Shown here: in pieces, positions 1-64,000 of the stretch
Layout: the number at the start of each line of letters is the position of its first letter
Position numbering within the stretch: the stretch's first letter is position 1
Translations under genes and position numbers: made by a program
DNA from: Candidatus Heimdallarchaeota archaeon
GTDB lineage: Archaea > Asgardarchaeota > Heimdallarchaeia > Heimdallarchaeales > Heimdallarchaeaceae
DNA length: 64,000 nucleotides
Assembly (NCBI GenBank): GCA_021399345.1
Contig: JAAFKI010000045.1
Span: forward strand, 179,228 to 243,227
Direction of reading: 5' to 3'
The notes under the pieces: generated by a model
The model's input: the letters and a program-made list of their open reading frames with translations, nothing else
Databases searched by the model: none
Told to the model about the DNA's origin: nothing

Positions 1-585
1 TGATGAGGATATCATTTCTAGTAAGATTCTTGATTTATCCATTATCTCATGCTCATTTGTTTGACCACCAAAAATGGCTAGAACAAGTCTTCGATATAGT
101 TCTTCATAAATGTCTATCATTACAGGACGAGGTTTTCCTTCATGAATTATAGATAAAACATATCCACCCCAGAAACTCTTATCGTTTACATCATGAGCAT
201 CCTCATAATTAATACCTGTAACTCCTTCATAAGCAATGAAAGTTGGAGATTTTAAGTTCACATAGATGTATCGAGGAATTTTAACAACTGATCTAGTTGA
301 AAACTTTTTCTCCAAAAAAGAAGAATTTCTGATTTCAGTAATAACTTCTGTAGGACTTTCCATGAATTTAATTGCTAGTTTAGTTTTATGGTTTCCTAAT
401 TCAGAACTATAAAAAACATCAATAACATAAACATCACCAAACCTTCCACTTGCCTTATGATATTCAATATCATTTATTTTAACTTCTAAAATATCTTTTC
501 CAAATTCTCCGCGTGCTTCATCAATTAAATAATACGAGAAGGAACTGACAAGCTGAATTAATAGAGGTTTGAGTGATTCACTCAT
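1..585 (-). CDS. Aminoglycoside/choline-kinase-like phosphotransferase, N-terminal part (truncated by window edge)
   Basis: Absent from ORF track because it runs off the left edge. Reverse strand from ATG at 585 reads MSESLKPLLIQLVSSFSYYLIDEARGEFGKDILEVKINDIEYHKASGRFGDVYVIDVFYSSELGNHKTKLAIKFMESPTEVITEIRNSSFLEKKFSTRSVVKIPRYIYVNLKSPTFIAYEGVTG..., resembling the N-lobe of the 24000-25103 protein. Confidence 0.65.
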   Translation of the reverse strand, partial: MSESLKPLLIQLVSSFSYYLIDEARGEFGKDILEVKINDIEYHKASGRFGDVYVIDVFYSSELGNHKTKLAIKFMESPTEVITEIRNSSFLEKKFSTRSVVKIPRYIYVNLKSPTFIAYEGVTGINYEDAHDVNDKSFWGGYVLSIIHEGKPRPVMIDIYEELYRRLVLAIFGGQTNEHEIMDKSRILLEMISSS

Positions 586-799
586 GAGAGAACAATTACA
601 TTTTAGGTTATTAAATTTTAGTTTATAAGTAGCTAGTTAAGTTAAAAGTACGTGTTTATTATTTCTTCAAAATTAGATCCAAATTTGTCTCATTAATCTT
701 CTAAAAGTTTAATGAAACGGATACTTAAGAAAAGTTAATAAGATATGAAAGGTAGTATGGCTTGAGATTCTCGCTCACTCCTCAACAAGTGGTTACTGT

Positions 800-1819
800 A
801 TGAATAACGAAGAAGATTCAAATGAAATGCTAGATTGGAACAAAAAAAATGTTACAAGATTTGCTCAATTTTTGTATGATTTAGCTAAAGAAAGAGTTCA
901 AACAGATAGAGATACAACAGAATCTACAGAGGAGGACGAAGTTGTTGAAGAATTGATTCAATTAAATGAATCTTTAGAACAAGAGTTACTTGATGAGCCT
1001 CTAGACACACAGAAAGTTGAGGAAGAGATTTTTGAAGAAGAAGATCTAGAAGTTGAAGGAAATTTAGAGCAAGAATTAGAGGAAGTAACAATTGGATTAG
1101 CTAAAGCTGTTTCTGGAGAAGATGTAGGAGAAATTGATGTTAGTGATGAAGAAGAGATTAAGGAAATAATAGAAAAAGAGCAAATACCTATTCCTTCTGA
1201 GAATATTACAATTTCTACTGAAGTTACATTACAAAAAGAAATACTTGAGACACAAGCAAGTATAGAACAAGTCCAGGAATTCGAAATAGAACAACAGATT
1301 GAAGAGCTAGAATCTGTAGATCTCTCGCAACCTATTGTTACTGATCCAGTTATCAATAAGGAAGTTTTTGTGCAACCCGAAAACATACCTATAGATATTC
1401 ATAATTTAGTTTTTGTTGAAGAAGCTACAAGTATCCCAATTACTAAAGATGAAATGACAATTACAGATAGTGCCCAAGAGGCAGAGATTGCCCAAGAGGC
1501 AGAGATTGCCCAAGAGGCAGAGATTGCCCAAGAGGCAGAGATTGCCCAAGAGATAGAAGTAATTCAGGAACCAATTGCTGAAACTGATTTAGATTTTGAA
1601 GCTTCCAGTCGAAGACAAAAAATAATTGATAGCATGTTAGCAGAAACTAAGAAACGAGAAGATGAAGAAGGTTTCAAAGTAAGAGAACTAGGTGAAACCG
1701 AAGGTCGAGCTTATTCTGCTGTTGTCTTCGGAAATGAATCTAATAGGAATATCAAAAAATGGAGAAGATGGGAGAAAAGAAGATTAAAGGAAGAAAAGAA
1801 GAAACGAAAAAGAAAATAG
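800..1819 (+). CDS. Acidic low-complexity protein with tandem AQEAEI repeats and strongly basic C-terminus
   Basis: Long ORF; Glu-rich composition; C-terminus KKWRRWEKRRLKEEKKKRKRK. Confidence 0.7.
   Translation: MNNEEDSNEMLDWNKKNVTRFAQFLYDLAKERVQTDRDTTESTEEDEVVEELIQLNESLEQELLDEPLDTQKVEEEIFEEEDLEVEGNLEQELEEVTIGLAKAVSGEDVGEIDVSDEEEIKEIIEKEQIPIPSENITISTEVTLQKEILETQASIEQVQEFEIEQQIEELESVDLSQPIVTDPVINKEVFVQPENIPIDIHNLVFVEEATSIPITKDEMTITDSAQEAEIAQEAEIAQEAEIAQEAEIAQEIEVIQEPIAETDLDFEASSRRQKIIDSMLAETKKREDEEGFKVRELGETEGRAYSAVVFGNESNRNIKKWRRWEKRRLKEEKKKRKRK
1472..1543 (+). repeat. Four perfect tandem copies of an 18-bp unit (gcccaagaggcagagatt), followed by a diverged fifth
   Basis: Direct reading; encodes (AQEAEI)n. 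Confidence 0.95.
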
Positions 1820-1921
1820 AATAACAGAAGTTCTTCACACAGTAAAATATTAAATGAAGTAAATAATTGAAAATAATGTGAGAATAGAATAAACAACTCA
1901 CATTCAAGATGTGGATTTAAG

Positions 1922-2953
1922 ATGAGTGACTTTGAATTACCATGGAACACGTTTGTAGGATTTAGTCTTTTTACTTTAGAAGAAGATATGATATTTGATA
2001 AAGTTATTAATACAAAAACTGCATTTTCCACGGTTTATCAAGTCATAGATACAAGTACAAAAACAAGAGAAGAATTAAAAAAATCTCAAACAATAACTCT
2101 AGTTAATGAAGTTTTTAGAGTTGATTATCATTTATTCTACAATATAGTTTTAGCCTGTATGTTTAAACCTGAAACTGATGAAAATGTAGCTTTAAACATG
2201 ATACAGATTATTAAGAATAAGCTTATTGAACAGCTTCAAGATTACGGAACAATTGAAAAAATGGAACCAAGATCACAAACTGCATTAATTAAACGTTTGG
2301 GAAATTTAATTTCTGAAAGAGCTGCAAGTCAGGTTAAGTATGATTATTTCCCAACTAAAAAACCGCAGGAAATAGTATCAGAACCAGTGGAACAACCCAG
2401 AGTTGTAGAAGAGAAACCAGTCTACTCACAACCAACATCACAAGCACAAACCTCCACACCTGAAGCACAAGGAACGGGTCAAGTAGAAGATTTACTCGAA
2501 TATATAGGCCACAAAACCGAACCATTATTTCAAGGTGCTTCCGATAGTAAAAAAGTTGAACTTGCTCAAGAATTATTAGAACAAGCAAAGAGAGATTCAA
2601 TTGTAAAAGTAATATCTTCAATTGTCAAGGGTTTATCAACAAAAACAGGTGTTTGTTTTGTTTTTACTGGAGACAAAGGTGCTTTAGAAACAATAACCTA
2701 TGGTATGTCAGAAAAACATGCAGAATTTGTTCTAGGGATTTTATCTAAATATCCAGAAGTTGTTAAACAAACTATAGAATCACCAGGTGAAGAAAAAACA
2801 CTAGATGCTGGTGATGGTGTGGTGATACTTGAAGAAACAGAAAGTGGTATGTTAGTGAGTATCACTAAAAATCGTGAAGAGATTAGCACAATCTCCAAAA
2901 GAATGAAACTTGTAAAAACTATGATTTCTGAGTTCCTAAAACCATCCTTTTAA
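1922..2953 (+). CDS. Longin-like N-terminus plus roadblock-like C-terminal domain protein
   Basis: C-terminal ~125 aa align by eye with 3690-4295 and 4460-5425 products (ILxxYPxVVxxxIxSxxEEKxLDxGxGxVxLE...). Confidence 0.7.
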   Translation: MSDFELPWNTFVGFSLFTLEEDMIFDKVINTKTAFSTVYQVIDTSTKTREELKKSQTITLVNEVFRVDYHLFYNIVLACMFKPETDENVALNMIQIIKNKLIEQLQDYGTIEKMEPRSQTALIKRLGNLISERAASQVKYDYFPTKKPQEIVSEPVEQPRVVEEKPVYSQPTSQAQTSTPEAQGTGQVEDLLEYIGHKTEPLFQGASDSKKVELAQELLEQAKRDSIVKVISSIVKGLSTKTGVCFVFTGDKGALETITYGMSEKHAEFVLGILSKYPEVVKQTIESPGEEKTLDAGDGVVILEETESGMLVSITKNREEISTISKRMKLVKTMISEFLKPSF

Positions 2954-3017
2954 TAACCAAATTAAGATTATTTTGCATAATGCTGTCTCAATATTATTAG
3001 GAGAGTGATTAATACTG

Positions 3018-3665
3018 ATGAAAGGAAATCAGTCCAAAGAGATATTTGTTTCAGAAGTTATACGTAGTAATACAAAGGATATATTGTCCTTTTTCAAATA
3101 TATTGAAAAAAACCTACAAAAAGAGAAATTGCATTTAAAAGAAGTCAGTCAAAAGCGTATATTATTAAGTAAAAAAATCTCCGGAAAATCGATCTATTTT
3201 GAGTTTCAAGATACTGAAAATGAAAATTTCTTTCTACTAGAAATCTTTTCCTATAAATTTGTTTTAAATACCTCTTTACCCAAATGGGTTCAATGGAATT
3301 TTTTGGGATTAAAATTAGGAATTTGGTTATTTCTTATTTTAATTGGTGGATTATTGACTCCCCTAATCATATATCTTGGATTTAGAGATAATCTTCCTGA
3401 AGAATTTCAAAGTATTCTTTTGATTGTTGGGATCATTTTAATGTGTAGTGGTGTAATAGCTTCAGGAGTATTGTTTATTGCAAATCATATCAGAAGAAAT
3501 AGAAAGTTTCGAAGAAAATCTGAAGTAGAGAAATTATCAGCTAAAATTTCCAGGTTGATTATGGAATACTCAGAAAGCACATCAAACAAAATGATTTGTT
3601 GGAAATGTTTCAAAGAAATAAGTGTAGGATTGAAAAAATGTCCTGAATGTGGTACAAATACATAG
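3018..3665 (+). CDS. Two-TM membrane protein with C-terminal zinc ribbon
   Basis: Two hydrophobic stretches; C-terminal CWKCFKEISVGLKKCPECG. Confidence 0.7.
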   Translation: MKGNQSKEIFVSEVIRSNTKDILSFFKYIEKNLQKEKLHLKEVSQKRILLSKKISGKSIYFEFQDTENENFFLLEIFSYKFVLNTSLPKWVQWNFLGLKLGIWLFLILIGGLLTPLIIYLGFRDNLPEEFQSILLIVGIILMCSGVIASGVLFIANHIRRNRKFRRKSEVEKLSAKISRLIMEYSESTSNKMICWKCFKEISVGLKKCPECGTNT

Positions 3666-3689
3666 ATATGTTAAGTAAACCAAGAAAGG

Positions 3690-4295
3690 TCAAATATCTT
3701 CTAATAATAGAGTATTTTCAATAACTACATTTTGCACATGTCTCAGCTTTCTAGAGAGTTCATCCACGTCTTTTTGTTTTTGAACAATCCCAATCAGATA
3801 GTTATCTTTTTGGCAATTTTCTAGAACTACAAAGCCGATTCCAGTATCAAGAACTTTGACTTCTTCATCTGATCCCAATAAATCATTGACAACGGGTGGA
3901 TATCTTCTAAAAATTTCCAATATTTTCTTTACTATATCTCGTTCAAGGGGCCCTCTAACTATGACTCTTACGTCTGAACTTTCTGGATGTGGCACAAGTG
4001 CTGCAGCTGAGAGAGATTTAAAATCTGAAGAAATACTATCAAGTAAGGCATCAATGGTAACTCGTATGGCTTCCTTAACATCTTCACTTGTAGAAGTTTG
4101 TGTTAGAAAATCACGTAAATACTGACCTGACTTGAGTTTCTTTGCTGAAATATTTAAGGCTTCATATGCAATTTCTTCCATTTCTACGAAAACATCCTTT
4201 ATTGCAGGTTTTCTTTTTCGTGATGAAATCCTTGAGGAAGGAGAATCACTAGAATCTTTTTGCCTTGTCATTATTTTACCACAAAGATAAGTCAT
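3690..4295 (-). CDS. Roadblock-like domain protein, paralogue of neighbours
   Basis: KKILEIFRRYPPVVNDLLGSDEEVKVLDTGIGFVVLENCQKDNYLIGIVQKQKDVDELSRKLRHV matches shared C-terminal module. Confidence 0.65.
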   Translation of the reverse strand: MTYLCGKIMTRQKDSSDSPSSRISSRKRKPAIKDVFVEMEEIAYEALNISAKKLKSGQYLRDFLTQTSTSEDVKEAIRVTIDALLDSISSDFKSLSAAALVPHPESSDVRVIVRGPLERDIVKKILEIFRRYPPVVNDLLGSDEEVKVLDTGIGFVVLENCQKDNYLIGIVQKQKDVDELSRKLRHVQNVVIENTLLLEDI

Positions 4296-4459
4296 CTTAA
4301 AACTCTAAAAAGATTTCCTTATTCTTAACAGCTTTTAGAAATTGGAATCTAAAGGTGGAAGAAGTGTTTTTCACAAATTTTCACAATTCATTAGCCAATT
4401 AGACACTTGGGATATGTTTATTAGCCAACAATAAGATAATAATATCTAGTTGAGGTCTT

Positions 4460-5425
4460 ATGCCTTTTCGTAGAAGTGAAATCAATCCATTGGTAGCTGT
4501 AATTATCTATGATTTGATAGGAAACAATATCTTTGAGATTGAAAATACAAAAGATGAAATTGAAAAATCAGAAATTCATAGTTATTTCATCCATCCTATT
4601 GAATTTTACCAGTGGGTCAGAAGATATAATGAAATAACAATTTTTCGAGGAAAGTTCAGAGCCACTTATATTACATTTATTGATTTAACTCTATTATTCG
4701 TATCAAACGTAGAAAATATCGCAGCTGAGGTTCGTCCTACAATATTAGAATATGTTCAAAAGTTTGGGGAAGATGTAATCAAGCATCTTGTTACAGAAGA
4801 AAATGTTGATCTTCTAATCAAAACTTGTGGTTCAGATTTTAATAAGAACAAAGAAAGTATCAAGATTCATATTGATAAAATATTCTCGCGACTTGGAATT
4901 GAAAAAATCGAAATTGAATCCATTAAACCTGTTGAAGTAGAAGTTATTCCAGAAACAACAATTACTCAGACTAAAGCTGAGGTGTATGAAGAAATTCGTC
5001 CTTTTGAAACTGTTCCAAAGATTGCAGTCAGTGAGATGACACAAGAAATACTTGATGAAGCAAATAAAAGAGCAATAACTTCCTTGCTTTTTTCATCCAT
5101 CAGAGGGTGTAATTTTCCTTCAGCTGCAGCTTATATTTTCCCAAAAGATGATGGATCAATGGGAGAACTATATGCAGGAAATCTAGAGGAGAAGAAAATT
5201 GTATATGTTTTAGAAACCATTACAAGATTTCCAAAAGTTATTTACGAGATGATAAATTCAGAGGATGAAATCAAAGCTTTAAATGCAGGAGTTGTTCAGA
5301 TTATTGTAGAAAATTGTTCTGAAGGCAGAATACTAGTTGGAATGACAACTAATGTACACGATGTTATGAATGTAGGATACAAATTTAAAATTATCAAACA
5401 CATTCTAAAAACCATGGGCTTTTAG
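4460..5425 (+). CDS. Longin-like N-terminus plus roadblock-like C-terminal domain protein
   Basis: C-terminal module shared with two neighbours; N-terminus VAVIIYDLIGNNIFEIEN... is longin-like. Confidence 0.65.
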   Translation: MPFRRSEINPLVAVIIYDLIGNNIFEIENTKDEIEKSEIHSYFIHPIEFYQWVRRYNEITIFRGKFRATYITFIDLTLLFVSNVENIAAEVRPTILEYVQKFGEDVIKHLVTEENVDLLIKTCGSDFNKNKESIKIHIDKIFSRLGIEKIEIESIKPVEVEVIPETTITQTKAEVYEEIRPFETVPKIAVSEMTQEILDEANKRAITSLLFSSIRGCNFPSAAAYIFPKDDGSMGELYAGNLEEKKIVYVLETITRFPKVIYEMINSEDEIKALNAGVVQIIVENCSEGRILVGMTTNVHDVMNVGYKFKIIKHILKTMGF

Positions 5426-5497
5426 TAGAAATACAAAAAAATTCCTTTTTCTCTCCTTCAAAAAACTTTTAGAAATTATAGATTTCTAGTATTATTA

Positions 5498-6544
5498 ATG
5501 GAAGAAGGTAAGCTAGAGATTTCTCTTTTAAGAGAGATACTCAAACTAAAAGGGTCTGAAAATAAAGGAATTGTAACTTCAGGGCATATAGGTGGGGATT
5601 CAGCAATTATAGATATATCTAAAGCTCATGTAAAAGCTCAGAAATTTTATAACAATAATTCGAACCCGCTCCTTGTTGTGAAATCTGATCCAATAACATT
5701 TCCAACAGCTGAACCAGGACGATATGCAGTAATTGTGAATGCAAATGATATAGCATGTGCTGGGGCATTACCCTTTGGATTTCTTTCTTCAATTATTGTT
5801 CCAATTAATACATCATTCGATGAAATCAAACGCATTCAGGAACAAATACATCAACAAAGTATTGAACTTGGAATAAGCATTTTAGGAGGACATACAGAGA
5901 TTTCTCAATCAGTCAAAACCCCCCTTGTATCGGGTCACATGCTGGGTTTTGTTCCTCAAGACTTTGCTGTTCCCAATAAGCTGACTGAAGAGGAGATTAT
6001 TCTAGCAATTGGTTTCACAGGGGCAGAGGGAACAGGAATAATTATTTCAGAATCTGGGGACTTAATACACTCTATACTCAATAATAACGAAATAGAAGAA
6101 GGAAAAAGGATAGGGGCACAACTACGAATTGTAGATTTAGCTTTGGATTTAAATAGGAAGTTTCAACCTTCATTAATCCACGATGCTACTGAAGGAGGGG
6201 TTTATGGTGCGTTATATGAAATTATAGCATTCAGTGAACTAAGTATTGAACTTAATAATCAACCGAGAATATCTAATGTTACGAAAAAACTATCCTCATG
6301 GCTTCAGTTTAATCCCTTTAGACTCATCTCTTCTGGAATGATCATTGTTTCAGCAACAGAGAAAAAAGCTCTACATATTTTAGATTATCTAAAGAAAGAA
6401 CAGATACCTTGTGAGAAGATTGGAAGAGTAGGAACTAATAAAGGAATCTTGACTCTCAACGGTCAAGTGCTGGATAAACCAAAAGGTGATGAAATTTCAA
6501 CTGCTCTGAAAAATCTTGCAATAATCAAAAAAGGAAAAAAGTGA
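5498..6544 (+). CDS. AIR synthase-related protein (HypE/PurM/ThiL superfamily)
   Basis: GGDSAIIDIS, ANDIACAGALPFGFL, ILGGHTEIS, HDATEGGVYGALYEI motifs. Confidence 0.8.
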   Translation: MEEGKLEISLLREILKLKGSENKGIVTSGHIGGDSAIIDISKAHVKAQKFYNNNSNPLLVVKSDPITFPTAEPGRYAVIVNANDIACAGALPFGFLSSIIVPINTSFDEIKRIQEQIHQQSIELGISILGGHTEISQSVKTPLVSGHMLGFVPQDFAVPNKLTEEEIILAIGFTGAEGTGIIISESGDLIHSILNNNEIEEGKRIGAQLRIVDLALDLNRKFQPSLIHDATEGGVYGALYEIIAFSELSIELNNQPRISNVTKKLSSWLQFNPFRLISSGMIIVSATEKKALHILDYLKKEQIPCEKIGRVGTNKGILTLNGQVLDKPKGDEISTALKNLAIIKKGKK

Positions 6545-6557
6545 AAGGCTGATAAAT

Positions 6558-7223
6558 TTGTTAAACAAAGAGAATGAATGGGGAGCAGAAGCAGTTCTTC
6601 TCAAGGATGAGTGGCTAGGATTTCAGGTATTGAAAAAAATTCGTTTACCGAAGTCATATAGAATCAAGCAAATTGATGATGAATTAAGGAATAGCAGAAC
6701 AATCTCTGAATCAAAGCTAATCATGGCTTCAAGAGATGTGGGAGTAAAAACACCAATTATCTTCGACATTGATTTAGATTCATCGACAATAACAATGGAA
6801 TTAATTGAGGGAAAACTAGTTAAAGATGTTTTGAACAGTGAAGACACTTTAGAAGAAAAATTACATTATGTTGAATTGATTGGAGAACAAGTAGGAAAAT
6901 TACACAATAATGACATCATACACGGAGACTTAACAACCAGTAACATTCTAATAAAAAATCGAGAACTTGTCTTCATTGATTTTGGTCTCGGTAAATTTTC
7001 ACAGGCTTTAGAAGACAAAGCTGTTGACATCTTGTTGATTAAGAAATGTTTTACAAGCACTCATACTAGATTTGAAAGTCACTTCTTTACTACATTTCAA
7101 AAAGGTTATATGAGTACTATGAGCGAGGCTAAAAGTATTTTTCGTCGTGCAATAAAAGTAGAGGCTAGAGCAAGACATTTGAAAGAAAATCAAATTATTG
7201 GCGACTATCTTCTCTCTGAATAG
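6558..7223 (+). CDS. bud32: KEOPS kinase Bud32
   Basis: Short RIO/Bud32-type kinase: GAEAVLL, IIHGDLTTSNILI, FIDFGLGKFSQALEDKAVDILLIK, C-terminal R-rich tail; TTG start. Confidence 0.88.
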   Translation: MLNKENEWGAEAVLLKDEWLGFQVLKKIRLPKSYRIKQIDDELRNSRTISESKLIMASRDVGVKTPIIFDIDLDSSTITMELIEGKLVKDVLNSEDTLEEKLHYVELIGEQVGKLHNNDIIHGDLTTSNILIKNRELVFIDFGLGKFSQALEDKAVDILLIKKCFTSTHTRFESHFFTTFQKGYMSTMSEAKSIFRRAIKVEARARHLKENQIIGDYLLSE

Positions 7224-8523
7224 GAGTCACATTAGCAATTCGCTGATTGAGTTTCCAAGCATCCAACGCATACCGTTCTTGGTGTGTCCAATTTCCTTCA
7301 ATTTTGCCAAGAGAACTTAGTTTTCCAAGAATCTTCTTTATTTGAGGATAAACTGGTTTGAATTTTGCGCCTTCAAGGTTAGTTCCTGGTAAAGGCATGA
7401 AAACATGTGCTCTTATTATAGAGTTTCTTCTTATTAGATCCTTTATAACCTTGATTGTTTCCATTTCATCATCCTCAGTAGCAGTTGGTAATCCTATTAT
7501 TATATCAACAACAGGTGTAAAACCTGTATCATCGAGAATCTCTATTGCTTCAATCCCTTCCTCAACTGTATGTCCTCTTTGAATTTCTTTGAGAACTCTA
7601 TCACTACCTGATTGAAGACCAATAGATATTCGAGAATTTGAAATAATTGGCTTAATGTCCTTCATCAAACTAGAAGATACAGTTTCAGGACGCACTTCTC
7701 CAGGAAATGTACCAAAATAAACATTATCAATTCCAGGGGTTGATTTAATTGATGATAAAAGATAGAGGATTGCATCTTTATTGACTTCTTCAGGTTTTGA
7801 AGACATATAACCAAAGGAATTAGGGGTAATAAAACGGATATCGTTTAGCTTTTGAGTTCCCATCCATTTTATTACATCTAGAATTATTTCAGGAGATCTA
7901 TGTCTTGTTCTATGCTTGAAAAGTTTCGGAACTTGACAAAATGTACACCCAAAAGAACACCCCCTGCTTATCTCCAATGGTGGATAAAGCCTCCTTTTCG
8001 GGGATAGGAAGGGATAATCATCCAGAACTATGGGGTCAGGTCTTTTAGTTAAACGTAATGAATTATCTTCCAAAAACCCAATACCAGGAGTTCCAAATAA
8101 GTCTTCATTGTCCTTAAATCGTCTAACAAAATCAGTAAATGAGTATTCTGCTTCCCCAATAAAAACAAAGTCAAAACCAGATTTTAATGTTGTAAGAGGG
8201 CTACCAGAAGGATGACTTCCACCTGAGATGAAGGTTACTTTATCTAGTTCTGATTTATTTAGTGAGGAATAAATTGTTTTCATCCGAGCATAAATATCTT
8301 CAAATTGCGCAGTTCTAAAAGAAAAACCTACAATGAGTTTTTCATATTTTTCCAAGAGCTTTCGGATTTTTAATGGATTAAGATTTTTTTCAAGTAAGAA
8401 ATCTAAATTACGTAAATTAGTATTGGCATCTATAGTTGCAACTAAAGGTGTAAGACTGTAGAAATTCTTCTTAGTAAAATCAAAAACAATTGCTGATGTC
8501 ATATAATCACAATTTATCTCCAA
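7195..8523 (-). CDS. B12-binding-type radical SAM protein (MJ1487-like)
   Basis: CSFGCTFC radical SAM CxxxCxxC motif; SGGSHPSG and FIGEAEYSF typical of the N-terminal domain of this group. Confidence 0.8.
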   Translation of the reverse strand: MEINCDYMTSAIVFDFTKKNFYSLTPLVATIDANTNLRNLDFLLEKNLNPLKIRKLLEKYEKLIVGFSFRTAQFEDIYARMKTIYSSLNKSELDKVTFISGGSHPSGSPLTTLKSGFDFVFIGEAEYSFTDFVRRFKDNEDLFGTPGIGFLEDNSLRLTKRPDPIVLDDYPFLSPKRRLYPPLEISRGCSFGCTFCQVPKLFKHRTRHRSPEIILDVIKWMGTQKLNDIRFITPNSFGYMSSKPEEVNKDAILYLLSSIKSTPGIDNVYFGTFPGEVRPETVSSSLMKDIKPIISNSRISIGLQSGSDRVLKEIQRGHTVEEGIEAIEILDDTGFTPVVDIIIGLPTATEDDEMETIKVIKDLIRRNSIIRAHVFMPLPGTNLEGAKFKPVYPQIKKILGKLSSLGKIEGNWTHQERYALDAWKLNQRIANVTPIQREDSRQ

Positions 8524-9518
8524 GTAACTTCCACATCTTCAGGTCTGAAATGTTGGTCCACTATTGTGTCCTCAAATTCAGTCGTCACACCTGATTGCTT
8601 CATTAAAATCCCTAACCATGCTATCATTACACCATTATCTAGAGCTAGATCAGCATTAAGACCTCTAAAAGAAGCATCATGGGAACTGGCCATTTCTTCA
8701 AGCATTTTCTTTAATCGCGAATTAGCTGCTACCCCACCACACACTAAAACTTCTTCCTTCTTTGTATGAGCTAAAGCTCTTTCTGTAACTTCAACTAACA
8801 TAGAGAAAACTGTTTCTTGGAGACTAAATGCGATATCTTCAAGTGGGTGTTTCTTACTATTTAACAATCGGGTAGCATGAGTAAGAATACCTGAAAAGGA
8901 TACATCCATTCCTTTTATCACATATGGGATGGAAACATAGGTTGAACTTTTCAATGCTTCTAGCTCGATCATTCTCCCCATTGGATTCTCTTTGTCACTT
9001 AAACCAGCATTTCTTCCAAAGACATCTAAACAATTTCCTACTGGTATATCTATTGTTTCACCAAATACCCTGTATCTTCTTTCAGAGAACGCAATGACTT
9101 GTGTATTTCCTCCAGATACATACAGAACAACAGGATCATCAAGTTCTCCAACTAATCTTCCAATTTCAACATGTGCAATTGGGTGGTTCACCGCCATTAG
9201 TGGTTTACCCAAGGATAAAGAAAGAGTTCTTGCAGTAACGGCACCTATTCTTAAACAGGGTCCCAATCCCGGTCCTTTTGTAAAAGAAATCAAATCGATT
9301 TCCTCAGGTTTAATGCCTGATTCATGGAAGGCATCTTCTATTGCTTTGGGCATTGTAGAGGAGTGATATTCCGAAGCTTCTCTAGGATGAATTCCACTTC
9401 CATAAGGGGGTTTGTAGGTTCTTCGAACATTTGATAACACATTTCCTTTGTCATCTATAATACCAACGCCCAATTTATCAGCAGAACTTTCTATTCCTAA
9501 AGAAATCATTGATATCAC
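8514..9518 (-). CDS. kae1: tRNA N6-adenosine threonylcarbamoyltransferase Kae1
   Basis: LGIESSADKLGVGII, VNHPIAHVEIGRL, LYVSGGNTQVIAF, VCGGVAANSRLKKML. Confidence 0.93.
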   Translation of the reverse strand: MISMISLGIESSADKLGVGIIDDKGNVLSNVRRTYKPPYGSGIHPREASEYHSSTMPKAIEDAFHESGIKPEEIDLISFTKGPGLGPCLRIGAVTARTLSLSLGKPLMAVNHPIAHVEIGRLVGELDDPVVLYVSGGNTQVIAFSERRYRVFGETIDIPVGNCLDVFGRNAGLSDKENPMGRMIELEALKSSTYVSIPYVIKGMDVSFSGILTHATRLLNSKKHPLEDIAFSLQETVFSMLVEVTERALAHTKKEEVLVCGGVAANSRLKKMLEEMASSHDASFRGLNADLALDNGVMIAWLGILMKQSGVTTEFEDTIVDQHFRPEDVEVTWR

Positions 9519-9593
9519 TCTGACTACGTTAGTTTAAAGGTTTCTTTTTGAAACTATTTAGTAATCTTTAATATGTCTGAATTGTAGTTCTTT

Positions 9594-10529
9594 ATGATGC
9601 CCCCCATGATAGAAGCTGTTTTTCCTTGGGAAAAACAAAAGAAAGCTGTTATGAAGAAAAATCAAGAATTGGGTAATCTACTTAAGATTAATTTTGTATT
9701 CATGTATTTCCTACTCTTTGTATTCACAGTTTTAGGGAAACTCTATCCTTTACTCAGAATCTTCGATATGAATTTATTAGGGTATAAAAGTTGGTTAGTA
9801 GAATCCTTAGGATATTTAGTGTACAACTGGTGGATTAGCATAGTTTTGTTCTTCAGTTCTTTAATAATTTCTATTTTTCTTTCACTGTTAATAACAAAAA
9901 CTAGTATAGGGGTGTTTAGAGGTTACTTGGAATATTTAAAAATTGACTTCAAAGATAAAAAACGAGGTTTAATAGTTAAAACAGTCATCAAAGATATCAC
10001 AATTATAGCTGGTTTTTCTCTTATAGTTTTTCTAATTTTAGAATTCATAACGTTCGCAGTCAGCTCTCTAATAGCATCATTTGTTCTTCCAATTGTTTAT
10101 ACTTTAGATGAAACTTCTCTTGCTAATGTTTTTCTCTCTATATTAATATCTCATATCATCTTCTTTCCTTTATTTGTCTTTATTTACCAAAGAATGATAA
10201 ACAAAAAACTAATCCCAACTGAAACATTTAATTTTAAAGAATTTATGAAGGAAGACGGGGAGGTTGATATGGAAAAGTGGAGATTAAGAACTTGGGGGAA
10301 AAAACCATATACATTTAATTGGGAGGAAGAAGAAGTATTTCCAATTACATGTTTTTCATGTGGTTCTATTATATCAAGCAATTTAACTGTCTGTCCTATA
10401 TGTGATGCGGATTTAGTCAAGGAAATTGAAGAAATTGATACTGAATATTCGGCTGAAAATACTGAAGCAGATAATAATCTAGACATTGTTAATGACAATA
10501 ATCATGAAGAAGAAAAAAACAATTCTTAA
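9594..10529 (+). CDS. Multi-TM protein with C-terminal zinc ribbon
   Basis: Several hydrophobic helices; ITCFSCGSIISSNLTVCPICDADL. Confidence 0.7.
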   Translation: MMPPMIEAVFPWEKQKKAVMKKNQELGNLLKINFVFMYFLLFVFTVLGKLYPLLRIFDMNLLGYKSWLVESLGYLVYNWWISIVLFFSSLIISIFLSLLITKTSIGVFRGYLEYLKIDFKDKKRGLIVKTVIKDITIIAGFSLIVFLILEFITFAVSSLIASFVLPIVYTLDETSLANVFLSILISHIIFFPLFVFIYQRMINKKLIPTETFNFKEFMKEDGEVDMEKWRLRTWGKKPYTFNWEEEEVFPITCFSCGSIISSNLTVCPICDADLVKEIEEIDTEYSAENTEADNNLDIVNDNNHEEEKNNS

Positions 10530-10551
10530 ATTAAACCAGACAGTTATTTCA

Positions 10552-10836
10552 TCAATTAACTCCGAATATAATGCCTGCTACAATCATACCTAGAATTAAA
10601 ATTAATAAGAATCCAGGGAAGAAACCATTACGTATCCTTGTCTTTCTTAAGCAACCAGGGCACAAAGTTATTTCTTCTTGCTGGTGTGTTTGTGATTGAA
10701 ACATCGCTAATAATGCATTTGTTTGCCAGTAAGTTTTAGAGCATTCATCACAAATAGGAAGCTTACACCTATTACATTCATTGACTGCAGTATATTTTGT
10801 ATGAATATAACATGTATTTTCTGACATTTTAATCAC
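10552..10836 (-). CDS. B-box-like zinc finger protein with C-terminal TM helix
   Basis: CYIHTKYTAVNECNRCKLPICDECSKTYW...LCPGCLRK followed by hydrophobic segment. Confidence 0.65.
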   Translation of the reverse strand: MIKMSENTCYIHTKYTAVNECNRCKLPICDECSKTYWQTNALLAMFQSQTHQQEEITLCPGCLRKTRIRNGFFPGFLLILILGMIVAGIIFGVN

Positions 10837-10931
10837 TTTATTGCCTCAGCCAAAAGTCGATCATCAATGATCAGGTCGTTGCAACTACATCATTGGCAAA
10901 TAAGGATTATTTTGTTAATTTTAAAGAATTC

Positions 10932-11825
10932 CTATTGCGATGAAACTAATGAAACAATTTTATCCACTACAAGTTCTCGAAGTTTTTTTATTGTATTTTC
11001 ACCTTTGATTGTTTCAATTAAAGGCAATTTGCGTATTTTAGTTTCATTAATAAGGAGCTCATGAATCTTTCTGATATTCTCGAAATGATTGAGTAAATCT
11101 TCCTTTTCTTGAGTATATTGAGAACTTAGGTTTTCTCTATGCATCTCAGGATCTGGAACAGCTATTGTGATGTAAAGCACATTTGGCTTATTTAGAATAA
11201 TTTCATCAAAGAATGCTGGTAGTAAATGTTCCCCCTCTACAACAATCGATACTGACTCTTTTTCAGCCCTCGATAAAATTGCATCAACACCTATGTTAAC
11301 TAGTTTTGAGTGATTCTCAAATCCTATAAGTACTTCATCAAAACGACTGCTGTAAATTGGTCGAAGAGTCTGATAAGCCTTATAGGATGAAGAATGAAGC
11401 TCAGGCATTACATCTGCTGAAAGAACCTTTCTTAAAACATCACGAACTACTTGAGTTCCCACAACATGTTGAATACCCAAGTCTCCAGCTATTTGTCTGG
11501 ATAGAGTGCTTTTTCCAGCACCAATGGCACCAGATATAAGTATCCACAGAGGAATATTGGAATCTCTCCATTGTTCAATCATCAAATATTTGTTGCCAGC
11601 ACTAATATCTTGTAAATTAGTTAAATGAGAAGAAACAATTTCATCTAGTCTCTGTTTACTAATAGTGTTTTTCTGGAGATTTGCTAAATCATTATAAATT
11701 TGAATCGAGAATTCATAACCTTCTGAGAGTGAAAAACCAATCATTCTTAGTTTTTGGGCTAAAATCCCTCTAGAAAATAACTTCTTCGTTTTTCCTTGAA
11801 TATAGATTTGAGGTCCTTTCTCCAT
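10932..11825 (-). CDS. 2-phosphoglycerate kinase-like P-loop kinase with ATP-cone-like N-terminus
   Basis: ISGAIGAGKSTLSRQIAGDLGIQHVVGTQVVRDVLRKVLSADVMPELHSSSYKAY. Confidence 0.75.
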   Translation of the reverse strand: MEKGPQIYIQGKTKKLFSRGILAQKLRMIGFSLSEGYEFSIQIYNDLANLQKNTISKQRLDEIVSSHLTNLQDISAGNKYLMIEQWRDSNIPLWILISGAIGAGKSTLSRQIAGDLGIQHVVGTQVVRDVLRKVLSADVMPELHSSSYKAYQTLRPIYSSRFDEVLIGFENHSKLVNIGVDAILSRAEKESVSIVVEGEHLLPAFFDEIILNKPNVLYITIAVPDPEMHRENLSSQYTQEKEDLLNHFENIRKIHELLINETKIRKLPLIETIKGENTIKKLRELVVDKIVSLVSSQ

Positions 11826-11873
11826 TTTTTTATCACGGTAAATTAACTTTAAAGAAAAGTATAATTAAACTGT

Positions 11874-11891
11874 TAAAAAGTTAACTTTTTA
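11874..11891. promoter_or_regulatory. Perfect 18-bp palindrome between two divergent paralogous kinase genes
   Basis: taaaaagttaacttttta is self-complementary; lies in the divergent intergenic region. Confidence 0.5.
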
Positions 11892-11898
11892 GATAAGA

Positions 11899-12834
11899 TT
11901 GTTATTATTATGCTTAATGACTAGTAATAATTCCGACAATTTTCTTAGAATTAAAACGAAGAAAGACAAGTATGAGTACTTCTCAAAAGGTATATTGTCT
12001 TCATCTTTGTTTTCTATCGGAATTAATGCTAATCTTGCTTTAGAGGTAGCAAATCAAGTAGAAGAAGAAATTAGTTCAGCTTCTGAAACACCCTCTAAGA
12101 AAAAGCTGATTAAAATCATAACATCAGCAATTGAAAAAATAGACAAACGTTTAGCTGAGAGATATATAGTTTTTGAAGGAGAGGAGAAATACAAACCCAT
12201 CATTGTCTTATTAGCTGGAGTCCCCGGAATTGGTAAAAGTACTCTCTCTGTAGATCTTTCAAAGAGACTTGAAATAACAAACATAATTGGGACCGATATG
12301 GTTAGAGAGATTCTAAGACAGACAATTTCTTCTAATCTAATACCAGAATTACATAGTAGTAGCTATGATGCTTACAAGCACTTGAAACCAACGATAAATC
12401 CAATCTTACGACAATCAATAGTTGGTTATGAAGAACAATGCAGGCATGTGATTGTTGGCGTGGAAGCTGCTATTCAATCAGCTTTGTACTCTAGAGAAAA
12501 CACAATTATTGAAGGGGTTCATCTCGCACCCAATATTCTAAATCGGTCTATTCTTGAAGAATCACACGTCTTGATGATACTTTTATATTTAGAAAATGAA
12601 GAAGAACATCTGAGAAGAATTAGATCAAGAGGTTCAGAAGTCAAACAAAGAGGTGCAGACAGATATCTTAGCTCATTTCAAGAGATAAGAAAAATACAAA
12701 CTTATCTAGTTGAAGAAGCAAATAAACTCAATATCCCTATAATAGAGACTTCAGATGGAACAATTGCTATAGAGAAAATTATGGACATTGTCTGGGAAAG
12801 AGTTTTGTTTCTTGAAAATAAGGTAAAGGAGTAA
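11899..12834 (+). CDS. 2-phosphoglycerate kinase-like P-loop kinase (paralogue; start probably ATG at 11917)
   Basis: LAGVPGIGKSTLSVDLSKRLEITNIIGTDMVREILRQTISSNLIPELHSSSYDAY. Confidence 0.75.
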   Translation: MLLLCLMTSNNSDNFLRIKTKKDKYEYFSKGILSSSLFSIGINANLALEVANQVEEEISSASETPSKKKLIKIITSAIEKIDKRLAERYIVFEGEEKYKPIIVLLAGVPGIGKSTLSVDLSKRLEITNIIGTDMVREILRQTISSNLIPELHSSSYDAYKHLKPTINPILRQSIVGYEEQCRHVIVGVEAAIQSALYSRENTIIEGVHLAPNILNRSILEESHVLMILLYLENEEEHLRRIRSRGSEVKQRGADRYLSSFQEIRKIQTYLVEEANKLNIPIIETSDGTIAIEKIMDIVWERVLFLENKVKE

Positions 12835-12843
12835 AAAGCTATT

Positions 12844-14538
12844 TTAGTCTGTGCTTTTAACTTTGCATTTCAAACTAGGAATAAGTGGTAATTCTATTTC
12901 AAAACCGACTACAGGAACCCAAATCTGATTATTCTCAAGTATACTTGGATGAATTTCTCCTATAATTCCACATACTTTGTTCTCTATTATTATCCGCCCA
13001 CATCTTCCTTCAGTAAATGAAGGATGATTGACTTGTTTTATTTCATAGTCAGTATCTAATAAAGATAAAAGTTGATTCAATCTTTTATGGGTATCTTCAA
13101 AACTAGCTTCTGCGTCAGCACAGAGAAAAGCGGCATTACTTTGTGTGATAACCTTTTTGTCTATTAATTTTACAATTTCTCCTACTTCAAAAAGCATCTG
13201 CGGGTAAGTTTCATGTGTATTCTTAGAAAGAACATTAATTAAAAGTGGATATATCATTTTACGCATAACACTATAAGTAGATGTAACAGGATTCTCAATT
13301 TTTACATAATTTTGTTTGTCAATATTTACTCTAGTAGTTAAAATTTCAGGATCAGTAAGAATGTTTGTAAGTACCTCAGTTCCTCCAGCACCTACAAGTA
13401 TATTTCGTACCAAATTCTCGCTTTCAGTTTCAGGTAAAAGCCCCCCAGTAGTTAGAACCTTCCATTTTGTTGGACCAATTTTGTTATAGTCTAAAGCGAT
13501 TGCTAACTCCTCAGCTATATCGACCCAGTGGAGAATATCTTTTCTGTAAGGAGGAATTTCAATGGTTAAAATATTGTTATCAATTGAATTGCAATTGAAT
13601 CTTCTTTTTACAACTAACTTTGCAGCATCTTTTGGTTTCATTTCTGTTCCAAGATATTTGTTTACTACATCTAGATTAATCTCAATCTCCTCTTTATCAA
13701 AAAGGGGAGTTATCACACTCCTTGTGTAAATATCTGGCGGGTATTCTATTTTAACACTATAAATTTCAGCACCATGAGTTACTAAAACCTGACATAATAT
13801 GTTCAAAACCACATTAACTGTTTCAAAATTGGTTCCAGTTACTTCTATTAAACTGCCAGTAGTTTCTTCTGTAATTTTACCTACGTCATTGCTGTTAATT
13901 ACTGGTGGTAAGGATAAAGTTGTACCATCTGCAGAAAGAAGAATCGGATAGTGACCATATTCTTTAACGATATGTCCAAATTCCTTTCCCTTTTCATGTT
14001 CTTCCAATATTCTTTCTAAAGACATCTTTTCTGTAGATTCAAGTGGGATAAATTCATGGGTTTCCTCTATCACTTTGTATTCAATTGGACTCTTTATCAT
14101 CGAGAGATTATAGAAACCTATAGAAGACCTTTTTCTTCGTCTCCCATAGGAGTAATCAATTTTTTCTGAGAGTTGCATAATTTGTTTGATATAATAATCT
14201 GTTAGGGAGATGTTTTTTGCAACTGCACAAGCTATGTATGGTCTTGTAGAAGCTAACTGTGAATCTACTTTCACCACATAACCACTTTCTTTCACCTCAT
14301 ATTCTGGGATACCACTCTCTTCCTCAAGAATGCCTTTTATCTCTCTTATCATTCCCTCTGGTGACCAAAGATCTGGTCGATTACTGGTTTTAATGTCAAT
14401 CACAAGCATATCTTCTTCTTCGATGTATTGATCAATTTCTGATTTAGTATACGAAAGTAAATCTTCTAATTGCTCAATTGATAATTGCTTACCTAACATT
14501 TCTTGCATTTTTTTGTAACTTGCTTTTATTGATACCAT
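12844..14538 (-). CDS. pheT: Phenylalanyl-tRNA synthetase beta subunit (archaeal type)
   Basis: SNRPDLWSPEGMIREIKG, YRKDILHWVDIAEELAIALDYNKI; adjacent to pheS. Confidence 0.92.
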   Translation of the reverse strand: MVSIKASYKKMQEMLGKQLSIEQLEDLLSYTKSEIDQYIEEEDMLVIDIKTSNRPDLWSPEGMIREIKGILEEESGIPEYEVKESGYVVKVDSQLASTRPYIACAVAKNISLTDYYIKQIMQLSEKIDYSYGRRRKRSSIGFYNLSMIKSPIEYKVIEETHEFIPLESTEKMSLERILEEHEKGKEFGHIVKEYGHYPILLSADGTTLSLPPVINSNDVGKITEETTGSLIEVTGTNFETVNVVLNILCQVLVTHGAEIYSVKIEYPPDIYTRSVITPLFDKEEIEINLDVVNKYLGTEMKPKDAAKLVVKRRFNCNSIDNNILTIEIPPYRKDILHWVDIAEELAIALDYNKIGPTKWKVLTTGGLLPETESENLVRNILVGAGGTEVLTNILTDPEILTTRVNIDKQNYVKIENPVTSTYSVMRKMIYPLLINVLSKNTHETYPQMLFEVGEIVKLIDKKVITQSNAAFLCADAEASFEDTHKRLNQLLSLLDTDYEIKQVNHPSFTEGRCGRIIIENKVCGIIGEIHPSILENNQIWVPVVGFEIELPLIPSLKCKVKSTD

Positions 14539-14542
14539 CTGT

Positions 14543-16039
14543 TTAACCTCTCGACATCTTAGCTGTTCTCAACCAGTCAAACTTATGACTGAATAGTTCC
14601 CTTATGTCCGTAATTCCATTTTTAACCATAAACAGTCTTTCTATCCCTAAACCCCAAGCTATAACAGGTGCTTCAATTCCAAAGGGTTTTGTTACTTCAG
14701 GTCTGAAAATCCCTGCACCTCCAAATTCAATCCAACCTAGGTTTGGATCAAGAACATCAAGTTCTACAGAAGGTTCTGTAAAAGGGTAATAATCAGGCTT
14801 AAATTTAAAATTCTCATTTTCAGCTATATCCACTGCAAATGCCTTTAAAATCCCTAATAAATCTCTAAATGTTATAGATGGATCCACAACAATTCCTTCA
14901 ACTTGAGTAAATTCAGAGAGATGTGTTGCATCTACGGTATCAGGCCTATAACAACGAGATATTGAAAAATATTTAGATGGAACTTCTAAGTCTACTAAGG
15001 TTCTTGCACTAACAGATGTTCCATGAGCACGTAGAACTAGTTGAGCACTTTTTAATGGGTCCCACTTATATCGCCAACCCTTGCTTCCAGTATCATAACC
15101 ATTTTCATGAGCTTTTTTCACATTTTCTACATAATCTGCTTTTGGTAATTTGCCTCGTTTTGGGTTTGATACCTGATATACATCAGACCACTCTCTTGCT
15201 GAATGATTTTGAGCTTGAAATAAAGCATCAAAGTTCCAAAATTCTAATTCAACTATTGGACCTCTCATCTCCTTAAAACCGAGAGCACACAGTTTTTGCT
15301 TAACTTCATCGAGAAACTCAGCATATGGTTGTTTTCTCCCACCATAAAAAGTAGGGGGGGCGGCCTTTAGATTATATTCCCTTAGTCTTGTATCTCGCCA
15401 AGAACCATTTCTAATCATTTCAGGAGTTAATCTACTTACTTCGTTCATTTTTTGAATGGATGAAGATACTTTCTTGTAAGGAATTAGAATTTCCAAAAGA
15501 ATATCTTTAGCTTCTTCCAAAGAAGCTAAATTTCTTTGAAGTAATATTTCGTTGAAATCACTTGTGTCTACTGTTTCGCCCGATAAAAGTTGTTCTAAGA
15601 TTATCTGAAGATCTTTGTTAACTTCTTTTTTCTTGTCGATTATGCTAATTTGACCCTTGTCTATCTTAATCAAGCCTTGTTTTTTCAAAAGACCAACGCC
15701 AGCGTTCATCTCTTTGTTATCTGTTTTAACTAATTTTGAAAGGTCAGCAAAAGAAACGCTCACTTTCTCTTTAAGAATCTTAGTAATTCGCCTTTCTACT
15801 AATTGATTTTCAGCAGCTTCTTTTCCGTTATTTGTAAGAGATATTTGATGACTTACAATTTCAAGACGAGAAATTAATTCATTGGCAACTAGAAAACCGA
15901 GATAATATTCCAATTTTCCACGATCTAATTTTGTTTGTTTCTCTAATTCTCTGATTGAAATATTGTCATTTTCATCAATTATCTGATAAATCTTTGCTGC
16001 TTCAGAAGGCAAAGATATTTTCTTCTCTGAATTACTCAT
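14543..16039 (-). CDS. pheS: Phenylalanyl-tRNA synthetase alpha subunit
   Basis: N-terminal wHTHs, class II aaRS motifs FWNFDALFQAQNHSAREWSDVY, RAHGTSVSARTL, FGGAGIFRPEV, AWGLGIERL. Confidence 0.94.
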   Translation of the reverse strand: MSNSEKKISLPSEAAKIYQIIDENDNISIRELEKQTKLDRGKLEYYLGFLVANELISRLEIVSHQISLTNNGKEAAENQLVERRITKILKEKVSVSFADLSKLVKTDNKEMNAGVGLLKKQGLIKIDKGQISIIDKKKEVNKDLQIILEQLLSGETVDTSDFNEILLQRNLASLEEAKDILLEILIPYKKVSSSIQKMNEVSRLTPEMIRNGSWRDTRLREYNLKAAPPTFYGGRKQPYAEFLDEVKQKLCALGFKEMRGPIVELEFWNFDALFQAQNHSAREWSDVYQVSNPKRGKLPKADYVENVKKAHENGYDTGSKGWRYKWDPLKSAQLVLRAHGTSVSARTLVDLEVPSKYFSISRCYRPDTVDATHLSEFTQVEGIVVDPSITFRDLLGILKAFAVDIAENENFKFKPDYYPFTEPSVELDVLDPNLGWIEFGGAGIFRPEVTKPFGIEAPVIAWGLGIERLFMVKNGITDIRELFSHKFDWLRTAKMSRG

Positions 16040-16230
16040 TGTTCACATTTCCTAACGCCATAGTTTAAAAAAATAGTTACTACTAACTTAGTTATAACTG
16101 AAGGATTAGAGGGAGTTAATGAAATTCCAAGTCACGTTACGCCCCATTCAGGTTTTTGTAATATAAAAACTAAAAATTATTTAAAACTTTCGAGGTCAAG
16201 CATAGAGATTCAAATGTCTTTGGAGGTCTT

Positions 16231-16713
16231 TTAATAGTTGAAATCCTCATCTTCATCGAGATTGTCGACCTTGTCTTCATCATCTTCATCGAAATCTTCA
16301 TCTTCAGTTTCTTCGTGGAAGCTATCAAGAACATCATTATAATCCATTAGACTATCTAAATCATCTTCAGCTCCAATCTCTAATTCCAATATCCATCCAT
16401 TTTCATAGGGGCTTTCATTCAATATTTCAGGATCTTGCCTTATTTCCATATTTATTTCATCGATTGTTCCACTAATTGGTGCGTGAATATTTAACGTATC
16501 TTCAATAGAATCTATCGAGACGATTTCTTCATCCTTTTCAACAAATATTCCTTTTTCAGGTAAACTAATCGATATGATATCATCAAGTACATATTGTCCA
16601 TAATCAGTTAAGCCTATTCTAAAGACGCCTCTACCTCTATCTTCTACCCACACAGAAGTAGAATAGTACAAGTGGCTTTCTGGGAATACGAAGTTTCGTT
16701 TCATTTCAGTCAA
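16231..16713 (-). CDS. GcvH-like (lipoyl-domain-like) protein with acidic C-terminal tail, apparently lacking the lipoyl lysine
   Basis: VWVEDRGRGVFRIGLTDYGQYVLDDIISISLPEKG...SIDSIEDTLNIHAPISGTIDEINMEIRQDPEILNESPYENGWILEL follows the GcvH pattern. Confidence 0.8.
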   Translation of the reverse strand: MTEMKRNFVFPESHLYYSTSVWVEDRGRGVFRIGLTDYGQYVLDDIISISLPEKGIFVEKDEEIVSIDSIEDTLNIHAPISGTIDEINMEIRQDPEILNESPYENGWILELEIGAEDDLDSLMDYNDVLDSFHEETEDEDFDEDDEDKVDNLDEDEDFNY

Positions 16714-16826
16714 GTCAATCGTTTCTAATCCATTTTTGAAGTTTTCCTTATTTATCTTTTTTCAAGAACTCAAAACAATGATTATAAAACATCAAAAAAT
16801 AAGAGAAAAAGAGGTTATGAGAAGAT

Positions 16827-19800
16827 TTATCTTAATCTCATTCTCAACAAGTATTTTTCATCAATCATATTGAATAATGTTGATAGTGTTTCTTCTAATG
16901 GAGTTTTGTTGAAGTATTCAAGTGCTACACTAATTGTAACTTCTTTATAATCTTTGATAAAATTGAATATCTTCTGACCAAAAGAATTAAGCTTTTGAAC
17001 GTCTTTTTCTTTTAAGGTATTTATGGATAGAGGATGTAATGTCCAGATAAAGAGCTCCTCACTAAGAGTATCAATAATTTGTCTAGAATTATTAGTAAAC
17101 TCATCTGTTACACCACCCCAATCATGTAAGACTGATTTGAATCGTTTCTCAAACCATTCAACAAAACCAGCGAGACCAGTTTCTACATCAATCGAAACCT
17201 CACTTGTACTGAAGAGATAAGCACAAATACAATCTTTTGAAGCACTAGATACTACAAATTGACCATAGTCAAGCTTTTTTATAGCACCAGTTTGCCCACC
17301 ACTTATTTCACTCCCCATACCAGCTACTGCTTGAAGGAAGCCAGTTACTAGTGAAGAATCAACAGTAATCTCACCACCGAGATCCCATTCATAGATAGGT
17401 AGTCCTGATTCAGTGTGAACTATTATGACTTTTCTCAAAGAAAGAACACTAGTTAAGATTTTGGAGATTTTATCTAGATACTTCCTCTTACCCTCTTTCT
17501 TCCTCTGCTTCCTGGGTCTAACTATTGTAAATTGAATGATTATTATTGCAATTACTATGAGTGCTATAGCAACTATTCCAATAATCATGTAGAGTGTGTA
17601 TTCTCTAAAGAAATAGGTTAAAAGTGCTACAAATGTTGGGTTCGCAACTACTGTTTGATTTTCAGCAGATGATTGTGCTACTATAACGTATTGATTAGTT
17701 CCTCCGGGGGCGTATGTTACAAAATAAGAAATGTTTGTTACATGCCACGGAATATAAACTTCATATGTTGCTATGAAACCCCCTGAACCATTTGGAGTTA
17801 ATTGAACTAGTTCCCAATAGGTTACTATTGTTCCATTAGCGTAAGTAAAAGTATAAGTAATATTTACAGAATCACTATAAGGTGTAGGAGCTACATGTAT
17901 AATTGCATCAGAGCCTTCTGCCATTATTTCTGCAGTTAGGTTTTCTACTAAAACTACAAATTCTATTGTTTCAAGTTGTCTGATATCACCTTCTACAATT
18001 ATATCTATATCGTAATCCCTAGCAGGAGGGAAAGTTATTCGAATGATAATGGTTTGTGATTGATAGCCATATTTTGAGAACGTGATTTCAAGTATGTAAA
18101 CTGTTCCAACAGCTACTGAAGGGTCTACATTGAACGATACTATGTAATAATCACCAAATGTTGTATTTGTGATAGAATTAAAGTAATCATCTATCTCTAG
18201 GGAACTGTTATCTTGAGCAAATAATGCACTTACTAAAGCTGAGTCAATGCTTATATTTCCTCCAACTACATCTCTAAAGTCAAATGATAAATCTATTTCT
18301 TCACTTGCATATTCAGTAGTATTCACATCACCAGCGTTTATTATTAAATCCGTCACTCTTTCTTCTATTGTAATCAAAATTTGTATCATTTGTGGCGCAT
18401 AACCAGGTTTGATAATCGTGATATTCAGGTAAAACGTTCCTACAGAGTATATTGGATTAATCGTAATGGTGGTTATATTATCAGCAAAAGTGTCTCCGAA
18501 GGTTACAGAAATGTTTCCATCAATAAAGATGTCAGGGGTTGTTATGTTATCCCCAAGTATGTCATCCCAATAAAGAACTTCTACTATTGTTCCTTCACCA
18601 AAGTATATTGTAATGTCTTGATCTGCACTATCTACTAATTGTGAATCTGTGTTAATTGAAATCACTTGAATTTCGAAGAACATGCTTGCTGATTCATACC
18701 CTGTCCTTCCGATAGTAATTGTGATATTTATTCCTGGCATGGTATAATCATTATTAATGAAAGATACATTATACTGACCGCCACCAAGAAAATCAGTATC
18801 TACATAAGTAATCAGCATAGTTGCATTACTTGTAACTATTACAAACAACCCATCACCACCAATTTGATTGATGTCTTCAGAATGGGTGGTATCTTCAAAA
18901 TAAACAACAATAGAAGTTACATAACCCACATATACTTCAGTTGGTACCAAAACGTCTGTTAAACTTGTTTCAATAGTTAAAACACTTAAACTTCCTAATT
19001 GATAACTTGTTACAGCTTCATAATTTGTTAAATCTATGTCAATATAGATATCAAATGAACTAACAGATGGATTGTTATTGGTCACTGTTACAAAATAAGT
19101 ATCACCTACTCTATTGATATTGACGATAATGTTTGATTCGCTTGCTGATCCTGAATAGGATGCTGTGATCAAAGCTGTTGAATGATTTGTATCCAGATAT
19201 CTAAATGAAAAAACAGCATCATGATAAACATAGATTGTAGTAGCATCACCTGTTTTCTCAATAGATGTTTTAGGAGCTGTTATCTCGAAAGTATAGACAT
19301 CTGAGACATATGCAGCAGAATAACTTGCCCGATAGTTATTCAAATAGATGGAAATTTCGACAGAATAAAAGCCTGTATACAGATTATTCGTTGATGTACT
19401 AATATTGAGAACCCATTGTTCTGTTTGGTTGTCAAAAGTATAATCAACTGGAGAAGAAAGTGGAAAATCTGTTCCGTTAGTTATGGTCACAGTCATATCA
19501 TTAGGAGCCAGACTCAAATTTGCAGATGCCGTTACATCATACAGATTCATATAATATGATACATTGTTTGTATAATTCGTTTGATAATTTGTATATTTAG
19601 GAACAAGAACTAGTTCATAGAAAACAGTTAGTGTAAAACTTGTTGAGTTATTCTCAAGGAAAGCACCTGTACCAAGAAAATCAACTGTGTAAGTACCAAC
19701 ATCTATGTTTGCATCAATTAATATTGAAGTATTATAATCAGGAGCATAATCATTGAAAACATCATTCTTATTCCAAGTAGCATTATTAACTGTATAAGAT

Positions 19801-21827
19801 ACAGTAGCAGAAGGTATTAGATTTTTAGTTCCAATTGTATATGGCTCACTAATATTGTAATATGAACCTCTGACTAAAATTGAATCTAACCCTTTTCTTG
19901 TAATATCAGTTGTAATCCAATTATCATTTGAAGGTTCTTCTTCCCACTCTAAAACTAATTCTGTTTGTGTTTGTACTACTATTCTTTGTGAATAAAAACC
20001 TACTTCTGTACCATTTTGCCACATTACAGCAGCAGTCCAGAAACCTGGTAAATCAGACCCACTTGCTGAAGGATCAAAATGAATCTCAGGAGTATAGAAA
20101 CCAGCACTTACTTGAGTTATTCCAGACAGACTATAAGATGTTGTATCAGTGTAGATTAGATTTGCTGGTAAGGAACTCTTCAAAGGAATTATATTTCCAT
20201 TAATATCATATAATGTATAATTCAAGCTTCCAGTTATCTCGTTGTAAGGAGTTCCTCCTCCATCTCCTTGTACTAGAGTATTAGCAACTATTTTGGATCC
20301 AACATACCCTGTTGAATCAGTAGCTCCTCCTACCCAATATCCAAGGAAAAATCTTTCTGATGGAGTAATATCATCCAATAGTTCTAAATTACTTAGATAA
20401 TTCGGACTCGTTGTTATTAATAACCAGTTGCCTGCAGAATCATTTGAGCCAAGGTTTAATTCATAACCATTTACTTCCCTTGAACCTGGCATTGTATTAG
20501 TATCATTATAATAGAAAGTGAAACTACTGTGCCAATCATCTGGTGTATAAATTAGCTGATTTCTATCTAGATTTGTATAAGGAGATATATCAACTGCTGA
20601 TGTTGACCATGTCAGATTCCAAGTAGCACTGTAGCTCCAGTAAGTGGAGTTTGTTACATCGAATAACGAACTAGCACTGAGTGTTTGTTTGAATGTATAA
20701 GAATTCGCTAATGTAATTTGAACAGAAGTATTGGATGTTATTGTATGCAAACCTGATGTGGAAATGCTTGATGAAAAAGAAGAAACAGAATTTGAATTGT
20801 CTCTCAAATCAATCGCTTCTGGATCAGTAAATTTGTAAGCTGTTCCATTACTAAAAGATGGTAATAATTGTGGGATTAGATTATAATCGTAATTTACTAT
20901 TTGCGTCCATGAAGAAGATCCATAGCTTTTTCTGAAGGAGTTTCCACCTAAATCGCCTCCTAGTTTTTTATGCCATGCAAAATGTTTGTATGTACCAGGA
21001 TCGCCTGTATCAACAACAGATAAGTTAGCTACAATAAAATACTCTCCTTTCAATAATACAACATCTGTAAAATTATAGAAATGAATATTGTCGATTGAAC
21101 TACTTGGTAGTATATTAGCACTATTATATGGATCATTAATATCACTGGATAGTATATCACTCATATTTGGTTCAAAAGGTGATGATGTTTCAGCACTAAC
21201 CAATAACAAATCTAATGCATATATTCCCCAAGGCCCTAAATTGACTTGGTCTAAATAGATTTTTGCTCCTGTAAAATATGCGTAATCCCATTTTATCTCA
21301 AACCCTTGTGCAACTTGTATATTATCATAATAGGATAACTGATCCACTAAATAATCTGTACTATTTTCAATTTGATAATAATCTTGAACTGCTTCAATTT
21401 TTTGTATTCCAAACTTCAAATCATCAGAAGTATAACTAGTTGGTTCTGTAATTGTAAAGCCATCTGTTATTGTATTAGATATCTGTGAATATTCAAGATC
21501 TAAAACATCATTATGAGTTACTCCTATAATATCATCAACTGCAAAATTGCTACCCGGATTTGAATCACCTTGAACAGGATCGTAGTCAAATCCCACTTCT
21601 TCAGGACGTATAACTTTCTTTGTAATTGGGTCTACTATGATTATTTCTGTTTCCACTCTAGTATTACTCTGAGATGAATCATCACTAAACCAAGGATTGT
21701 TTCCTAAAGAAGTTGACGCTGCATAAATCTGCGGAACTGGTGAAAACATAACTAAAATAAGCACATAAAATGCTAATGAGTATACTGTAAACCTTCTAAG
21801 TTTACGTAAATGAGAAGGAAGCTTCAT
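16827..21827 (-). CDS. Giant surface protein: signal peptide, beta-sandwich/Ig-like repeats, TM helix, cytosolic longin-like domain and C-terminal wHTH-like region
   Basis: N-terminal hydrophobic leader; Thr/Ser/Asn-rich repeats with many NxS/T; TM YMIIGIVAIALIVIAIIIIQFTIV then RKQRKKEGKRK; then LRKVIIVHTESGLPIYEWDL...LVTGFLQAVAGMGSEI. Confidence 0.75.
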   Translation of the reverse strand: MKLPSHLRKLRRFTVYSLAFYVLILVMFSPVPQIYAASTSLGNNPWFSDDSSQSNTRVETEIIIVDPITKKVIRPEEVGFDYDPVQGDSNPGSNFAVDDIIGVTHNDVLDLEYSQISNTITDGFTITEPTSYTSDDLKFGIQKIEAVQDYYQIENSTDYLVDQLSYYDNIQVAQGFEIKWDYAYFTGAKIYLDQVNLGPWGIYALDLLLVSAETSSPFEPNMSDILSSDINDPYNSANILPSSSIDNIHFYNFTDVVLLKGEYFIVANLSVVDTGDPGTYKHFAWHKKLGGDLGGNSFRKSYGSSSWTQIVNYDYNLIPQLLPSFSNGTAYKFTDPEAIDLRDNSNSVSSFSSSISTSGLHTITSNTSVQITLANSYTFKQTLSASSLFDVTNSTYWSYSATWNLTWSTSAVDISPYTNLDRNQLIYTPDDWHSSFTFYYNDTNTMPGSREVNGYELNLGSNDSAGNWLLITTSPNYLSNLELLDDITPSERFFLGYWVGGATDSTGYVGSKIVANTLVQGDGGGTPYNEITGSLNYTLYDINGNIIPLKSSLPANLIYTDTTSYSLSGITQVSAGFYTPEIHFDPSASGSDLPGFWTAAVMWQNGTEVGFYSQRIVVQTQTELVLEWEEEPSNDNWITTDITRKGLDSILVRGSYYNISEPYTIGTKNLIPSATVSYTVNNATWNKNDVFNDYAPDYNTSILIDANIDVGTYTVDFLGTGAFLENNSTSFTLTVFYELVLVPKYTNYQTNYTNNVSYYMNLYDVTASANLSLAPNDMTVTITNGTDFPLSSPVDYTFDNQTEQWVLNISTSTNNLYTGFYSVEISIYLNNYRASYSAAYVSDVYTFEITAPKTSIEKTGDATTIYVYHDAVFSFRYLDTNHSTALITASYSGSASESNIIVNINRVGDTYFVTVTNNNPSVSSFDIYIDIDLTNYEAVTSYQLGSLSVLTIETSLTDVLVPTEVYVGYVTSIVVYFEDTTHSEDINQIGGDGLFVIVTSNATMLITYVDTDFLGGGQYNVSFINNDYTMPGINITITIGRTGYESASMFFEIQVISINTDSQLVDSADQDITIYFGEGTIVEVLYWDDILGDNITTPDIFIDGNISVTFGDTFADNITTITINPIYSVGTFYLNITIIKPGYAPQMIQILITIEERVTDLIINAGDVNTTEYASEEIDLSFDFRDVVGGNISIDSALVSALFAQDNSSLEIDDYFNSITNTTFGDYYIVSFNVDPSVAVGTVYILEITFSKYGYQSQTIIIRITFPPARDYDIDIIVEGDIRQLETIEFVVLVENLTAEIMAEGSDAIIHVAPTPYSDSVNITYTFTYANGTIVTYWELVQLTPNGSGGFIATYEVYIPWHVTNISYFVTYAPGGTNQYVIVAQSSAENQTVVANPTFVALLTYFFREYTLYMIIGIVAIALIVIAIIIIQFTIVRPRKQRKKEGKRKYLDKISKILTSVLSLRKVIIVHTESGLPIYEWDLGGEITVDSSLVTGFLQAVAGMGSEISGGQTGAIKKLDYGQFVVSSASKDCICAYLFSTSEVSIDVETGLAGFVEWFEKRFKSVLHDWGGVTDEFTNNSRQIIDTLSEELFIWTLHPLSINTLKEKDVQKLNSFGQKIFNFIKDYKEVTISVALEYFNKTPLEETLSTLFNMIDEKYLLRMRLR

Positions 21828-21891
21828 TATAATTAGTACTTTATATTGGCTTTAAAAAATCCTTCGAAAAAGGCTGTCTTATTTCCATAGT

Positions 21892-23442
21892 CTATTTGGT
21901 GGTTTCCTTATTATTGTCGGTTTCAATCCCCGGAAATATACCTAAGATTCTTCTAAATCCAGAAGGAACATTTATTTCCGATACAACCATTGCACCTTCT
22001 GTAGATATATCTATTAAGTTGAAACTATTTTCAGATGAGGCAGTGTGTTGAGATGAAAGGGTGTTGCAGTTAACAAAAGCTGTTTTTTCGACTCTTGTAC
22101 AGAATGCTCTTCCCAAATGACCACTAAGTGCAAGATTTACTCCCGTATCAGAGAGCAATCGTAAAACATCCCCAGCATCTTCAAGAGCAGAAGTTTCTCT
22201 TGTTCCTGGAATTGGTATAAGATGATGATGCATAACAACGGTGTGGAATTTATCTCGAGATTGTTGTCTAGTATGATAGACATATGCCTCAAGTCTATGT
22301 TGAGTTGTTCTGCCAACTACACCTATTTCTGTTTCAGGTGCTGATGTGTTCAGGACATAAAATAGCGAATTATTTTTCTCTATTGTGTTTTCGATATCAA
22401 AATACTTATGTAGTAATGTTTCACCAAAACCTCTCAAATCATTAGGTCCAGGACAAAATATTAACTTGTCTGAATATGGTAAAAAAGCTTCAACAGCTGA
22501 TTCGTAATCAGAAGTTCTCCCTTTTGAGGTCATATTTCCACAATGAAGAATTAAATCGGGATTGGTAATATTGATCAAATTTATTCCTTTCTGAAACAGT
22601 TCTTTTTGATTATTACCAGCTCCAAAATCTGTACCAGCAATTTGGGCTAGTCTGAGCCATATTCCACCTGTTGAATCTACCATTCTAAATCGTCTGGTTA
22701 TGGTCTTTAATTCATTCCTGATTGTATCGCCATTTGTTTTCATTATCTTAACTTTAACTTCTTTTTCGGGAGTTATTTCCACATAGTTGAATGATCTTGA
22801 ACCCCCACTACGAGTCTTGTAACTAGAAACACTTCCAGCCGAAATTATAATAGTATCTTCTACTTTGTAGACATTAGGATGATGTTTGTGACCTGTGAAA
22901 ACTGCATCAACGTTATGATCTAATAGAACTGAAAGCATATCGCCTGCATCAACAGCGTTTGACCTTTCCCTTCCTGTTTTGGGAATTGGTAATATATGGT
23001 GATGAAATCCTACAAGCTTTATCTTCGCATCTCCATACTTCATAAGTATCTTTTTTGTATAGTCAAGAGCTTCTCTTCCGAATCTCCCCCCATCTCTATC
23101 AGGTATACAAGAATCCAAACCTATGAAAAGAATATCTTCAGAATATTCTCGAAATTCTCTAGGTCCAATCTTTTTCTCCCATACTTCAAATCCACCAGAC
23201 CGAGAATCATGGTTACCAATAATCCAATAAATCTTAGGCGAAATGATTTCTCTCCGCAATGTATCAGCTAGTTCATATTCGTCAATTAACCCATCCTGTG
23301 TTAGATCACCTGAAAATACCGCAAAATCGTGTGGAGTCTTGTTTATTACAGAAACTGCTTCATCATAATTACTTCTAATGAATTGGGCACGTGGAGTGAA
23401 GTGTATATCACTGAAATGAACTATTTTTACAGATTTATCCAT
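21892..23442 (-). CDS. Tandem metallophosphoesterase-domain protein (start probably at internal ATG 23442; ORF track extends to 23502)
   Basis: Domain 1 FSDIHF/FSGDLTQDG/IGNHDSR/GFHHH/TGHKHH; domain 2 same order of motifs but substituted. Confidence 0.8.
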   Translation of the reverse strand: MDKSVKIVHFSDIHFTPRAQFIRSNYDEAVSVINKTPHDFAVFSGDLTQDGLIDEYELADTLRREIISPKIYWIIGNHDSRSGGFEVWEKKIGPREFREYSEDILFIGLDSCIPDRDGGRFGREALDYTKKILMKYGDAKIKLVGFHHHILPIPKTGRERSNAVDAGDMLSVLLDHNVDAVFTGHKHHPNVYKVEDTIIISAGSVSSYKTRSGGSRSFNYVEITPEKEVKVKIMKTNGDTIRNELKTITRRFRMVDSTGGIWLRLAQIAGTDFGAGNNQKELFQKGINLINITNPDLILHCGNMTSKGRTSDYESAVEAFLPYSDKLIFCPGPNDLRGFGETLLHKYFDIENTIEKNNSLFYVLNTSAPETEIGVVGRTTQHRLEAYVYHTRQQSRDKFHTVVMHHHLIPIPGTRETSALEDAGDVLRLLSDTGVNLALSGHLGRAFCTRVEKTAFVNCNTLSSQHTASSENSFNLIDISTEGAMVVSEINVPSGFRRILGIFPGIETDNNKETTK

Positions 23443-23543
23443 CAAGAACAGTAATGATTGAAGGGTAATTATCTTTATCGCTTGTCTTAACTTTGATTGC
23501 ACTTTACAAAATCTTTAATTTCTGAGTAGCGTAGATAATCTAG

Positions 23544-23927
23544 ATGACACTTAGAACCTACGAAATTGACGACCCAGTTTCGAGTGTGATGACCAAAGGA
23601 GTTCTTTTTGTAAAATCTTCAAAGAATCTATCTGAAACTGCTTCTATCATGGCAGATTTCGATGTGGGATCCTTGTTAGTAGGAGATAATGGAAATGCGG
23701 TTGGTATCGTAACAAGTAAAGATATCATCAAAGTAATTTCTGAAGAAAAAGAATTGAAGAAAATAAAAGTTAGAGATATTATGCAAACGCCATTAATAAA
23801 AATCAATGCACATGAAACTATTTCTTCAGCACTTATAAAAATGAAAGAACAAAAAATTAACCATCTAATAGTTGTAGATGGAGATAAAATAATCGGAATG
23901 ATAAATCCTCTAAACTTGTTGATTTAA
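23544..23927 (+). CDS. CBS-domain pair protein
   Basis: PVSSVMTKGVLFV...ASIMADFDVGSLLV...GIVTSKDII...VRDIMQTPLIKI...MKEQKINHLIVVDGDKIIGMI. Confidence 0.85.
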   Translation: MTLRTYEIDDPVSSVMTKGVLFVKSSKNLSETASIMADFDVGSLLVGDNGNAVGIVTSKDIIKVISEEKELKKIKVRDIMQTPLIKINAHETISSALIKMKEQKINHLIVVDGDKIIGMINPLNLLI

Positions 23928-23999
23928 TAGAAAAAGACTAAATTACTAGGGGTAAGTTTTTCAGTAGGTTTTTGTTTGTTCTATTATACAATTTAGAAA

Positions 24000-25103
24000 G
24001 TGAGTTTTTTGAGTGAAAAAGAAGAATCTTTCTCTCCTGATTCAGTAAGAAAGAAACAGAAATTAAAAACGATTCTTACAATGATTGGAGAAAGTCTTGA
24101 CTCATATTTTAAATCACAAATTTTAGAAACAAAAGGTGAGTTACCTTCTTTGATATCTATAAAAGAAGTAAACACAATAGAAAAAAATACCTCAAAATCC
24201 AAAGTTCATTTTGTCACATACTACTTGAATACCGATGTTGGTGAACAATCAATCAATCTAGTTGTTAAGTTTTCAGCTGACGAAATAAGATATAATAAAG
24301 AGATAAAAAATTACGAAACAATCTCAAAAGCTGCTGAAAGATTTCCAGGCATTTATATTCCTAAGATAGTCTATAAGAGTCACCCAAATAGGAGTATTAT
24401 CTACGAAGGTATAACAGGGAAGAGTTTTAGGGAAACAAGTATTGATAAGAATTTTAAATATCAATTAGCTGGTCAAACCTTAGCTGCAATCCACGGAACA
24501 GAGACTGATAAATTTGTTACTGAACCCTATAAGAAATTGATACTATATCTTTTATCTACTCTAAAAGATTCAGATTTAGAAGAAGAGATATTAGAAGCAA
24601 TGCTCCCCTCATTTCACTCATTAGAGAAATCACTAGGTTCAACATTGATTCATGGAGATTTTCATCAAGGGAATCTGCTCTTTTCTTCAGAAGCTACTTC
24701 ACCAGTAAGTGAAATGATAGAAGAGTTTCCACCAAGGATAAAAGTATACATTATTGATCCAGAATTTGTTATGTCAGGTAGAGATAGAGCAGAAGATATT
24801 GGAACTTTTTTTGCTAAACCATTAATTAAGGAATTTCAAAAATATGGTACATTTGATGAAACAAAAAAGGACATTAGTGCATTCATTAAGGGATATGATT
24901 TTGCACTTTCAAAGATGGAATCCAAATATGCTCTTCAAGATCTTTACTCTGGGGGCTTAACAATCGACTTTCACGTATCTTCCTATATTCTATATAATAT
25001 CAGTGAAAGGATTGAAAACAATAAAAGTAAACTTGAAGATGAAGATATGCAGAATAAAATCAATCTTCTTCGAAAAATATTGACTGATAAACTAGTCGAA
25101 TAG
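24000..25103 (+). CDS. Aminoglycoside phosphotransferase/choline kinase-like protein
   Basis: LIHGDFHQGNLLF (HGDxxxxN) and VYIIDPEFVMSGRDRAEDIGTFFA. Confidence 0.75.
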   Translation: MSFLSEKEESFSPDSVRKKQKLKTILTMIGESLDSYFKSQILETKGELPSLISIKEVNTIEKNTSKSKVHFVTYYLNTDVGEQSINLVVKFSADEIRYNKEIKNYETISKAAERFPGIYIPKIVYKSHPNRSIIYEGITGKSFRETSIDKNFKYQLAGQTLAAIHGTETDKFVTEPYKKLILYLLSTLKDSDLEEEILEAMLPSFHSLEKSLGSTLIHGDFHQGNLLFSSEATSPVSEMIEEFPPRIKVYIIDPEFVMSGRDRAEDIGTFFAKPLIKEFQKYGTFDETKKDISAFIKGYDFALSKMESKYALQDLYSGGLTIDFHVSSYILYNISERIENNKSKLEDEDMQNKINLLRKILTDKLVE

Positions 25104-25123
25104 ATCGATGGGATTCATTTATT

Positions 25124-25582
25124 CTATTTTATGAATGTTTTAGACAAAGCCCATTTTGTTCTAATGAAATTTAAAAGCTCGAAATATAATTTACTTTCAG
25201 AGGTTGATATTAGCTCCAAACCATTAGTTGATGGATTATACGAAACAACCACAAAGTATGTTTCTCCTTGATAATTAACTTCTACTAGAGCTGTTATTCC
25301 ATCTAGAGCAGAAAGATCTCCGAGGATTAAACTGATGCTATGAAGAGTGTTGATTATTTCCAGCATGTCTCTTCCAGAAATCTGTTCAAGAATTATCATA
25401 TCAGATTTAAATTTACCAATTCCTGTTGAGTCTGCAAACATTGCATCTAACTCTGTTTTTTTATCTTCAGGTATGAATTCAAACTCTATTTGTATTGTTT
25501 GTACATTCCCAAGATAGTTGATTCTTTGCAACTGATTTGCTAGATGGTATATTTCAGGAGAGCTTTCAACTTTGTGACTCAC
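25124..25582 (-). CDS. Hypothetical protein
   Basis: Non-overlapped ORF of 152 aa, normal composition. Confidence 0.55.
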   Translation of the reverse strand: MSHKVESSPEIYHLANQLQRINYLGNVQTIQIEFEFIPEDKKTELDAMFADSTGIGKFKSDMIILEQISGRDMLEIINTLHSISLILGDLSALDGITALVEVNYQGETYFVVVSYNPSTNGLELISTSESKLYFELLNFIRTKWALSKTFIK

Positions 25583-25801
25583 AATAACCTCACTAAGAAA
25601 TACATATGCCTATTTGACCATTATAAGCTTTATTATGATTTGTTCGAAAATTAGAACTAATTAAGTGTATTACCATAGAAAAGCTATGTGTTTAAATAGC
25701 AATTTAATCATATTTCCTCCAGAAGAAAAATTACTCGGCACATATTAGTTCGGTATTATGAGAAAAATATCTAAGAATATAAGTAAAACACAGAATACTC
25801 T

Positions 25802-25868
25802 ATCGCGGATAAATTCCCTAGAAACTTTCTAGCAATCGCGGATAAAATACTGAGATTGCTTTTATAAG
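25802..25868 (+). promoter_or_regulatory. Candidate operator/promoter: direct repeat flanking a palindrome, followed by a TATA-like element
   Basis: atcgcggataaa at 25802-25813 and 25835-25846; perfect 15-bp palindrome ctagaaactttctag at 25818-25832; tttataag at about 25861. Confidence 0.55.
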
Positions 25869-25912
25869 AGTAACATATCCGTATTACTTACATAGCAAGG
25901 GGATAAACAAAA

Positions 25913-26128
25913 ATGGCAGATGAAGAAATACCAGTTTCGGGAAAAAAGCTTCTTTCTATTTTGGAAAAAAAGGGACCATTAACTCAAAAGCAACTAATTA
26001 AAGCTTCTGCGATCCCTGCAAGAACTGCAAGATACGCTCTAAGAAGATTAATAGAGTTAGGGTTAATAATTAAAAGAAGTAATTTAAACGATATGAGGTC
26101 AGTATTCTACTTTATTGTGGATAACTAA
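25913..26128 (+). CDS. Small wHTH DNA-binding protein
   Basis: LLSILEKKGPLTQKQLIKASAIPARTARYALRRLIELGLIIKRSNLNDMRSVFY. Confidence 0.75.
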   Translation: MADEEIPVSGKKLLSILEKKGPLTQKQLIKASAIPARTARYALRRLIELGLIIKRSNLNDMRSVFYFIVDN

Positions 26129-26255
26129 GCCCTTTTTTCCTTTTTCCATCTTTTATTTTTCGCTTTTTCAAAGTTAAAATATATACGATTTTCACGATTA
26201 TTTTTTAGGTTTCCTTATCAACAAAGTTTTTTTATTTTAAACTATTACTAATCAT

Positions 26256-27281
26256 ATGGATAACGTAATTTGTGACTTGGCAATTATTGGTTCAGGTTTA
26301 ACTGGCTTATCTGCGGCAATTGCTGCTTATTGTAAAAATCCAGATATAACGATTAAACTATTTGGTATTCCATTTGATTCAAGTACTGCTAAAAAGGGAG
26401 AAATCGAAAATATACCTGGTACAAGTAAAGTAGTTGGTGTAGATTTCATCCAGCAACTTATTGAACAAGTGCAGAGTCTTAACACAGAATTTGTCCATGA
26501 CAAGATTACTTCTGAACACGTGGAAGGAATCCCTCATGAAGATATCTCTTCTGAAATAAAACAAGATTTTCCAATATTAGATATTACAAATGAGATAGTT
26601 AAATCGATATCTAAAAGTGAAAAAGGATTCAAAATTATTACTGAGCAACAATCTATTGAAACTAAAACAGTTATTGTCTCAACTGGTCTTCCTGAGCTTG
26701 AACACACAATTAAGGGAGAGGATGAATTTGTTAACAAGGGTGTATCTCACTGTGCAGTATGTGATGGTGCTCTCTTTCGTGGGAGGAAAGTTGTTATAAT
26801 AGGCATAGGGAACTTTGTTGCAAGGGGAGCTCTATTTCTGCGCAAATATTGTAAAAAAATAACACTTCTATGCCCAAATGATAATTTAGGTTGTGATAAA
26901 AGATTCTTAAAGAAATTGAATGCATCACCGAATATTAAAATAAAAAATAGTATTGATCTTGACAGTATAGAAATTTATGGAAATCAAACTGTTGAAGGGT
27001 TAAAATATCAAGAAGAAAGTGAGATAAAAGAACTGTCAATAAATGGTGTTTTTATAGAGTTAAAGGATAAACCTGATTTGTCAATATTGGGGGATCTGAA
27101 TATTGAAGAAACAGAAGAAGGATTCATTAAAACTCAAGCGAATAATTCAACAAATTTAAAAGGATTATTTGCCGCAGGAACAATTCGAGGAGAGATGGAT
27201 TATATTCCAATTCTAATGGGAGATGGATATAAAACTGGAATTTATGCTATCAATTATCTTGAATCTAACAAGAAAGATTAG
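26256..27281 (+). CDS. Thioredoxin reductase-like FAD/NAD(P) oxidoreductase
   Basis: IIGSGLTGLSAAIAAY; HCAVCDGALFRGRKVVIIGIGNFVARGALFL; GLFAAGTIRGE. Confidence 0.82.
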   Translation: MDNVICDLAIIGSGLTGLSAAIAAYCKNPDITIKLFGIPFDSSTAKKGEIENIPGTSKVVGVDFIQQLIEQVQSLNTEFVHDKITSEHVEGIPHEDISSEIKQDFPILDITNEIVKSISKSEKGFKIITEQQSIETKTVIVSTGLPELEHTIKGEDEFVNKGVSHCAVCDGALFRGRKVVIIGIGNFVARGALFLRKYCKKITLLCPNDNLGCDKRFLKKLNASPNIKIKNSIDLDSIEIYGNQTVEGLKYQEESEIKELSINGVFIELKDKPDLSILGDLNIEETEEGFIKTQANNSTNLKGLFAAGTIRGEMDYIPILMGDGYKTGIYAINYLESNKKD

Positions 27282-27325
27282 CATTCTGGGAATTCTTTTT
27301 ATATTCTGTTTCACACATCATAGTT

Positions 27326-27976
27326 GTGAAATTAGCATTTGTTTTCGCTCACCCTGATGATGAAGCTTTGAGTTCAGGTGGAACCATTGCTAAATATACT
27401 ACTTTGGGACATGAAGTTAGTACTTTGTGTTTATCATCAGATTCCGTGCGAAAAGAGGAGTACTTTAACGCAACCAAGATACTAGGAGTTCAAAAGCCTA
27501 TAATTTTTGATTATCCAAATGTAGAAAGTAAAAAACAAGAGATAACAAAAGATTTCATTGATTATTTACTCAATTTTAGGCCAGAAATCGTTGTCACTCA
27601 TCTAGAAAATGATTATCACATCGACCATAGAGCAACTTACAGCATTGTTTTGGAAGGAATCGAATGGGCAGCTCATGAAACACAGCATAAGAACCCTCAT
27701 CTTGTAAATAAATTATATGTTGTTGAAACTACAATCTTGATTCCAAATCCACATATTTTAGTTGATATTAGTGATTATTATGATCAAAAAGAAGAAGCAA
27801 TAAAATGCTATAAATCACAGCTTTCCAAAGGAGGGGATAATTTCTACATTAATTTTCATAAAAATAGAACACAGATGAGGGGAGCTCAAGCTTCAACAAA
27901 ACATGCAGAGGCATTTCTTAAAGTTTCATTAAAGCAAAACAGCCCTTTTTATGAAAAGAAGCATTCAGAGCTTTAA
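27326..27976 (+). CDS. PIG-L/LmbE-family N-acetylglucosaminyl deacetylase
   Basis: FAHPDDEALSSGGTIAKYTTLGHEVSTLCLSSD; THLENDYHIDHRATYSIV. Confidence 0.88.
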   Translation: MKLAFVFAHPDDEALSSGGTIAKYTTLGHEVSTLCLSSDSVRKEEYFNATKILGVQKPIIFDYPNVESKKQEITKDFIDYLLNFRPEIVVTHLENDYHIDHRATYSIVLEGIEWAAHETQHKNPHLVNKLYVVETTILIPNPHILVDISDYYDQKEEAIKCYKSQLSKGGDNFYINFHKNRTQMRGAQASTKHAEAFLKVSLKQNSPFYEKKHSEL

Positions 27977-28010
27977 ACTGGTTGATTCAGGGAGAGAAAT
28001 AAAAAAGATT

Positions 28011-28086
28011 TGGCGAGCCAGAACGGATTCGAACCGTCGACCAACTGCTCCGCAGGCAGCCATTCTATCCACTGAACTACTGGCTC
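28011..28086 (-). tRNA. tRNA-Arg (anticodon GCG), CCA encoded
   Basis: Minus strand GAGCCAGTAGTTCAGTGGATAGAATGGCTGCCTGCGGAGCAGTTGGTCGACGGTTCGAATCCGTTCTGGCTCGCCA folds as cloverleaf; loop CTGCGGA. Confidence 0.95.
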
Positions 28087-28158
28087 ATTTTATAGCTAAA
28101 TCTAAACTGTTGTTTTCTAATACCCTCTCCTCTTTATATTTTTCGATTAAATATTAGT

Positions 28159-28524
28159 TCAAGTAAGATAGTTAATGTTCTTATATCTTTCAATAATCTT
28201 TTTGTTAATATCAGCTTGTTCTTTTTTGTGATAAAAATCCCAAACATTTATTTCCTTTATCTGACCAGCTTCTAAAATAGTCATTTTTGCAGGTCTAAGA
28301 TTTTTTTCTGAATCAATTACTATTTTGGCTTCATCTTCAAGCTCTTCCAACCTTATGTTGATTTTAAGATAGTGCTCAAAAAGATGATAATCATTCCATA
28401 GCAATTTAATCAATTCTTCTACTGAAATCTGACCCTTTTTTGTAGTAATAGTATGTAAATGCTGCTCGATAGTTTTCTTTGCAATATCCTTAGATTCCTT
28501 GGTATATCCCCAAAAGCTAGACAT
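28159..28524 (-). CDS. Hypothetical protein
   Basis: 121-aa ORF, no overlap with other genes. Confidence 0.5.
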   Translation of the reverse strand: MSSFWGYTKESKDIAKKTIEQHLHTITTKKGQISVEELIKLLWNDYHLFEHYLKINIRLEELEDEAKIVIDSEKNLRPAKMTILEAGQIKEINVWDFYHKKEQADINKKIIERYKNINYLT

Positions 28525-28764
28525 ATCACTTTCATCAATCTCAGTCTATCAAACCTATTTAAGCTCCACAAAAAATTATTCTTTGAAAACTATGGTTTGA
28601 AACCTTTAAATCAATAAATGGCACTTATTGCATGTGAAGTTTTATTAATGACGTGTTTGGTTTAAGTGTATACTGCTTGAAATTTAATAATTTCTGAGGT
28701 GAATTAAATTACTGACATTACAGATAATCATAGAATTAAGGAGTTACTGAAGAGAATAAAGAAC

Positions 28765-29910
28765 ATGAGAAGAATTGGATTAGATACATATATGCTACCA
28801 ATCCAAGGTGCTGCTTCAAGCAAAGTGCTTATCGATGGTCAAGAATATTTAATGCTTGGTTCTTATAGTTACTTAGGACTCATAACCCATCCAGATATAA
28901 TTCAAGCAGGTCATGAAGCTTTAGATAAATATGGTACTGGAGCGGGAGGGGTTAGATTATTAACAGGAACTACAGATTTACATCGTTCACTGGAGAAAAA
29001 AATTGCTAGTTTTAAGAGGACTGAAGATGCTTTAGTTCTGAGCAGCGGTTACGTAACAAATATGACAGTAATATCAACCTTGTTTGGGAAGGATGATTTG
29101 GTTGTAATTGACAAATATGATCATCAAAGTATTTATGATGGTTGTATTCTTTCAAAATCAGATTGGAAAAGGTTCAATCATAATGATATGGATGATTTAT
29201 CGAGGGTTCTTGAAGAGAATAGAGAAAACTATAAACGTGTGATAGTTATTGTTGATGGAGTTTATAGTATGGATGGAGACATAGCTCGAATGCCTGAGAT
29301 TATCGAAATAGCAAAACAATATGATTCTTCAACAATGGTAGATGAAGCTCATTCAATTGGAACAGTGGGCCCAAATGGAAGAGGAGTTGATGACTATTTT
29401 GATCTTGAACCTGGTGCTGTCGATATCTACATGGGAACTTTAAGCAAAGCAATTCCATCAATTGGAGGGTATATTGCTGCGAAAAAGGATGTGATTACTT
29501 ATTTGAAATTCACTTCCAATGCGTTTATTTTTAGTGCAGCTCTTCCACCAGTTTCAACAGCAGTCGCTCTCAAAGCACTTGAGATTATTGAAACAGACAA
29601 AGATCGTATAAAATCCCTACAGAAAAACTATACTAAGTTCATTAATGGTGTTAAGGGAATAGGTTATGACACATTAAAGAGCAAGGACACACCAATTGTT
29701 CCTGTTGTAATTGGAGATGATGTTAAAACATTTCGCTTTGCTAAGCAAATGAAAAAGGAAGGAATTTTAGTTCCACCAATTGTATTTCCTGCAGTTCCTA
29801 GAGACAAAGGAAGATTAAGATGTTGTGTTATGGCAACCCATACTGAAGAGGAAATCGATTATATTATAGAAACCATGGAAAAAATAGGTAAAAGCCTAAA
29901 AGTTATCTAA
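28765..29910 (+). CDS. PLP-dependent alpha-oxoamine synthase-like enzyme (KBL/BioF/serine palmitoyltransferase family)
   Basis: LGSYSYLGLITHP, YGTGAGGVRLLTGTTDLHRSLEKKIA, VVDGVYSMDGDIA, VDEAHSIGTVGPNGRGV, MGTLSKAIPSIGGYIA. Homology-like sequence extends upstream (ITDITDNHRIKELLKRIKN), so a non-canonical start near 28708 is possible. Confidence 0.85.
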   Translation: MRRIGLDTYMLPIQGAASSKVLIDGQEYLMLGSYSYLGLITHPDIIQAGHEALDKYGTGAGGVRLLTGTTDLHRSLEKKIASFKRTEDALVLSSGYVTNMTVISTLFGKDDLVVIDKYDHQSIYDGCILSKSDWKRFNHNDMDDLSRVLEENRENYKRVIVIVDGVYSMDGDIARMPEIIEIAKQYDSSTMVDEAHSIGTVGPNGRGVDDYFDLEPGAVDIYMGTLSKAIPSIGGYIAAKKDVITYLKFTSNAFIFSAALPPVSTAVALKALEIIETDKDRIKSLQKNYTKFINGVKGIGYDTLKSKDTPIVPVVIGDDVKTFRFAKQMKKEGILVPPIVFPAVPRDKGRLRCCVMATHTEEEIDYIIETMEKIGKSLKVI

Positions 29911-29973
29911 ATTCTCATTTAGTAATTAGGAACTTTAACAGTTACATTTATCTACATTGAGCATATTTTCTAG

Positions 29974-30303
29974 ATGGACGAAGCGAAAGGGCAACTTTCG
30001 GCATATTGCTGAGGAACCTCCTGACTCCGAAAAACGATGTGGATGCAAATCCACCATATGAGAATATGGCTCTTGGAACAGAAACGAACGCCCCATTTTC
30101 GTAAACAATGATGCGATAAATAGAGTGGTAACATTTCTAGAAGTAAATTGCTGAGAAGAAATTGGGATACGATGAAACGGCCAAACATTGTGGAGCAAGC
30201 TTAAGTAGAGTTCATATGAACTGGGTAAAGCGCTTAGATGAATGTTGCCAGGAAGATCCTAAAGGCTTCCGAACAGAATCAGGGGTATTTCTGCATCGTC
30301 CAA
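29974..30303 (+). ncRNA. rnpB: RNase P RNA
   Basis: P1 ggacgaagc/gcatcgtcc (one mismatch); CR-I GAGGAACCTCCTGACTCC; CR-IV-like GGAACAGAAACGAACGCC; GATGAAACGGCC; GGAGCAAGCTTAAGTAGAGTTCAT...GAACTGGGTAAAGCGCTTAGATGAATG; CR-V ACAGAATCAGGGGTAT; GNRA hairpins gtggatGCAAatccac and catatGAGAatatg. Confidence 0.92.
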
Positions 30304-30309
30304 CAAATT

Positions 30310-30319
30310 TCTTTTTTTT
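30310..30319 (+). terminator. Oligo-T terminator downstream of RNase P RNA
   Basis: Run of T residues immediately 3' of P1. Confidence 0.55.
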
Positions 30320-30400
30320 TAGATGCTGAAAATTGCTTACAGTAAGTTTATTAAACCTCTTCTAAGATGTTACTTCGAATAAAAAAATAGACGTGTATAA

Positions 30401-32161
30401 ATGCTTAGGAGGTTATCGAACAGTAGCATTCTATCTATACTTGTAGGATTTTCCCTTTTTATTACAATATTAAATCCTGCATCTAATATAGCGATAGCTA
30501 TGAAACCTCCTATAGGGGACAATTCTCAAATTATTTATCAGAGCTATGAAAATGCTACTTTCATTTTTTATCCATATTTTGAAGAAATAACAAGAGGAGA
30601 GGATGACCTCAATCTAACCATGAAATTCTGTTATGAGAATATTACTTTGATTCCAGATTCAAACATTTATTATAATATTACAAACATACTGGATGAAAAA
30701 ATTTTCGAAGAGAAAGTATGGGTTAATACAACTGCAGAATTTAATCGTACAATTCCATGGCAGACATTTAATGGTCAAGATGATGGAAACTATACAATCA
30801 CTGCTGTTGCGAATAGTACTACAACTACATCTTATAACATTACAACTTATTTTACTCTCATAGTTCCTGATTTTGGACAAGTAAGGATGTTCTTTCCATC
30901 AAATCCTGCATTTCTTATTAGGAATCAAGATAATCAAGTTTCATGTGTTATTTCGAATGTAGGTGGAACTACAGTAACTAATGTCTCAGTAACTAATGAA
31001 ATTACAAAAACTGGAACAGTTGGTTCAATTACAAGATCTTATTCTATTTACAATTTAGAAATAGCTGAAGGAGCATTCCACGAAGATATAATAGGTTTTT
31101 ATCCAGATACTTATCTCTATCAAAAACACTCTTTCACTATCACTTATCGAACAATAGGTGATCCAGAGACGCTTAGAGTGTATCTTAGTGACCCCATTAA
31201 AATAATTGTGATGCCCGATATTGTCGTTGAAAATTTTCAGTTACCAATAAATGTGACCATGGGAGAGAAATATATTATTACGACTAATATAAATAACAGT
31301 GAAGAAGAATCACTAATTATTATTCCAAAGATTGTTTGTGATCAAATCAGTTTTTATGATGAATCTGCTATATCAATTCCAAAAGGTAATAATATAATCT
31401 CTATTTCAGGAACTCCTCTAGTAGATGGAGCATCTTCACTCTACTTTGGTTTTGATTTAGAATGGACTACTGTTTCTGAAACAAAGTGGTATTCTATCTT
31501 ACTTTTTACACAGTATCAACTTATATATATCATTCCACTAGAAATCCCCCCCATTATTCTACATCCTGGTGTATTTTTTGGTATTGTTTTTTCATCTCTT
31601 TTCATAGGATTAGCTTACTTTTCAAGAGATATTATACTTGGTATTGCTAGAAGAACTAGAACAACAAGTTCTCGGATTTTCCCTGAAGTTTCTTATCCTT
31701 TGGAAACAGTAATTCTTGATGGTTCAAATATTGCTTGGGAAGAGAAGAACGACTCTAACAAACCACAAATTAACAACATTGAATCCATGATTAACCGATT
31801 GAGTAGAGCCAATTTTAAGAAAATTATAACTGTAGCGGACGCAGCATTACGCTATCAGATAGATGAACAAAAAAGATTAGACAGATTAGTTAAGGAAGGA
31901 GCTATGAAAATGTTACCCGCAAGAGTTGATGGAGACAAGTTCATTCTAAGGATAGCAGAAGAGGAAAATGCTATGATTGTAAGTAATGATATGTTTAAGG
32001 AATTCAGAGAATCAACTCCCTGGATTGATGAAAGAAGGATCCCTTACACTATTTTAGATGGAGAAGTATACTTGCACCCAACTTCAGTTCTTCCCTCAAT
32101 TGAAATAGGTAGTAAAGAGAATAAAGAGAGAAAAGAAAACGATAATACCTTTGAAACTTAA
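30401..32161 (+). CDS. Membrane protein: extracellular domain, TM helix and cytosolic Zc3h12a/Regnase-like NYN (PIN) ribonuclease domain
   Basis: Signal-like N-terminus; C-terminal TM VFFGIVFSSLFIGLAYFS; then VILDGSNIAWEE...DGDKFILRIAEEENAMIVSNDMFKEFRESTPWIDERRIPYTILDGEVYLHP. Confidence 0.78.
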   Translation: MLRRLSNSSILSILVGFSLFITILNPASNIAIAMKPPIGDNSQIIYQSYENATFIFYPYFEEITRGEDDLNLTMKFCYENITLIPDSNIYYNITNILDEKIFEEKVWVNTTAEFNRTIPWQTFNGQDDGNYTITAVANSTTTTSYNITTYFTLIVPDFGQVRMFFPSNPAFLIRNQDNQVSCVISNVGGTTVTNVSVTNEITKTGTVGSITRSYSIYNLEIAEGAFHEDIIGFYPDTYLYQKHSFTITYRTIGDPETLRVYLSDPIKIIVMPDIVVENFQLPINVTMGEKYIITTNINNSEEESLIIIPKIVCDQISFYDESAISIPKGNNIISISGTPLVDGASSLYFGFDLEWTTVSETKWYSILLFTQYQLIYIIPLEIPPIILHPGVFFGIVFSSLFIGLAYFSRDIILGIARRTRTTSSRIFPEVSYPLETVILDGSNIAWEEKNDSNKPQINNIESMINRLSRANFKKIITVADAALRYQIDEQKRLDRLVKEGAMKMLPARVDGDKFILRIAEEENAMIVSNDMFKEFRESTPWIDERRIPYTILDGEVYLHPTSVLPSIEIGSKENKERKENDNTFET

Positions 32162-32232
32162 TTTTCTATAACAAAAATCTGATAAAACCAAGTCATTATA
32201 AAGTACTATGATTATATAATTTTGATAATACT

Positions 32233-32949
32233 ATGAATATGGACCAAGGATATCAAGATTTTTCTAACTTGAAAACAGGTTATAATGATAACATAAAGTT
32301 AGAAAATCTTCCAAAGGATTATTTCTATAGTACAGAATATGATTACATGACGCTACCAGAGGTCCAGTTATTATTAACTTTGTCAGATTCGAATATCGCC
32401 TACAGTTTTTCAGGATTAAGAAAAACAACACTGCTGCATCAACATCAACTGGCTAAGGCTCTAAAGAGATTAATTGATAGAAACTATCTATCCAAAAGAG
32501 ACAATGGTACATATGAAACAACTAATACTGGTAGCAGATATACAACAGAATTAATCAAAGATCTAATCAGTAATAAAGCAGTAAATATTCAGAATAATAG
32601 CTTTTACTCTCAGTGGAAAGAAATTCATCTAATTCCACCTCTAAAATCTGAATTATTAGTATCAGTTTTTGAAAAAAGATGGTTTGGAGGTTTTAGATTC
32701 CTATTCAAAAGAGAAAACAGAGATGGAACTGAGCTATGCTGGGAAGATAATGACAGTAATAGAGTCTACTTGTATATTCAAAGAAGAGGTTCAATCAAAT
32801 TTGAATATAGAGCTACTGTTCCTAGTTACAGTAAAATGGAAGAAGCTACAAACTGGATAAGTAATGAAATTCTAAATCTAGGTGAAGTTAATATAGAAAT
32901 TGAAGATTATGAAATTGTTGACGATTTTGAGAAAAATACATACAATTAG
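32233..32949 (+). CDS. wHTH domain-containing protein upstream of proteasome genes
   Basis: SFSGLRKTTLLHQHQLAKALKRLIDRNYLSKRDNGTYETTNTGSRY. Confidence 0.6.
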   Translation: MNMDQGYQDFSNLKTGYNDNIKLENLPKDYFYSTEYDYMTLPEVQLLLTLSDSNIAYSFSGLRKTTLLHQHQLAKALKRLIDRNYLSKRDNGTYETTNTGSRYTTELIKDLISNKAVNIQNNSFYSQWKEIHLIPPLKSELLVSVFEKRWFGGFRFLFKRENRDGTELCWEDNDSNRVYLYIQRRGSIKFEYRATVPSYSKMEEATNWISNEILNLGEVNIEIEDYEIVDDFEKNTYN

Positions 32950-33012
32950 GTAAATCATTCATAGAACGCTAAATATTTAAACAAAATAAAGAAAAAATAA
33001 TGAGGAATTAAA

Positions 33013-33678
33013 ATGAATAATCCGAATTTTAATGGAATGGGAAATAATAATCCATTTATGGATCCCAAGCACGGAACAACAACTGTTTCTGTAAGATTTA
33101 AAGGAGGAACAGTTGTAGCGGCAGATAGAAGAGCTTCTATGGGCAGTTTTATTGCTTCAAAGAAAGCTCAAAAAGTCCATGAACTTAATGAATTCACTGT
33201 TGCCACAATTGCTGGGTTGGTTTCAGATGCTCAATATCTGGTTCATCTGACAAGAGCTAATCTCAACCTATTCGAACTTGGTAGAGGATATGCTCCTACT
33301 ACAAAAATGGCAGGTAATCTATTAGCCTCTATCATGTATGAACAATATAGGGCATATTTTCCATATTATGTCTCTATGATTGTTGCAGGTTTGGATAAAG
33401 ATGGTCCTCATATCTATACTTTGGATATGGCAGGTGGAATCACAGAAGAAGACTTTGCTTCCACTGGTTCAGGTTCTCTAGTTGCCTATGGTGTTCTAGA
33501 ATCAACCTGGAAAGATGGACTGACTGAAGCTGAAGGACTCAAAGTTACAATAACTGCTTTGGCTACAGCTATTAGTAGAGATGCAGCAACAGGTGATGGA
33601 ATGGATGTTCTAGTAGTGAACAAAAAAGGTGTCAAAAGGATGGCATCTGATGAAGTAAAAGGTTACTTGGAGGCATAA
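33013..33678 (+). CDS. psmB: Proteasome beta subunit
   Basis: HGTTTVSVRFKGGTVVAADRRASMGSFIASKKAQKVHEL; catalytic Thr after short propeptide. Confidence 0.93.
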   Translation: MNNPNFNGMGNNNPFMDPKHGTTTVSVRFKGGTVVAADRRASMGSFIASKKAQKVHELNEFTVATIAGLVSDAQYLVHLTRANLNLFELGRGYAPTTKMAGNLLASIMYEQYRAYFPYYVSMIVAGLDKDGPHIYTLDMAGGITEEDFASTGSGSLVAYGVLESTWKDGLTEAEGLKVTITALATAISRDAATGDGMDVLVVNKKGVKRMASDEVKGYLEA

Positions 33679-33682
33679 GAAA

Positions 33683-34339
33683 ATGTTAGGACCACAATCA
33701 ATGGGTTACGATAGATCACCTTTAATGTACTCTCCTGAAGGGCGTATCATTCAAACAGAATATGCTAGAGAATCAGTTAGAAGAGGAAGTATAGCAATAG
33801 GAATTAAAAGTAAACACGGTGTTGTTTTAGCTGGATTGTTAAGAGTAGTGGATCTTAATGAACCTGATTTGAAAATCCATAAAATCTCTAATACTATTCA
33901 AGCAATTTTCGCAGGTGTTGCTGCTGATGGTCGTATTTTGATAAATCGAGCTCGCCTTGAAGCAGAAATATTCAAGCTAACATATGCTGTTCCAATGGAT
34001 GTCAGAGGTTTAGCTGTTAAGACTGGCGACTATGTCCAGATGTTTACTCAACAAGGTGGATTAAGGCCTTTTGGAGTTGGAATGTTGTATGGAGGACTAG
34101 ACGATACTGGATCAAGTTTACAATTTGTAGATCCTGGTGGTGGAGTAGTCTCTTGTAAAGCAAAAGCTATGGGTGAAGGAGATTCTGAAGCTATTGCTTA
34201 TCTAAAGGAAAAATATTCTGATGAATTAACAACCGATGAAATGATTCAAATAGCTAAAGACGCTATTCACAAAGCTGCTAGAGATGTAGAATTAACAGAT
34301 GACAACATAGCTATTGAAATTATGCCTTATGAGGCATAA
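33683..34339 (+). CDS. psmA: Proteasome alpha subunit
   Basis: GYDRSPLMYSPEGRIIQTEYARESVRRGSIAIGIKSKHGVVLA. Confidence 0.93.
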   Translation: MLGPQSMGYDRSPLMYSPEGRIIQTEYARESVRRGSIAIGIKSKHGVVLAGLLRVVDLNEPDLKIHKISNTIQAIFAGVAADGRILINRARLEAEIFKLTYAVPMDVRGLAVKTGDYVQMFTQQGGLRPFGVGMLYGGLDDTGSSLQFVDPGGGVVSCKAKAMGEGDSEAIAYLKEKYSDELTTDEMIQIAKDAIHKAARDVELTDDNIAIEIMPYEA

Positions 34340-34393
34340 TCTATCTTTTTCTATTTATTTACGCCAAATTTATATTCGCAAAACTTTATTTTT

Positions 34394-35422
34394 GTGAAGA
34401 GGATTATGAAAGTTTTTCTGTCAAAAGCTATTAGAGTAAACGGAAAAGATTGGAAATTAGCTTGTGATAGTACTAACTCACAACACTATCCTCTCGTTTT
34501 TTATAGTCATGCTCATTCAGACCATATCCCAAGAAAATTACCAAAAACAGATATAATAACATCACCCGTAACAAAGATTCTATTGAAGAATTTTGTGTCA
34601 AATTTTGATGATGGAAATTTCTTCGATTCTTACTCTATTGATGATGTTACTTTCAAACAAAAATCCAGCGGCCATATTGTGGGCTCTACTGCATTGAAAA
34701 TTGAATCTTCTGAAGGAAAACTAGTTTATACAGGAGATGTTTCAATACGAGATAAGGGATTCTTAGAACCTTTTTCACCAGAAAAGTGTGATATCTTAAT
34801 CATTGAAAGTACATTTGGTTCGCCAGATTACGTCTTTCCATCTTATGATGGTGTTATAAAGGAAGCACAAGAACAAATATCCCATTATTTGGATAACAAT
34901 ATCCCCGTAGTTTTGATGGGTTATGCCCTAGGAAAAGCACAAATGTTGTATAATGCTTTTTCCCATCTTTCTGAAAATATAGTTATGCATGGAGCTAATT
35001 TCAAGATTAATTCCCTACTTCTAGCTGAGAAAATTAAGGGAGCCATAACTGCAATGGATTATATCGAAGCAAAAGAATCTAATTTCCTTGGACAATCTAA
35101 TAAATGGATTCTTTTTACACCTCTGAAATCTGGGCGAGATTTCTTTTTTTCTTATTTGAAGAAAAAATATAACGCGAAATTGTTTGCATTCAGTGGTTGG
35201 GCAATATCAAGCAGCTATAAATTCAGAATGTCAGTTGATCATAGTTATCCTATAAGTGACCACGCTGATTACAATGAATTATTAGAGATTTGCAAAAAAA
35301 GCAACCCAAATCAGATTTATACAATCTATGGACATACAACAAGATTTGCAGCAGAGTTAATAAAACATGGATTTAACGCAATACCCCTTTCTAAGCAGAC
35401 TATACTAGATTCATTCTTCTAG
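34394..35422 (+). CDS. Metallo-beta-lactamase/beta-CASP-type nuclease (mRNA 3'-end processing factor-like)
   Basis: SHAHSDHIPRKLP; SGHIVGSTALKIE; LVYTGDVSIRDKGFL; SDHADYNEL. Confidence 0.8.
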   Translation: MKRIMKVFLSKAIRVNGKDWKLACDSTNSQHYPLVFYSHAHSDHIPRKLPKTDIITSPVTKILLKNFVSNFDDGNFFDSYSIDDVTFKQKSSGHIVGSTALKIESSEGKLVYTGDVSIRDKGFLEPFSPEKCDILIIESTFGSPDYVFPSYDGVIKEAQEQISHYLDNNIPVVLMGYALGKAQMLYNAFSHLSENIVMHGANFKINSLLLAEKIKGAITAMDYIEAKESNFLGQSNKWILFTPLKSGRDFFFSYLKKKYNAKLFAFSGWAISSSYKFRMSVDHSYPISDHADYNELLEICKKSNPNQIYTIYGHTTRFAAELIKHGFNAIPLSKQTILDSFF

Positions 35423-35429
35423 ATATTAA

Positions 35430-35882
35430 TTAACTTGCAATTAAATCTTCAATTCTCCTTTCTTTATAGAGTATTTCATTCAAATGTACAACCATTATTG
35501 GGATATCTCGTCTTGCGAGGAAATCCCTTGCATTAGAACTAATAGAATTACAGATTAAAACCAACTTCTTCAGATTTAGTGAAATAATTATTTGTTCCAA
35601 TTGGAGTAATTTGTTTGTAGGAATTGTACGTTTCCAATTCATTGTCACGATACCAATATCGTGACTTTCGAGATAGAAATCTATCACATATTTCCTTCTA
35701 CCAAGCTTAAAAGCAGCATTTTCTCTAACTGGTACATTTCTTGATTCTAATTCATTTCTAAGCACATGATTTATGATAGATTCTTCACTATTCATTAGAA
35801 GAAAGAAAGAGACTTTATTAAAAACAAGGGTTAATATCAGCATAATATACTGGAAACATCTAAGAACGCAATGTATTGACAA
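35430..35882 (-). CDS. Restriction-endonuclease-fold-like hypothetical protein (start likely internal MNSEESII)
   Basis: FKLGRRKYVIDFYLESHDIGIVTMNWKRTIPTNKLLQLEQII. Confidence 0.45.
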   Translation of the reverse strand: MSIHCVLRCFQYIMLILTLVFNKVSFFLLMNSEESIINHVLRNELESRNVPVRENAAFKLGRRKYVIDFYLESHDIGIVTMNWKRTIPTNKLLQLEQIIISLNLKKLVLICNSISSNARDFLARRDIPIMVVHLNEILYKERRIEDLIAS

Positions 35883-35939
35883 AAATCATGAAACTAGGAA
35901 ATTTGAAAAAATGTAAAAAGAGAGTTTTTGGCTAAAAAC

Positions 35940-38489
35940 TCAACTGAAAATGTACTTCATGTCCCTTATATTGGAAATACGCATAAGTATCCTATCGAAA
36001 AACGAAATATGTTTCTTTACCATAAACTTAGGTGTATCTGTGTAAATATAGATATAATCAATTTTCTTTCTTTCAATTTCAAATTCTTTATCTTTGATTT
36101 TATAGGCTACTTTGTCATCTTTTAAGCTAGTTAATATGCAAGCAATTCCTGTTTCAATTTCCTCTTTCGTAAAGAGAACAACAGATTTTCCTATGGTTGA
36201 TTCTATAAGTCCTGTTTGATTTTCCTTTTTATCATAGTTTAATCGTACTAATACAGGTGGTAAATCAATAATAATTTCTTTACCATTCAATTCAAATGTT
36301 TTCATTTTTCCATTATCATCTGTTTTCAGAGTAATTGAGGAAGAAGCGAGATTATTTTCAAATGAGAAATTCTCCAATACCGCTTTTCTATCTAATCCGT
36401 CATTGTAACTAAATATTTCCTTACCAACAAAATCTACGAGATATGATATTGGTTTACCTGTATAATCTCTTTCAAATGTTTTCAAAGGATTGTCTGTCTG
36501 TTGAAAAGTAAAAGTTGGTTGTTGAGTTTTTTCATCTTTCTGCCATGAAATCAATTTACCTATTTTTCCATTTTTTAAGACATACTTGTCATTTACTATA
36601 GCATCATGTATAACATAATCTGTAAAGAGTATTTTTTTAGCTTCATCCTTTGTTTGAATATTCAATAAAAGAGGTCTAACAATGGTATTACTTATTTCAA
36701 TGTCAGTCACTTCACCTTCAATACAATCATCAAAAACACGGTCATATGCAACGACATATCTCCCCTTTAGCATTGAAATCAAGTCGTTCATTCTTGTGAT
36801 CTCTAGAAATGATTCTACTCCTTTTTCCCCGTGATATTCAGTATATCTCTCAGAAATAAGTTTGGAGAATTCTTCTCTCTTATTACTCAATTTCTTAATC
36901 GATTTTTTTCTTATGAAATTTGGAAGAATAAACCAAAAGGGTAATAGTGCGCCCTTAACTGGAGAATAATCATCACTTATAACAGCAACTATCCTGTATG
37001 CAGTTCGGGGATGAGACATGAACATATTGGCTATCATATCCCACCTACCAGGTCTGTAAAGATGTCTGTAAAGTTTCATTGCAGCTTCACCTTGGAATCT
37101 TTGTTTTTCTTCAGGAGTAAATTCTCTACCAGTCAACAATTGGACATTTAAACCAAAATCTCCAGCTATGCCTTGATAAAAACCCTCAAGTTTATACAAT
37201 ACTTGAGCAAGTTCCGTACCATAACCTGCTTTCTTTGCTTGTAAATCGGCATCACCTTCCATGATTCTAACGAAAATATAGAGAACGACAATTATTCCAT
37301 AACTAATTAAGAAATACAATCCAAATGGGATAAGACCTTTCACTGCAGCATAATCTAGTGTTGTAGCGGGTAGTAGGAATCCCTTTTTGATAATCATCTC
37401 TATCCAAGCTAGTAATTGTAACCAGACAATATGAGCTCGCTTATTATGGGCTAACTCATGTGCAACGATTCCGCGTATATCGTCATCGCTAAATTCATCT
37501 AAACTAGAAGATATTAGTGCAACTCTTTGATCAAAAAGAGGACCATATGCCATTGCATTCAAAATAGGCGCTTGAACAAAACCTACTTTGAGTTTTTTAT
37601 TAATCCCTAAACGAACTCTAACTTCTTCAACAATCTTTAGAACTCGTTTATCATCAGTAGGTTTAATTCCCAGCAAAAATGTGAGCAACCAACCTGAAAT
37701 GAAATACATAAAAATTGAAAGAAGGATAACTATCTCCCAGGGTCCAAGAGAAAGGAAAATAGTACGCTGTACTATAGGAGAATCTGTTTTTACTAACCCC
37801 CCTAGATGATTACCTACACTAGGTAAAAGAGTACTACCGCTAATTGTGAAGAAATTAGATAATGTAAAAGAATATAAACCGATGTAATTCCAGGTAAGGT
37901 TATCAAATCCTGGAATTAATTTACCAACACCATAGAGTGCCACATATGCTAAAGCAAAAAGTGTCAAGTATAAAATTTGAGGTGACATTAAGCGACTAAC
38001 AAGTACGAATTTTTTACCAAAGAATATCAAGGCAAGAATTATGAAAACATAAATCATAAGGTTATAAGCCCAACCTGTAAACAACTCGTTTTTTTCACCA
38101 GTAACAAGTTCCCATATTTTATCTCCAACAGTCCCAACTAGAAAAACAAAGTAAGTTACAACTGAAATAATCATCATTTCCCGCCAAACTGGAGATTCTC
38201 TTAAAATATATGTTTGATAAACAGCTAAAACAAATAATCCTAAAGCAATAGCTATTAACCAATTGCTAAGAAAGATTAACACCAAACCGAAAGTTAAAGC
38301 TATAAATGCCAACATGAGATTTTCAGAAGTTGTTCCATGCCTTACTTTAGTAACAATTTCTGAAATTAGAAAAACTAACCCTAACAACGCTATGAGGATA
38401 CCTATACCTATATTGGGATCATTTTTGATTAATCCCCATAACAGATTCCAATAATCGATAAGTGACATATTATCAGTGGCTTTGAACAT
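35940..38489 (-). CDS. M48-family (HtpX-like) membrane metalloprotease with long C-terminal extension
   Basis: GIVAHELAHNKRAHIVWLQ (HExxH); multiple TM; MEGDADLQAKKAG. Confidence 0.85.
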   Translation of the reverse strand: MFKATDNMSLIDYWNLLWGLIKNDPNIGIGILIALLGLVFLISEIVTKVRHGTTSENLMLAFIALTFGLVLIFLSNWLIAIALGLFVLAVYQTYILRESPVWREMMIISVVTYFVFLVGTVGDKIWELVTGEKNELFTGWAYNLMIYVFIILALIFFGKKFVLVSRLMSPQILYLTLFALAYVALYGVGKLIPGFDNLTWNYIGLYSFTLSNFFTISGSTLLPSVGNHLGGLVKTDSPIVQRTIFLSLGPWEIVILLSIFMYFISGWLLTFLLGIKPTDDKRVLKIVEEVRVRLGINKKLKVGFVQAPILNAMAYGPLFDQRVALISSSLDEFSDDDIRGIVAHELAHNKRAHIVWLQLLAWIEMIIKKGFLLPATTLDYAAVKGLIPFGLYFLISYGIIVVLYIFVRIMEGDADLQAKKAGYGTELAQVLYKLEGFYQGIAGDFGLNVQLLTGREFTPEEKQRFQGEAAMKLYRHLYRPGRWDMIANMFMSHPRTAYRIVAVISDDYSPVKGALLPFWFILPNFIRKKSIKKLSNKREEFSKLISERYTEYHGEKGVESFLEITRMNDLISMLKGRYVVAYDRVFDDCIEGEVTDIEISNTIVRPLLLNIQTKDEAKKILFTDYVIHDAIVNDKYVLKNGKIGKLISWQKDEKTQQPTFTFQQTDNPLKTFERDYTGKPISYLVDFVGKEIFSYNDGLDRKAVLENFSFENNLASSSITLKTDDNGKMKTFELNGKEIIIDLPPVLVRLNYDKKENQTGLIESTIGKSVVLFTKEEIETGIACILTSLKDDKVAYKIKDKEFEIERKKIDYIYIYTDTPKFMVKKHISFFDRILMRISNIRDMKYIFS

Positions 38490-38525
38490 AAAATATATTT
38501 AAAGCCTTTGTCTTCTGAAAAACTT

Positions 38526-39170
38526 CTAAGATATTGGAACTTGACGAATCACATTCTTATATAATAAATCATTAGTAGCTCTTTCTGCATCATTTTCAGT
38601 TAATTTCATCAATTTTACTATATCACTTAGAGTAGCTGACCCCTTGTATTTCAATAAAGAGATCACCTTTTGTTGCTGATTACTAAATTTATTACCGATA
38701 TCTCTATTAATAATCTGAGGATTAAGCTCTAGCTTGGAATAAGACAGATTTGCTATTGGAATACTATACTTCTTAAGCTGAGTGTCTACATATTCAGTCA
38801 TATTAGCAAAATGTTCTACCCTACCTCTCCAATCCTTCAATTCATCTGCAAAACGGGAATGAAACTCATTCTGAATTTTATGTAGATCCTGTCTAACAGT
38901 TGTGTCATCATCGCTGTTATCGATACAAGCAACAGTTACTGTTTGATTAGACGTTTTATATATGAATTTGTAACTAGTTGTTTGCAAGAAATCGCAACCC
39001 CCATCGACATTTTGTGCAAAAATCTCAATTGCACTGAGAAAACTAGTAATGAGGTTTTCATCATGTTCTATGCTACCGTACTTACGATGAAAGAGACATT
39101 CTCCTGTATCTTTAGCAATCCAAATATTATGAAGCATAGAGTTCAAGAAATTAAAATCGCTTGAACACAA
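38526..39170 (-). CDS. Longin-like domain plus C-terminal winged-helix protein
   Basis: IWIAKDTGECLFHRKYGSIEHDENLITSFLSAIEIFAQNV...; C-terminus QQKVISLLKYKGSATLSDIVKLMKLTENDAERATNDLLYKNVI. Confidence 0.65.
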   Translation of the reverse strand: MCSSDFNFLNSMLHNIWIAKDTGECLFHRKYGSIEHDENLITSFLSAIEIFAQNVDGGCDFLQTTSYKFIYKTSNQTVTVACIDNSDDDTTVRQDLHKIQNEFHSRFADELKDWRGRVEHFANMTEYVDTQLKKYSIPIANLSYSKLELNPQIINRDIGNKFSNQQQKVISLLKYKGSATLSDIVKLMKLTENDAERATNDLLYKNVIRQVPIS

Positions 39171-39287
39171 AAACTCACATAATACATGGGTATTTTCACA
39201 TGCACACTAAAATAAATTGAAAAGTGAATTAGAAATCTTTAAACAACTGAATTTCAGGAAATTGACTATTTAAATTTGTTTTACCTC

Positions 39288-39752
39288 TTATCCTAAATCA
39301 AAATCACTTTTTTTTACAAGAGTAAAACCACATCGACCACACTTTAAGATATAAGAATCGTCTTTTGTTCCTCGCCCAGCATGCTTTAAGTTATATCTAC
39401 AGTTTGGACACAAAATATCACCAGGTTCAAGGGATAAAATTCTATCCATTTCTAGAGTGAAGTGATGTTGTTGTTCTATAATCTCAGATGTTGAAGACAA
39501 ATAATATCCTTCAGAATATTTGGAAATAATAATTGTATCTCCACTCTTTACTGGATATTCGTTAAACCATTCATCAAGTCCAGTTAAATGGTTAGCCTCA
39601 GTAATATGGCTTCCGTAGGTATCATTATATGATTCTATAAAAAAAAGAATCCCTTCTTTAGGAAACATTTTTCTATCTTTTTCTGGAATAATGATTACAT
39701 CACTTTTAACTTCATCATTAGATAGATGCTGAATTATGAATCCTACATGCAT
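39288..39752 (-). CDS. Zinc-ribbon-containing hypothetical protein
   Basis: DILCPNCRYNLKH...YILKCGRCGFTL. Confidence 0.6.
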   Translation of the reverse strand: MHVGFIIQHLSNDEVKSDVIIIPEKDRKMFPKEGILFFIESYNDTYGSHITEANHLTGLDEWFNEYPVKSGDTIIISKYSEGYYLSSTSEIIEQQHHFTLEMDRILSLEPGDILCPNCRYNLKHAGRGTKDDSYILKCGRCGFTLVKKSDFDLG

Positions 39753-39853
39753 CGATTGAACCTCATTGGGGAATTCTTGTTTATAGAAAATGATCTAATA
39801 AATAAGTAAGAGATAAGCGTTTATCTCTTTTTCGACAAATTAGCAGTAAATCA

Positions 39854-40780
39854 TTAAGATAATTCTTTCTGTAAATCCAAGAATTCTTGTGGAACAATAG
39901 TTTTCATTGGTTTAGGAGCCACTTCAAATGAAATATCAGTCGCAGCAAAATTGACGATTTCACCTTCAACTTCCACTGGTAAGCCTTTTTCCAATTTTAA
40001 ACTAATTTTCTTAGCTCTAATGTACTCAACACCTTTTGTACCTATGTGTTTTCCTGATTTTAAAATATTCAATAAGTAAAATTGTCTCGTTTTTTTGAGG
40101 TTAAATGCATAACATACTGCAAAGTCCTTAAAGAAGTGATAATTACCTGGAAGAATCTGAAATCCACTACCAAAACGACTACCTACACCAGCAGCAATTA
40201 TAACTAGTTTTCCTTCCAATTCATCTTGATCATCAATTTTTATCACACAATTAACTAAACGATATTGTAGTAATTTTTTTACTGCAAGATAATAATATTT
40301 CACAAAACCCCTTAACCATTTGGCTTCTGTAAAAGATGCAACTGAAACAGTTGCTCCAACACCAGTATCAACAATATTAACAAAATATCTTTGATCTTCA
40401 TCGGCTTTTGCTATACCAACAGTTAAATCACAGGTTGAACCTTTTTCAAGGATATCCAGACTCTTGTGATAATTATCATCAAATTTGATACCCCTTGCAA
40501 AATCGTTACCATTTCCGAGGGGGAGCAATGCAAACGTAGCATTTAAACCATATAATCCATTTGCTACTTCATTTACAGTACCATCGCCACCAGTAGCCAC
40601 AACAACGTCAAATTCTTCACCTCTTGATTTGGCGATTTCGATGGCATGATTAGGTTCTTTTGTCATTTCAACAGTATAATTCAAGCCACGTTTAACTATT
40701 TCTTCTTCAACTTCTGGCCACATCTCCCCTATATCGCCATTTCTAGCCTTAGGATTTACAATAAAAAGATATGAGGTCAT
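39854..40780 (-). CDS. Diacylglycerol kinase/YegS-family lipid kinase
   Basis: VNPKARNG; VVATGGDGTVNEVANGL; PLGNGNDFARG. Confidence 0.85.
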   Translation of the reverse strand: MTSYLFIVNPKARNGDIGEMWPEVEEEIVKRGLNYTVEMTKEPNHAIEIAKSRGEEFDVVVATGGDGTVNEVANGLYGLNATFALLPLGNGNDFARGIKFDDNYHKSLDILEKGSTCDLTVGIAKADEDQRYFVNIVDTGVGATVSVASFTEAKWLRGFVKYYYLAVKKLLQYRLVNCVIKIDDQDELEGKLVIIAAGVGSRFGSGFQILPGNYHFFKDFAVCYAFNLKKTRQFYLLNILKSGKHIGTKGVEYIRAKKISLKLEKGLPVEVEGEIVNFAATDISFEVAPKPMKTIVPQEFLDLQKELS

Positions 40781-40830
40781 AATATTTTAGATTTTTTGCA
40801 TGTATTTAAACTTTCAGCCAAAAGGAAAAA

Positions 40831-40921
40831 TGGAGCCCTGAGGGGGATTTGAACCCCCGTTCTGCGACTTTCTCGACTTTGTTACGAGATCGCCGCTCTA
40901 GCCAGGCTGAGCTATCGGGGC
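40831..40921 (-). tRNA. tRNA-Thr (anticodon CGT) with predicted 13-nt intron at 37/38 (intron 40870-40882), CCA encoded
   Basis: GCCCCGATAGCTCAGCCTGGCTAGAGCGGCGATCTCGTA[ACAAAGTCGAGAA]AGTCGCAGAACGGGGGTTCAAATCCCCCTCAGGGCTCCA; BHB possible with CTCG:CGAG core and TAA/AAA bulges; U73 fits Thr; one C5-A68 mismatch. Confidence 0.85.
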
Positions 40922-41039
40922 TTGTTGTTGCATTTTATAACTTTTCAATTTATTTTTTTTTCTGTATTCTTTAGCGACCAAAGTCATATTGAGGACAATA
41001 AAGATATTACTAAAAGAAAATCAACAGGTGTTTTTAGAA

Positions 41040-42284
41040 TTAATCAAGTGGGAAAGCTGCATATCCTCTAAATTCAATCCAATCTCTTAGTTGATTCTCA
41101 ATTATTTCTTGTACAGTATCCTGGTCAAGATTTGTTGCCATTTCTTCATCTTGCGTCAGTACTGCCATTATATAGATATCCCCACTGAAATGCAAGTCTC
41201 TTAAAATAAATATCTCATTGGTATCATCTTCAAGAGTATACCTACGTATTCGTAAAAATGGTTCGCGAATATTCACTATCGTTTCAATGGCCTCATAATA
41301 TGCATTGTGTGCAATATCTACATACTGATCACCTGTTGTGTATTGAGCAAAACAGACATTACTTCTTGAATCATAAAGACCAAAGAAATCAGCATTTAGC
41401 TGCTCTGCAACTTTTTGAGATGCTTCTTGAGTACCTTGTTCAATTAAGGAAATTCCCCTAAATATGTGAGAAAAGGCCCCAAGAATTGACGAACGTATCT
41501 TTACACTTGTTCTGAAAAAGTCTTTTGCAGGATTGAAAAAAGAACAGTTTTTTGACATATACTCAATTATTGAACCAAAAATTTCAGTGCTTTTCTCGTC
41601 TATTTCATAATCAGGATCAGATTTATGGAAAAATATTTTCCAAGGAACTTTAAGTTTTAGAGCATTTGCTACATTAGTTATTTGCTTCAGATACTCAAAA
41701 CTCTCTTCAAACCTATCTTTAGCTTGCACATCAATAACGAATATAATAACATCAGTTCCAATGAAATATTGTTGAGGATTGTTCAAATAGTCTTCACGGT
41801 ATATACTTTGTCCACCTAATTCATGCATGTGAATATCCATTCCAAAAACCTCGATTTTGCTTCTTAATAATCCTCTTGTAGGAGTAAGAGCATATAATTT
41901 TTGGAATAACAATGACAAGGCTCCTCTGTGCTTTAATGCAATTGAAAGAGAAGTTTTTCCTGCATTATCGATCCCTACCATGATTATCTTTGCACCTGAA
42001 GTAACTTTTTCAGTTTCTTCTAAAGATACTAAACGACTCGCCGCTATCCAGCTATTTACTCTTTCTTTTGGAATCTTTTTAACCATTTTATCATATTGTT
42101 CATTCCATTTGTTTGCAAGATCTTCAATGGTTTCTAATCCTAATTCTTTAAGAAACTTTGATTCATCTTCAGAAATATCTAATAGAGCTTGAACTGGAAA
42201 ATTTTTGATATTCTTTTGCTTTTGGTACTCTTCTTTTAGAAGCTTCTCTTTTAATTCAACCATGGTTTTCTTCTCCGGAGACAT
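41040..42284 (-). CDS. Arf-like small GTPase with N-terminal helical extension and C-terminal longin-like domain
   Basis: IIMVGIDNAGKTSLS (P-loop), HELGGQSIYREDYL (switch II), FFHKSDPD (G4); C-terminal LNADFFGLYDSRSNVCFAQYTTGDQY... Confidence 0.8.
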   Translation of the reverse strand: MSPEKKTMVELKEKLLKEEYQKQKNIKNFPVQALLDISEDESKFLKELGLETIEDLANKWNEQYDKMVKKIPKERVNSWIAASRLVSLEETEKVTSGAKIIMVGIDNAGKTSLSIALKHRGALSLLFQKLYALTPTRGLLRSKIEVFGMDIHMHELGGQSIYREDYLNNPQQYFIGTDVIIFVIDVQAKDRFEESFEYLKQITNVANALKLKVPWKIFFHKSDPDYEIDEKSTEIFGSIIEYMSKNCSFFNPAKDFFRTSVKIRSSILGAFSHIFRGISLIEQGTQEASQKVAEQLNADFFGLYDSRSNVCFAQYTTGDQYVDIAHNAYYEAIETIVNIREPFLRIRRYTLEDDTNEIFILRDLHFSGDIYIMAVLTQDEEMATNLDQDTVQEIIENQLRDWIEFRGYAAFPLD

Positions 42285-42441
42285 CTCACGATTTTAAACT
42301 GAGCTACGTTAACATAGTTGTATCTCATTCAAATAAGTATTTTGCTAATGTTGCATCAACAGTATTTTATTCTTCTTTGCAGAAATAAAGTTTAAAAAGG
42401 CAAAAGCTAGCGCTTAATAAACCCTTATGGAGTAGACTCAA

Positions 42442-44478
42442 GTGCGAACACATAATCTTAGAAAACTAATGGTCGTATCTATATATATTCTCAGCTTAGT
42501 TACAGCAAGTTTTGTAGGTATATCATTCACTACTGCAACTATTGATGAAAACAGAAATCCAACATATTCTCCTCTAGTCGACATATTGCTATATAATAAC
42601 ACTCCACCCATTATTGATGGAGATTTAGAAAGCTATGCCGGAGAGTGGGAAAACGCCACAATACAAGAAAATAGTTTTGGAGTTGGACCAAGTAGAATAA
42701 CTATAACAATTCGTGTTCAAACAAATGTAACTCACTTATTCATGGGTATTAGTTATGTTAGTAGCATCTTTGTTCCAATAAATGCAACAATTCCAGTTGG
42801 TGATTCCTACAATAATGAATCCCATACTTGGTATGCTATTATATTTGATAACAACTTTGATGAAAGAATTGGATATAGTAATGATGCCGCAGACGATGTT
42901 GCTTTAATCAATTATAGACAAGAGGGAGCACAAGATGCGTACATAAATGGTACAGCAACAAATTCATTGGTATTGGATTTAAATATGACAGGACAAGAAA
43001 ATACTGTTTCTGCATTAACTACTGAACTGGATGATTTTAACGACTATATTGTTTCATATGAAGTTGTTAAAGAACTTGATTCACAAGATACTATTGGAAA
43101 AGACATCTCAGTAAAGGAAGGGGAACCCCTACGATACATGTTTATCATACATCAAAACGACACAGCATTATACAATCATACCATTATAAATAATAAAATT
43201 ACAGCATGGAATACAATCAGGCTAGAAACTGTCCATGACTATTTTTCATACGTAGATGATCCTTCAGAAATTAACATTCTAGTATATATTTCAGATTCTT
43301 CTAGCACAGTAGAAAGAAATCTCACTAATATAGCAACACTAATTCGAGCTTATGGTTTTAATGAATCAGTAAAGAAGGCTTCAGAAGGTTTTGTAATTAC
43401 TTATGACAGAATGAAAGATATGGATTTGGTCATTCTAGTTGGTTCTCATATTGATTTAACAAAGGATGAAATTGATGATACGAGATATTATGTAGCTTCA
43501 GGAGGAAGTTTGTATATTCTTGGAGATACAACTAATCATGATAGTAAAATAAATGATCTACTAAGTAACTTCGGTTTCCAAACATACAATGACACACTTT
43601 ATTCAAAAGACATTGGTATCAATTCAACAATTGAAATCGATGTGAACGCCATAATCAATCTTCCTTACTTTACTGAAACAAATATACTAACAAATCAATC
43701 AATTAATACAATAGAATATCAAGGATCAGCCATTATATTTGATGATGATAATGGAACTCTTATCTTGGGTGAGGGATACTATCAATTCCAGGAAGGAGAC
43801 CTTTATGCTTCAATAAACAAATCTGGTGAGTTTTATATTGATCAAGTGAAAGATGGTGTTTTCAACAGTTCAGAGGATATTTCTTTGAATAGCTCTGCAT
43901 CAATTCAGGCAGCTTTAGAATTGCAAAGAGGTGGAAAGCTTTTAGCATTTGCTTCAGCTGATATTTTCAATTCAACTAATATTCTTAAAGCTGATAACAA
44001 ATATCTATTCCTAAGACAAATTCAATGGTTACTTAATCTACAACATCAAATCTCATATGACAACTTCGTTGTAGATGATTTGACTATATTCGAAGGGGAT
44101 AACATTACTGCAAGTATCACTGTTAGAGGAGACGAAAACAGTACAATAGCAGATGTTCAAGTTTGGATTGTTGTGCTAGAATTGAAAGTAGATACTAACA
44201 AATCACTTCTAATCAATTCTGGTGATGGTATAAACTTCAATGGAAGAATTGTTCCAGATTCAAGTATTAAAACTCAGTTTATCGATGTTTCAATTCGTAT
44301 GCATAAGAGAGGGTATGGTTACAATGAAACCAATCTAGTTGAAGTTTTCATGGAGCCAGTTCTCAATACAAGCATCAGGATTGATATCATAGCTCTGATC
44401 ATATTTATCACATCTATTGGTCTCGCTGTTATCGGTGGTTTGGCTATAAAAAGATTTAAAATTATTAAAGAAGAGTAA
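42442..44478 (+). CDS. Membrane-anchored secreted protein with GldG/DUF4350-like region
   Basis: N-terminal signal; C-terminal TM IIALIIFITSIGLAVIGGLAIKRFK; EINILVYISDSSS...MDLVILVGSHIDLTKDEIDDTRYYVASGGSLYILGD. Confidence 0.65.
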   Translation: MRTHNLRKLMVVSIYILSLVTASFVGISFTTATIDENRNPTYSPLVDILLYNNTPPIIDGDLESYAGEWENATIQENSFGVGPSRITITIRVQTNVTHLFMGISYVSSIFVPINATIPVGDSYNNESHTWYAIIFDNNFDERIGYSNDAADDVALINYRQEGAQDAYINGTATNSLVLDLNMTGQENTVSALTTELDDFNDYIVSYEVVKELDSQDTIGKDISVKEGEPLRYMFIIHQNDTALYNHTIINNKITAWNTIRLETVHDYFSYVDDPSEINILVYISDSSSTVERNLTNIATLIRAYGFNESVKKASEGFVITYDRMKDMDLVILVGSHIDLTKDEIDDTRYYVASGGSLYILGDTTNHDSKINDLLSNFGFQTYNDTLYSKDIGINSTIEIDVNAIINLPYFTETNILTNQSINTIEYQGSAIIFDDDNGTLILGEGYYQFQEGDLYASINKSGEFYIDQVKDGVFNSSEDISLNSSASIQAALELQRGGKLLAFASADIFNSTNILKADNKYLFLRQIQWLLNLQHQISYDNFVVDDLTIFEGDNITASITVRGDENSTIADVQVWIVVLELKVDTNKSLLINSGDGINFNGRIVPDSSIKTQFIDVSIRMHKRGYGYNETNLVEVFMEPVLNTSIRIDIIALIIFITSIGLAVIGGLAIKRFKIIKEE

Positions 44479-44561
44479 TCGCTTCTTCTCTTTTTATTTT
44501 ATATTCCTTGAAAAAATCTTATTACTGTGTTCATTAATATTTATCTGAAGTTGATAATTTT

Positions 44562-45284
44562 ATGATAACTCTGGCGATATTTTCAGATGTACATTCTAAC
44601 TTAGAAGCTCTAAATATTGTTACAGACCATATTAAAGACTCATCTCCAGATATTATTATCTACCTTGGAGACACTGTTGGTTATGGTCCCAATCCAAAGG
44701 AATGTATAGAAATTGTGGAAAACCTGGCTCAGATCCATGTTGTTGGAAATCACGATTACGCCATCTGGAAAGATAATTTCAAATATTTCAACCCATTACC
44801 AAAAAAATCGCTTTTGTGGACTAAAAATCTACTTTCTGATAGGGAAAAACAACTCCTAGGGTCTCACCCATTCTTTTCTATTTTTCCATTTTTTATCACT
44901 GAAGGAAATGCAATGTTTGTACATGGGTCTCCAAGAAGACCTTTACGAGACTATGTTTCTCCAGATTTACCAGCATGGTCATATAACATGTTTTTTGAGA
45001 TTACGAGGGAGTTTACTGAAATAGATTTTCTATTTTTAGGTCATACTCACAAACCTTTACATATTGTCAATGAAGGAAAACATCTCTTGAATCCAGGATC
45101 AGTGGGACAACCAAGAGACAATGATCCAAGAGCATCATATTTGACATTTAAAATTGATGAAGAAACTAAGGGGTTCGAATATGAACACATAAGACTTGAA
45201 TATGATGTTGAACTTACTTGTAACAAGATGGAAGAGCTAGGGTTTCATCACTTTCTAATAAACCGTCTTAAAAAAGGGATATAA
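44562..45284 (+). CDS. MJ0936/YfcE-like metallophosphoesterase
   Basis: IFSDVHSNLEAL; YLGDTVGYGP; VGNHDYA; GHTHKPL; NPGSVGQPRD. Confidence 0.9.
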   Translation: MITLAIFSDVHSNLEALNIVTDHIKDSSPDIIIYLGDTVGYGPNPKECIEIVENLAQIHVVGNHDYAIWKDNFKYFNPLPKKSLLWTKNLLSDREKQLLGSHPFFSIFPFFITEGNAMFVHGSPRRPLRDYVSPDLPAWSYNMFFEITREFTEIDFLFLGHTHKPLHIVNEGKHLLNPGSVGQPRDNDPRASYLTFKIDEETKGFEYEHIRLEYDVELTCNKMEELGFHHFLINRLKKGI

Positions 45285-45286
45285 TT

Positions 45287-46441
45287 TCATTCAGAATTTT
45301 CTAAAGATAATTCTTTTTCCTCACCAATTACTTCTGTCTTTTTCTCTTTTAGGAAAATGGAAGATAAAGCAGCAATTGAAAGTGTGAGACCTGTGCCAAT
45401 TGAAGTTTGAAAGATTATTGTTGCACCTGCAACTATTGGGGATATACTTAATCCTTTAAAGAGAGTTTGAGTAGTTATGGTCCCTGTTCCTAAACCTGCA
45501 GGTACGAAAGTTAAAAGTCCAACAAGCAAGGTAATTGATGTAACTGAAGCTGCATTTACTAATGAAATATTTCCTCCAAATGCCATTAGTGTGAATTTTA
45601 GCGAATAGAATTCTAATATCCAACGAAATACAGTAGTAACAACAACCATAGTTGCAATCATTTTTTTTGTGTAAAGGAGTTTAAGTGAGTTATAATAATC
45701 ATCTAAAGCAGTAACAACTTTATTTTCCAACCAAGTTTTACCTTTTGTTGAAATTTTTCCTGTAATTTTAACTATTATTCTTAGAACTAATCTTCCAACT
45801 GGAGGAAAGAAAAGTATGAATGTTAGAATCACTGTACCAACAATTGCAATATAAAAGACAATCTGGATTGCTAATTGGATATTGCCAGTTAATCCAGATG
45901 ACAAGAATTCCCAGATAGAAATTTTCTGTTTTATGTAGTAAAATGATGATTGCACCTGAAGAAGTGCACTCTTTTGTTCAATATAATTGATAATCTCAGG
46001 AACAGTTACTCCAAGCGCGATAATGAAGAAGACAAGTACTACAAACATGTCTACTATTCTAAAAAAAGCAAGCGCTGCAAGAGAAGAGGAGCGAGGAACA
46101 TCTAATGAACGTTTGTTTATCTCAACACTAGCAATTTCTCCTGTTTTAAAAGGTCCAAGAACACTAAAACCGTACCCAACGAAATATGGAATGAGAAACT
46201 TAACGAATTTAAGATCAGGAGATGAAGGTTTGATTAGGATATAGAAGCGATATGCTTTAACTATTGCACTGATAATCATAAAGAGCAGAGCAAGTATAAG
46301 GAGATAAAAAACAGCAGTTTTGTAAAGACTAAATGAACCTTTAATATCTAAAGTAAGAAAAAAATACAACAAGGTTCCTGCCATTATTGCAATTACTAAA
46401 AAACGAAAAATATACTTACGTATTGATACTTTCAACCTCAT
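45287..46441 (-). CDS. UPF0104/lysylphosphatidylglycerol synthase TM-region-like (flippase-like) protein
   Basis: Multi-TM; AYRFYILIKP; FGYGFSVLGPFKTGE-type motif (YFVGYGFSVLGPFKTGEIASV); FVPAGLGTGTITTQTLF. Confidence 0.75.
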   Translation of the reverse strand: MRLKVSIRKYIFRFLVIAIMAGTLLYFFLTLDIKGSFSLYKTAVFYLLILALLFMIISAIVKAYRFYILIKPSSPDLKFVKFLIPYFVGYGFSVLGPFKTGEIASVEINKRSLDVPRSSSLAALAFFRIVDMFVVLVFFIIALGVTVPEIINYIEQKSALLQVQSSFYYIKQKISIWEFLSSGLTGNIQLAIQIVFYIAIVGTVILTFILFFPPVGRLVLRIIVKITGKISTKGKTWLENKVVTALDDYYNSLKLLYTKKMIATMVVVTTVFRWILEFYSLKFTLMAFGGNISLVNAASVTSITLLVGLLTFVPAGLGTGTITTQTLFKGLSISPIVAGATIIFQTSIGTGLTLSIAALSSIFLKEKKTEVIGEEKELSLENSE

Positions 46442-46525
46442 TAGTGAATCCCTACAAATAACACAAAATAGAAATAAAGTCTAGAATTCATTTCAGAAGA
46501 GAAAGAAAATAGAACAGAGAAGGTT

Positions 46526-46690
46526 TTATACAGCCTCTGCGCCGCCTTCATCTGACCATTCGTATGTGCATTCTTTGCAGACATTTTTCTTTTTATAGAC
46601 TGGTTGATGATTAAAATACGCAATTGCTTTAGACTTATCCTCTACTTGTTTTAGATTCCTACTGTGACACTTGGGGCACTCTTTAGCCAT
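46526..46690 (-). CDS. Small (54-aa) zinc-ribbon protein not in ORF track
   Basis: MAKECPKCHSRNLKQVEDKSKAIAYFNHQPVYKKKNVCKECTYEWSDEGGAEAV; two CxxC pairs. Confidence 0.75.
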   Translation of the reverse strand: MAKECPKCHSRNLKQVEDKSKAIAYFNHQPVYKKKNVCKECTYEWSDEGGAEAV

Positions 46691-46973
46691 TTCTTTTTTT
46701 CACCTTTAGAATATTGTTTCTTGTGATTTCATTAAGTGGTTTACATTTAAAAAATTTGTGTAAGAATCAATATAAAACGAGATAAAAAGTCACTTTTTCA
46801 AATAAAAATGAAGAAAAAGCAGACACGCAGGTCCTTATCATCATCTAGAAATAAATAATGCAAAAAATTTAGCAATATCCGTAAAATTATGCATCTTAAT
46901 TCACCATATTAGTAATAGATTTAATGAAATACGATATAAAAATTGTTAAGAATAGTCATTTTAATTTTAAAAT

Positions 46974-48596
46974 ATGGGAACACTAGGTGACCTATATGAG
47001 AAATTTACTAGGAATGCATCTGATTTACCAGACATCAATTATTTCTATGGAAATGTACCTAAAACGATAGATGATGCAATCAGCTTAGCTAAAGAATCAT
47101 CTGAAATTAAAATCGATTCCAACAAAATAGTTGAATTAAAACGTATTCTTAAGAATTATCACAAAGATTTAGGTTTACTAACTGAGAAAGTTAGTCGCAA
47201 TATAGATTTGATTCATCAAGGAATAGTTTTAGGAGGACAACAAGCTACAATTTTTGGAGGTTCAGGAATTATTGGAAATAAAATTGCTACAGTCACTGCA
47301 ATTTCAGACATTAGCAAAGAAAAAGGTCATTATCTAGTTCCTATGTTTCTGGTTAATACTCATGATAGCATTCAGCCAGAGATTTCAACTATTCATCTTC
47401 CCAATAATCAATCATCGATAAGTAAATCAATTTTCTTACCTGATGCAATAGATGGACTAGTTTCAAGCCAAATCTTAGCTAACCAGTATGAATGGATGGA
47501 AGAGAGTCTTTCAATAATAAAGAACATATTCAATGAATTTAGAACATCAATAGAAAAAGACTTTCATAAAATATTCACAGAGAAAGTAGACCATATTCTC
47601 ACATTTATTAGAGAGACGTATAGGACTTCGAAAGACATAGGTGAGTGGATCACTCTATTATGGGGAATCCAAGCTAATATAATAAATGATTGGGGTGTCA
47701 TTTTCTTCCCTTCCTCTCATCCTGAAATCAGGAAGTTAACAACAGATGGTTACAAACCTTTTCTTGAAAAAAGAGTGGAATATATTAAGGCATTCAATGA
47801 AGCATCAGAGAAAATAGAGGAATTAGGATATCAAACTACTACAGCAAAAAAAGCAGAAACCTTTTCTCCTTTCTTCTATGAATGTCCAAATGATGGCTAC
47901 AGACTTAATCTTCTATGTAAAGAAGAAAATGGTGTGTTATCATTCAGCGGGGAATGTCCTCTAGATGAGGAAAAATATTCATTTGATATTGATAAGAATA
48001 ATATTGATCTTTCTTCTCTTTCTTTAAATCTAGTTCCTAGATTAGATACTAATCAAGCTCTCCTTCAAGCTATAATGCCTGTGTATGTCAGAGTTTCGGG
48101 ACCAGGAGAAATCAACTATAATGCTCAAGTAATTCCAGCAATAAGAAAGATTGGTCTGAAATTCCCAATTTTTGTAAAATATACAAGAATATTATATAAT
48201 ACTCCTTGGATTGAAAATCTAATTCATGAAATAGAAGATGAATCAATTTCTCTATTTTCAGGAGATTTTTTTAAAACACTTGGAAGTTTATCTAAAGCAA
48301 GAAGAAAGGGAGAAAGAGAACAGCTGTCTTTGGAATCAGAACACTTAGCTGATATTATAAAAACAAAGATGTCAGAAGTAATTAAACACTCAGATAGACC
48401 AAATAGTATAATTGAAAGATACAAATCCTGGCAATTTGGCATGTATGATGAATTTCATAAGTGGCAAGAAGTAAGTTGGCCTTGGTTCATCATGGCAAGT
48501 GTAACTGGGTTAGGAGATTACCTAGCATCATATAGACGTTATTATAGCAAAGATTCGCCTATAGGAGGAATAGGTTATATTAATGCTAGATTATAG
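46974..48596 (+). CDS. bshC: BshC-like cysteine ligase (bacillithiol biosynthesis family)
   Basis: IVLGGQQATIFGGSGIIGNKIATVTAISDISKEKGHYLVPMFLVNTHD resembles BshC core; neighbour is BshA-like. Confidence 0.7.
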   Translation: MGTLGDLYEKFTRNASDLPDINYFYGNVPKTIDDAISLAKESSEIKIDSNKIVELKRILKNYHKDLGLLTEKVSRNIDLIHQGIVLGGQQATIFGGSGIIGNKIATVTAISDISKEKGHYLVPMFLVNTHDSIQPEISTIHLPNNQSSISKSIFLPDAIDGLVSSQILANQYEWMEESLSIIKNIFNEFRTSIEKDFHKIFTEKVDHILTFIRETYRTSKDIGEWITLLWGIQANIINDWGVIFFPSSHPEIRKLTTDGYKPFLEKRVEYIKAFNEASEKIEELGYQTTTAKKAETFSPFFYECPNDGYRLNLLCKEENGVLSFSGECPLDEEKYSFDIDKNNIDLSSLSLNLVPRLDTNQALLQAIMPVYVRVSGPGEINYNAQVIPAIRKIGLKFPIFVKYTRILYNTPWIENLIHEIEDESISLFSGDFFKTLGSLSKARRKGEREQLSLESEHLADIIKTKMSEVIKHSDRPNSIIERYKSWQFGMYDEFHKWQEVSWPWFIMASVTGLGDYLASYRRYYSKDSPIGGIGYINARL

Positions 48597-49733
48597 ATTT
48601 TCCAGAACTTTGTTATACCACTTAATGTATTTATCTGCAATTTTTCCAGCTTCAAATTTATCAATGACCTTTTGTCTCCCTTTTGCACCCATCTGCCTTA
48701 CACGTTGAGGATCATCTAATAATTCAAGCATATAATTCACCAATGATTCACTGTTTCCAAGCTCATAGACATAACCATTTACTTCGTGGTCAATTACTTC
48801 TGGAATCCCTCCAACTTTAGGTGCTATTACTGGAATTTCACAGGACATAGATTCAGCAATAGTTAACCCGAAGCTTTCGTTTGTACTTGCTGATAATAGA
48901 GCTGAAGCGCAGTTATAAATTGGAGCGATTGAAACTCTAACTCCTTGAAAGGTAACATTATCCCTTATTCCCAACTTACTAGCTATCTCCTCACATTTCT
49001 TTCTTTCAGGTCCTTCTCCCACCATTATTAATCCTGTGTCTGGATGTTCTTTGACAACTTTAGCGAATGCCTCTACAATAAATGGGGCATTTTTAACAGG
49101 TCTGAAATTTGAAACGTGTACAAAGTTTTTCTCATGTTGAATTCTAAAATCACATAGTTTAGTGTCTATTCTCTTATATTTTTCAATGTCAATGGGATTA
49201 TATAAAACTTCAATTTCTTTATTGTGAGAAAATTTTTCTTCCATTTCGCTTTTCATATATTCTGAAACAGTTGATAAACCATCAATATTATCAAAAACAT
49301 GGGAAATAACCGGATTATATGCAGGATCGACTCCCAAAGTATGAATATCAGAACCATGAGCTGTAATTGCGACAGGAACACCAGAAATCTGTTTTGCTAA
49401 ATATGCTGAAACTCCTGCAGGAATAGCATAATGAATGTGCAGCAAATCCAGATCAGATTTTTCTGCTATACGAGCAAGTTTTGATCCAGCTAATATTGTA
49501 TATGGCGCTCCTATATCTTTGAATAGGGGATATGATATAATATCTACAAGGTCAAGTGTTATATTGGGATGTCTAGAAGTTCTTAGCAAGAAAGGTGTAT
49601 CATAACTTATCAAATGTATATCATGGCCTTTTTTAGCTAACTCAATTGCTAATTGTGTAGCAACAATACCAGATCCACCTACAGTTGGGAAACAGTTAAT
49701 TCCTATTTTCATAACACTTTTCAATAAAATCAC
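48591..49733 (-). CDS. bshA: BshA-like GT4 glycosyltransferase (N-acetylglucosaminyl malate synthase family)
   Basis: MKIGINCFPTVGGSGIVATQLAIELAKKGHDIHLISY; DLLHIHYAIPAGVSAYLAKQ; TAHGSDIHTLG; GPERKKCEEIA. Confidence 0.8.
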   Translation of the reverse strand: MILLKSVMKIGINCFPTVGGSGIVATQLAIELAKKGHDIHLISYDTPFLLRTSRHPNITLDLVDIISYPLFKDIGAPYTILAGSKLARIAEKSDLDLLHIHYAIPAGVSAYLAKQISGVPVAITAHGSDIHTLGVDPAYNPVISHVFDNIDGLSTVSEYMKSEMEEKFSHNKEIEVLYNPIDIEKYKRIDTKLCDFRIQHEKNFVHVSNFRPVKNAPFIVEAFAKVVKEHPDTGLIMVGEGPERKKCEEIASKLGIRDNVTFQGVRVSIAPIYNCASALLSASTNESFGLTIAESMSCEIPVIAPKVGGIPEVIDHEVNGYVYELGNSESLVNYMLELLDDPQRVRQMGAKGRQKVIDKFEAGKIADKYIKWYNKVLENL

Positions 49734-49782
49734 TTATTAAAAAAAATATTGTAACTGAACACTTTCTACCAGACTAAAATAA

Positions 49783-50331
49783 TCATTCAGGATATAGTTT
49801 ATTCATTATTTTTCTTTGTATTTCAATAATATCACTGCTATTACTAGATTTGGAGTAACTTTCAAGATAGATTCTGTTAATCTTATAGAATTCTTTTCCC
49901 CACTCTACAAGAGATAATATGGCCAAACTTTGTTCTTTAGCTCCCAAAATAAACAAAGCTGCAGCTAATGCTTCTAAAGTACTTAATTTAGAGGGAACAC
50001 CATAGTTGTTTGGATTGGCTGCAATAAGAAAAGGTAAAGCCCTTCCAGTTCCTTTCTCAAGAGCTTTACTCCCGCCTTTTATGTTGTTCCATGAGCAATC
50101 AACCCCCACAACACCGTTTTTCTTAGCCAAATCCAAATCAGCTGGAGAAAGAGCATATTCAGCAAATGGAGTTAAAACAATAAGCTTTGAATGAATTTTT
50201 CCAACGGAAATAGGTTTAGCTTTCTTGAATTTTAGTACTCTAATAGCGGTACACATTTTTGGGTTACAAGTTTTGAAATTACTAATATAAACAGGAATTT
50301 GAATAACGGGATTTTTTTTCATTTCTACCAC
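49783..50331 (-). CDS. tsr3: Tsr3-type rRNA aminocarboxypropyltransferase
   Basis: NPKMCTAIRVLKF; LTPFAEYALSPADLDLAKKNGVVGVDCSWN; RALPFLIAANPNNYGVPSKLSTLEALAAALFILG. Confidence 0.88.
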   Translation of the reverse strand: MVEMKKNPVIQIPVYISNFKTCNPKMCTAIRVLKFKKAKPISVGKIHSKLIVLTPFAEYALSPADLDLAKKNGVVGVDCSWNNIKGGSKALEKGTGRALPFLIAANPNNYGVPSKLSTLEALAAALFILGAKEQSLAILSLVEWGKEFYKINRIYLESYSKSSNSSDIIEIQRKIMNKLYPE

Positions 50332-50358
50332 ATTATTAGGTGAGATTTAAGAGAAGAT

Positions 50359-50435
50359 TGGCGACCCCGACGCGATTCGAACGCGCGACCCCCAGCTTAG
50401 GAGGCTGGTGCTCTATCCAGCTGAGCTACGGGGTC
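50359..50435 (-). tRNA. tRNA-Arg (anticodon CCT), CCA encoded
   Basis: GACCCCGTAGCTCAGCTGGATAGAGCACCAGCCTCCTAAGCTGGGGGTCGCGCGTTCGAATCGCGTCGGGGTCGCCA; loop CTCCTAA. Confidence 0.96.
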
Positions 50436-50553
50436 TTTGTTTCTTGATTGAATCTTCTTTTTATTAATTTTATTGATAACAGAAATAAAAATCCTATCTT
50501 AATGAACAAAAAAAATTGCTTTGAAAGAAGAATTAAAAGAAAATCTTTTTTCA

Positions 50554-51258
50554 TCATGTAGCAAAGGGATCATATGCTTCTACTTGTTTTTTAAGTTCCT
50601 CTATTTTCTTTGTGATGGTTTGTATATCTTCTTTTAATTTTAATTCTTTAAACATATCAAGAGCATCTTCATAAGATCTGAGAGCGATTTGAATTCCTTC
50701 AGGTGTCTTCTTCTTTAATTCCTTCTCTGAGTTTGAAACATGCATATTAGCGATTCTTATCATCAAATCTTTTTTTGCTTTGGCATTTTCTAATTTTATA
50801 GTTACTTCCAAAGCATCTCTCAGAAATTGAACTTTCTTGTTCGAATCTTTTTCCTTTTCTGCAAGTTCGTTATACAGATCAATACTTTCCTGAAATTTTT
50901 CTTTTGCTAATTTAATATTCCTTCCTAACAGACAATCTCCAGCGATTTCTAGAGCTTTAGCTTTCTCATCTAATTTTTTTAGTTTGGAGAGATTAGATTC
51001 AATTATTTGAATACTAAAATTACATGCCATATTACCTATATCTCTGAAAATGACAGCCCTGTTCATAGTATTTTTATCTTTTTTCCAACAATCAGCAGCT
51101 CTATACGCAAAATAAATAGCTTCTTCGAGTTCACCATTTTGAATGGCTAGAGTAATGAGATGCTCAAATGTTCGAGCAGCATCTTTGAAACGATTTGCTT
51201 TATAGTTAGCATTGGCTTCATCTATTAGAATGTTCATTTTTATATCTGGGTCTGACAT
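50554..51258 (-). CDS. TPR/SNAP-like helical repeat protein
   Basis: Repeated helical pairs: RFKDAARTFEHLITLAIQNGELEEAIYFAYRAADCWKKDK... NIKLAKEKFQESIDLYNELAEK... Confidence 0.6.
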   Translation of the reverse strand: MSDPDIKMNILIDEANANYKANRFKDAARTFEHLITLAIQNGELEEAIYFAYRAADCWKKDKNTMNRAVIFRDIGNMACNFSIQIIESNLSKLKKLDEKAKALEIAGDCLLGRNIKLAKEKFQESIDLYNELAEKEKDSNKKVQFLRDALEVTIKLENAKAKKDLMIRIANMHVSNSEKELKKKTPEGIQIALRSYEDALDMFKELKLKEDIQTITKKIEELKKQVEAYDPFAT

Positions 51259-51391
51259 GTATCTCTAAAGCTATTTTGTGAATCTAATTCTTATTTCTTT
51301 TGGAAGTTATCATTACAAATAAAATTGTTGTTTTTCTGCAATCGATTGGTTTTTTAACAAGAATCACATTGATAGAATACCAGAATGTTAA

Positions 51392-51814
51392 GTGTTCAAA
51401 ATGCAAATCTTCACAAAAATAATTCGTTTTCAAACAGAAGGAGAAATTGACATAGTAGATCTAACTCAAGATTTTGAAGCAATATTAGCAGAATCAAAAA
51501 TAGAAAATGGAATTCTAAGTGCCAATGTTATAGGGTCTACTGGAGCTTTAACCGCAATAGAGTATGAAAGAGGGGTTTTGGACGATTTTAAACAGATTCT
51601 ACAGAAATTGGTACCAAAGGGAGCTGGGTATAAACATGATTTAATTGACTCAAATGCTCATTCTCATCTTCGAGCTTCATTAATAGGCCCGAGCATCTCA
51701 TTCTCAATACAAGAAAAGCGATTACAACTAGGAACATGGCAACAACCTGTTTTTGTATGTCTAGATATAGGACCTCGTTCTAGAAAAGTTGCAGTTACAG
51801 TAGTTGGAGAATAG
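51392..51814 (+). CDS. YjbQ/UPF0047 family protein
   Basis: GILSANVIGSTGALTAIEYE; NAHSHLRASLIGPSISFSI; GTWQQPVFVCLDIGPRSRKVAVTVVGE. Confidence 0.88.
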   Translation: MFKMQIFTKIIRFQTEGEIDIVDLTQDFEAILAESKIENGILSANVIGSTGALTAIEYERGVLDDFKQILQKLVPKGAGYKHDLIDSNAHSHLRASLIGPSISFSIQEKRLQLGTWQQPVFVCLDIGPRSRKVAVTVVGE

Positions 51815-52067
51815 AATTATGATAACAGAATATTACGTCGTAAGATGTAGTAATTTATCTTGCGGAAAATTCAGTTATTGCAAAGCGATTCAAAAAACTA
51901 AAATGTGTCCTTACTGCGAGCGCAGAATCAATCTTAGTAAAGTTGAGAAAATAGCGGTTGAGACCAATTCTCAAGCTAGAAAACTTGTACAAGAATTTAA
52001 CAAGAAACTTGGAGAATTAAAAGAACCTAGTTGGTATAAGGAAGGCAAGGAAAAACAGACCCGATAA
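51804..52067 (+). CDS. Small zinc-binding protein (DUF1922-like)
   Basis: YYVVRCSNLSCGKFSYCKAIQKTKMCPYCERRINLSKV; overlaps previous gene end; ATG at 51819 also possible. Confidence 0.65.
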   Translation: MENRIMITEYYVVRCSNLSCGKFSYCKAIQKTKMCPYCERRINLSKVEKIAVETNSQARKLVQEFNKKLGELKEPSWYKEGKEKQTR

Positions 52068-52149
52068 ACAGAGAGAAAATTGGGATTTTCTTCTTTAAAA
52101 TGTTAGAGAGAGTTACAAAACGTTTTTTTACTAATTGCCCAAAAGATAA

Positions 52150-54417
52150 ATGATGTTATTTTCTAAAGAGATTGCTGAGCTACTAAGTGATTCACCGTTC
52201 AAACAGTTTGTTCTAATGGAATTAGAACGTGAAAGAATTTACCAATCTTTTGTGCAAATAGATGATTTGGATGAAATAAGTCAAGTTTGGCTAGATTTTT
52301 CTCAATTCTGTGCAAACACTCTTTCGAATGTTTCATCACTATCTAACCTACTTTATAGTCGTTATCTGGATGAATGGACAAGAGATCAAACTCAAATTAA
52401 AAAAGATAAAGAAAGAAAGAAAATCATCACTCAAAAATTAGAAGATTTGCAAGAATTTCAGATGGAATTAGCAATTTTAATGATTGTATATGCGGATATC
52501 GTTAATACAGGTATATTTAGTTCTCAACCATCTCCTGTTTATTGTACATCATTTATTGAGGGTTATAGAATACTAAACACAATTTCTCAGACATATTTTG
52601 ATTCATCTCATCCAAGAGCATCAAACATAGAAGAAGTAATGTTAACTTTTCTCTTACTTAACCAAAAAAAACAAATTATACAACTTTTAGAAGAATCACC
52701 AAATGGATATAGCAAGGAAAAATTGATTGAGGAAAAGGGTGCTTATGAACTAATAATGGCAGAATTTGATGTCACCTTCACTGCACAATTTCTAAAAAGA
52801 CTGGGAAAAGATTGGTGGTGGAAAGATTCAATAGCTACACATTTTGCTTTTGAAAGAAGCCTAAGCCATCTTGAGGTAGCACTAGATTATTATAAACAAA
52901 TACCTGAAGATCCAGAATTAAAAGGAAGTCAAATTGAAACAAGTCATATCTCTTTAAATCAAGCTCAAAGAAATAAAGAGCTTATTGACCATTATCTCAG
53001 ATTGAGTTTTGAAGCAGCTAAAAGTGATAGTTTCATTGCAAGTGTTGAATATCTGAATCTCGTTCTAGGGCTAGAGGAAGAAGCTTTGAAAATCTTAGAC
53101 TCCGATGTGGAAACGAATGAAAGAACTGTTAAATTGAAAGAAACTATCAAAAAAGAAGAAGTAATACATGGTTTCTTTCATGGAATTGCAGAGCTTGCTG
53201 CTAAAACTTCAATGTTGTACAATATAATTGCTGATGAGAAGAAAGAAGAAATTCAGAGCATCGTAGAACAAATAGAAGAAATAGTAAATAAACCAGGTTT
53301 AAAGGTAAATATCAATTATGTAAGTAGTCTCCCATTTGTTTACCTAAACTTTGTTCAAGAGTTAAAAATTGCTTTACTTGAAAATATAAACTTCAAAGAT
53401 GCAATGGGAAAAGCAGAACAAAACCTAGTTCGTTTTATTGAGAGATTAGAATACACAATCAACGATATCTCTACTCAATTGATAGAAATAGAAAAAGCAG
53501 ATACAAAAATAAAATCTGAAGATATACAACCTTTACTAGAAAATATAGAAACGATAAAAATATCAGCTTATTTCCTTCCTAAAACAGAAAAGAAAGTTTA
53601 CATTGTGAAAGACATTGAATGTCTTGAGTATTTAGCCAACTCTGTGTATTTAGAACAAAATCTCGTTGAAAAAGAAAAAAATGAGGTTTTGGATATTATA
53701 TATCATGCTAAAGCTCATTATTATTCAACAAAAGCACTAGAAATATCTCAATTGAGCAGTGAATCAAACATAAATAAGGAATGGGTAGAACACAGGTATA
53801 GTCAAACATTCATTCAAGGGCAGGACGTAGAATTACGTTTATTTGAACTATCCAGACAGTATCTGTTTTTAAATACAGTAATAGATAAAATAGCTAAAGG
53901 ATATAGATACTCACTTTCTGCAGAAGATTCTATGAAGGAAAATTATTTTACAATTATAAATCACAACTTCAATCATTTTGTTCTATTTGACATAATTAAC
54001 AAACGAATTGCTGAAAACTGCTCAGAACTATTAAATCATAAAAAAATGTTTGATTTAAAGGATTCAAATATCAACTGGAATGCAATTGAAATTAAGAAAA
54101 TATTATCTTTTGCTTTAACCGATTTCTTAGAAGCAACAAAGAAAGCAATCTTTGGAATTGGTGCAGATACCAATAAGGAAAATTACAAAGCTGCCTCTCA
54201 CTTCAACGATGGAGCAAAGGCAGCAAAAGAAGCAAGTGATCATTTACAATCTGTTGCACAATTTGATTCAACCTTTGCACAACTAGCGAAATCAGCTTAT
54301 GAATATAGTATTTTACTAAAAGAGCTAGAAAGAAAAACAAGAGAAAATGAGAAATTACAAAAACTGCCTATTGATGAGTTATTCAATGTTCTCAAACAAC
54401 TTACTTTTCTTTCCTAA
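52150..54417 (+). CDS. Large all-helical protein of unknown function
   Basis: 755-aa uninterrupted ORF, Glu/Lys/Leu-rich amphipathic pattern. Confidence 0.65.
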   Translation: MMLFSKEIAELLSDSPFKQFVLMELERERIYQSFVQIDDLDEISQVWLDFSQFCANTLSNVSSLSNLLYSRYLDEWTRDQTQIKKDKERKKIITQKLEDLQEFQMELAILMIVYADIVNTGIFSSQPSPVYCTSFIEGYRILNTISQTYFDSSHPRASNIEEVMLTFLLLNQKKQIIQLLEESPNGYSKEKLIEEKGAYELIMAEFDVTFTAQFLKRLGKDWWWKDSIATHFAFERSLSHLEVALDYYKQIPEDPELKGSQIETSHISLNQAQRNKELIDHYLRLSFEAAKSDSFIASVEYLNLVLGLEEEALKILDSDVETNERTVKLKETIKKEEVIHGFFHGIAELAAKTSMLYNIIADEKKEEIQSIVEQIEEIVNKPGLKVNINYVSSLPFVYLNFVQELKIALLENINFKDAMGKAEQNLVRFIERLEYTINDISTQLIEIEKADTKIKSEDIQPLLENIETIKISAYFLPKTEKKVYIVKDIECLEYLANSVYLEQNLVEKEKNEVLDIIYHAKAHYYSTKALEISQLSSESNINKEWVEHRYSQTFIQGQDVELRLFELSRQYLFLNTVIDKIAKGYRYSLSAEDSMKENYFTIINHNFNHFVLFDIINKRIAENCSELLNHKKMFDLKDSNINWNAIEIKKILSFALTDFLEATKKAIFGIGADTNKENYKAASHFNDGAKAAKEASDHLQSVAQFDSTFAQLAKSAYEYSILLKELERKTRENEKLQKLPIDELFNVLKQLTFLS

Positions 54418-54459
54418 GATGACAGCGAATCTTTTTTAAATTAGTAAAATTAGCCTTTC

Positions 54460-55323
54460 TTGATGAAAACAATTCCTTCTGAGGAAGAACTTTTTGAAAG
54501 AATCGACAGAGTTTATTCTGAATTACAAGAGCTACGTGGAATTCCAGATATGGAATATGATCAATATTATATCTCAAAAGCATCCAGTATGGAAAGGGCT
54601 CTTCTTGAAAACCCAGAGGACTATAATGGGAAGAGAATTATTTTTCTAGGAGATATGGATCTTTCATCATTACCAATAGGGGTTCTTTCAAAGCCAAAGG
54701 ATTTGGCTATTTTAGATATTGATAAACGAATCCCTGAAATTGTTTTTAACATGAAAGTTAAACAAAAGATTAAAACTATACGATATGTTAATCATGATAT
54801 TCGAGTTAGAATGATAATTATTTTGAAAGATCAATTTGATTATATTTTTGTTGAACCCCCGATGACAGAAGAAGGTTTAGAGGTCGGTTTATCAAGAGCT
54901 GTGCAATGTGCCAATAAAGAATCTTCATCAAGAATCTTTCTATCTTTTGATATCGAAAGTGAAAAAGAGGATATTTTGGAAAAACTAGTAGATAAAATGA
55001 ATTTGGAGATAGTAGAAAAGAAAAAAGATTTCAATAGATATGAATACAATACTCCTCTGAACAAAACAGTTTCAGACTTATATAGCATTAAAGTTAAATC
55101 AAATTCTAAAGAAACTATAGCAAATCACTACTATGGGCCAATGTATTATAGAGAAAGTAATAGTCAATTACAAATATATTTGTGCAAAACAATATGTGGA
55201 GAAAGCTTCAATGTAGGATCTGAGGGTGAGTTCAATTCAATTGATGAACTAGAAAACAAGGGATGTCCAAAATGTAATCATAAAGGTCCTTTCTTATATA
55301 ATTCAAGTATAAAGCTTGAATAG
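54460..55323 (+). CDS. BpsA-like (branched polyamine synthase/methyltransferase-fold) protein with C-terminal zinc ribbon
   Basis: IIFLGDMDLSSLPIGVLSKPKDLAILDIDKR; FDYIFVEPPMTEEGLEVGLSRAVQC; CKTICGES...GCPKCNHKG. Confidence 0.65.
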   Translation: MMKTIPSEEELFERIDRVYSELQELRGIPDMEYDQYYISKASSMERALLENPEDYNGKRIIFLGDMDLSSLPIGVLSKPKDLAILDIDKRIPEIVFNMKVKQKIKTIRYVNHDIRVRMIIILKDQFDYIFVEPPMTEEGLEVGLSRAVQCANKESSSRIFLSFDIESEKEDILEKLVDKMNLEIVEKKKDFNRYEYNTPLNKTVSDLYSIKVKSNSKETIANHYYGPMYYRESNSQLQIYLCKTICGESFNVGSEGEFNSIDELENKGCPKCNHKGPFLYNSSIKLE

Positions 55324-55352
55324 AAAAACTAAATCAAGAGTCAAGTGATTGT

Positions 55353-55709
55353 ATGTCAAAACCATCTAACAAGATTACAATGTGTGCATTGTGTGATAAG
55401 AAGCTTGAATTGAATAGTCAAATCCTTCTTAATGGGTGCCCTTACTGTGGATCCTTTAAGTTTAAAACATATAGAGAAATGTCTACTGATCAAAAGAAAG
55501 AAGAAGAACTTGAACTTATTGTAGAAAAAGAGATTCACCAAACCGATATAAAAGAGGGGGTTGAAGAGATCAGACTTACAAGTGATGGAGTATTTGAAGT
55601 AGATATTGAAAAATTGCTTTCAGATAGTGATGATAACAAGCCAATAATAAGTAGGAATAAAGATGGTTCTTACTATATTAAATTTCAAACAGAAGAGGAA
55701 GAAAAATAA
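55353..55709 (+). CDS. Zn-ribbon protein (DUF2072/OapC-like)
   Basis: MCALCDKKLELNSQILLNGCPYCGSFKFKTY; C-terminal GVFEVDIEKLLSD...RNKDGSYYIKF. Confidence 0.65.
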   Translation: MSKPSNKITMCALCDKKLELNSQILLNGCPYCGSFKFKTYREMSTDQKKEEELELIVEKEIHQTDIKEGVEEIRLTSDGVFEVDIEKLLSDSDDNKPIISRNKDGSYYIKFQTEEEEK

Positions 55710-55779
55710 CTTTTAAAAACCTCTCACTTGTCAAAAGATTTTAAATTAACTGATTATTAATGGGGCAGAGGTAACTTAT

Positions 55780-56658
55780 TTGTCTTCTAAAGAACAAAGG
55801 GCTAAGGAAAAGAGGATAACGGATGGTGTTAAAGAGATTCTTGAATTTAGAGGATTTCAAATTAAAAATACCAAAGAAGATGACGATTTCCTAGACATTT
55901 ATGCTGATAAAATTTCTGAAGAAAAAGAAAAGATAACTGCAATTGCACGATTTCCTAAAAATCCTCAAATTGGAGTAAAACTAATTAGACTTTTAGGAAA
56001 ACTACAAGAGGAAGAAAAGCTTGGTGAAGCCCTCCTTATTGCAGAATCACCTTTAACTCATTATGCAAAGAAAGAGTCAGTTAAACTGGGTATTGAAATT
56101 ATAAGTAGTAATAATCCACTGTTTAACATCTTTGATCATAATATAGTTCGTCAACATATTAAGCTTAAATCACCAGAAATAAAGTACTTCTTAGAGAGAT
56201 ACCAGATTGAAAAAAATCAAATACCTAAAATCCTAGAAAGTGATGCTGCTGTAAAAGCTATTCAAGCAAAACCTGGTGATGTTATCAAAATCGTTCGAAA
56301 TCCAGATATGGGAGAAAATGGATCTTATTATAGAGTCGTTATAAAGTCAACATCGAGACTTCGTTTAGTAGAAACAGGAACTATTAAAAAGAAAACAACA
56401 AGAAAAATCCCTCCAAAAAAGCCTAAAGAAACACCTGAAAAACCAGTTGAAGATAAACCAAAAACAGCACCAAGTAAGACAGCTGATAAAACAAAGAAAG
56501 TACCAAGCAAGACAGCTGATAAAACAAAGAAAGTACCAAGCAAGACAGCCGCAAAAACAAAGAAAGTACCAAGTAAGACAGCCGCAAAACCAAAGAAAAC
56601 ACCAAGTAAGACAGCTACAAAATCTAAAGCGACAACCTCAAAAAAATCAGCTAAATAA
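55780..56658 (+). CDS. Rpb5/RpoH-like RNA polymerase subunit with eukaryote-type N-terminal jaw-like domain and Lys-rich repeat tail
   Basis: C-terminal RpoH pattern: NIVRQHIKLKSPEIKYFLERYQIEKNQIPKILESDAAVKAIQAKPGDVIKIVRNPDMGENGSYYRVV; preceding region ITAIARFPKNPQIGVKLIRLLGKLQEEEKLGEALLIAESPLTHYAKKESVKLGIEII resembles Rpb5 jaw; TTG start with upstream gaggt. Confidence 0.75.
   Translation: MSSKEQRAKEKRITDGVKEILEFRGFQIKNTKEDDDFLDIYADKISEEKEKITAIARFPKNPQIGVKLIRLLGKLQEEEKLGEALLIAESPLTHYAKKESVKLGIEIISSNNPLFNIFDHNIVRQHIKLKSPEIKYFLERYQIEKNQIPKILESDAAVKAIQAKPGDVIKIVRNPDMGENGSYYRVVIKSTSRLRLVETGTIKKKTTRKIPPKKPKETPEKPVEDKPKTAPSKTADKTKKVPSKTADKTKKVPSKTAAKTKKVPSKTAAKPKKTPSKTATKSKATTSKKSAK
56470..56634 (+). 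repeat. About five tandem 33-bp units encoding (PSKTADKTKKV)n
   Basis: ccaag(t/c)aagacag... starts at 56470, 56503, 56536, 56569, 56602. Confidence 0.92.
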
Positions 56659-56691
56659 TTTCTTAAAATTTCAAAATCATGAGGGTTCAAA

Positions 56692-57618
56692 ATGATAACT
56701 TTCCTATCTGGAGGAACAGGAACCCCAAAACTAATTCAAGGTTTTAGAAGTAATATTCCAGAAGAACAAATATCTATAATTGCCAATTCTGCAGATAATT
56801 TCTGGGTGTATGGTTTATATGTTTCTCCAGATATTGATACAATTCTTTATCTCTTCAGTAACATATTAGATACCGAAAAATACTGGGGTGTAATAAATGA
56901 AACTTACAACACTCTAGACTTTTTAAACAGATATGGGGTAAACACTTGGTTCCAGTTAGGAGACAAAGACTTAGGAATGCATATTTTTCGGACAAATGAG
57001 ATGCAAAAGGGAATAAGTCAATCTGTTATAATTGATAATTTCAGAGAGAAACTAGGCATTGGAGCTAAGATTTTTCCTAGTTCAGAAAATCATATTGAAA
57101 CACGCATTATTACCGAGGATGATAGAGATATTCACTTTCAAGAGTTTTGGGTGAAAAACAAAGGAGAAATCGAAATTAAAGATGTATATGTTAAAGAACT
57201 TGAGAAAGCAATAGTTCCAAACCTAGCTCTAGATGAATTAGATACTTCAGAAATAATAGTAATTGGTCCTAGTAACCCAATCACCAGCATTGGACCCATT
57301 GTTGATATTAAACCCATTAGAAAAATACTTGAAAAAAACAGAAACAAATGTATAGCTATAAGTCCAATTATAGGTGAAGCACCTGTTAGTGGACCAACAG
57401 GTAAGTTGATGAAAACCAAAGGTCTTGAGATATCTCCAGTAGGTATAGCAAAACTGTATAAAGACATATGTAGCACAATAATAATTCATGAAACAGATAG
57501 GAATTATACAGAGGAAATTGAAAAAGAAACAGGTTTAGAAGTTCTTACACAAAATATTCTCTTTAGAGATGTATTTATCTCCAAGAAGCTTTCCTCTTTC
57601 ATTCTAAATAGGAGATAG
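56692..57618 (+). CDS. cofD: 2-phospho-L-lactate transferase CofD
   Basis: FLSGGTGTPKLIQGF; NSADNFWVYGLYVSPDIDTILY; WFQLGDKDLGMHIFRT; VIGPSNPITSIGPI; ISPIIGEAPVSGPTGKLM. Confidence 0.94.
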   Translation: MITFLSGGTGTPKLIQGFRSNIPEEQISIIANSADNFWVYGLYVSPDIDTILYLFSNILDTEKYWGVINETYNTLDFLNRYGVNTWFQLGDKDLGMHIFRTNEMQKGISQSVIIDNFREKLGIGAKIFPSSENHIETRIITEDDRDIHFQEFWVKNKGEIEIKDVYVKELEKAIVPNLALDELDTSEIIVIGPSNPITSIGPIVDIKPIRKILEKNRNKCIAISPIIGEAPVSGPTGKLMKTKGLEISPVGIAKLYKDICSTIIIHETDRNYTEEIEKETGLEVLTQNILFRDVFISKKLSSFILNRR

Positions 57619-57622
57619 ATCG

Positions 57623-57778
57623 ATGATTAATCTTGATTTCAAGTTTAGACGACCAATTGTTCAATCTGCCTTAGCTGGTATATCAAACAGAATTTTTTGC
57701 CAAGAAATTCTGAGATATGGTGCTGGTATGGCAGTATCTGTTGTTAGATCATTGATTCGAGATTCAAAGTTTATTTAA
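57623..57778 (+). pseudogene. 51-codon remnant resembling the N-terminus of a Dus/TIM-barrel FMN protein
   Basis: MINLDFKFRRPIVQSALAGISNRIFCQEILRYGAGMAVSVVRSLIRDSKFI*; PIVxxALAGISNxxF...YGAGM is Dus-like, but the ORF stops abruptly. Confidence 0.5.
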
Positions 57779-57801
57779 AGATTATACCGGACAGAAAAAC
57801 C

Positions 57802-58422
57802 ATGGAAGCAATAATAATTCCTTATAGAGGAACTGCGAGTGATAAGAGCAGATTAAGGTCTGATCTAAAGGAAACTTCTGTTGGAAAACTTCTAAATTAT
57901 ATGACTCAGAATCTTATAAATGAGGTATCTAAGATTGAATCAGATGTTCACTTATACATATTAACAAAGAAAAATAATCTTAGCTTTTCAGGAAACTTTA
58001 CTGTTCTGTTAGATAATGGGGATGAATTAAATGAATCACTTACTAATGCTTTCAAAGAAATAAAAGAGAATATTATCACTATAGTTATGGCTGATTTACC
58101 TCTGATTAAATCTGAAGAAATTCAGAAAATTCTACATAAATACAAGACTGAGAAAAAAATATTACTTGGTCCAACGCTGGATAATGGAACAAGCATATTA
58201 ACTTTCAATAAGAATAACTCTTTTCCATTGGTCTTTGGAAAGAATTCAGCCTTAAGATTTAGAGATGTTTTTGAAAAAGAAGCTATATCTTATGAAATCT
58301 TAGAAAATAAGGATGTTTACAGAGATATAGACAAATTTAAGGATTTGATAGAAATAATGGAAAATAATTCTATTCCAGAAAATATAAAACAAATAATTAA
58401 GGAATGTGTAGATTTTGAATGA
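57802..58422 (+). CDS. cofC: CofC-like 2-phospho-L-lactate guanylyltransferase
   Basis: MEAIIIPYRGTASDKSRLRSDL; VMADLPLIKSEEI; GPTLDNGTSILTFN; NSALRFRDVF. Confidence 0.82.
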   Translation: MEAIIIPYRGTASDKSRLRSDLKETSVGKLLNYMTQNLINEVSKIESDVHLYILTKKNNLSFSGNFTVLLDNGDELNESLTNAFKEIKENIITIVMADLPLIKSEEIQKILHKYKTEKKILLGPTLDNGTSILTFNKNNSFPLVFGKNSALRFRDVFEKEAISYEILENKDVYRDIDKFKDLIEIMENNSIPENIKQIIKECVDFE

Positions 58423-59560
58423 AAAAGTAGACAGAATTCAAGCGATTTTAGATAAACATAATGTTGATGGATGGATAGTTTTCTGCCATCATTCTCATGA
58501 TATTCATCAAAAATATTTACATGAAAAATGGATCTCATCAGCTACTTTGACTCTTATACCAAAAACAGGAAGACCCTCTGTTATCACATCAAGAATGGAA
58601 GAAATGCTTGTAGATGAAAAAACCTATGATATTAAAGCTTACAAGCAAGGGAATGAATTTACAGAATTGGTAGGTAAACTATTCAAAGATATTTCAGATA
58701 ACTCAATAATTGCACTTAATTTTGTTGAAGAGAAAGAAGTGTTTGCGAAACTAAATTACGATATTTTAACGAGTGGAGCTTTCAAAGCTCTAACTGGTCA
58801 GAACAAAAACCTGAATTATATTTCAGCTAAAGAAATCATTTATGATATAAGAGCTGTCAAAACCAAGAAAGAAATTGAAAATCATAAAATTTCAGCTAAA
58901 CTTGCAGAAGAGTTGATGGAAAATGTTGTTGAACCATTGATTAAAACCGGCATGATGGAAAAGGAGTTAGCAGCACTAATCGAATTTGAATGTAATAAAA
59001 GAGGTGGAGTAGCCTTTGAACCTATAGTAGCCTCAGGTCCTAATGCAGCTATACCTCACCATAAAGCGGGAACTGGTAAAATTAAAGAAAATCAAGTTCT
59101 TCTAATCGATTATGGAGTTGCTTATGATATGTCCAATTCTGATATTACACATACATACTGGATTGGTAGCAATCCGAACGAAGAAGTTCTTAGAGCTTAT
59201 GAAGCAGTTCACGAAGCAAAGGAAGCAGCTTATACTATAATCAAAGCAGGAATTCCTTCAGATATCGTTGAAAAAGCTGTAAGAGACAAATTTGAAGAAT
59301 TTGGTTATGACCATGAAAAGTTATACATTCATTCTACAGGACATCCAATTGGTATTGAAACTCATGATATCGGCGTAGGTATTAGTAAGTCGTATCCTGA
59401 GAGACCAGCTCAAAACTTACTAGAGAATTCAGTAATTACTGTAGAACCAGGGTTATACTTTGCTGGTGAATTTGGCGTACGTCTAGAAGATGATTGTATT
59501 GTGACAAAAGAGGGAGTAATAAGACTTTCAAACACACCAAAAGATATCGTGTGTTTATGA
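58415..59560 (+). CDS. M24-family Xaa-Pro peptidase
   Basis: LLIDYGVAYDMSNSDITHTYWIG; HSTGHPIGIETHDIG; VITVEPGLYF. Confidence 0.9.
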   Translation: MNEKVDRIQAILDKHNVDGWIVFCHHSHDIHQKYLHEKWISSATLTLIPKTGRPSVITSRMEEMLVDEKTYDIKAYKQGNEFTELVGKLFKDISDNSIIALNFVEEKEVFAKLNYDILTSGAFKALTGQNKNLNYISAKEIIYDIRAVKTKKEIENHKISAKLAEELMENVVEPLIKTGMMEKELAALIEFECNKRGGVAFEPIVASGPNAAIPHHKAGTGKIKENQVLLIDYGVAYDMSNSDITHTYWIGSNPNEEVLRAYEAVHEAKEAAYTIIKAGIPSDIVEKAVRDKFEEFGYDHEKLYIHSTGHPIGIETHDIGVGISKSYPERPAQNLLENSVITVEPGLYFAGEFGVRLEDDCIVTKEGVIRLSNTPKDIVCL

Positions 59561-59581
59561 AGTTTTGTCTTTTTATCTTTT

Positions 59582-60649
59582 CTAAGGTTTCTCATAACCC
59601 CAACGATCGATTGTTTCATGCCATTTTGAGTAGATGAGTTCTTTATCTTTCTTCGAAATTTTGTAATCCCCTACTTTATAATCATTTAGGGAATCCAAAT
59701 AAATTTGAATTTTATCTCTTATTAGTTCAAAATCTCCCAAATTAAGTTGATCAAATATTTTTACTAATTCTCCCATTGGGTTCGAAATTAGATTTTCGTA
59801 TTTAACTTCTATTAATTGTTCTTTGGGAATAGAATCAAAGTCTTGGTAGTATTTTTCATACATCTCTAAATACAAATCGAAAATAAAATCTTCCAGCTCA
59901 TATTCTGGTTTTTGTAGCCAGAACAAGTGAGTATTAGTTTTATGGAGTTTAACGGTTGAAAAGAAGACTTTGTATGGATTTCTGTAAATATTGATAAATT
60001 TAGCATTAGGAAAGATTTCTAAGACAAGCTTAACTCTATGAGTATCCAGAGGATTTTTGAGTAAAAGCTGTTTTCCTCCTTCTTTTAATGTTAATTTTTT
60101 TAGATAAAACAAGAAGGTTTCTTTCCATTTATTAATTTCAGTTTCAGTAGCTTTCTCGAATGTACCGTACTTAAGATATCGTTCTCTGTTTCTTGGAAAA
60201 AACAAACCAGTTTGTGGAGAAAGCAAGCAAAGATCAACTATAGGAAAATCATGCTCTTGAGGTGTGGTTATATCCATGGACATATTGTCCATGGGTCTAG
60301 TTTCAGGAATAAGGGGTTTCATTAGTGATGAAATTAACTTGAAACTACCTAGCATTAGATGAGGAAATGTAGCTTCAATTAAATCCGAGTAGCCATATTT
60401 TTCATCAAGAAGTAAAAGATTTTGTAAATGAGTAGTTCCTGTCCGCCAATGACCGATTATGAAAATGGGGTCTTCCTTGATTCCTGTTTTTCTGACCTTT
60501 CGATTAAATCTTAAATGTTCATAGATGGTTAGAGGAGTAAATAAAGCTGTAACTAATGTTATTGCAAGAGTTCTTGGAATATACTTCCAACTGATGTTGA
60601 ATTTATTTTCCCAGAGTAATTTTAACCACACTTTTAGACTAGCACCCAT
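59582..60649 (-). CDS. PAPS-dependent-type sulfotransferase family protein
   Basis: PIFIIGHWRTGTTHLQNLL (5' phosphosulfate-binding loop); KFINIYRNPYKVFFST (3' loop). Confidence 0.82.
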   Translation of the reverse strand: MGASLKVWLKLLWENKFNISWKYIPRTLAITLVTALFTPLTIYEHLRFNRKVRKTGIKEDPIFIIGHWRTGTTHLQNLLLLDEKYGYSDLIEATFPHLMLGSFKLISSLMKPLIPETRPMDNMSMDITTPQEHDFPIVDLCLLSPQTGLFFPRNRERYLKYGTFEKATETEINKWKETFLFYLKKLTLKEGGKQLLLKNPLDTHRVKLVLEIFPNAKFINIYRNPYKVFFSTVKLHKTNTHLFWLQKPEYELEDFIFDLYLEMYEKYYQDFDSIPKEQLIEVKYENLISNPMGELVKIFDQLNLGDFELIRDKIQIYLDSLNDYKVGDYKISKKDKELIYSKWHETIDRWGYEKP

Positions 60650-60857
60650 AATGAAAATTTAAATCACGACCTAAATTTGGAAATCCTTGTTTCGAGTTTC
60701 TTATTTTTTAGGCTTAATAAACCTTATTAGATGACCATTTGACCCACATATTTCTAAAGATTGCCATAAGTCAATTGGCAATCGTAATACGACCGTGTGA
60801 TGTCCATAATATTTCTTTTTAAGTTAACCAGAGAGTAAGCTTGTTCAGGTGAAATAA

Positions 60858-61472
60858 TTGTCATGGAGATTATGGCTAAAATCAAAGCCAAAATCAATTA
60901 ATTTGGGATTCTACGGTGAAGTAAATGCAGGTAAGACCACTCTCGCAAACAAAATTGGTGTGGATTGGGCTGATCAGGAAGTTGGGATTGTAAGTGAAAT
61001 TCCACACGAAACAAGAACAATTCAAAAGCTTGAGAAAGTTAACTTCTCATCTAGTGGAACTACCTTGGATCTTACATTAATCGATATGCCTGGTATAGCA
61101 TCCTCAGTAAATCCAAAGGAGTTCATGAAACATGGACTTACAGCTGGAGAAGCAATGCAAAGAGCTAAAGAGGCAACTAGAGGAATAGTGGAAGCAATAA
61201 AGTTCCTTGAAAATGTAGATGTAGCTCTAGTAGTTATCGATGCAGCAAAATCACCGTTTGATCAGGTAAACTTTACCATTATAGGTAATTTGGAGCACCA
61301 AAAGAAACCATTCATACTAGTTCCAAATAAAATTGATTTACCTGATGTAGACATTCGAGAAGTTAAAGATGCGTTCAGCGAGTATCATGTCATCCCCGTA
61401 TCTGCGTTACAGGGTTATGGTATAGAACAATTATATGATAAAATAGCCGAATTGGCTAGGAAGGTAAGGTGA
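60858..61472 (+). CDS. Era-like GTPase (OapA/ArvA-type archaeal GTPase)
   Basis: GFYGEVNAGKTTLANKI; LIDMPGI; VPNKIDLPD; VSALQGYG; followed by DUF2073 gene; TTG start. Confidence 0.82.
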   Translation: MSWRLWLKSKPKSINLGFYGEVNAGKTTLANKIGVDWADQEVGIVSEIPHETRTIQKLEKVNFSSSGTTLDLTLIDMPGIASSVNPKEFMKHGLTAGEAMQRAKEATRGIVEAIKFLENVDVALVVIDAAKSPFDQVNFTIIGNLEHQKKPFILVPNKIDLPDVDIREVKDAFSEYHVIPVSALQGYGIEQLYDKIAELARKVR

Positions 61473-61828
61473 AGAAAATGAAGTATAGAGTAGATTTTAT
61501 ACCTTTTTCTGAGACTGATGATCTATCATCTGAAGAAAAAATCAGTTACATCTTATCCAAAGTAATGAGGAACAGCATATTGGTTCTTGAAGATGGACTT
61601 TCTCACAGTGAAGAGCTCAATCTTATCTCAAGAACAATGAATAAAATTGATTACGGAAACTTTGTAGGTATCAAGATGTTCTCATTTGAGAGCGGAGAAG
61701 ACTTTAAATGGACAAAACTTTTTGGTAAAGGAACCAAGAACAAAGGATTTACAGTAGTAGCACCAAATGATGCAGTGTCAGTAATTAAAGATAAAAGAGG
61801 TATCTTATCCATAAGAATTAGTGGATAG
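61469..61828 (+). CDS. DUF2073 (OapB/ArvB-like) protein
   Basis: Position downstream of GTPase with 4-nt overlap; KGFTVVAPNDAVSVIKDKRGILSI. Confidence 0.72.
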   Translation: MKKMKYRVDFIPFSETDDLSSEEKISYILSKVMRNSILVLEDGLSHSEELNLISRTMNKIDYGNFVGIKMFSFESGEDFKWTKLFGKGTKNKGFTVVAPNDAVSVIKDKRGILSIRISG

Positions 61829-61838
61829 ATACTTAACA

Positions 61839-62366
61839 TTAAACTGCTAAATTTGCTAAAACTTCCTCAAATGTTTTCTCAATGGAAACATCTGTGGAGA
61901 CAACTCTAACAAGATCTTTACCATATAGTTGCATCATGTCGGTCAAAATAATTTCCATTATTTCTGCTTCGATGTTCTCATCAATCTTTGAATCGCTGTA
62001 AGAACGTAACATCAGTCTCTGTCGAAGGTTACGAATTGAACAACGAAATACGATGCATTTTGATACAACAAGGGGAGGGAGTCGCGCTACATGACCATCA
62101 ATAATAAGTGGGAAGGGAGAGGTATTTTTCTCTATTAATTGAGCAAGCTCGGTATTCAGCTTATCATCATCTATTACATAACTTCCTCTTTTTTCATCAT
62201 AAAATTCGTAAAGTTTCCTATATTCGACAAGCTTTCCAATATTTATTACTGTATAACCTTCAGCTTCTAGAAGATCAGCAATAGTAGTCTTACCAGTTCC
62301 AGGAGTTCCTGTTAGAACTATAGCTTGTTTCATTGGGATATAGATTGTAAATGTGATTAAAAGCAT
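61839..62366 (-). CDS. AK6/Fap7-like adenylate kinase
   Basis: LTGTPGTGKTTIADLLEAEGYTVINIGKLVEYRKLYEFYDEKRGSYVIDDDKL. Confidence 0.85.
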   Translation of the reverse strand: MLLITFTIYIPMKQAIVLTGTPGTGKTTIADLLEAEGYTVINIGKLVEYRKLYEFYDEKRGSYVIDDDKLNTELAQLIEKNTSPFPLIIDGHVARLPPLVVSKCIVFRCSIRNLRQRLMLRSYSDSKIDENIEAEIMEIILTDMMQLYGKDLVRVVSTDVSIEKTFEEVLANLAV

Positions 62367-62399
62367 TTACAAAAGAAAGATTTGTGTTTTTTCTGAATT

Positions 62400-62435
62400 T
62401 TCGGAAAATTCGGAAAATGTATATGTGTTCGAACA
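62400..62435 (+). promoter_or_regulatory. Tandem 9-bp repeat (ttcggaaaa x2) followed by palindrome tgttcgaaca upstream of abrB-arsM
   Basis: 62400-62408, 62409-62417 and 62426-62435 read directly. Confidence 0.5.
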
Positions 62436-62449
62436 TATGATATTCTTAG

Positions 62450-62740
62450 GTGCTAAAAGTGAGTGATAAAGGACAAAGTGCAGATTGTTGCAGTTCTAGC
62501 AGTGAAGGTTTAGGGTGTTGTCATGTTGAAGGTGTTGTTCATTTAGACGGTAGAGGACAAATTGTACTTCCTAAAAACCTGAGAGATAAGATGAATTTGA
62601 AAGAAGGGGACAAGCTTGTAGTCATAAGTATGAATGATAAAGGAAAGATTGCAAGTATTTCATTAATGAAATCCAACAGATTTGATGGTATGGTTAAATT
62701 GTCACTCAGACCTATAATGAAAGAAATAATGGAAGATTAA
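62450..62740 (+). CDS. AbrB/SpoVT-type regulator with N-terminal double-Cys motifs (HgcAB-associated-protein-like)
   Basis: [50 protein letters not shown]. Confidence 0.8.
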
Positions 62741-62741
62741 G

Positions 62742-63701
62742 GTGATAAATATGGCGAATATAGAAAAACAAACTGTTAGAAAAGTTGTTAGAGATCGATA
62801 TGGCGATGTAGCAAAAAAGAATCTTGAATCTCAAACCCAAGAGACAAAACCTAGACAATCCTCTTGTTGTGGTAGTGATGCAGAAACTAAACCTCAAGAT
62901 ACAAAAGAAACGCAAGATTCTTCTTGTTGTGGAACTCCCTCAGTTGAAGAAGTGAGTAAAGCTATTGGATACTCTTTAGAAGAATTAGCTGAAATTCCGG
63001 AAGCATCCAATATGGGATTGGGGTGCGGTAATCCTACAGCTATTGCAGAAATGAAAGAAGGAGAAGTTGTTTTAGATCTTGGATCAGGAGGAGGACTGGA
63101 TTGTTTCCTTTCATCTAAGAAAGTAGGATTAACAGGTAAAGTTATTGGAGTTGATATGACACCAGACATGATTGACTTAGCTAGAGAAAATGCTCGCAAA
63201 TATGATTATACTAATGTTGAATTTAGACTTGGTGAAATTGAAAATCTGCCTGTTGCAGATAATTCTGTTGATGTTATCATCTCCAATTGTGTTATCAATC
63301 TATCTCCTGAAAAACAAAGAGTGTTTGATGAAGCATTCAGAGTTCTGAAACCTGGAGGAAGATTATCTATTTCAGATATAGTACTTCTCAAAGAACTACC
63401 AGATTCAATAAGAAACAATGAAGACTTATTAGCAGGATGTGTAGCAGGAGCGGAACTAAAAGATAAGTATCTAGAACTCATTAAAAAAGCTGGTTTTGAA
63501 AAATTACAAGTTGTAGATAAATCTTCAGGTCTTCTAGTAGAAAAAGAGTTTGAGGAAGGTATCGATTCGGAACAAGGAGAAAAAGTTCTAGTGATTGACG
63601 GACAGCCTATTGATATAGAAGACTATCAAGATATAAAAGAGGATTTGGATAGTATTGGAGATTCTATCCAAAGCATTACAATTACAGCTTTCAAACCATA
63701 A
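62742..63701 (+). CDS. arsM: Arsenite methyltransferase
   Basis: [100 protein letters not shown]-terminal CCG motifs. Confidence 0.9.
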
Positions 63702-63710
63702 GATTGAGGT

Positions 63711-64000
63711 TCATTTAAGAATCTCTTCTGACATCTTTTTTTTACCAAAAACAGCTTTCCAAATTTTCATCTTCTTTGCTTCTCCAGAGCGTATTTTTTG
63801 GAAATTCTCTTTTTGTCTACTAAGCATAATCAGTGATATTCCTATTAGAAGTAATCCTAGAGATAACGGACAAGGAGCCCAAGGCATCAACATGTAAATA
63901 GGTAGAAATAAACCTATAACACCTACTAAAGCTGTAACCACAATATAGGTGATCGAAGAATAACCAATAATAGTTATAATAACTGGCCAGAGAACAATCC
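63711..64000 (-). CDS. Small membrane protein, truncated by right window edge
   Basis: Frame of the 63711-63941 ORF stays open upstream to the window end (IVLWPVIITIIGYSSITYIVVTALVGVIGLFLPIYML...). Confidence 0.5.
   Translation of the reverse strand, partial: IVLWPVIITIIGYSSITYIVVTALVGVIGLFLPIYMLMPWAPCPLSLGLLLIGISLIMLSRQKENFQKIRSGEAKKMKIWKAVFGKKKMSEEILK

Follow-up and report, generated by a model that had tools for sequence, protein, structure and literature searches.

Introduction

In Escherichia coli, helix P4 of the RNase P RNA carries AAG-U on one strand and CUU on the other. The active site of this RNA, among the most widespread of ribozymes, is formed by P4, which reviews rank as the most conserved region of the molecule (PMC4919922). 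The metals of P4 are bound by O4 of the bulged uridine and by two backbone phosphates, those of A50 and G51 in T. maritima (67 and 68 in E. coli numbering; PMC4919922). The uridine acts as a ligand of the catalytic metal (PMC4919922, PMC6565675, PMC11143913) and has been termed universally conserved (PMC6565675). In Methanocaldococcus jannaschii, replacement of this residue by adenosine (U42A) or its deletion (ΔU42) greatly diminished RNase P activity in vitro (PMC6565675); the mutational data drawn on here concern the bulge rather than base pairs 67 and 68. The active-site letters of M. jannaschii are G40 U41 U42, and the enzyme, which has G40-U41 at positions 67-68, is active when reconstituted, while yeast has A91 U92 U93 at the same site of P4 (PMC6565675). 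Given these letters, the AAG of the bacterial RNA was never a universal rule.

An archaeal RNase P RNA gene

The window (the whole stretch of 64,000 nucleotides that was analysed) contains an RNase P RNA gene, as the first-pass annotation had recognized. Positions 29979-30298 of the forward strand match the complete archaeal model RF00373 (RNaseP_arch, model positions 1-288) in cmscan at 151.8 bits (E 5.5e-43), above the curated cut-off of 84 bits. Pairing of P1 lengthens the gene to approximately 29975-30302 (+), from P1 to P1': the 5' strand of P1, GGACGAAGC (29976-29984, +), pairs with GCAUCGUCC (30293-30301, +), and these flanks re-pair across the window's genus. Alignment to the model by cmscan places CR-I, GAGGA (30011-30015, +), immediately 5' of P4 and identifies CR-V as ACAGAA (30273-30278, +). 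Upstream of the gene, a TATA-like box, TTTATCTA (29947-29954, +), with ACAGTTACA before it, keeps its position in the 15 genomes of the genus that have sufficient upstream sequence, and an ACAG-type element upstream of the box is also conserved. A T-rich run in the window, likely a terminator (30308-30320, +), has counterparts downstream of the RNA in most members of the genus. A single match to RF00373 was found in the window's genome, a fragmented MAG that is 88.6% complete, and the same genome encodes Rpp30 (PF01876, 5.0e-14) and Pop5 (PF01900, 7.7e-18).

Directly 3' of the RNA gene, 30401-32161 (+) encodes a protein that is probably anchored in the membrane and carries an NYN/Zc3h12a-like RNase domain at its C terminus (PF11977, 3.5e-18; best PDB match KHNYN). 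The two genes are adjacent in all 20 genomes of the window's family (f1) in which the locus was examined, down to a protein identity of 34%.

The P4 helix of the window

Rfam leaves P4, a pseudoknot, unpaired in its model. The two segments to which P4 had been assigned were nevertheless placed at CR-I and CR-V, with high posterior, when the RNA was aligned to RF00373 by cmscan, and the assignment agrees with the sequence itself and with that of relatives. The 5' strand, ACC-U-CCUGA (30016-30024, +; E. coli 66-74), consists of A30016, C30017, C30018, the bulged U30019, C30020, C30021, U30022, G30023 and A30024, while the 3' strand, UCAGG-GGU (30279-30286, +), consists of U30279, C30280, A30281, G30282 and G30283 followed by G30284, G30285 and U30286. 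The original reading of these strands as fully complementary was exact, since all eight pairs are Watson-Crick. From its place in the sequence and in the cmscan alignment, U30019 (+) corresponds to U69 of E. coli, U52 of T. maritima and U42 of M. jannaschii. Compared with E. coli, in whose numbering the pairs are given throughout, pair 67 is changed from A-U to C-G and pair 68 from G-C to C-G, while U69 is retained.

The ACC-U/GGU form of P4 is common to 18 genomes, comprising 17 of the window's genus and G023, a one-contig genome from a sister genus within the family. All 17 positions of P4 are invariant in the 17 members of the genus (17 species), whose RNase P RNAs share a mean identity of 83% and a lowest identity of 76%. 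As 186 of the 327 columns of the genus alignment are invariant, the naive chance of an invariant P4 is 5e-5. Structure, conservation and covariation thus argue, as had been proposed, for a functional RNA in which P4 has undergone compensatory change, not decay. Judged by its sequence, the window RNA is an ordinary RNase P RNA, and its compensatory P4 variant is real and shared across the family.

Variability of P4 in archaea

P4 was compared in 139 Asgard RNAs, covering 26 of the 29 family codes of the phylum, and in 39 archaeal outgroup genomes reached via named records. Motif extraction failed for a few RNAs, most of which were resolved from the Rfam alignments, and L108 (71 bits, poor CR-I) and L274 were omitted from the counts. 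The 39 outgroup RNAs vary at both positions: pair 68 is G-C in 20, C-G in 13, U-A in five and U-G in one, and pair 67 is A-U in 33 and G-C in six. Among the 139 Asgard RNAs pair 67 is C-G in 52, A-U in 46 and G-C in 38, while pair 68 is G-C, C-G, U-A or U-G. A mismatch at pair 68 (G.A, A.G or C.A) occurs in 19 of the 139, indicating that pairing at this position is not strictly required. C-G at pair 67 was absent from the ~90 non-Asgard RNAs read, which include the 30 best-scoring of the wider phylum around the Thermoplasmata order described below.

These counts do not bear out the view that P4 is invariant in sequence, for which E. coli had served as a bacterial yardstick. The description of the helix as near-universal survives in part; pair 68 swaps freely in archaea, whereas pair 67 is restricted to A-U or G-C outside the Asgards. 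The AAG/CUU identity at 67-68 is found neither in the window (ACC/GGU) nor in many of the archaea surveyed, and the identities of these pairs are therefore not defining for RF00373. Archaeal P4 is more variable than the bacterial yardstick suggests.

Pairing itself is largely maintained. A standard pair is present at 67 in 136 of the 139 Asgard RNAs (shuffle mean 60.0, maximum 77) and at 68 in 120 (shuffle mean 74.1, maximum 88). Shuffles of this kind ignore kinship, but a reduction to one entry for each of 69 genera agrees, with standard pairs in 67 of 69 at pair 67 (mean 30.2) and 63 of 69 at pair 68 (mean 36.2).

Several further features of the RNAs surveyed are recorded here. The f6 loci L026, L031, L036, L042, L043 and L047-L049 all have G.A at pair 68 (AGG-U/ACU). 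Loki-related RNAs from f19 genus g32 (L109, L111, L112) and from f18 (L106, L107, L110, L113) scored 58-80 bits, below the Rfam cut-off; these divergent, A+U-rich RNAs have an intact CR-I and P4, and several are near-complete. Two RNase P RNA matches per genome were obtained in G212 (L296 and L297), G060, G118 and G310 (contig C306), those of G310 lying ~2 kb apart on one contig.

Origin of the ACC/GGU variant

The history of P4 was reconstructed on a tree of RNase P RNA only, with P4 masked (~300 columns), on which parsimony counts are minima. Most families form clades in this tree, the exceptions being f19, f20 and f23, whose members are not cleanly grouped. Pair 67 requires a minimum of 20 changes on this tree, and pair 68 a minimum of 35; the majority of these lead to a standard pair. 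C-G at 67 has at least four separate origins. The sister families f2 and f4, from the same order, have ACG/CGU, and the ACC/GGU of the window is thus most simply the product of two compensatory steps. Pair 67 would have become C-G in the window's lineage, giving ACG/CGU, after which pair 68 would have flipped to C-G in the ancestor of family f1, giving ACC/GGU.

A mechanistic rationale may lie in the way in which P4 holds its metals. If these are held by the P4 phosphates and by O4 of U69, the Watson-Crick identity of 67 and 68 would be free while the positions remain paired, which would explain why the letters can change there and why they may drift by compensatory change. The M. jannaschii enzyme, which works with G and U at these positions (PMC6565675), offers a precedent for such freedom. 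The window RNA is very probably the working catalytic RNA of an Asgard RNase P whose pairs 67 and 68 drift in this manner, a reading in which both activity and mechanism are deduced from sequence comparison.

Change and loss of the bulged uridine

The first-pass annotation viewed the window's P4 as a sign of unusual core evolution. This holds to the extent that C-G at 67 is special to Asgards, but the most unusual change, loss of the bulged uridine, is found in relatives. In the sister genus g2 (G021 and G022; L016 and L019) P4 reads ACU-A-CCUGA/UCAGG-GGU and the bulge is an A, although in an alternative register U68 is bulged and A69 lies opposite G. Two other Asgards, G061 of f9 (L055) and G084 of f16 (L082), have AAC-A/GUU, in which no U is available. 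A bulged A also occurs in 13 of the 22 genomes from the order of Thermoplasmatales archaeon JdFR-43 (L256, L307, L308, L310, L312, L313, L315, L318, L320, L324-L327), 12 with AAU-A/AUU and one with AAC-A/GUU. The other nine genomes of this order have a bulged U, as do all of the 30 best-scoring RNAs of the wider phylum to which it belongs. Finally, the bulge is absent from f13 (G078, G079 and G080; L075, L076 and L276) and from G163 (L092), where the helix is contiguous, AAU-CCAUC/GAUGG-AUU (or GGUGG-AUU), and cmscan places a gap at the bulge. The G163 bin has 9% contamination and the contig may be misplaced; bin contamination as the source of its bulge loss was rejected, as an identity of 85% between its RNA and those of f13 shows it to be a separate species.

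By parsimony, U was replaced by A four times, lost once and regained twice, each figure a minimum. Apart from the bulge, the variant RNAs are well conserved (140-206 bits), and Rpp30 and Pop5 were found in g2, f9, f16, f13 and G163. Within the Thermoplasmata order no RNA position was linked to A69 at 90% on both sides. As no position tracks the A/U switch, an active enzyme would need either a metal site that accepts A or compensation by its proteins. Natural examples of a bulged A or a missing bulge, or descriptions of an Asgard P4, were not found in the literature searched, which covers a limited set of journals. On balance, the RNA-based RNase P of several archaeal lineages probably works without the bulged uridine.

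Replacement of the U by A and its deletion, both of which greatly reduced M. jannaschii RNase P activity in vitro, therefore occur in nature, and close relatives that alternate between A and U on a nearly constant RNA background make the requirement for U69 testable. The survey indicates that P4 requires pairing and, in most cases, a bulge, but not particular letters at 67 and 68 and perhaps not even the U. A stronger anomaly than the P4 of the window, and the lead to pursue, is that relatives have naturally lost the bulged U.

Alternative explanations

One alternative is that a protein-only RNase P, HARP (PF08745, PIN_5), does the work and has left the RNA under relaxed constraint. Full-length HARP (183-229 bits) is indeed encoded in families f6 and f7 and in G023 of the window's own family, and f6, where protein-only RNase P may coexist, has the G.A mismatch at pair 68. 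In the window's genus, however, the PF08745 search found no full-length HARP, only weak partial matches at the end of a ~600-aa protein (20.7 bits in a 616-aa frame of G000), P4 is invariant, and Rpp30 and Pop5 are retained. Similarly, no full-length HARP was found in the Asgard bulge-variant lineages, where g2 alone gave a weak partial match, or in the JdFR-43 order, which gave weak partial matches only. Relaxation through HARP is thus rejected for the window's genus, where it is very improbable, and unsupported for the bulge variants. Even less credible is a pseudogene or an artefact of sequencing or assembly. The fragmented state of the MAG would be compatible with such an artefact, which is refuted by the matched change on both strands and the identical P4 in 18 genomes; conservation of the promoter-like box also opposes it.

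It is also conceivable, though unlikely, that the C-G pairs are not the product of neutral drift but an adaptive change to the metal site, such as a stiffer P4 or a different affinity for Mg2+. The repeated origin of C-G at 67, in this sample confined to Asgards, and its fixation within the genus are consistent with this view, but sister families contain many other pair types that are equally stable. Compensatory drift at pairs 67 and 68 of a functional RNA is thus the preferred reading of the window.

Comparison with described RNase P RNAs

The window RNA resembles the RF00373 family in matching the whole model, in its CR-I and CR-V, in a P4 with a bulged U, in its single copy and in the presence of RPP genes in the genome. 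It differs in having C-G at pair 67 in place of A-U and C-G at pair 68 in place of G-C. The single bulged U of P4 is present in the window (U30019), whereas g2 has A and f13 has no bulge. With the M. jannaschii RNase P, known from cryo-EM (PMC6565675), the window shares the topology of P4 with one bulged U and a non-bacterial 67-68; a related organism, Methanocaldococcus sp. SG1, has AGU-U/GCU. The C-G at 67 sets the window apart from this enzyme and was seen in no non-Asgard RNA surveyed.

The type A RNase P RNA of E. coli has in common with the window RNA the CR-I and CR-V motifs and a P4 in which a bulged U separates three pairs from five, and is distinguished from it by AAG-U/CUU where the window has ACC-U/GGU.
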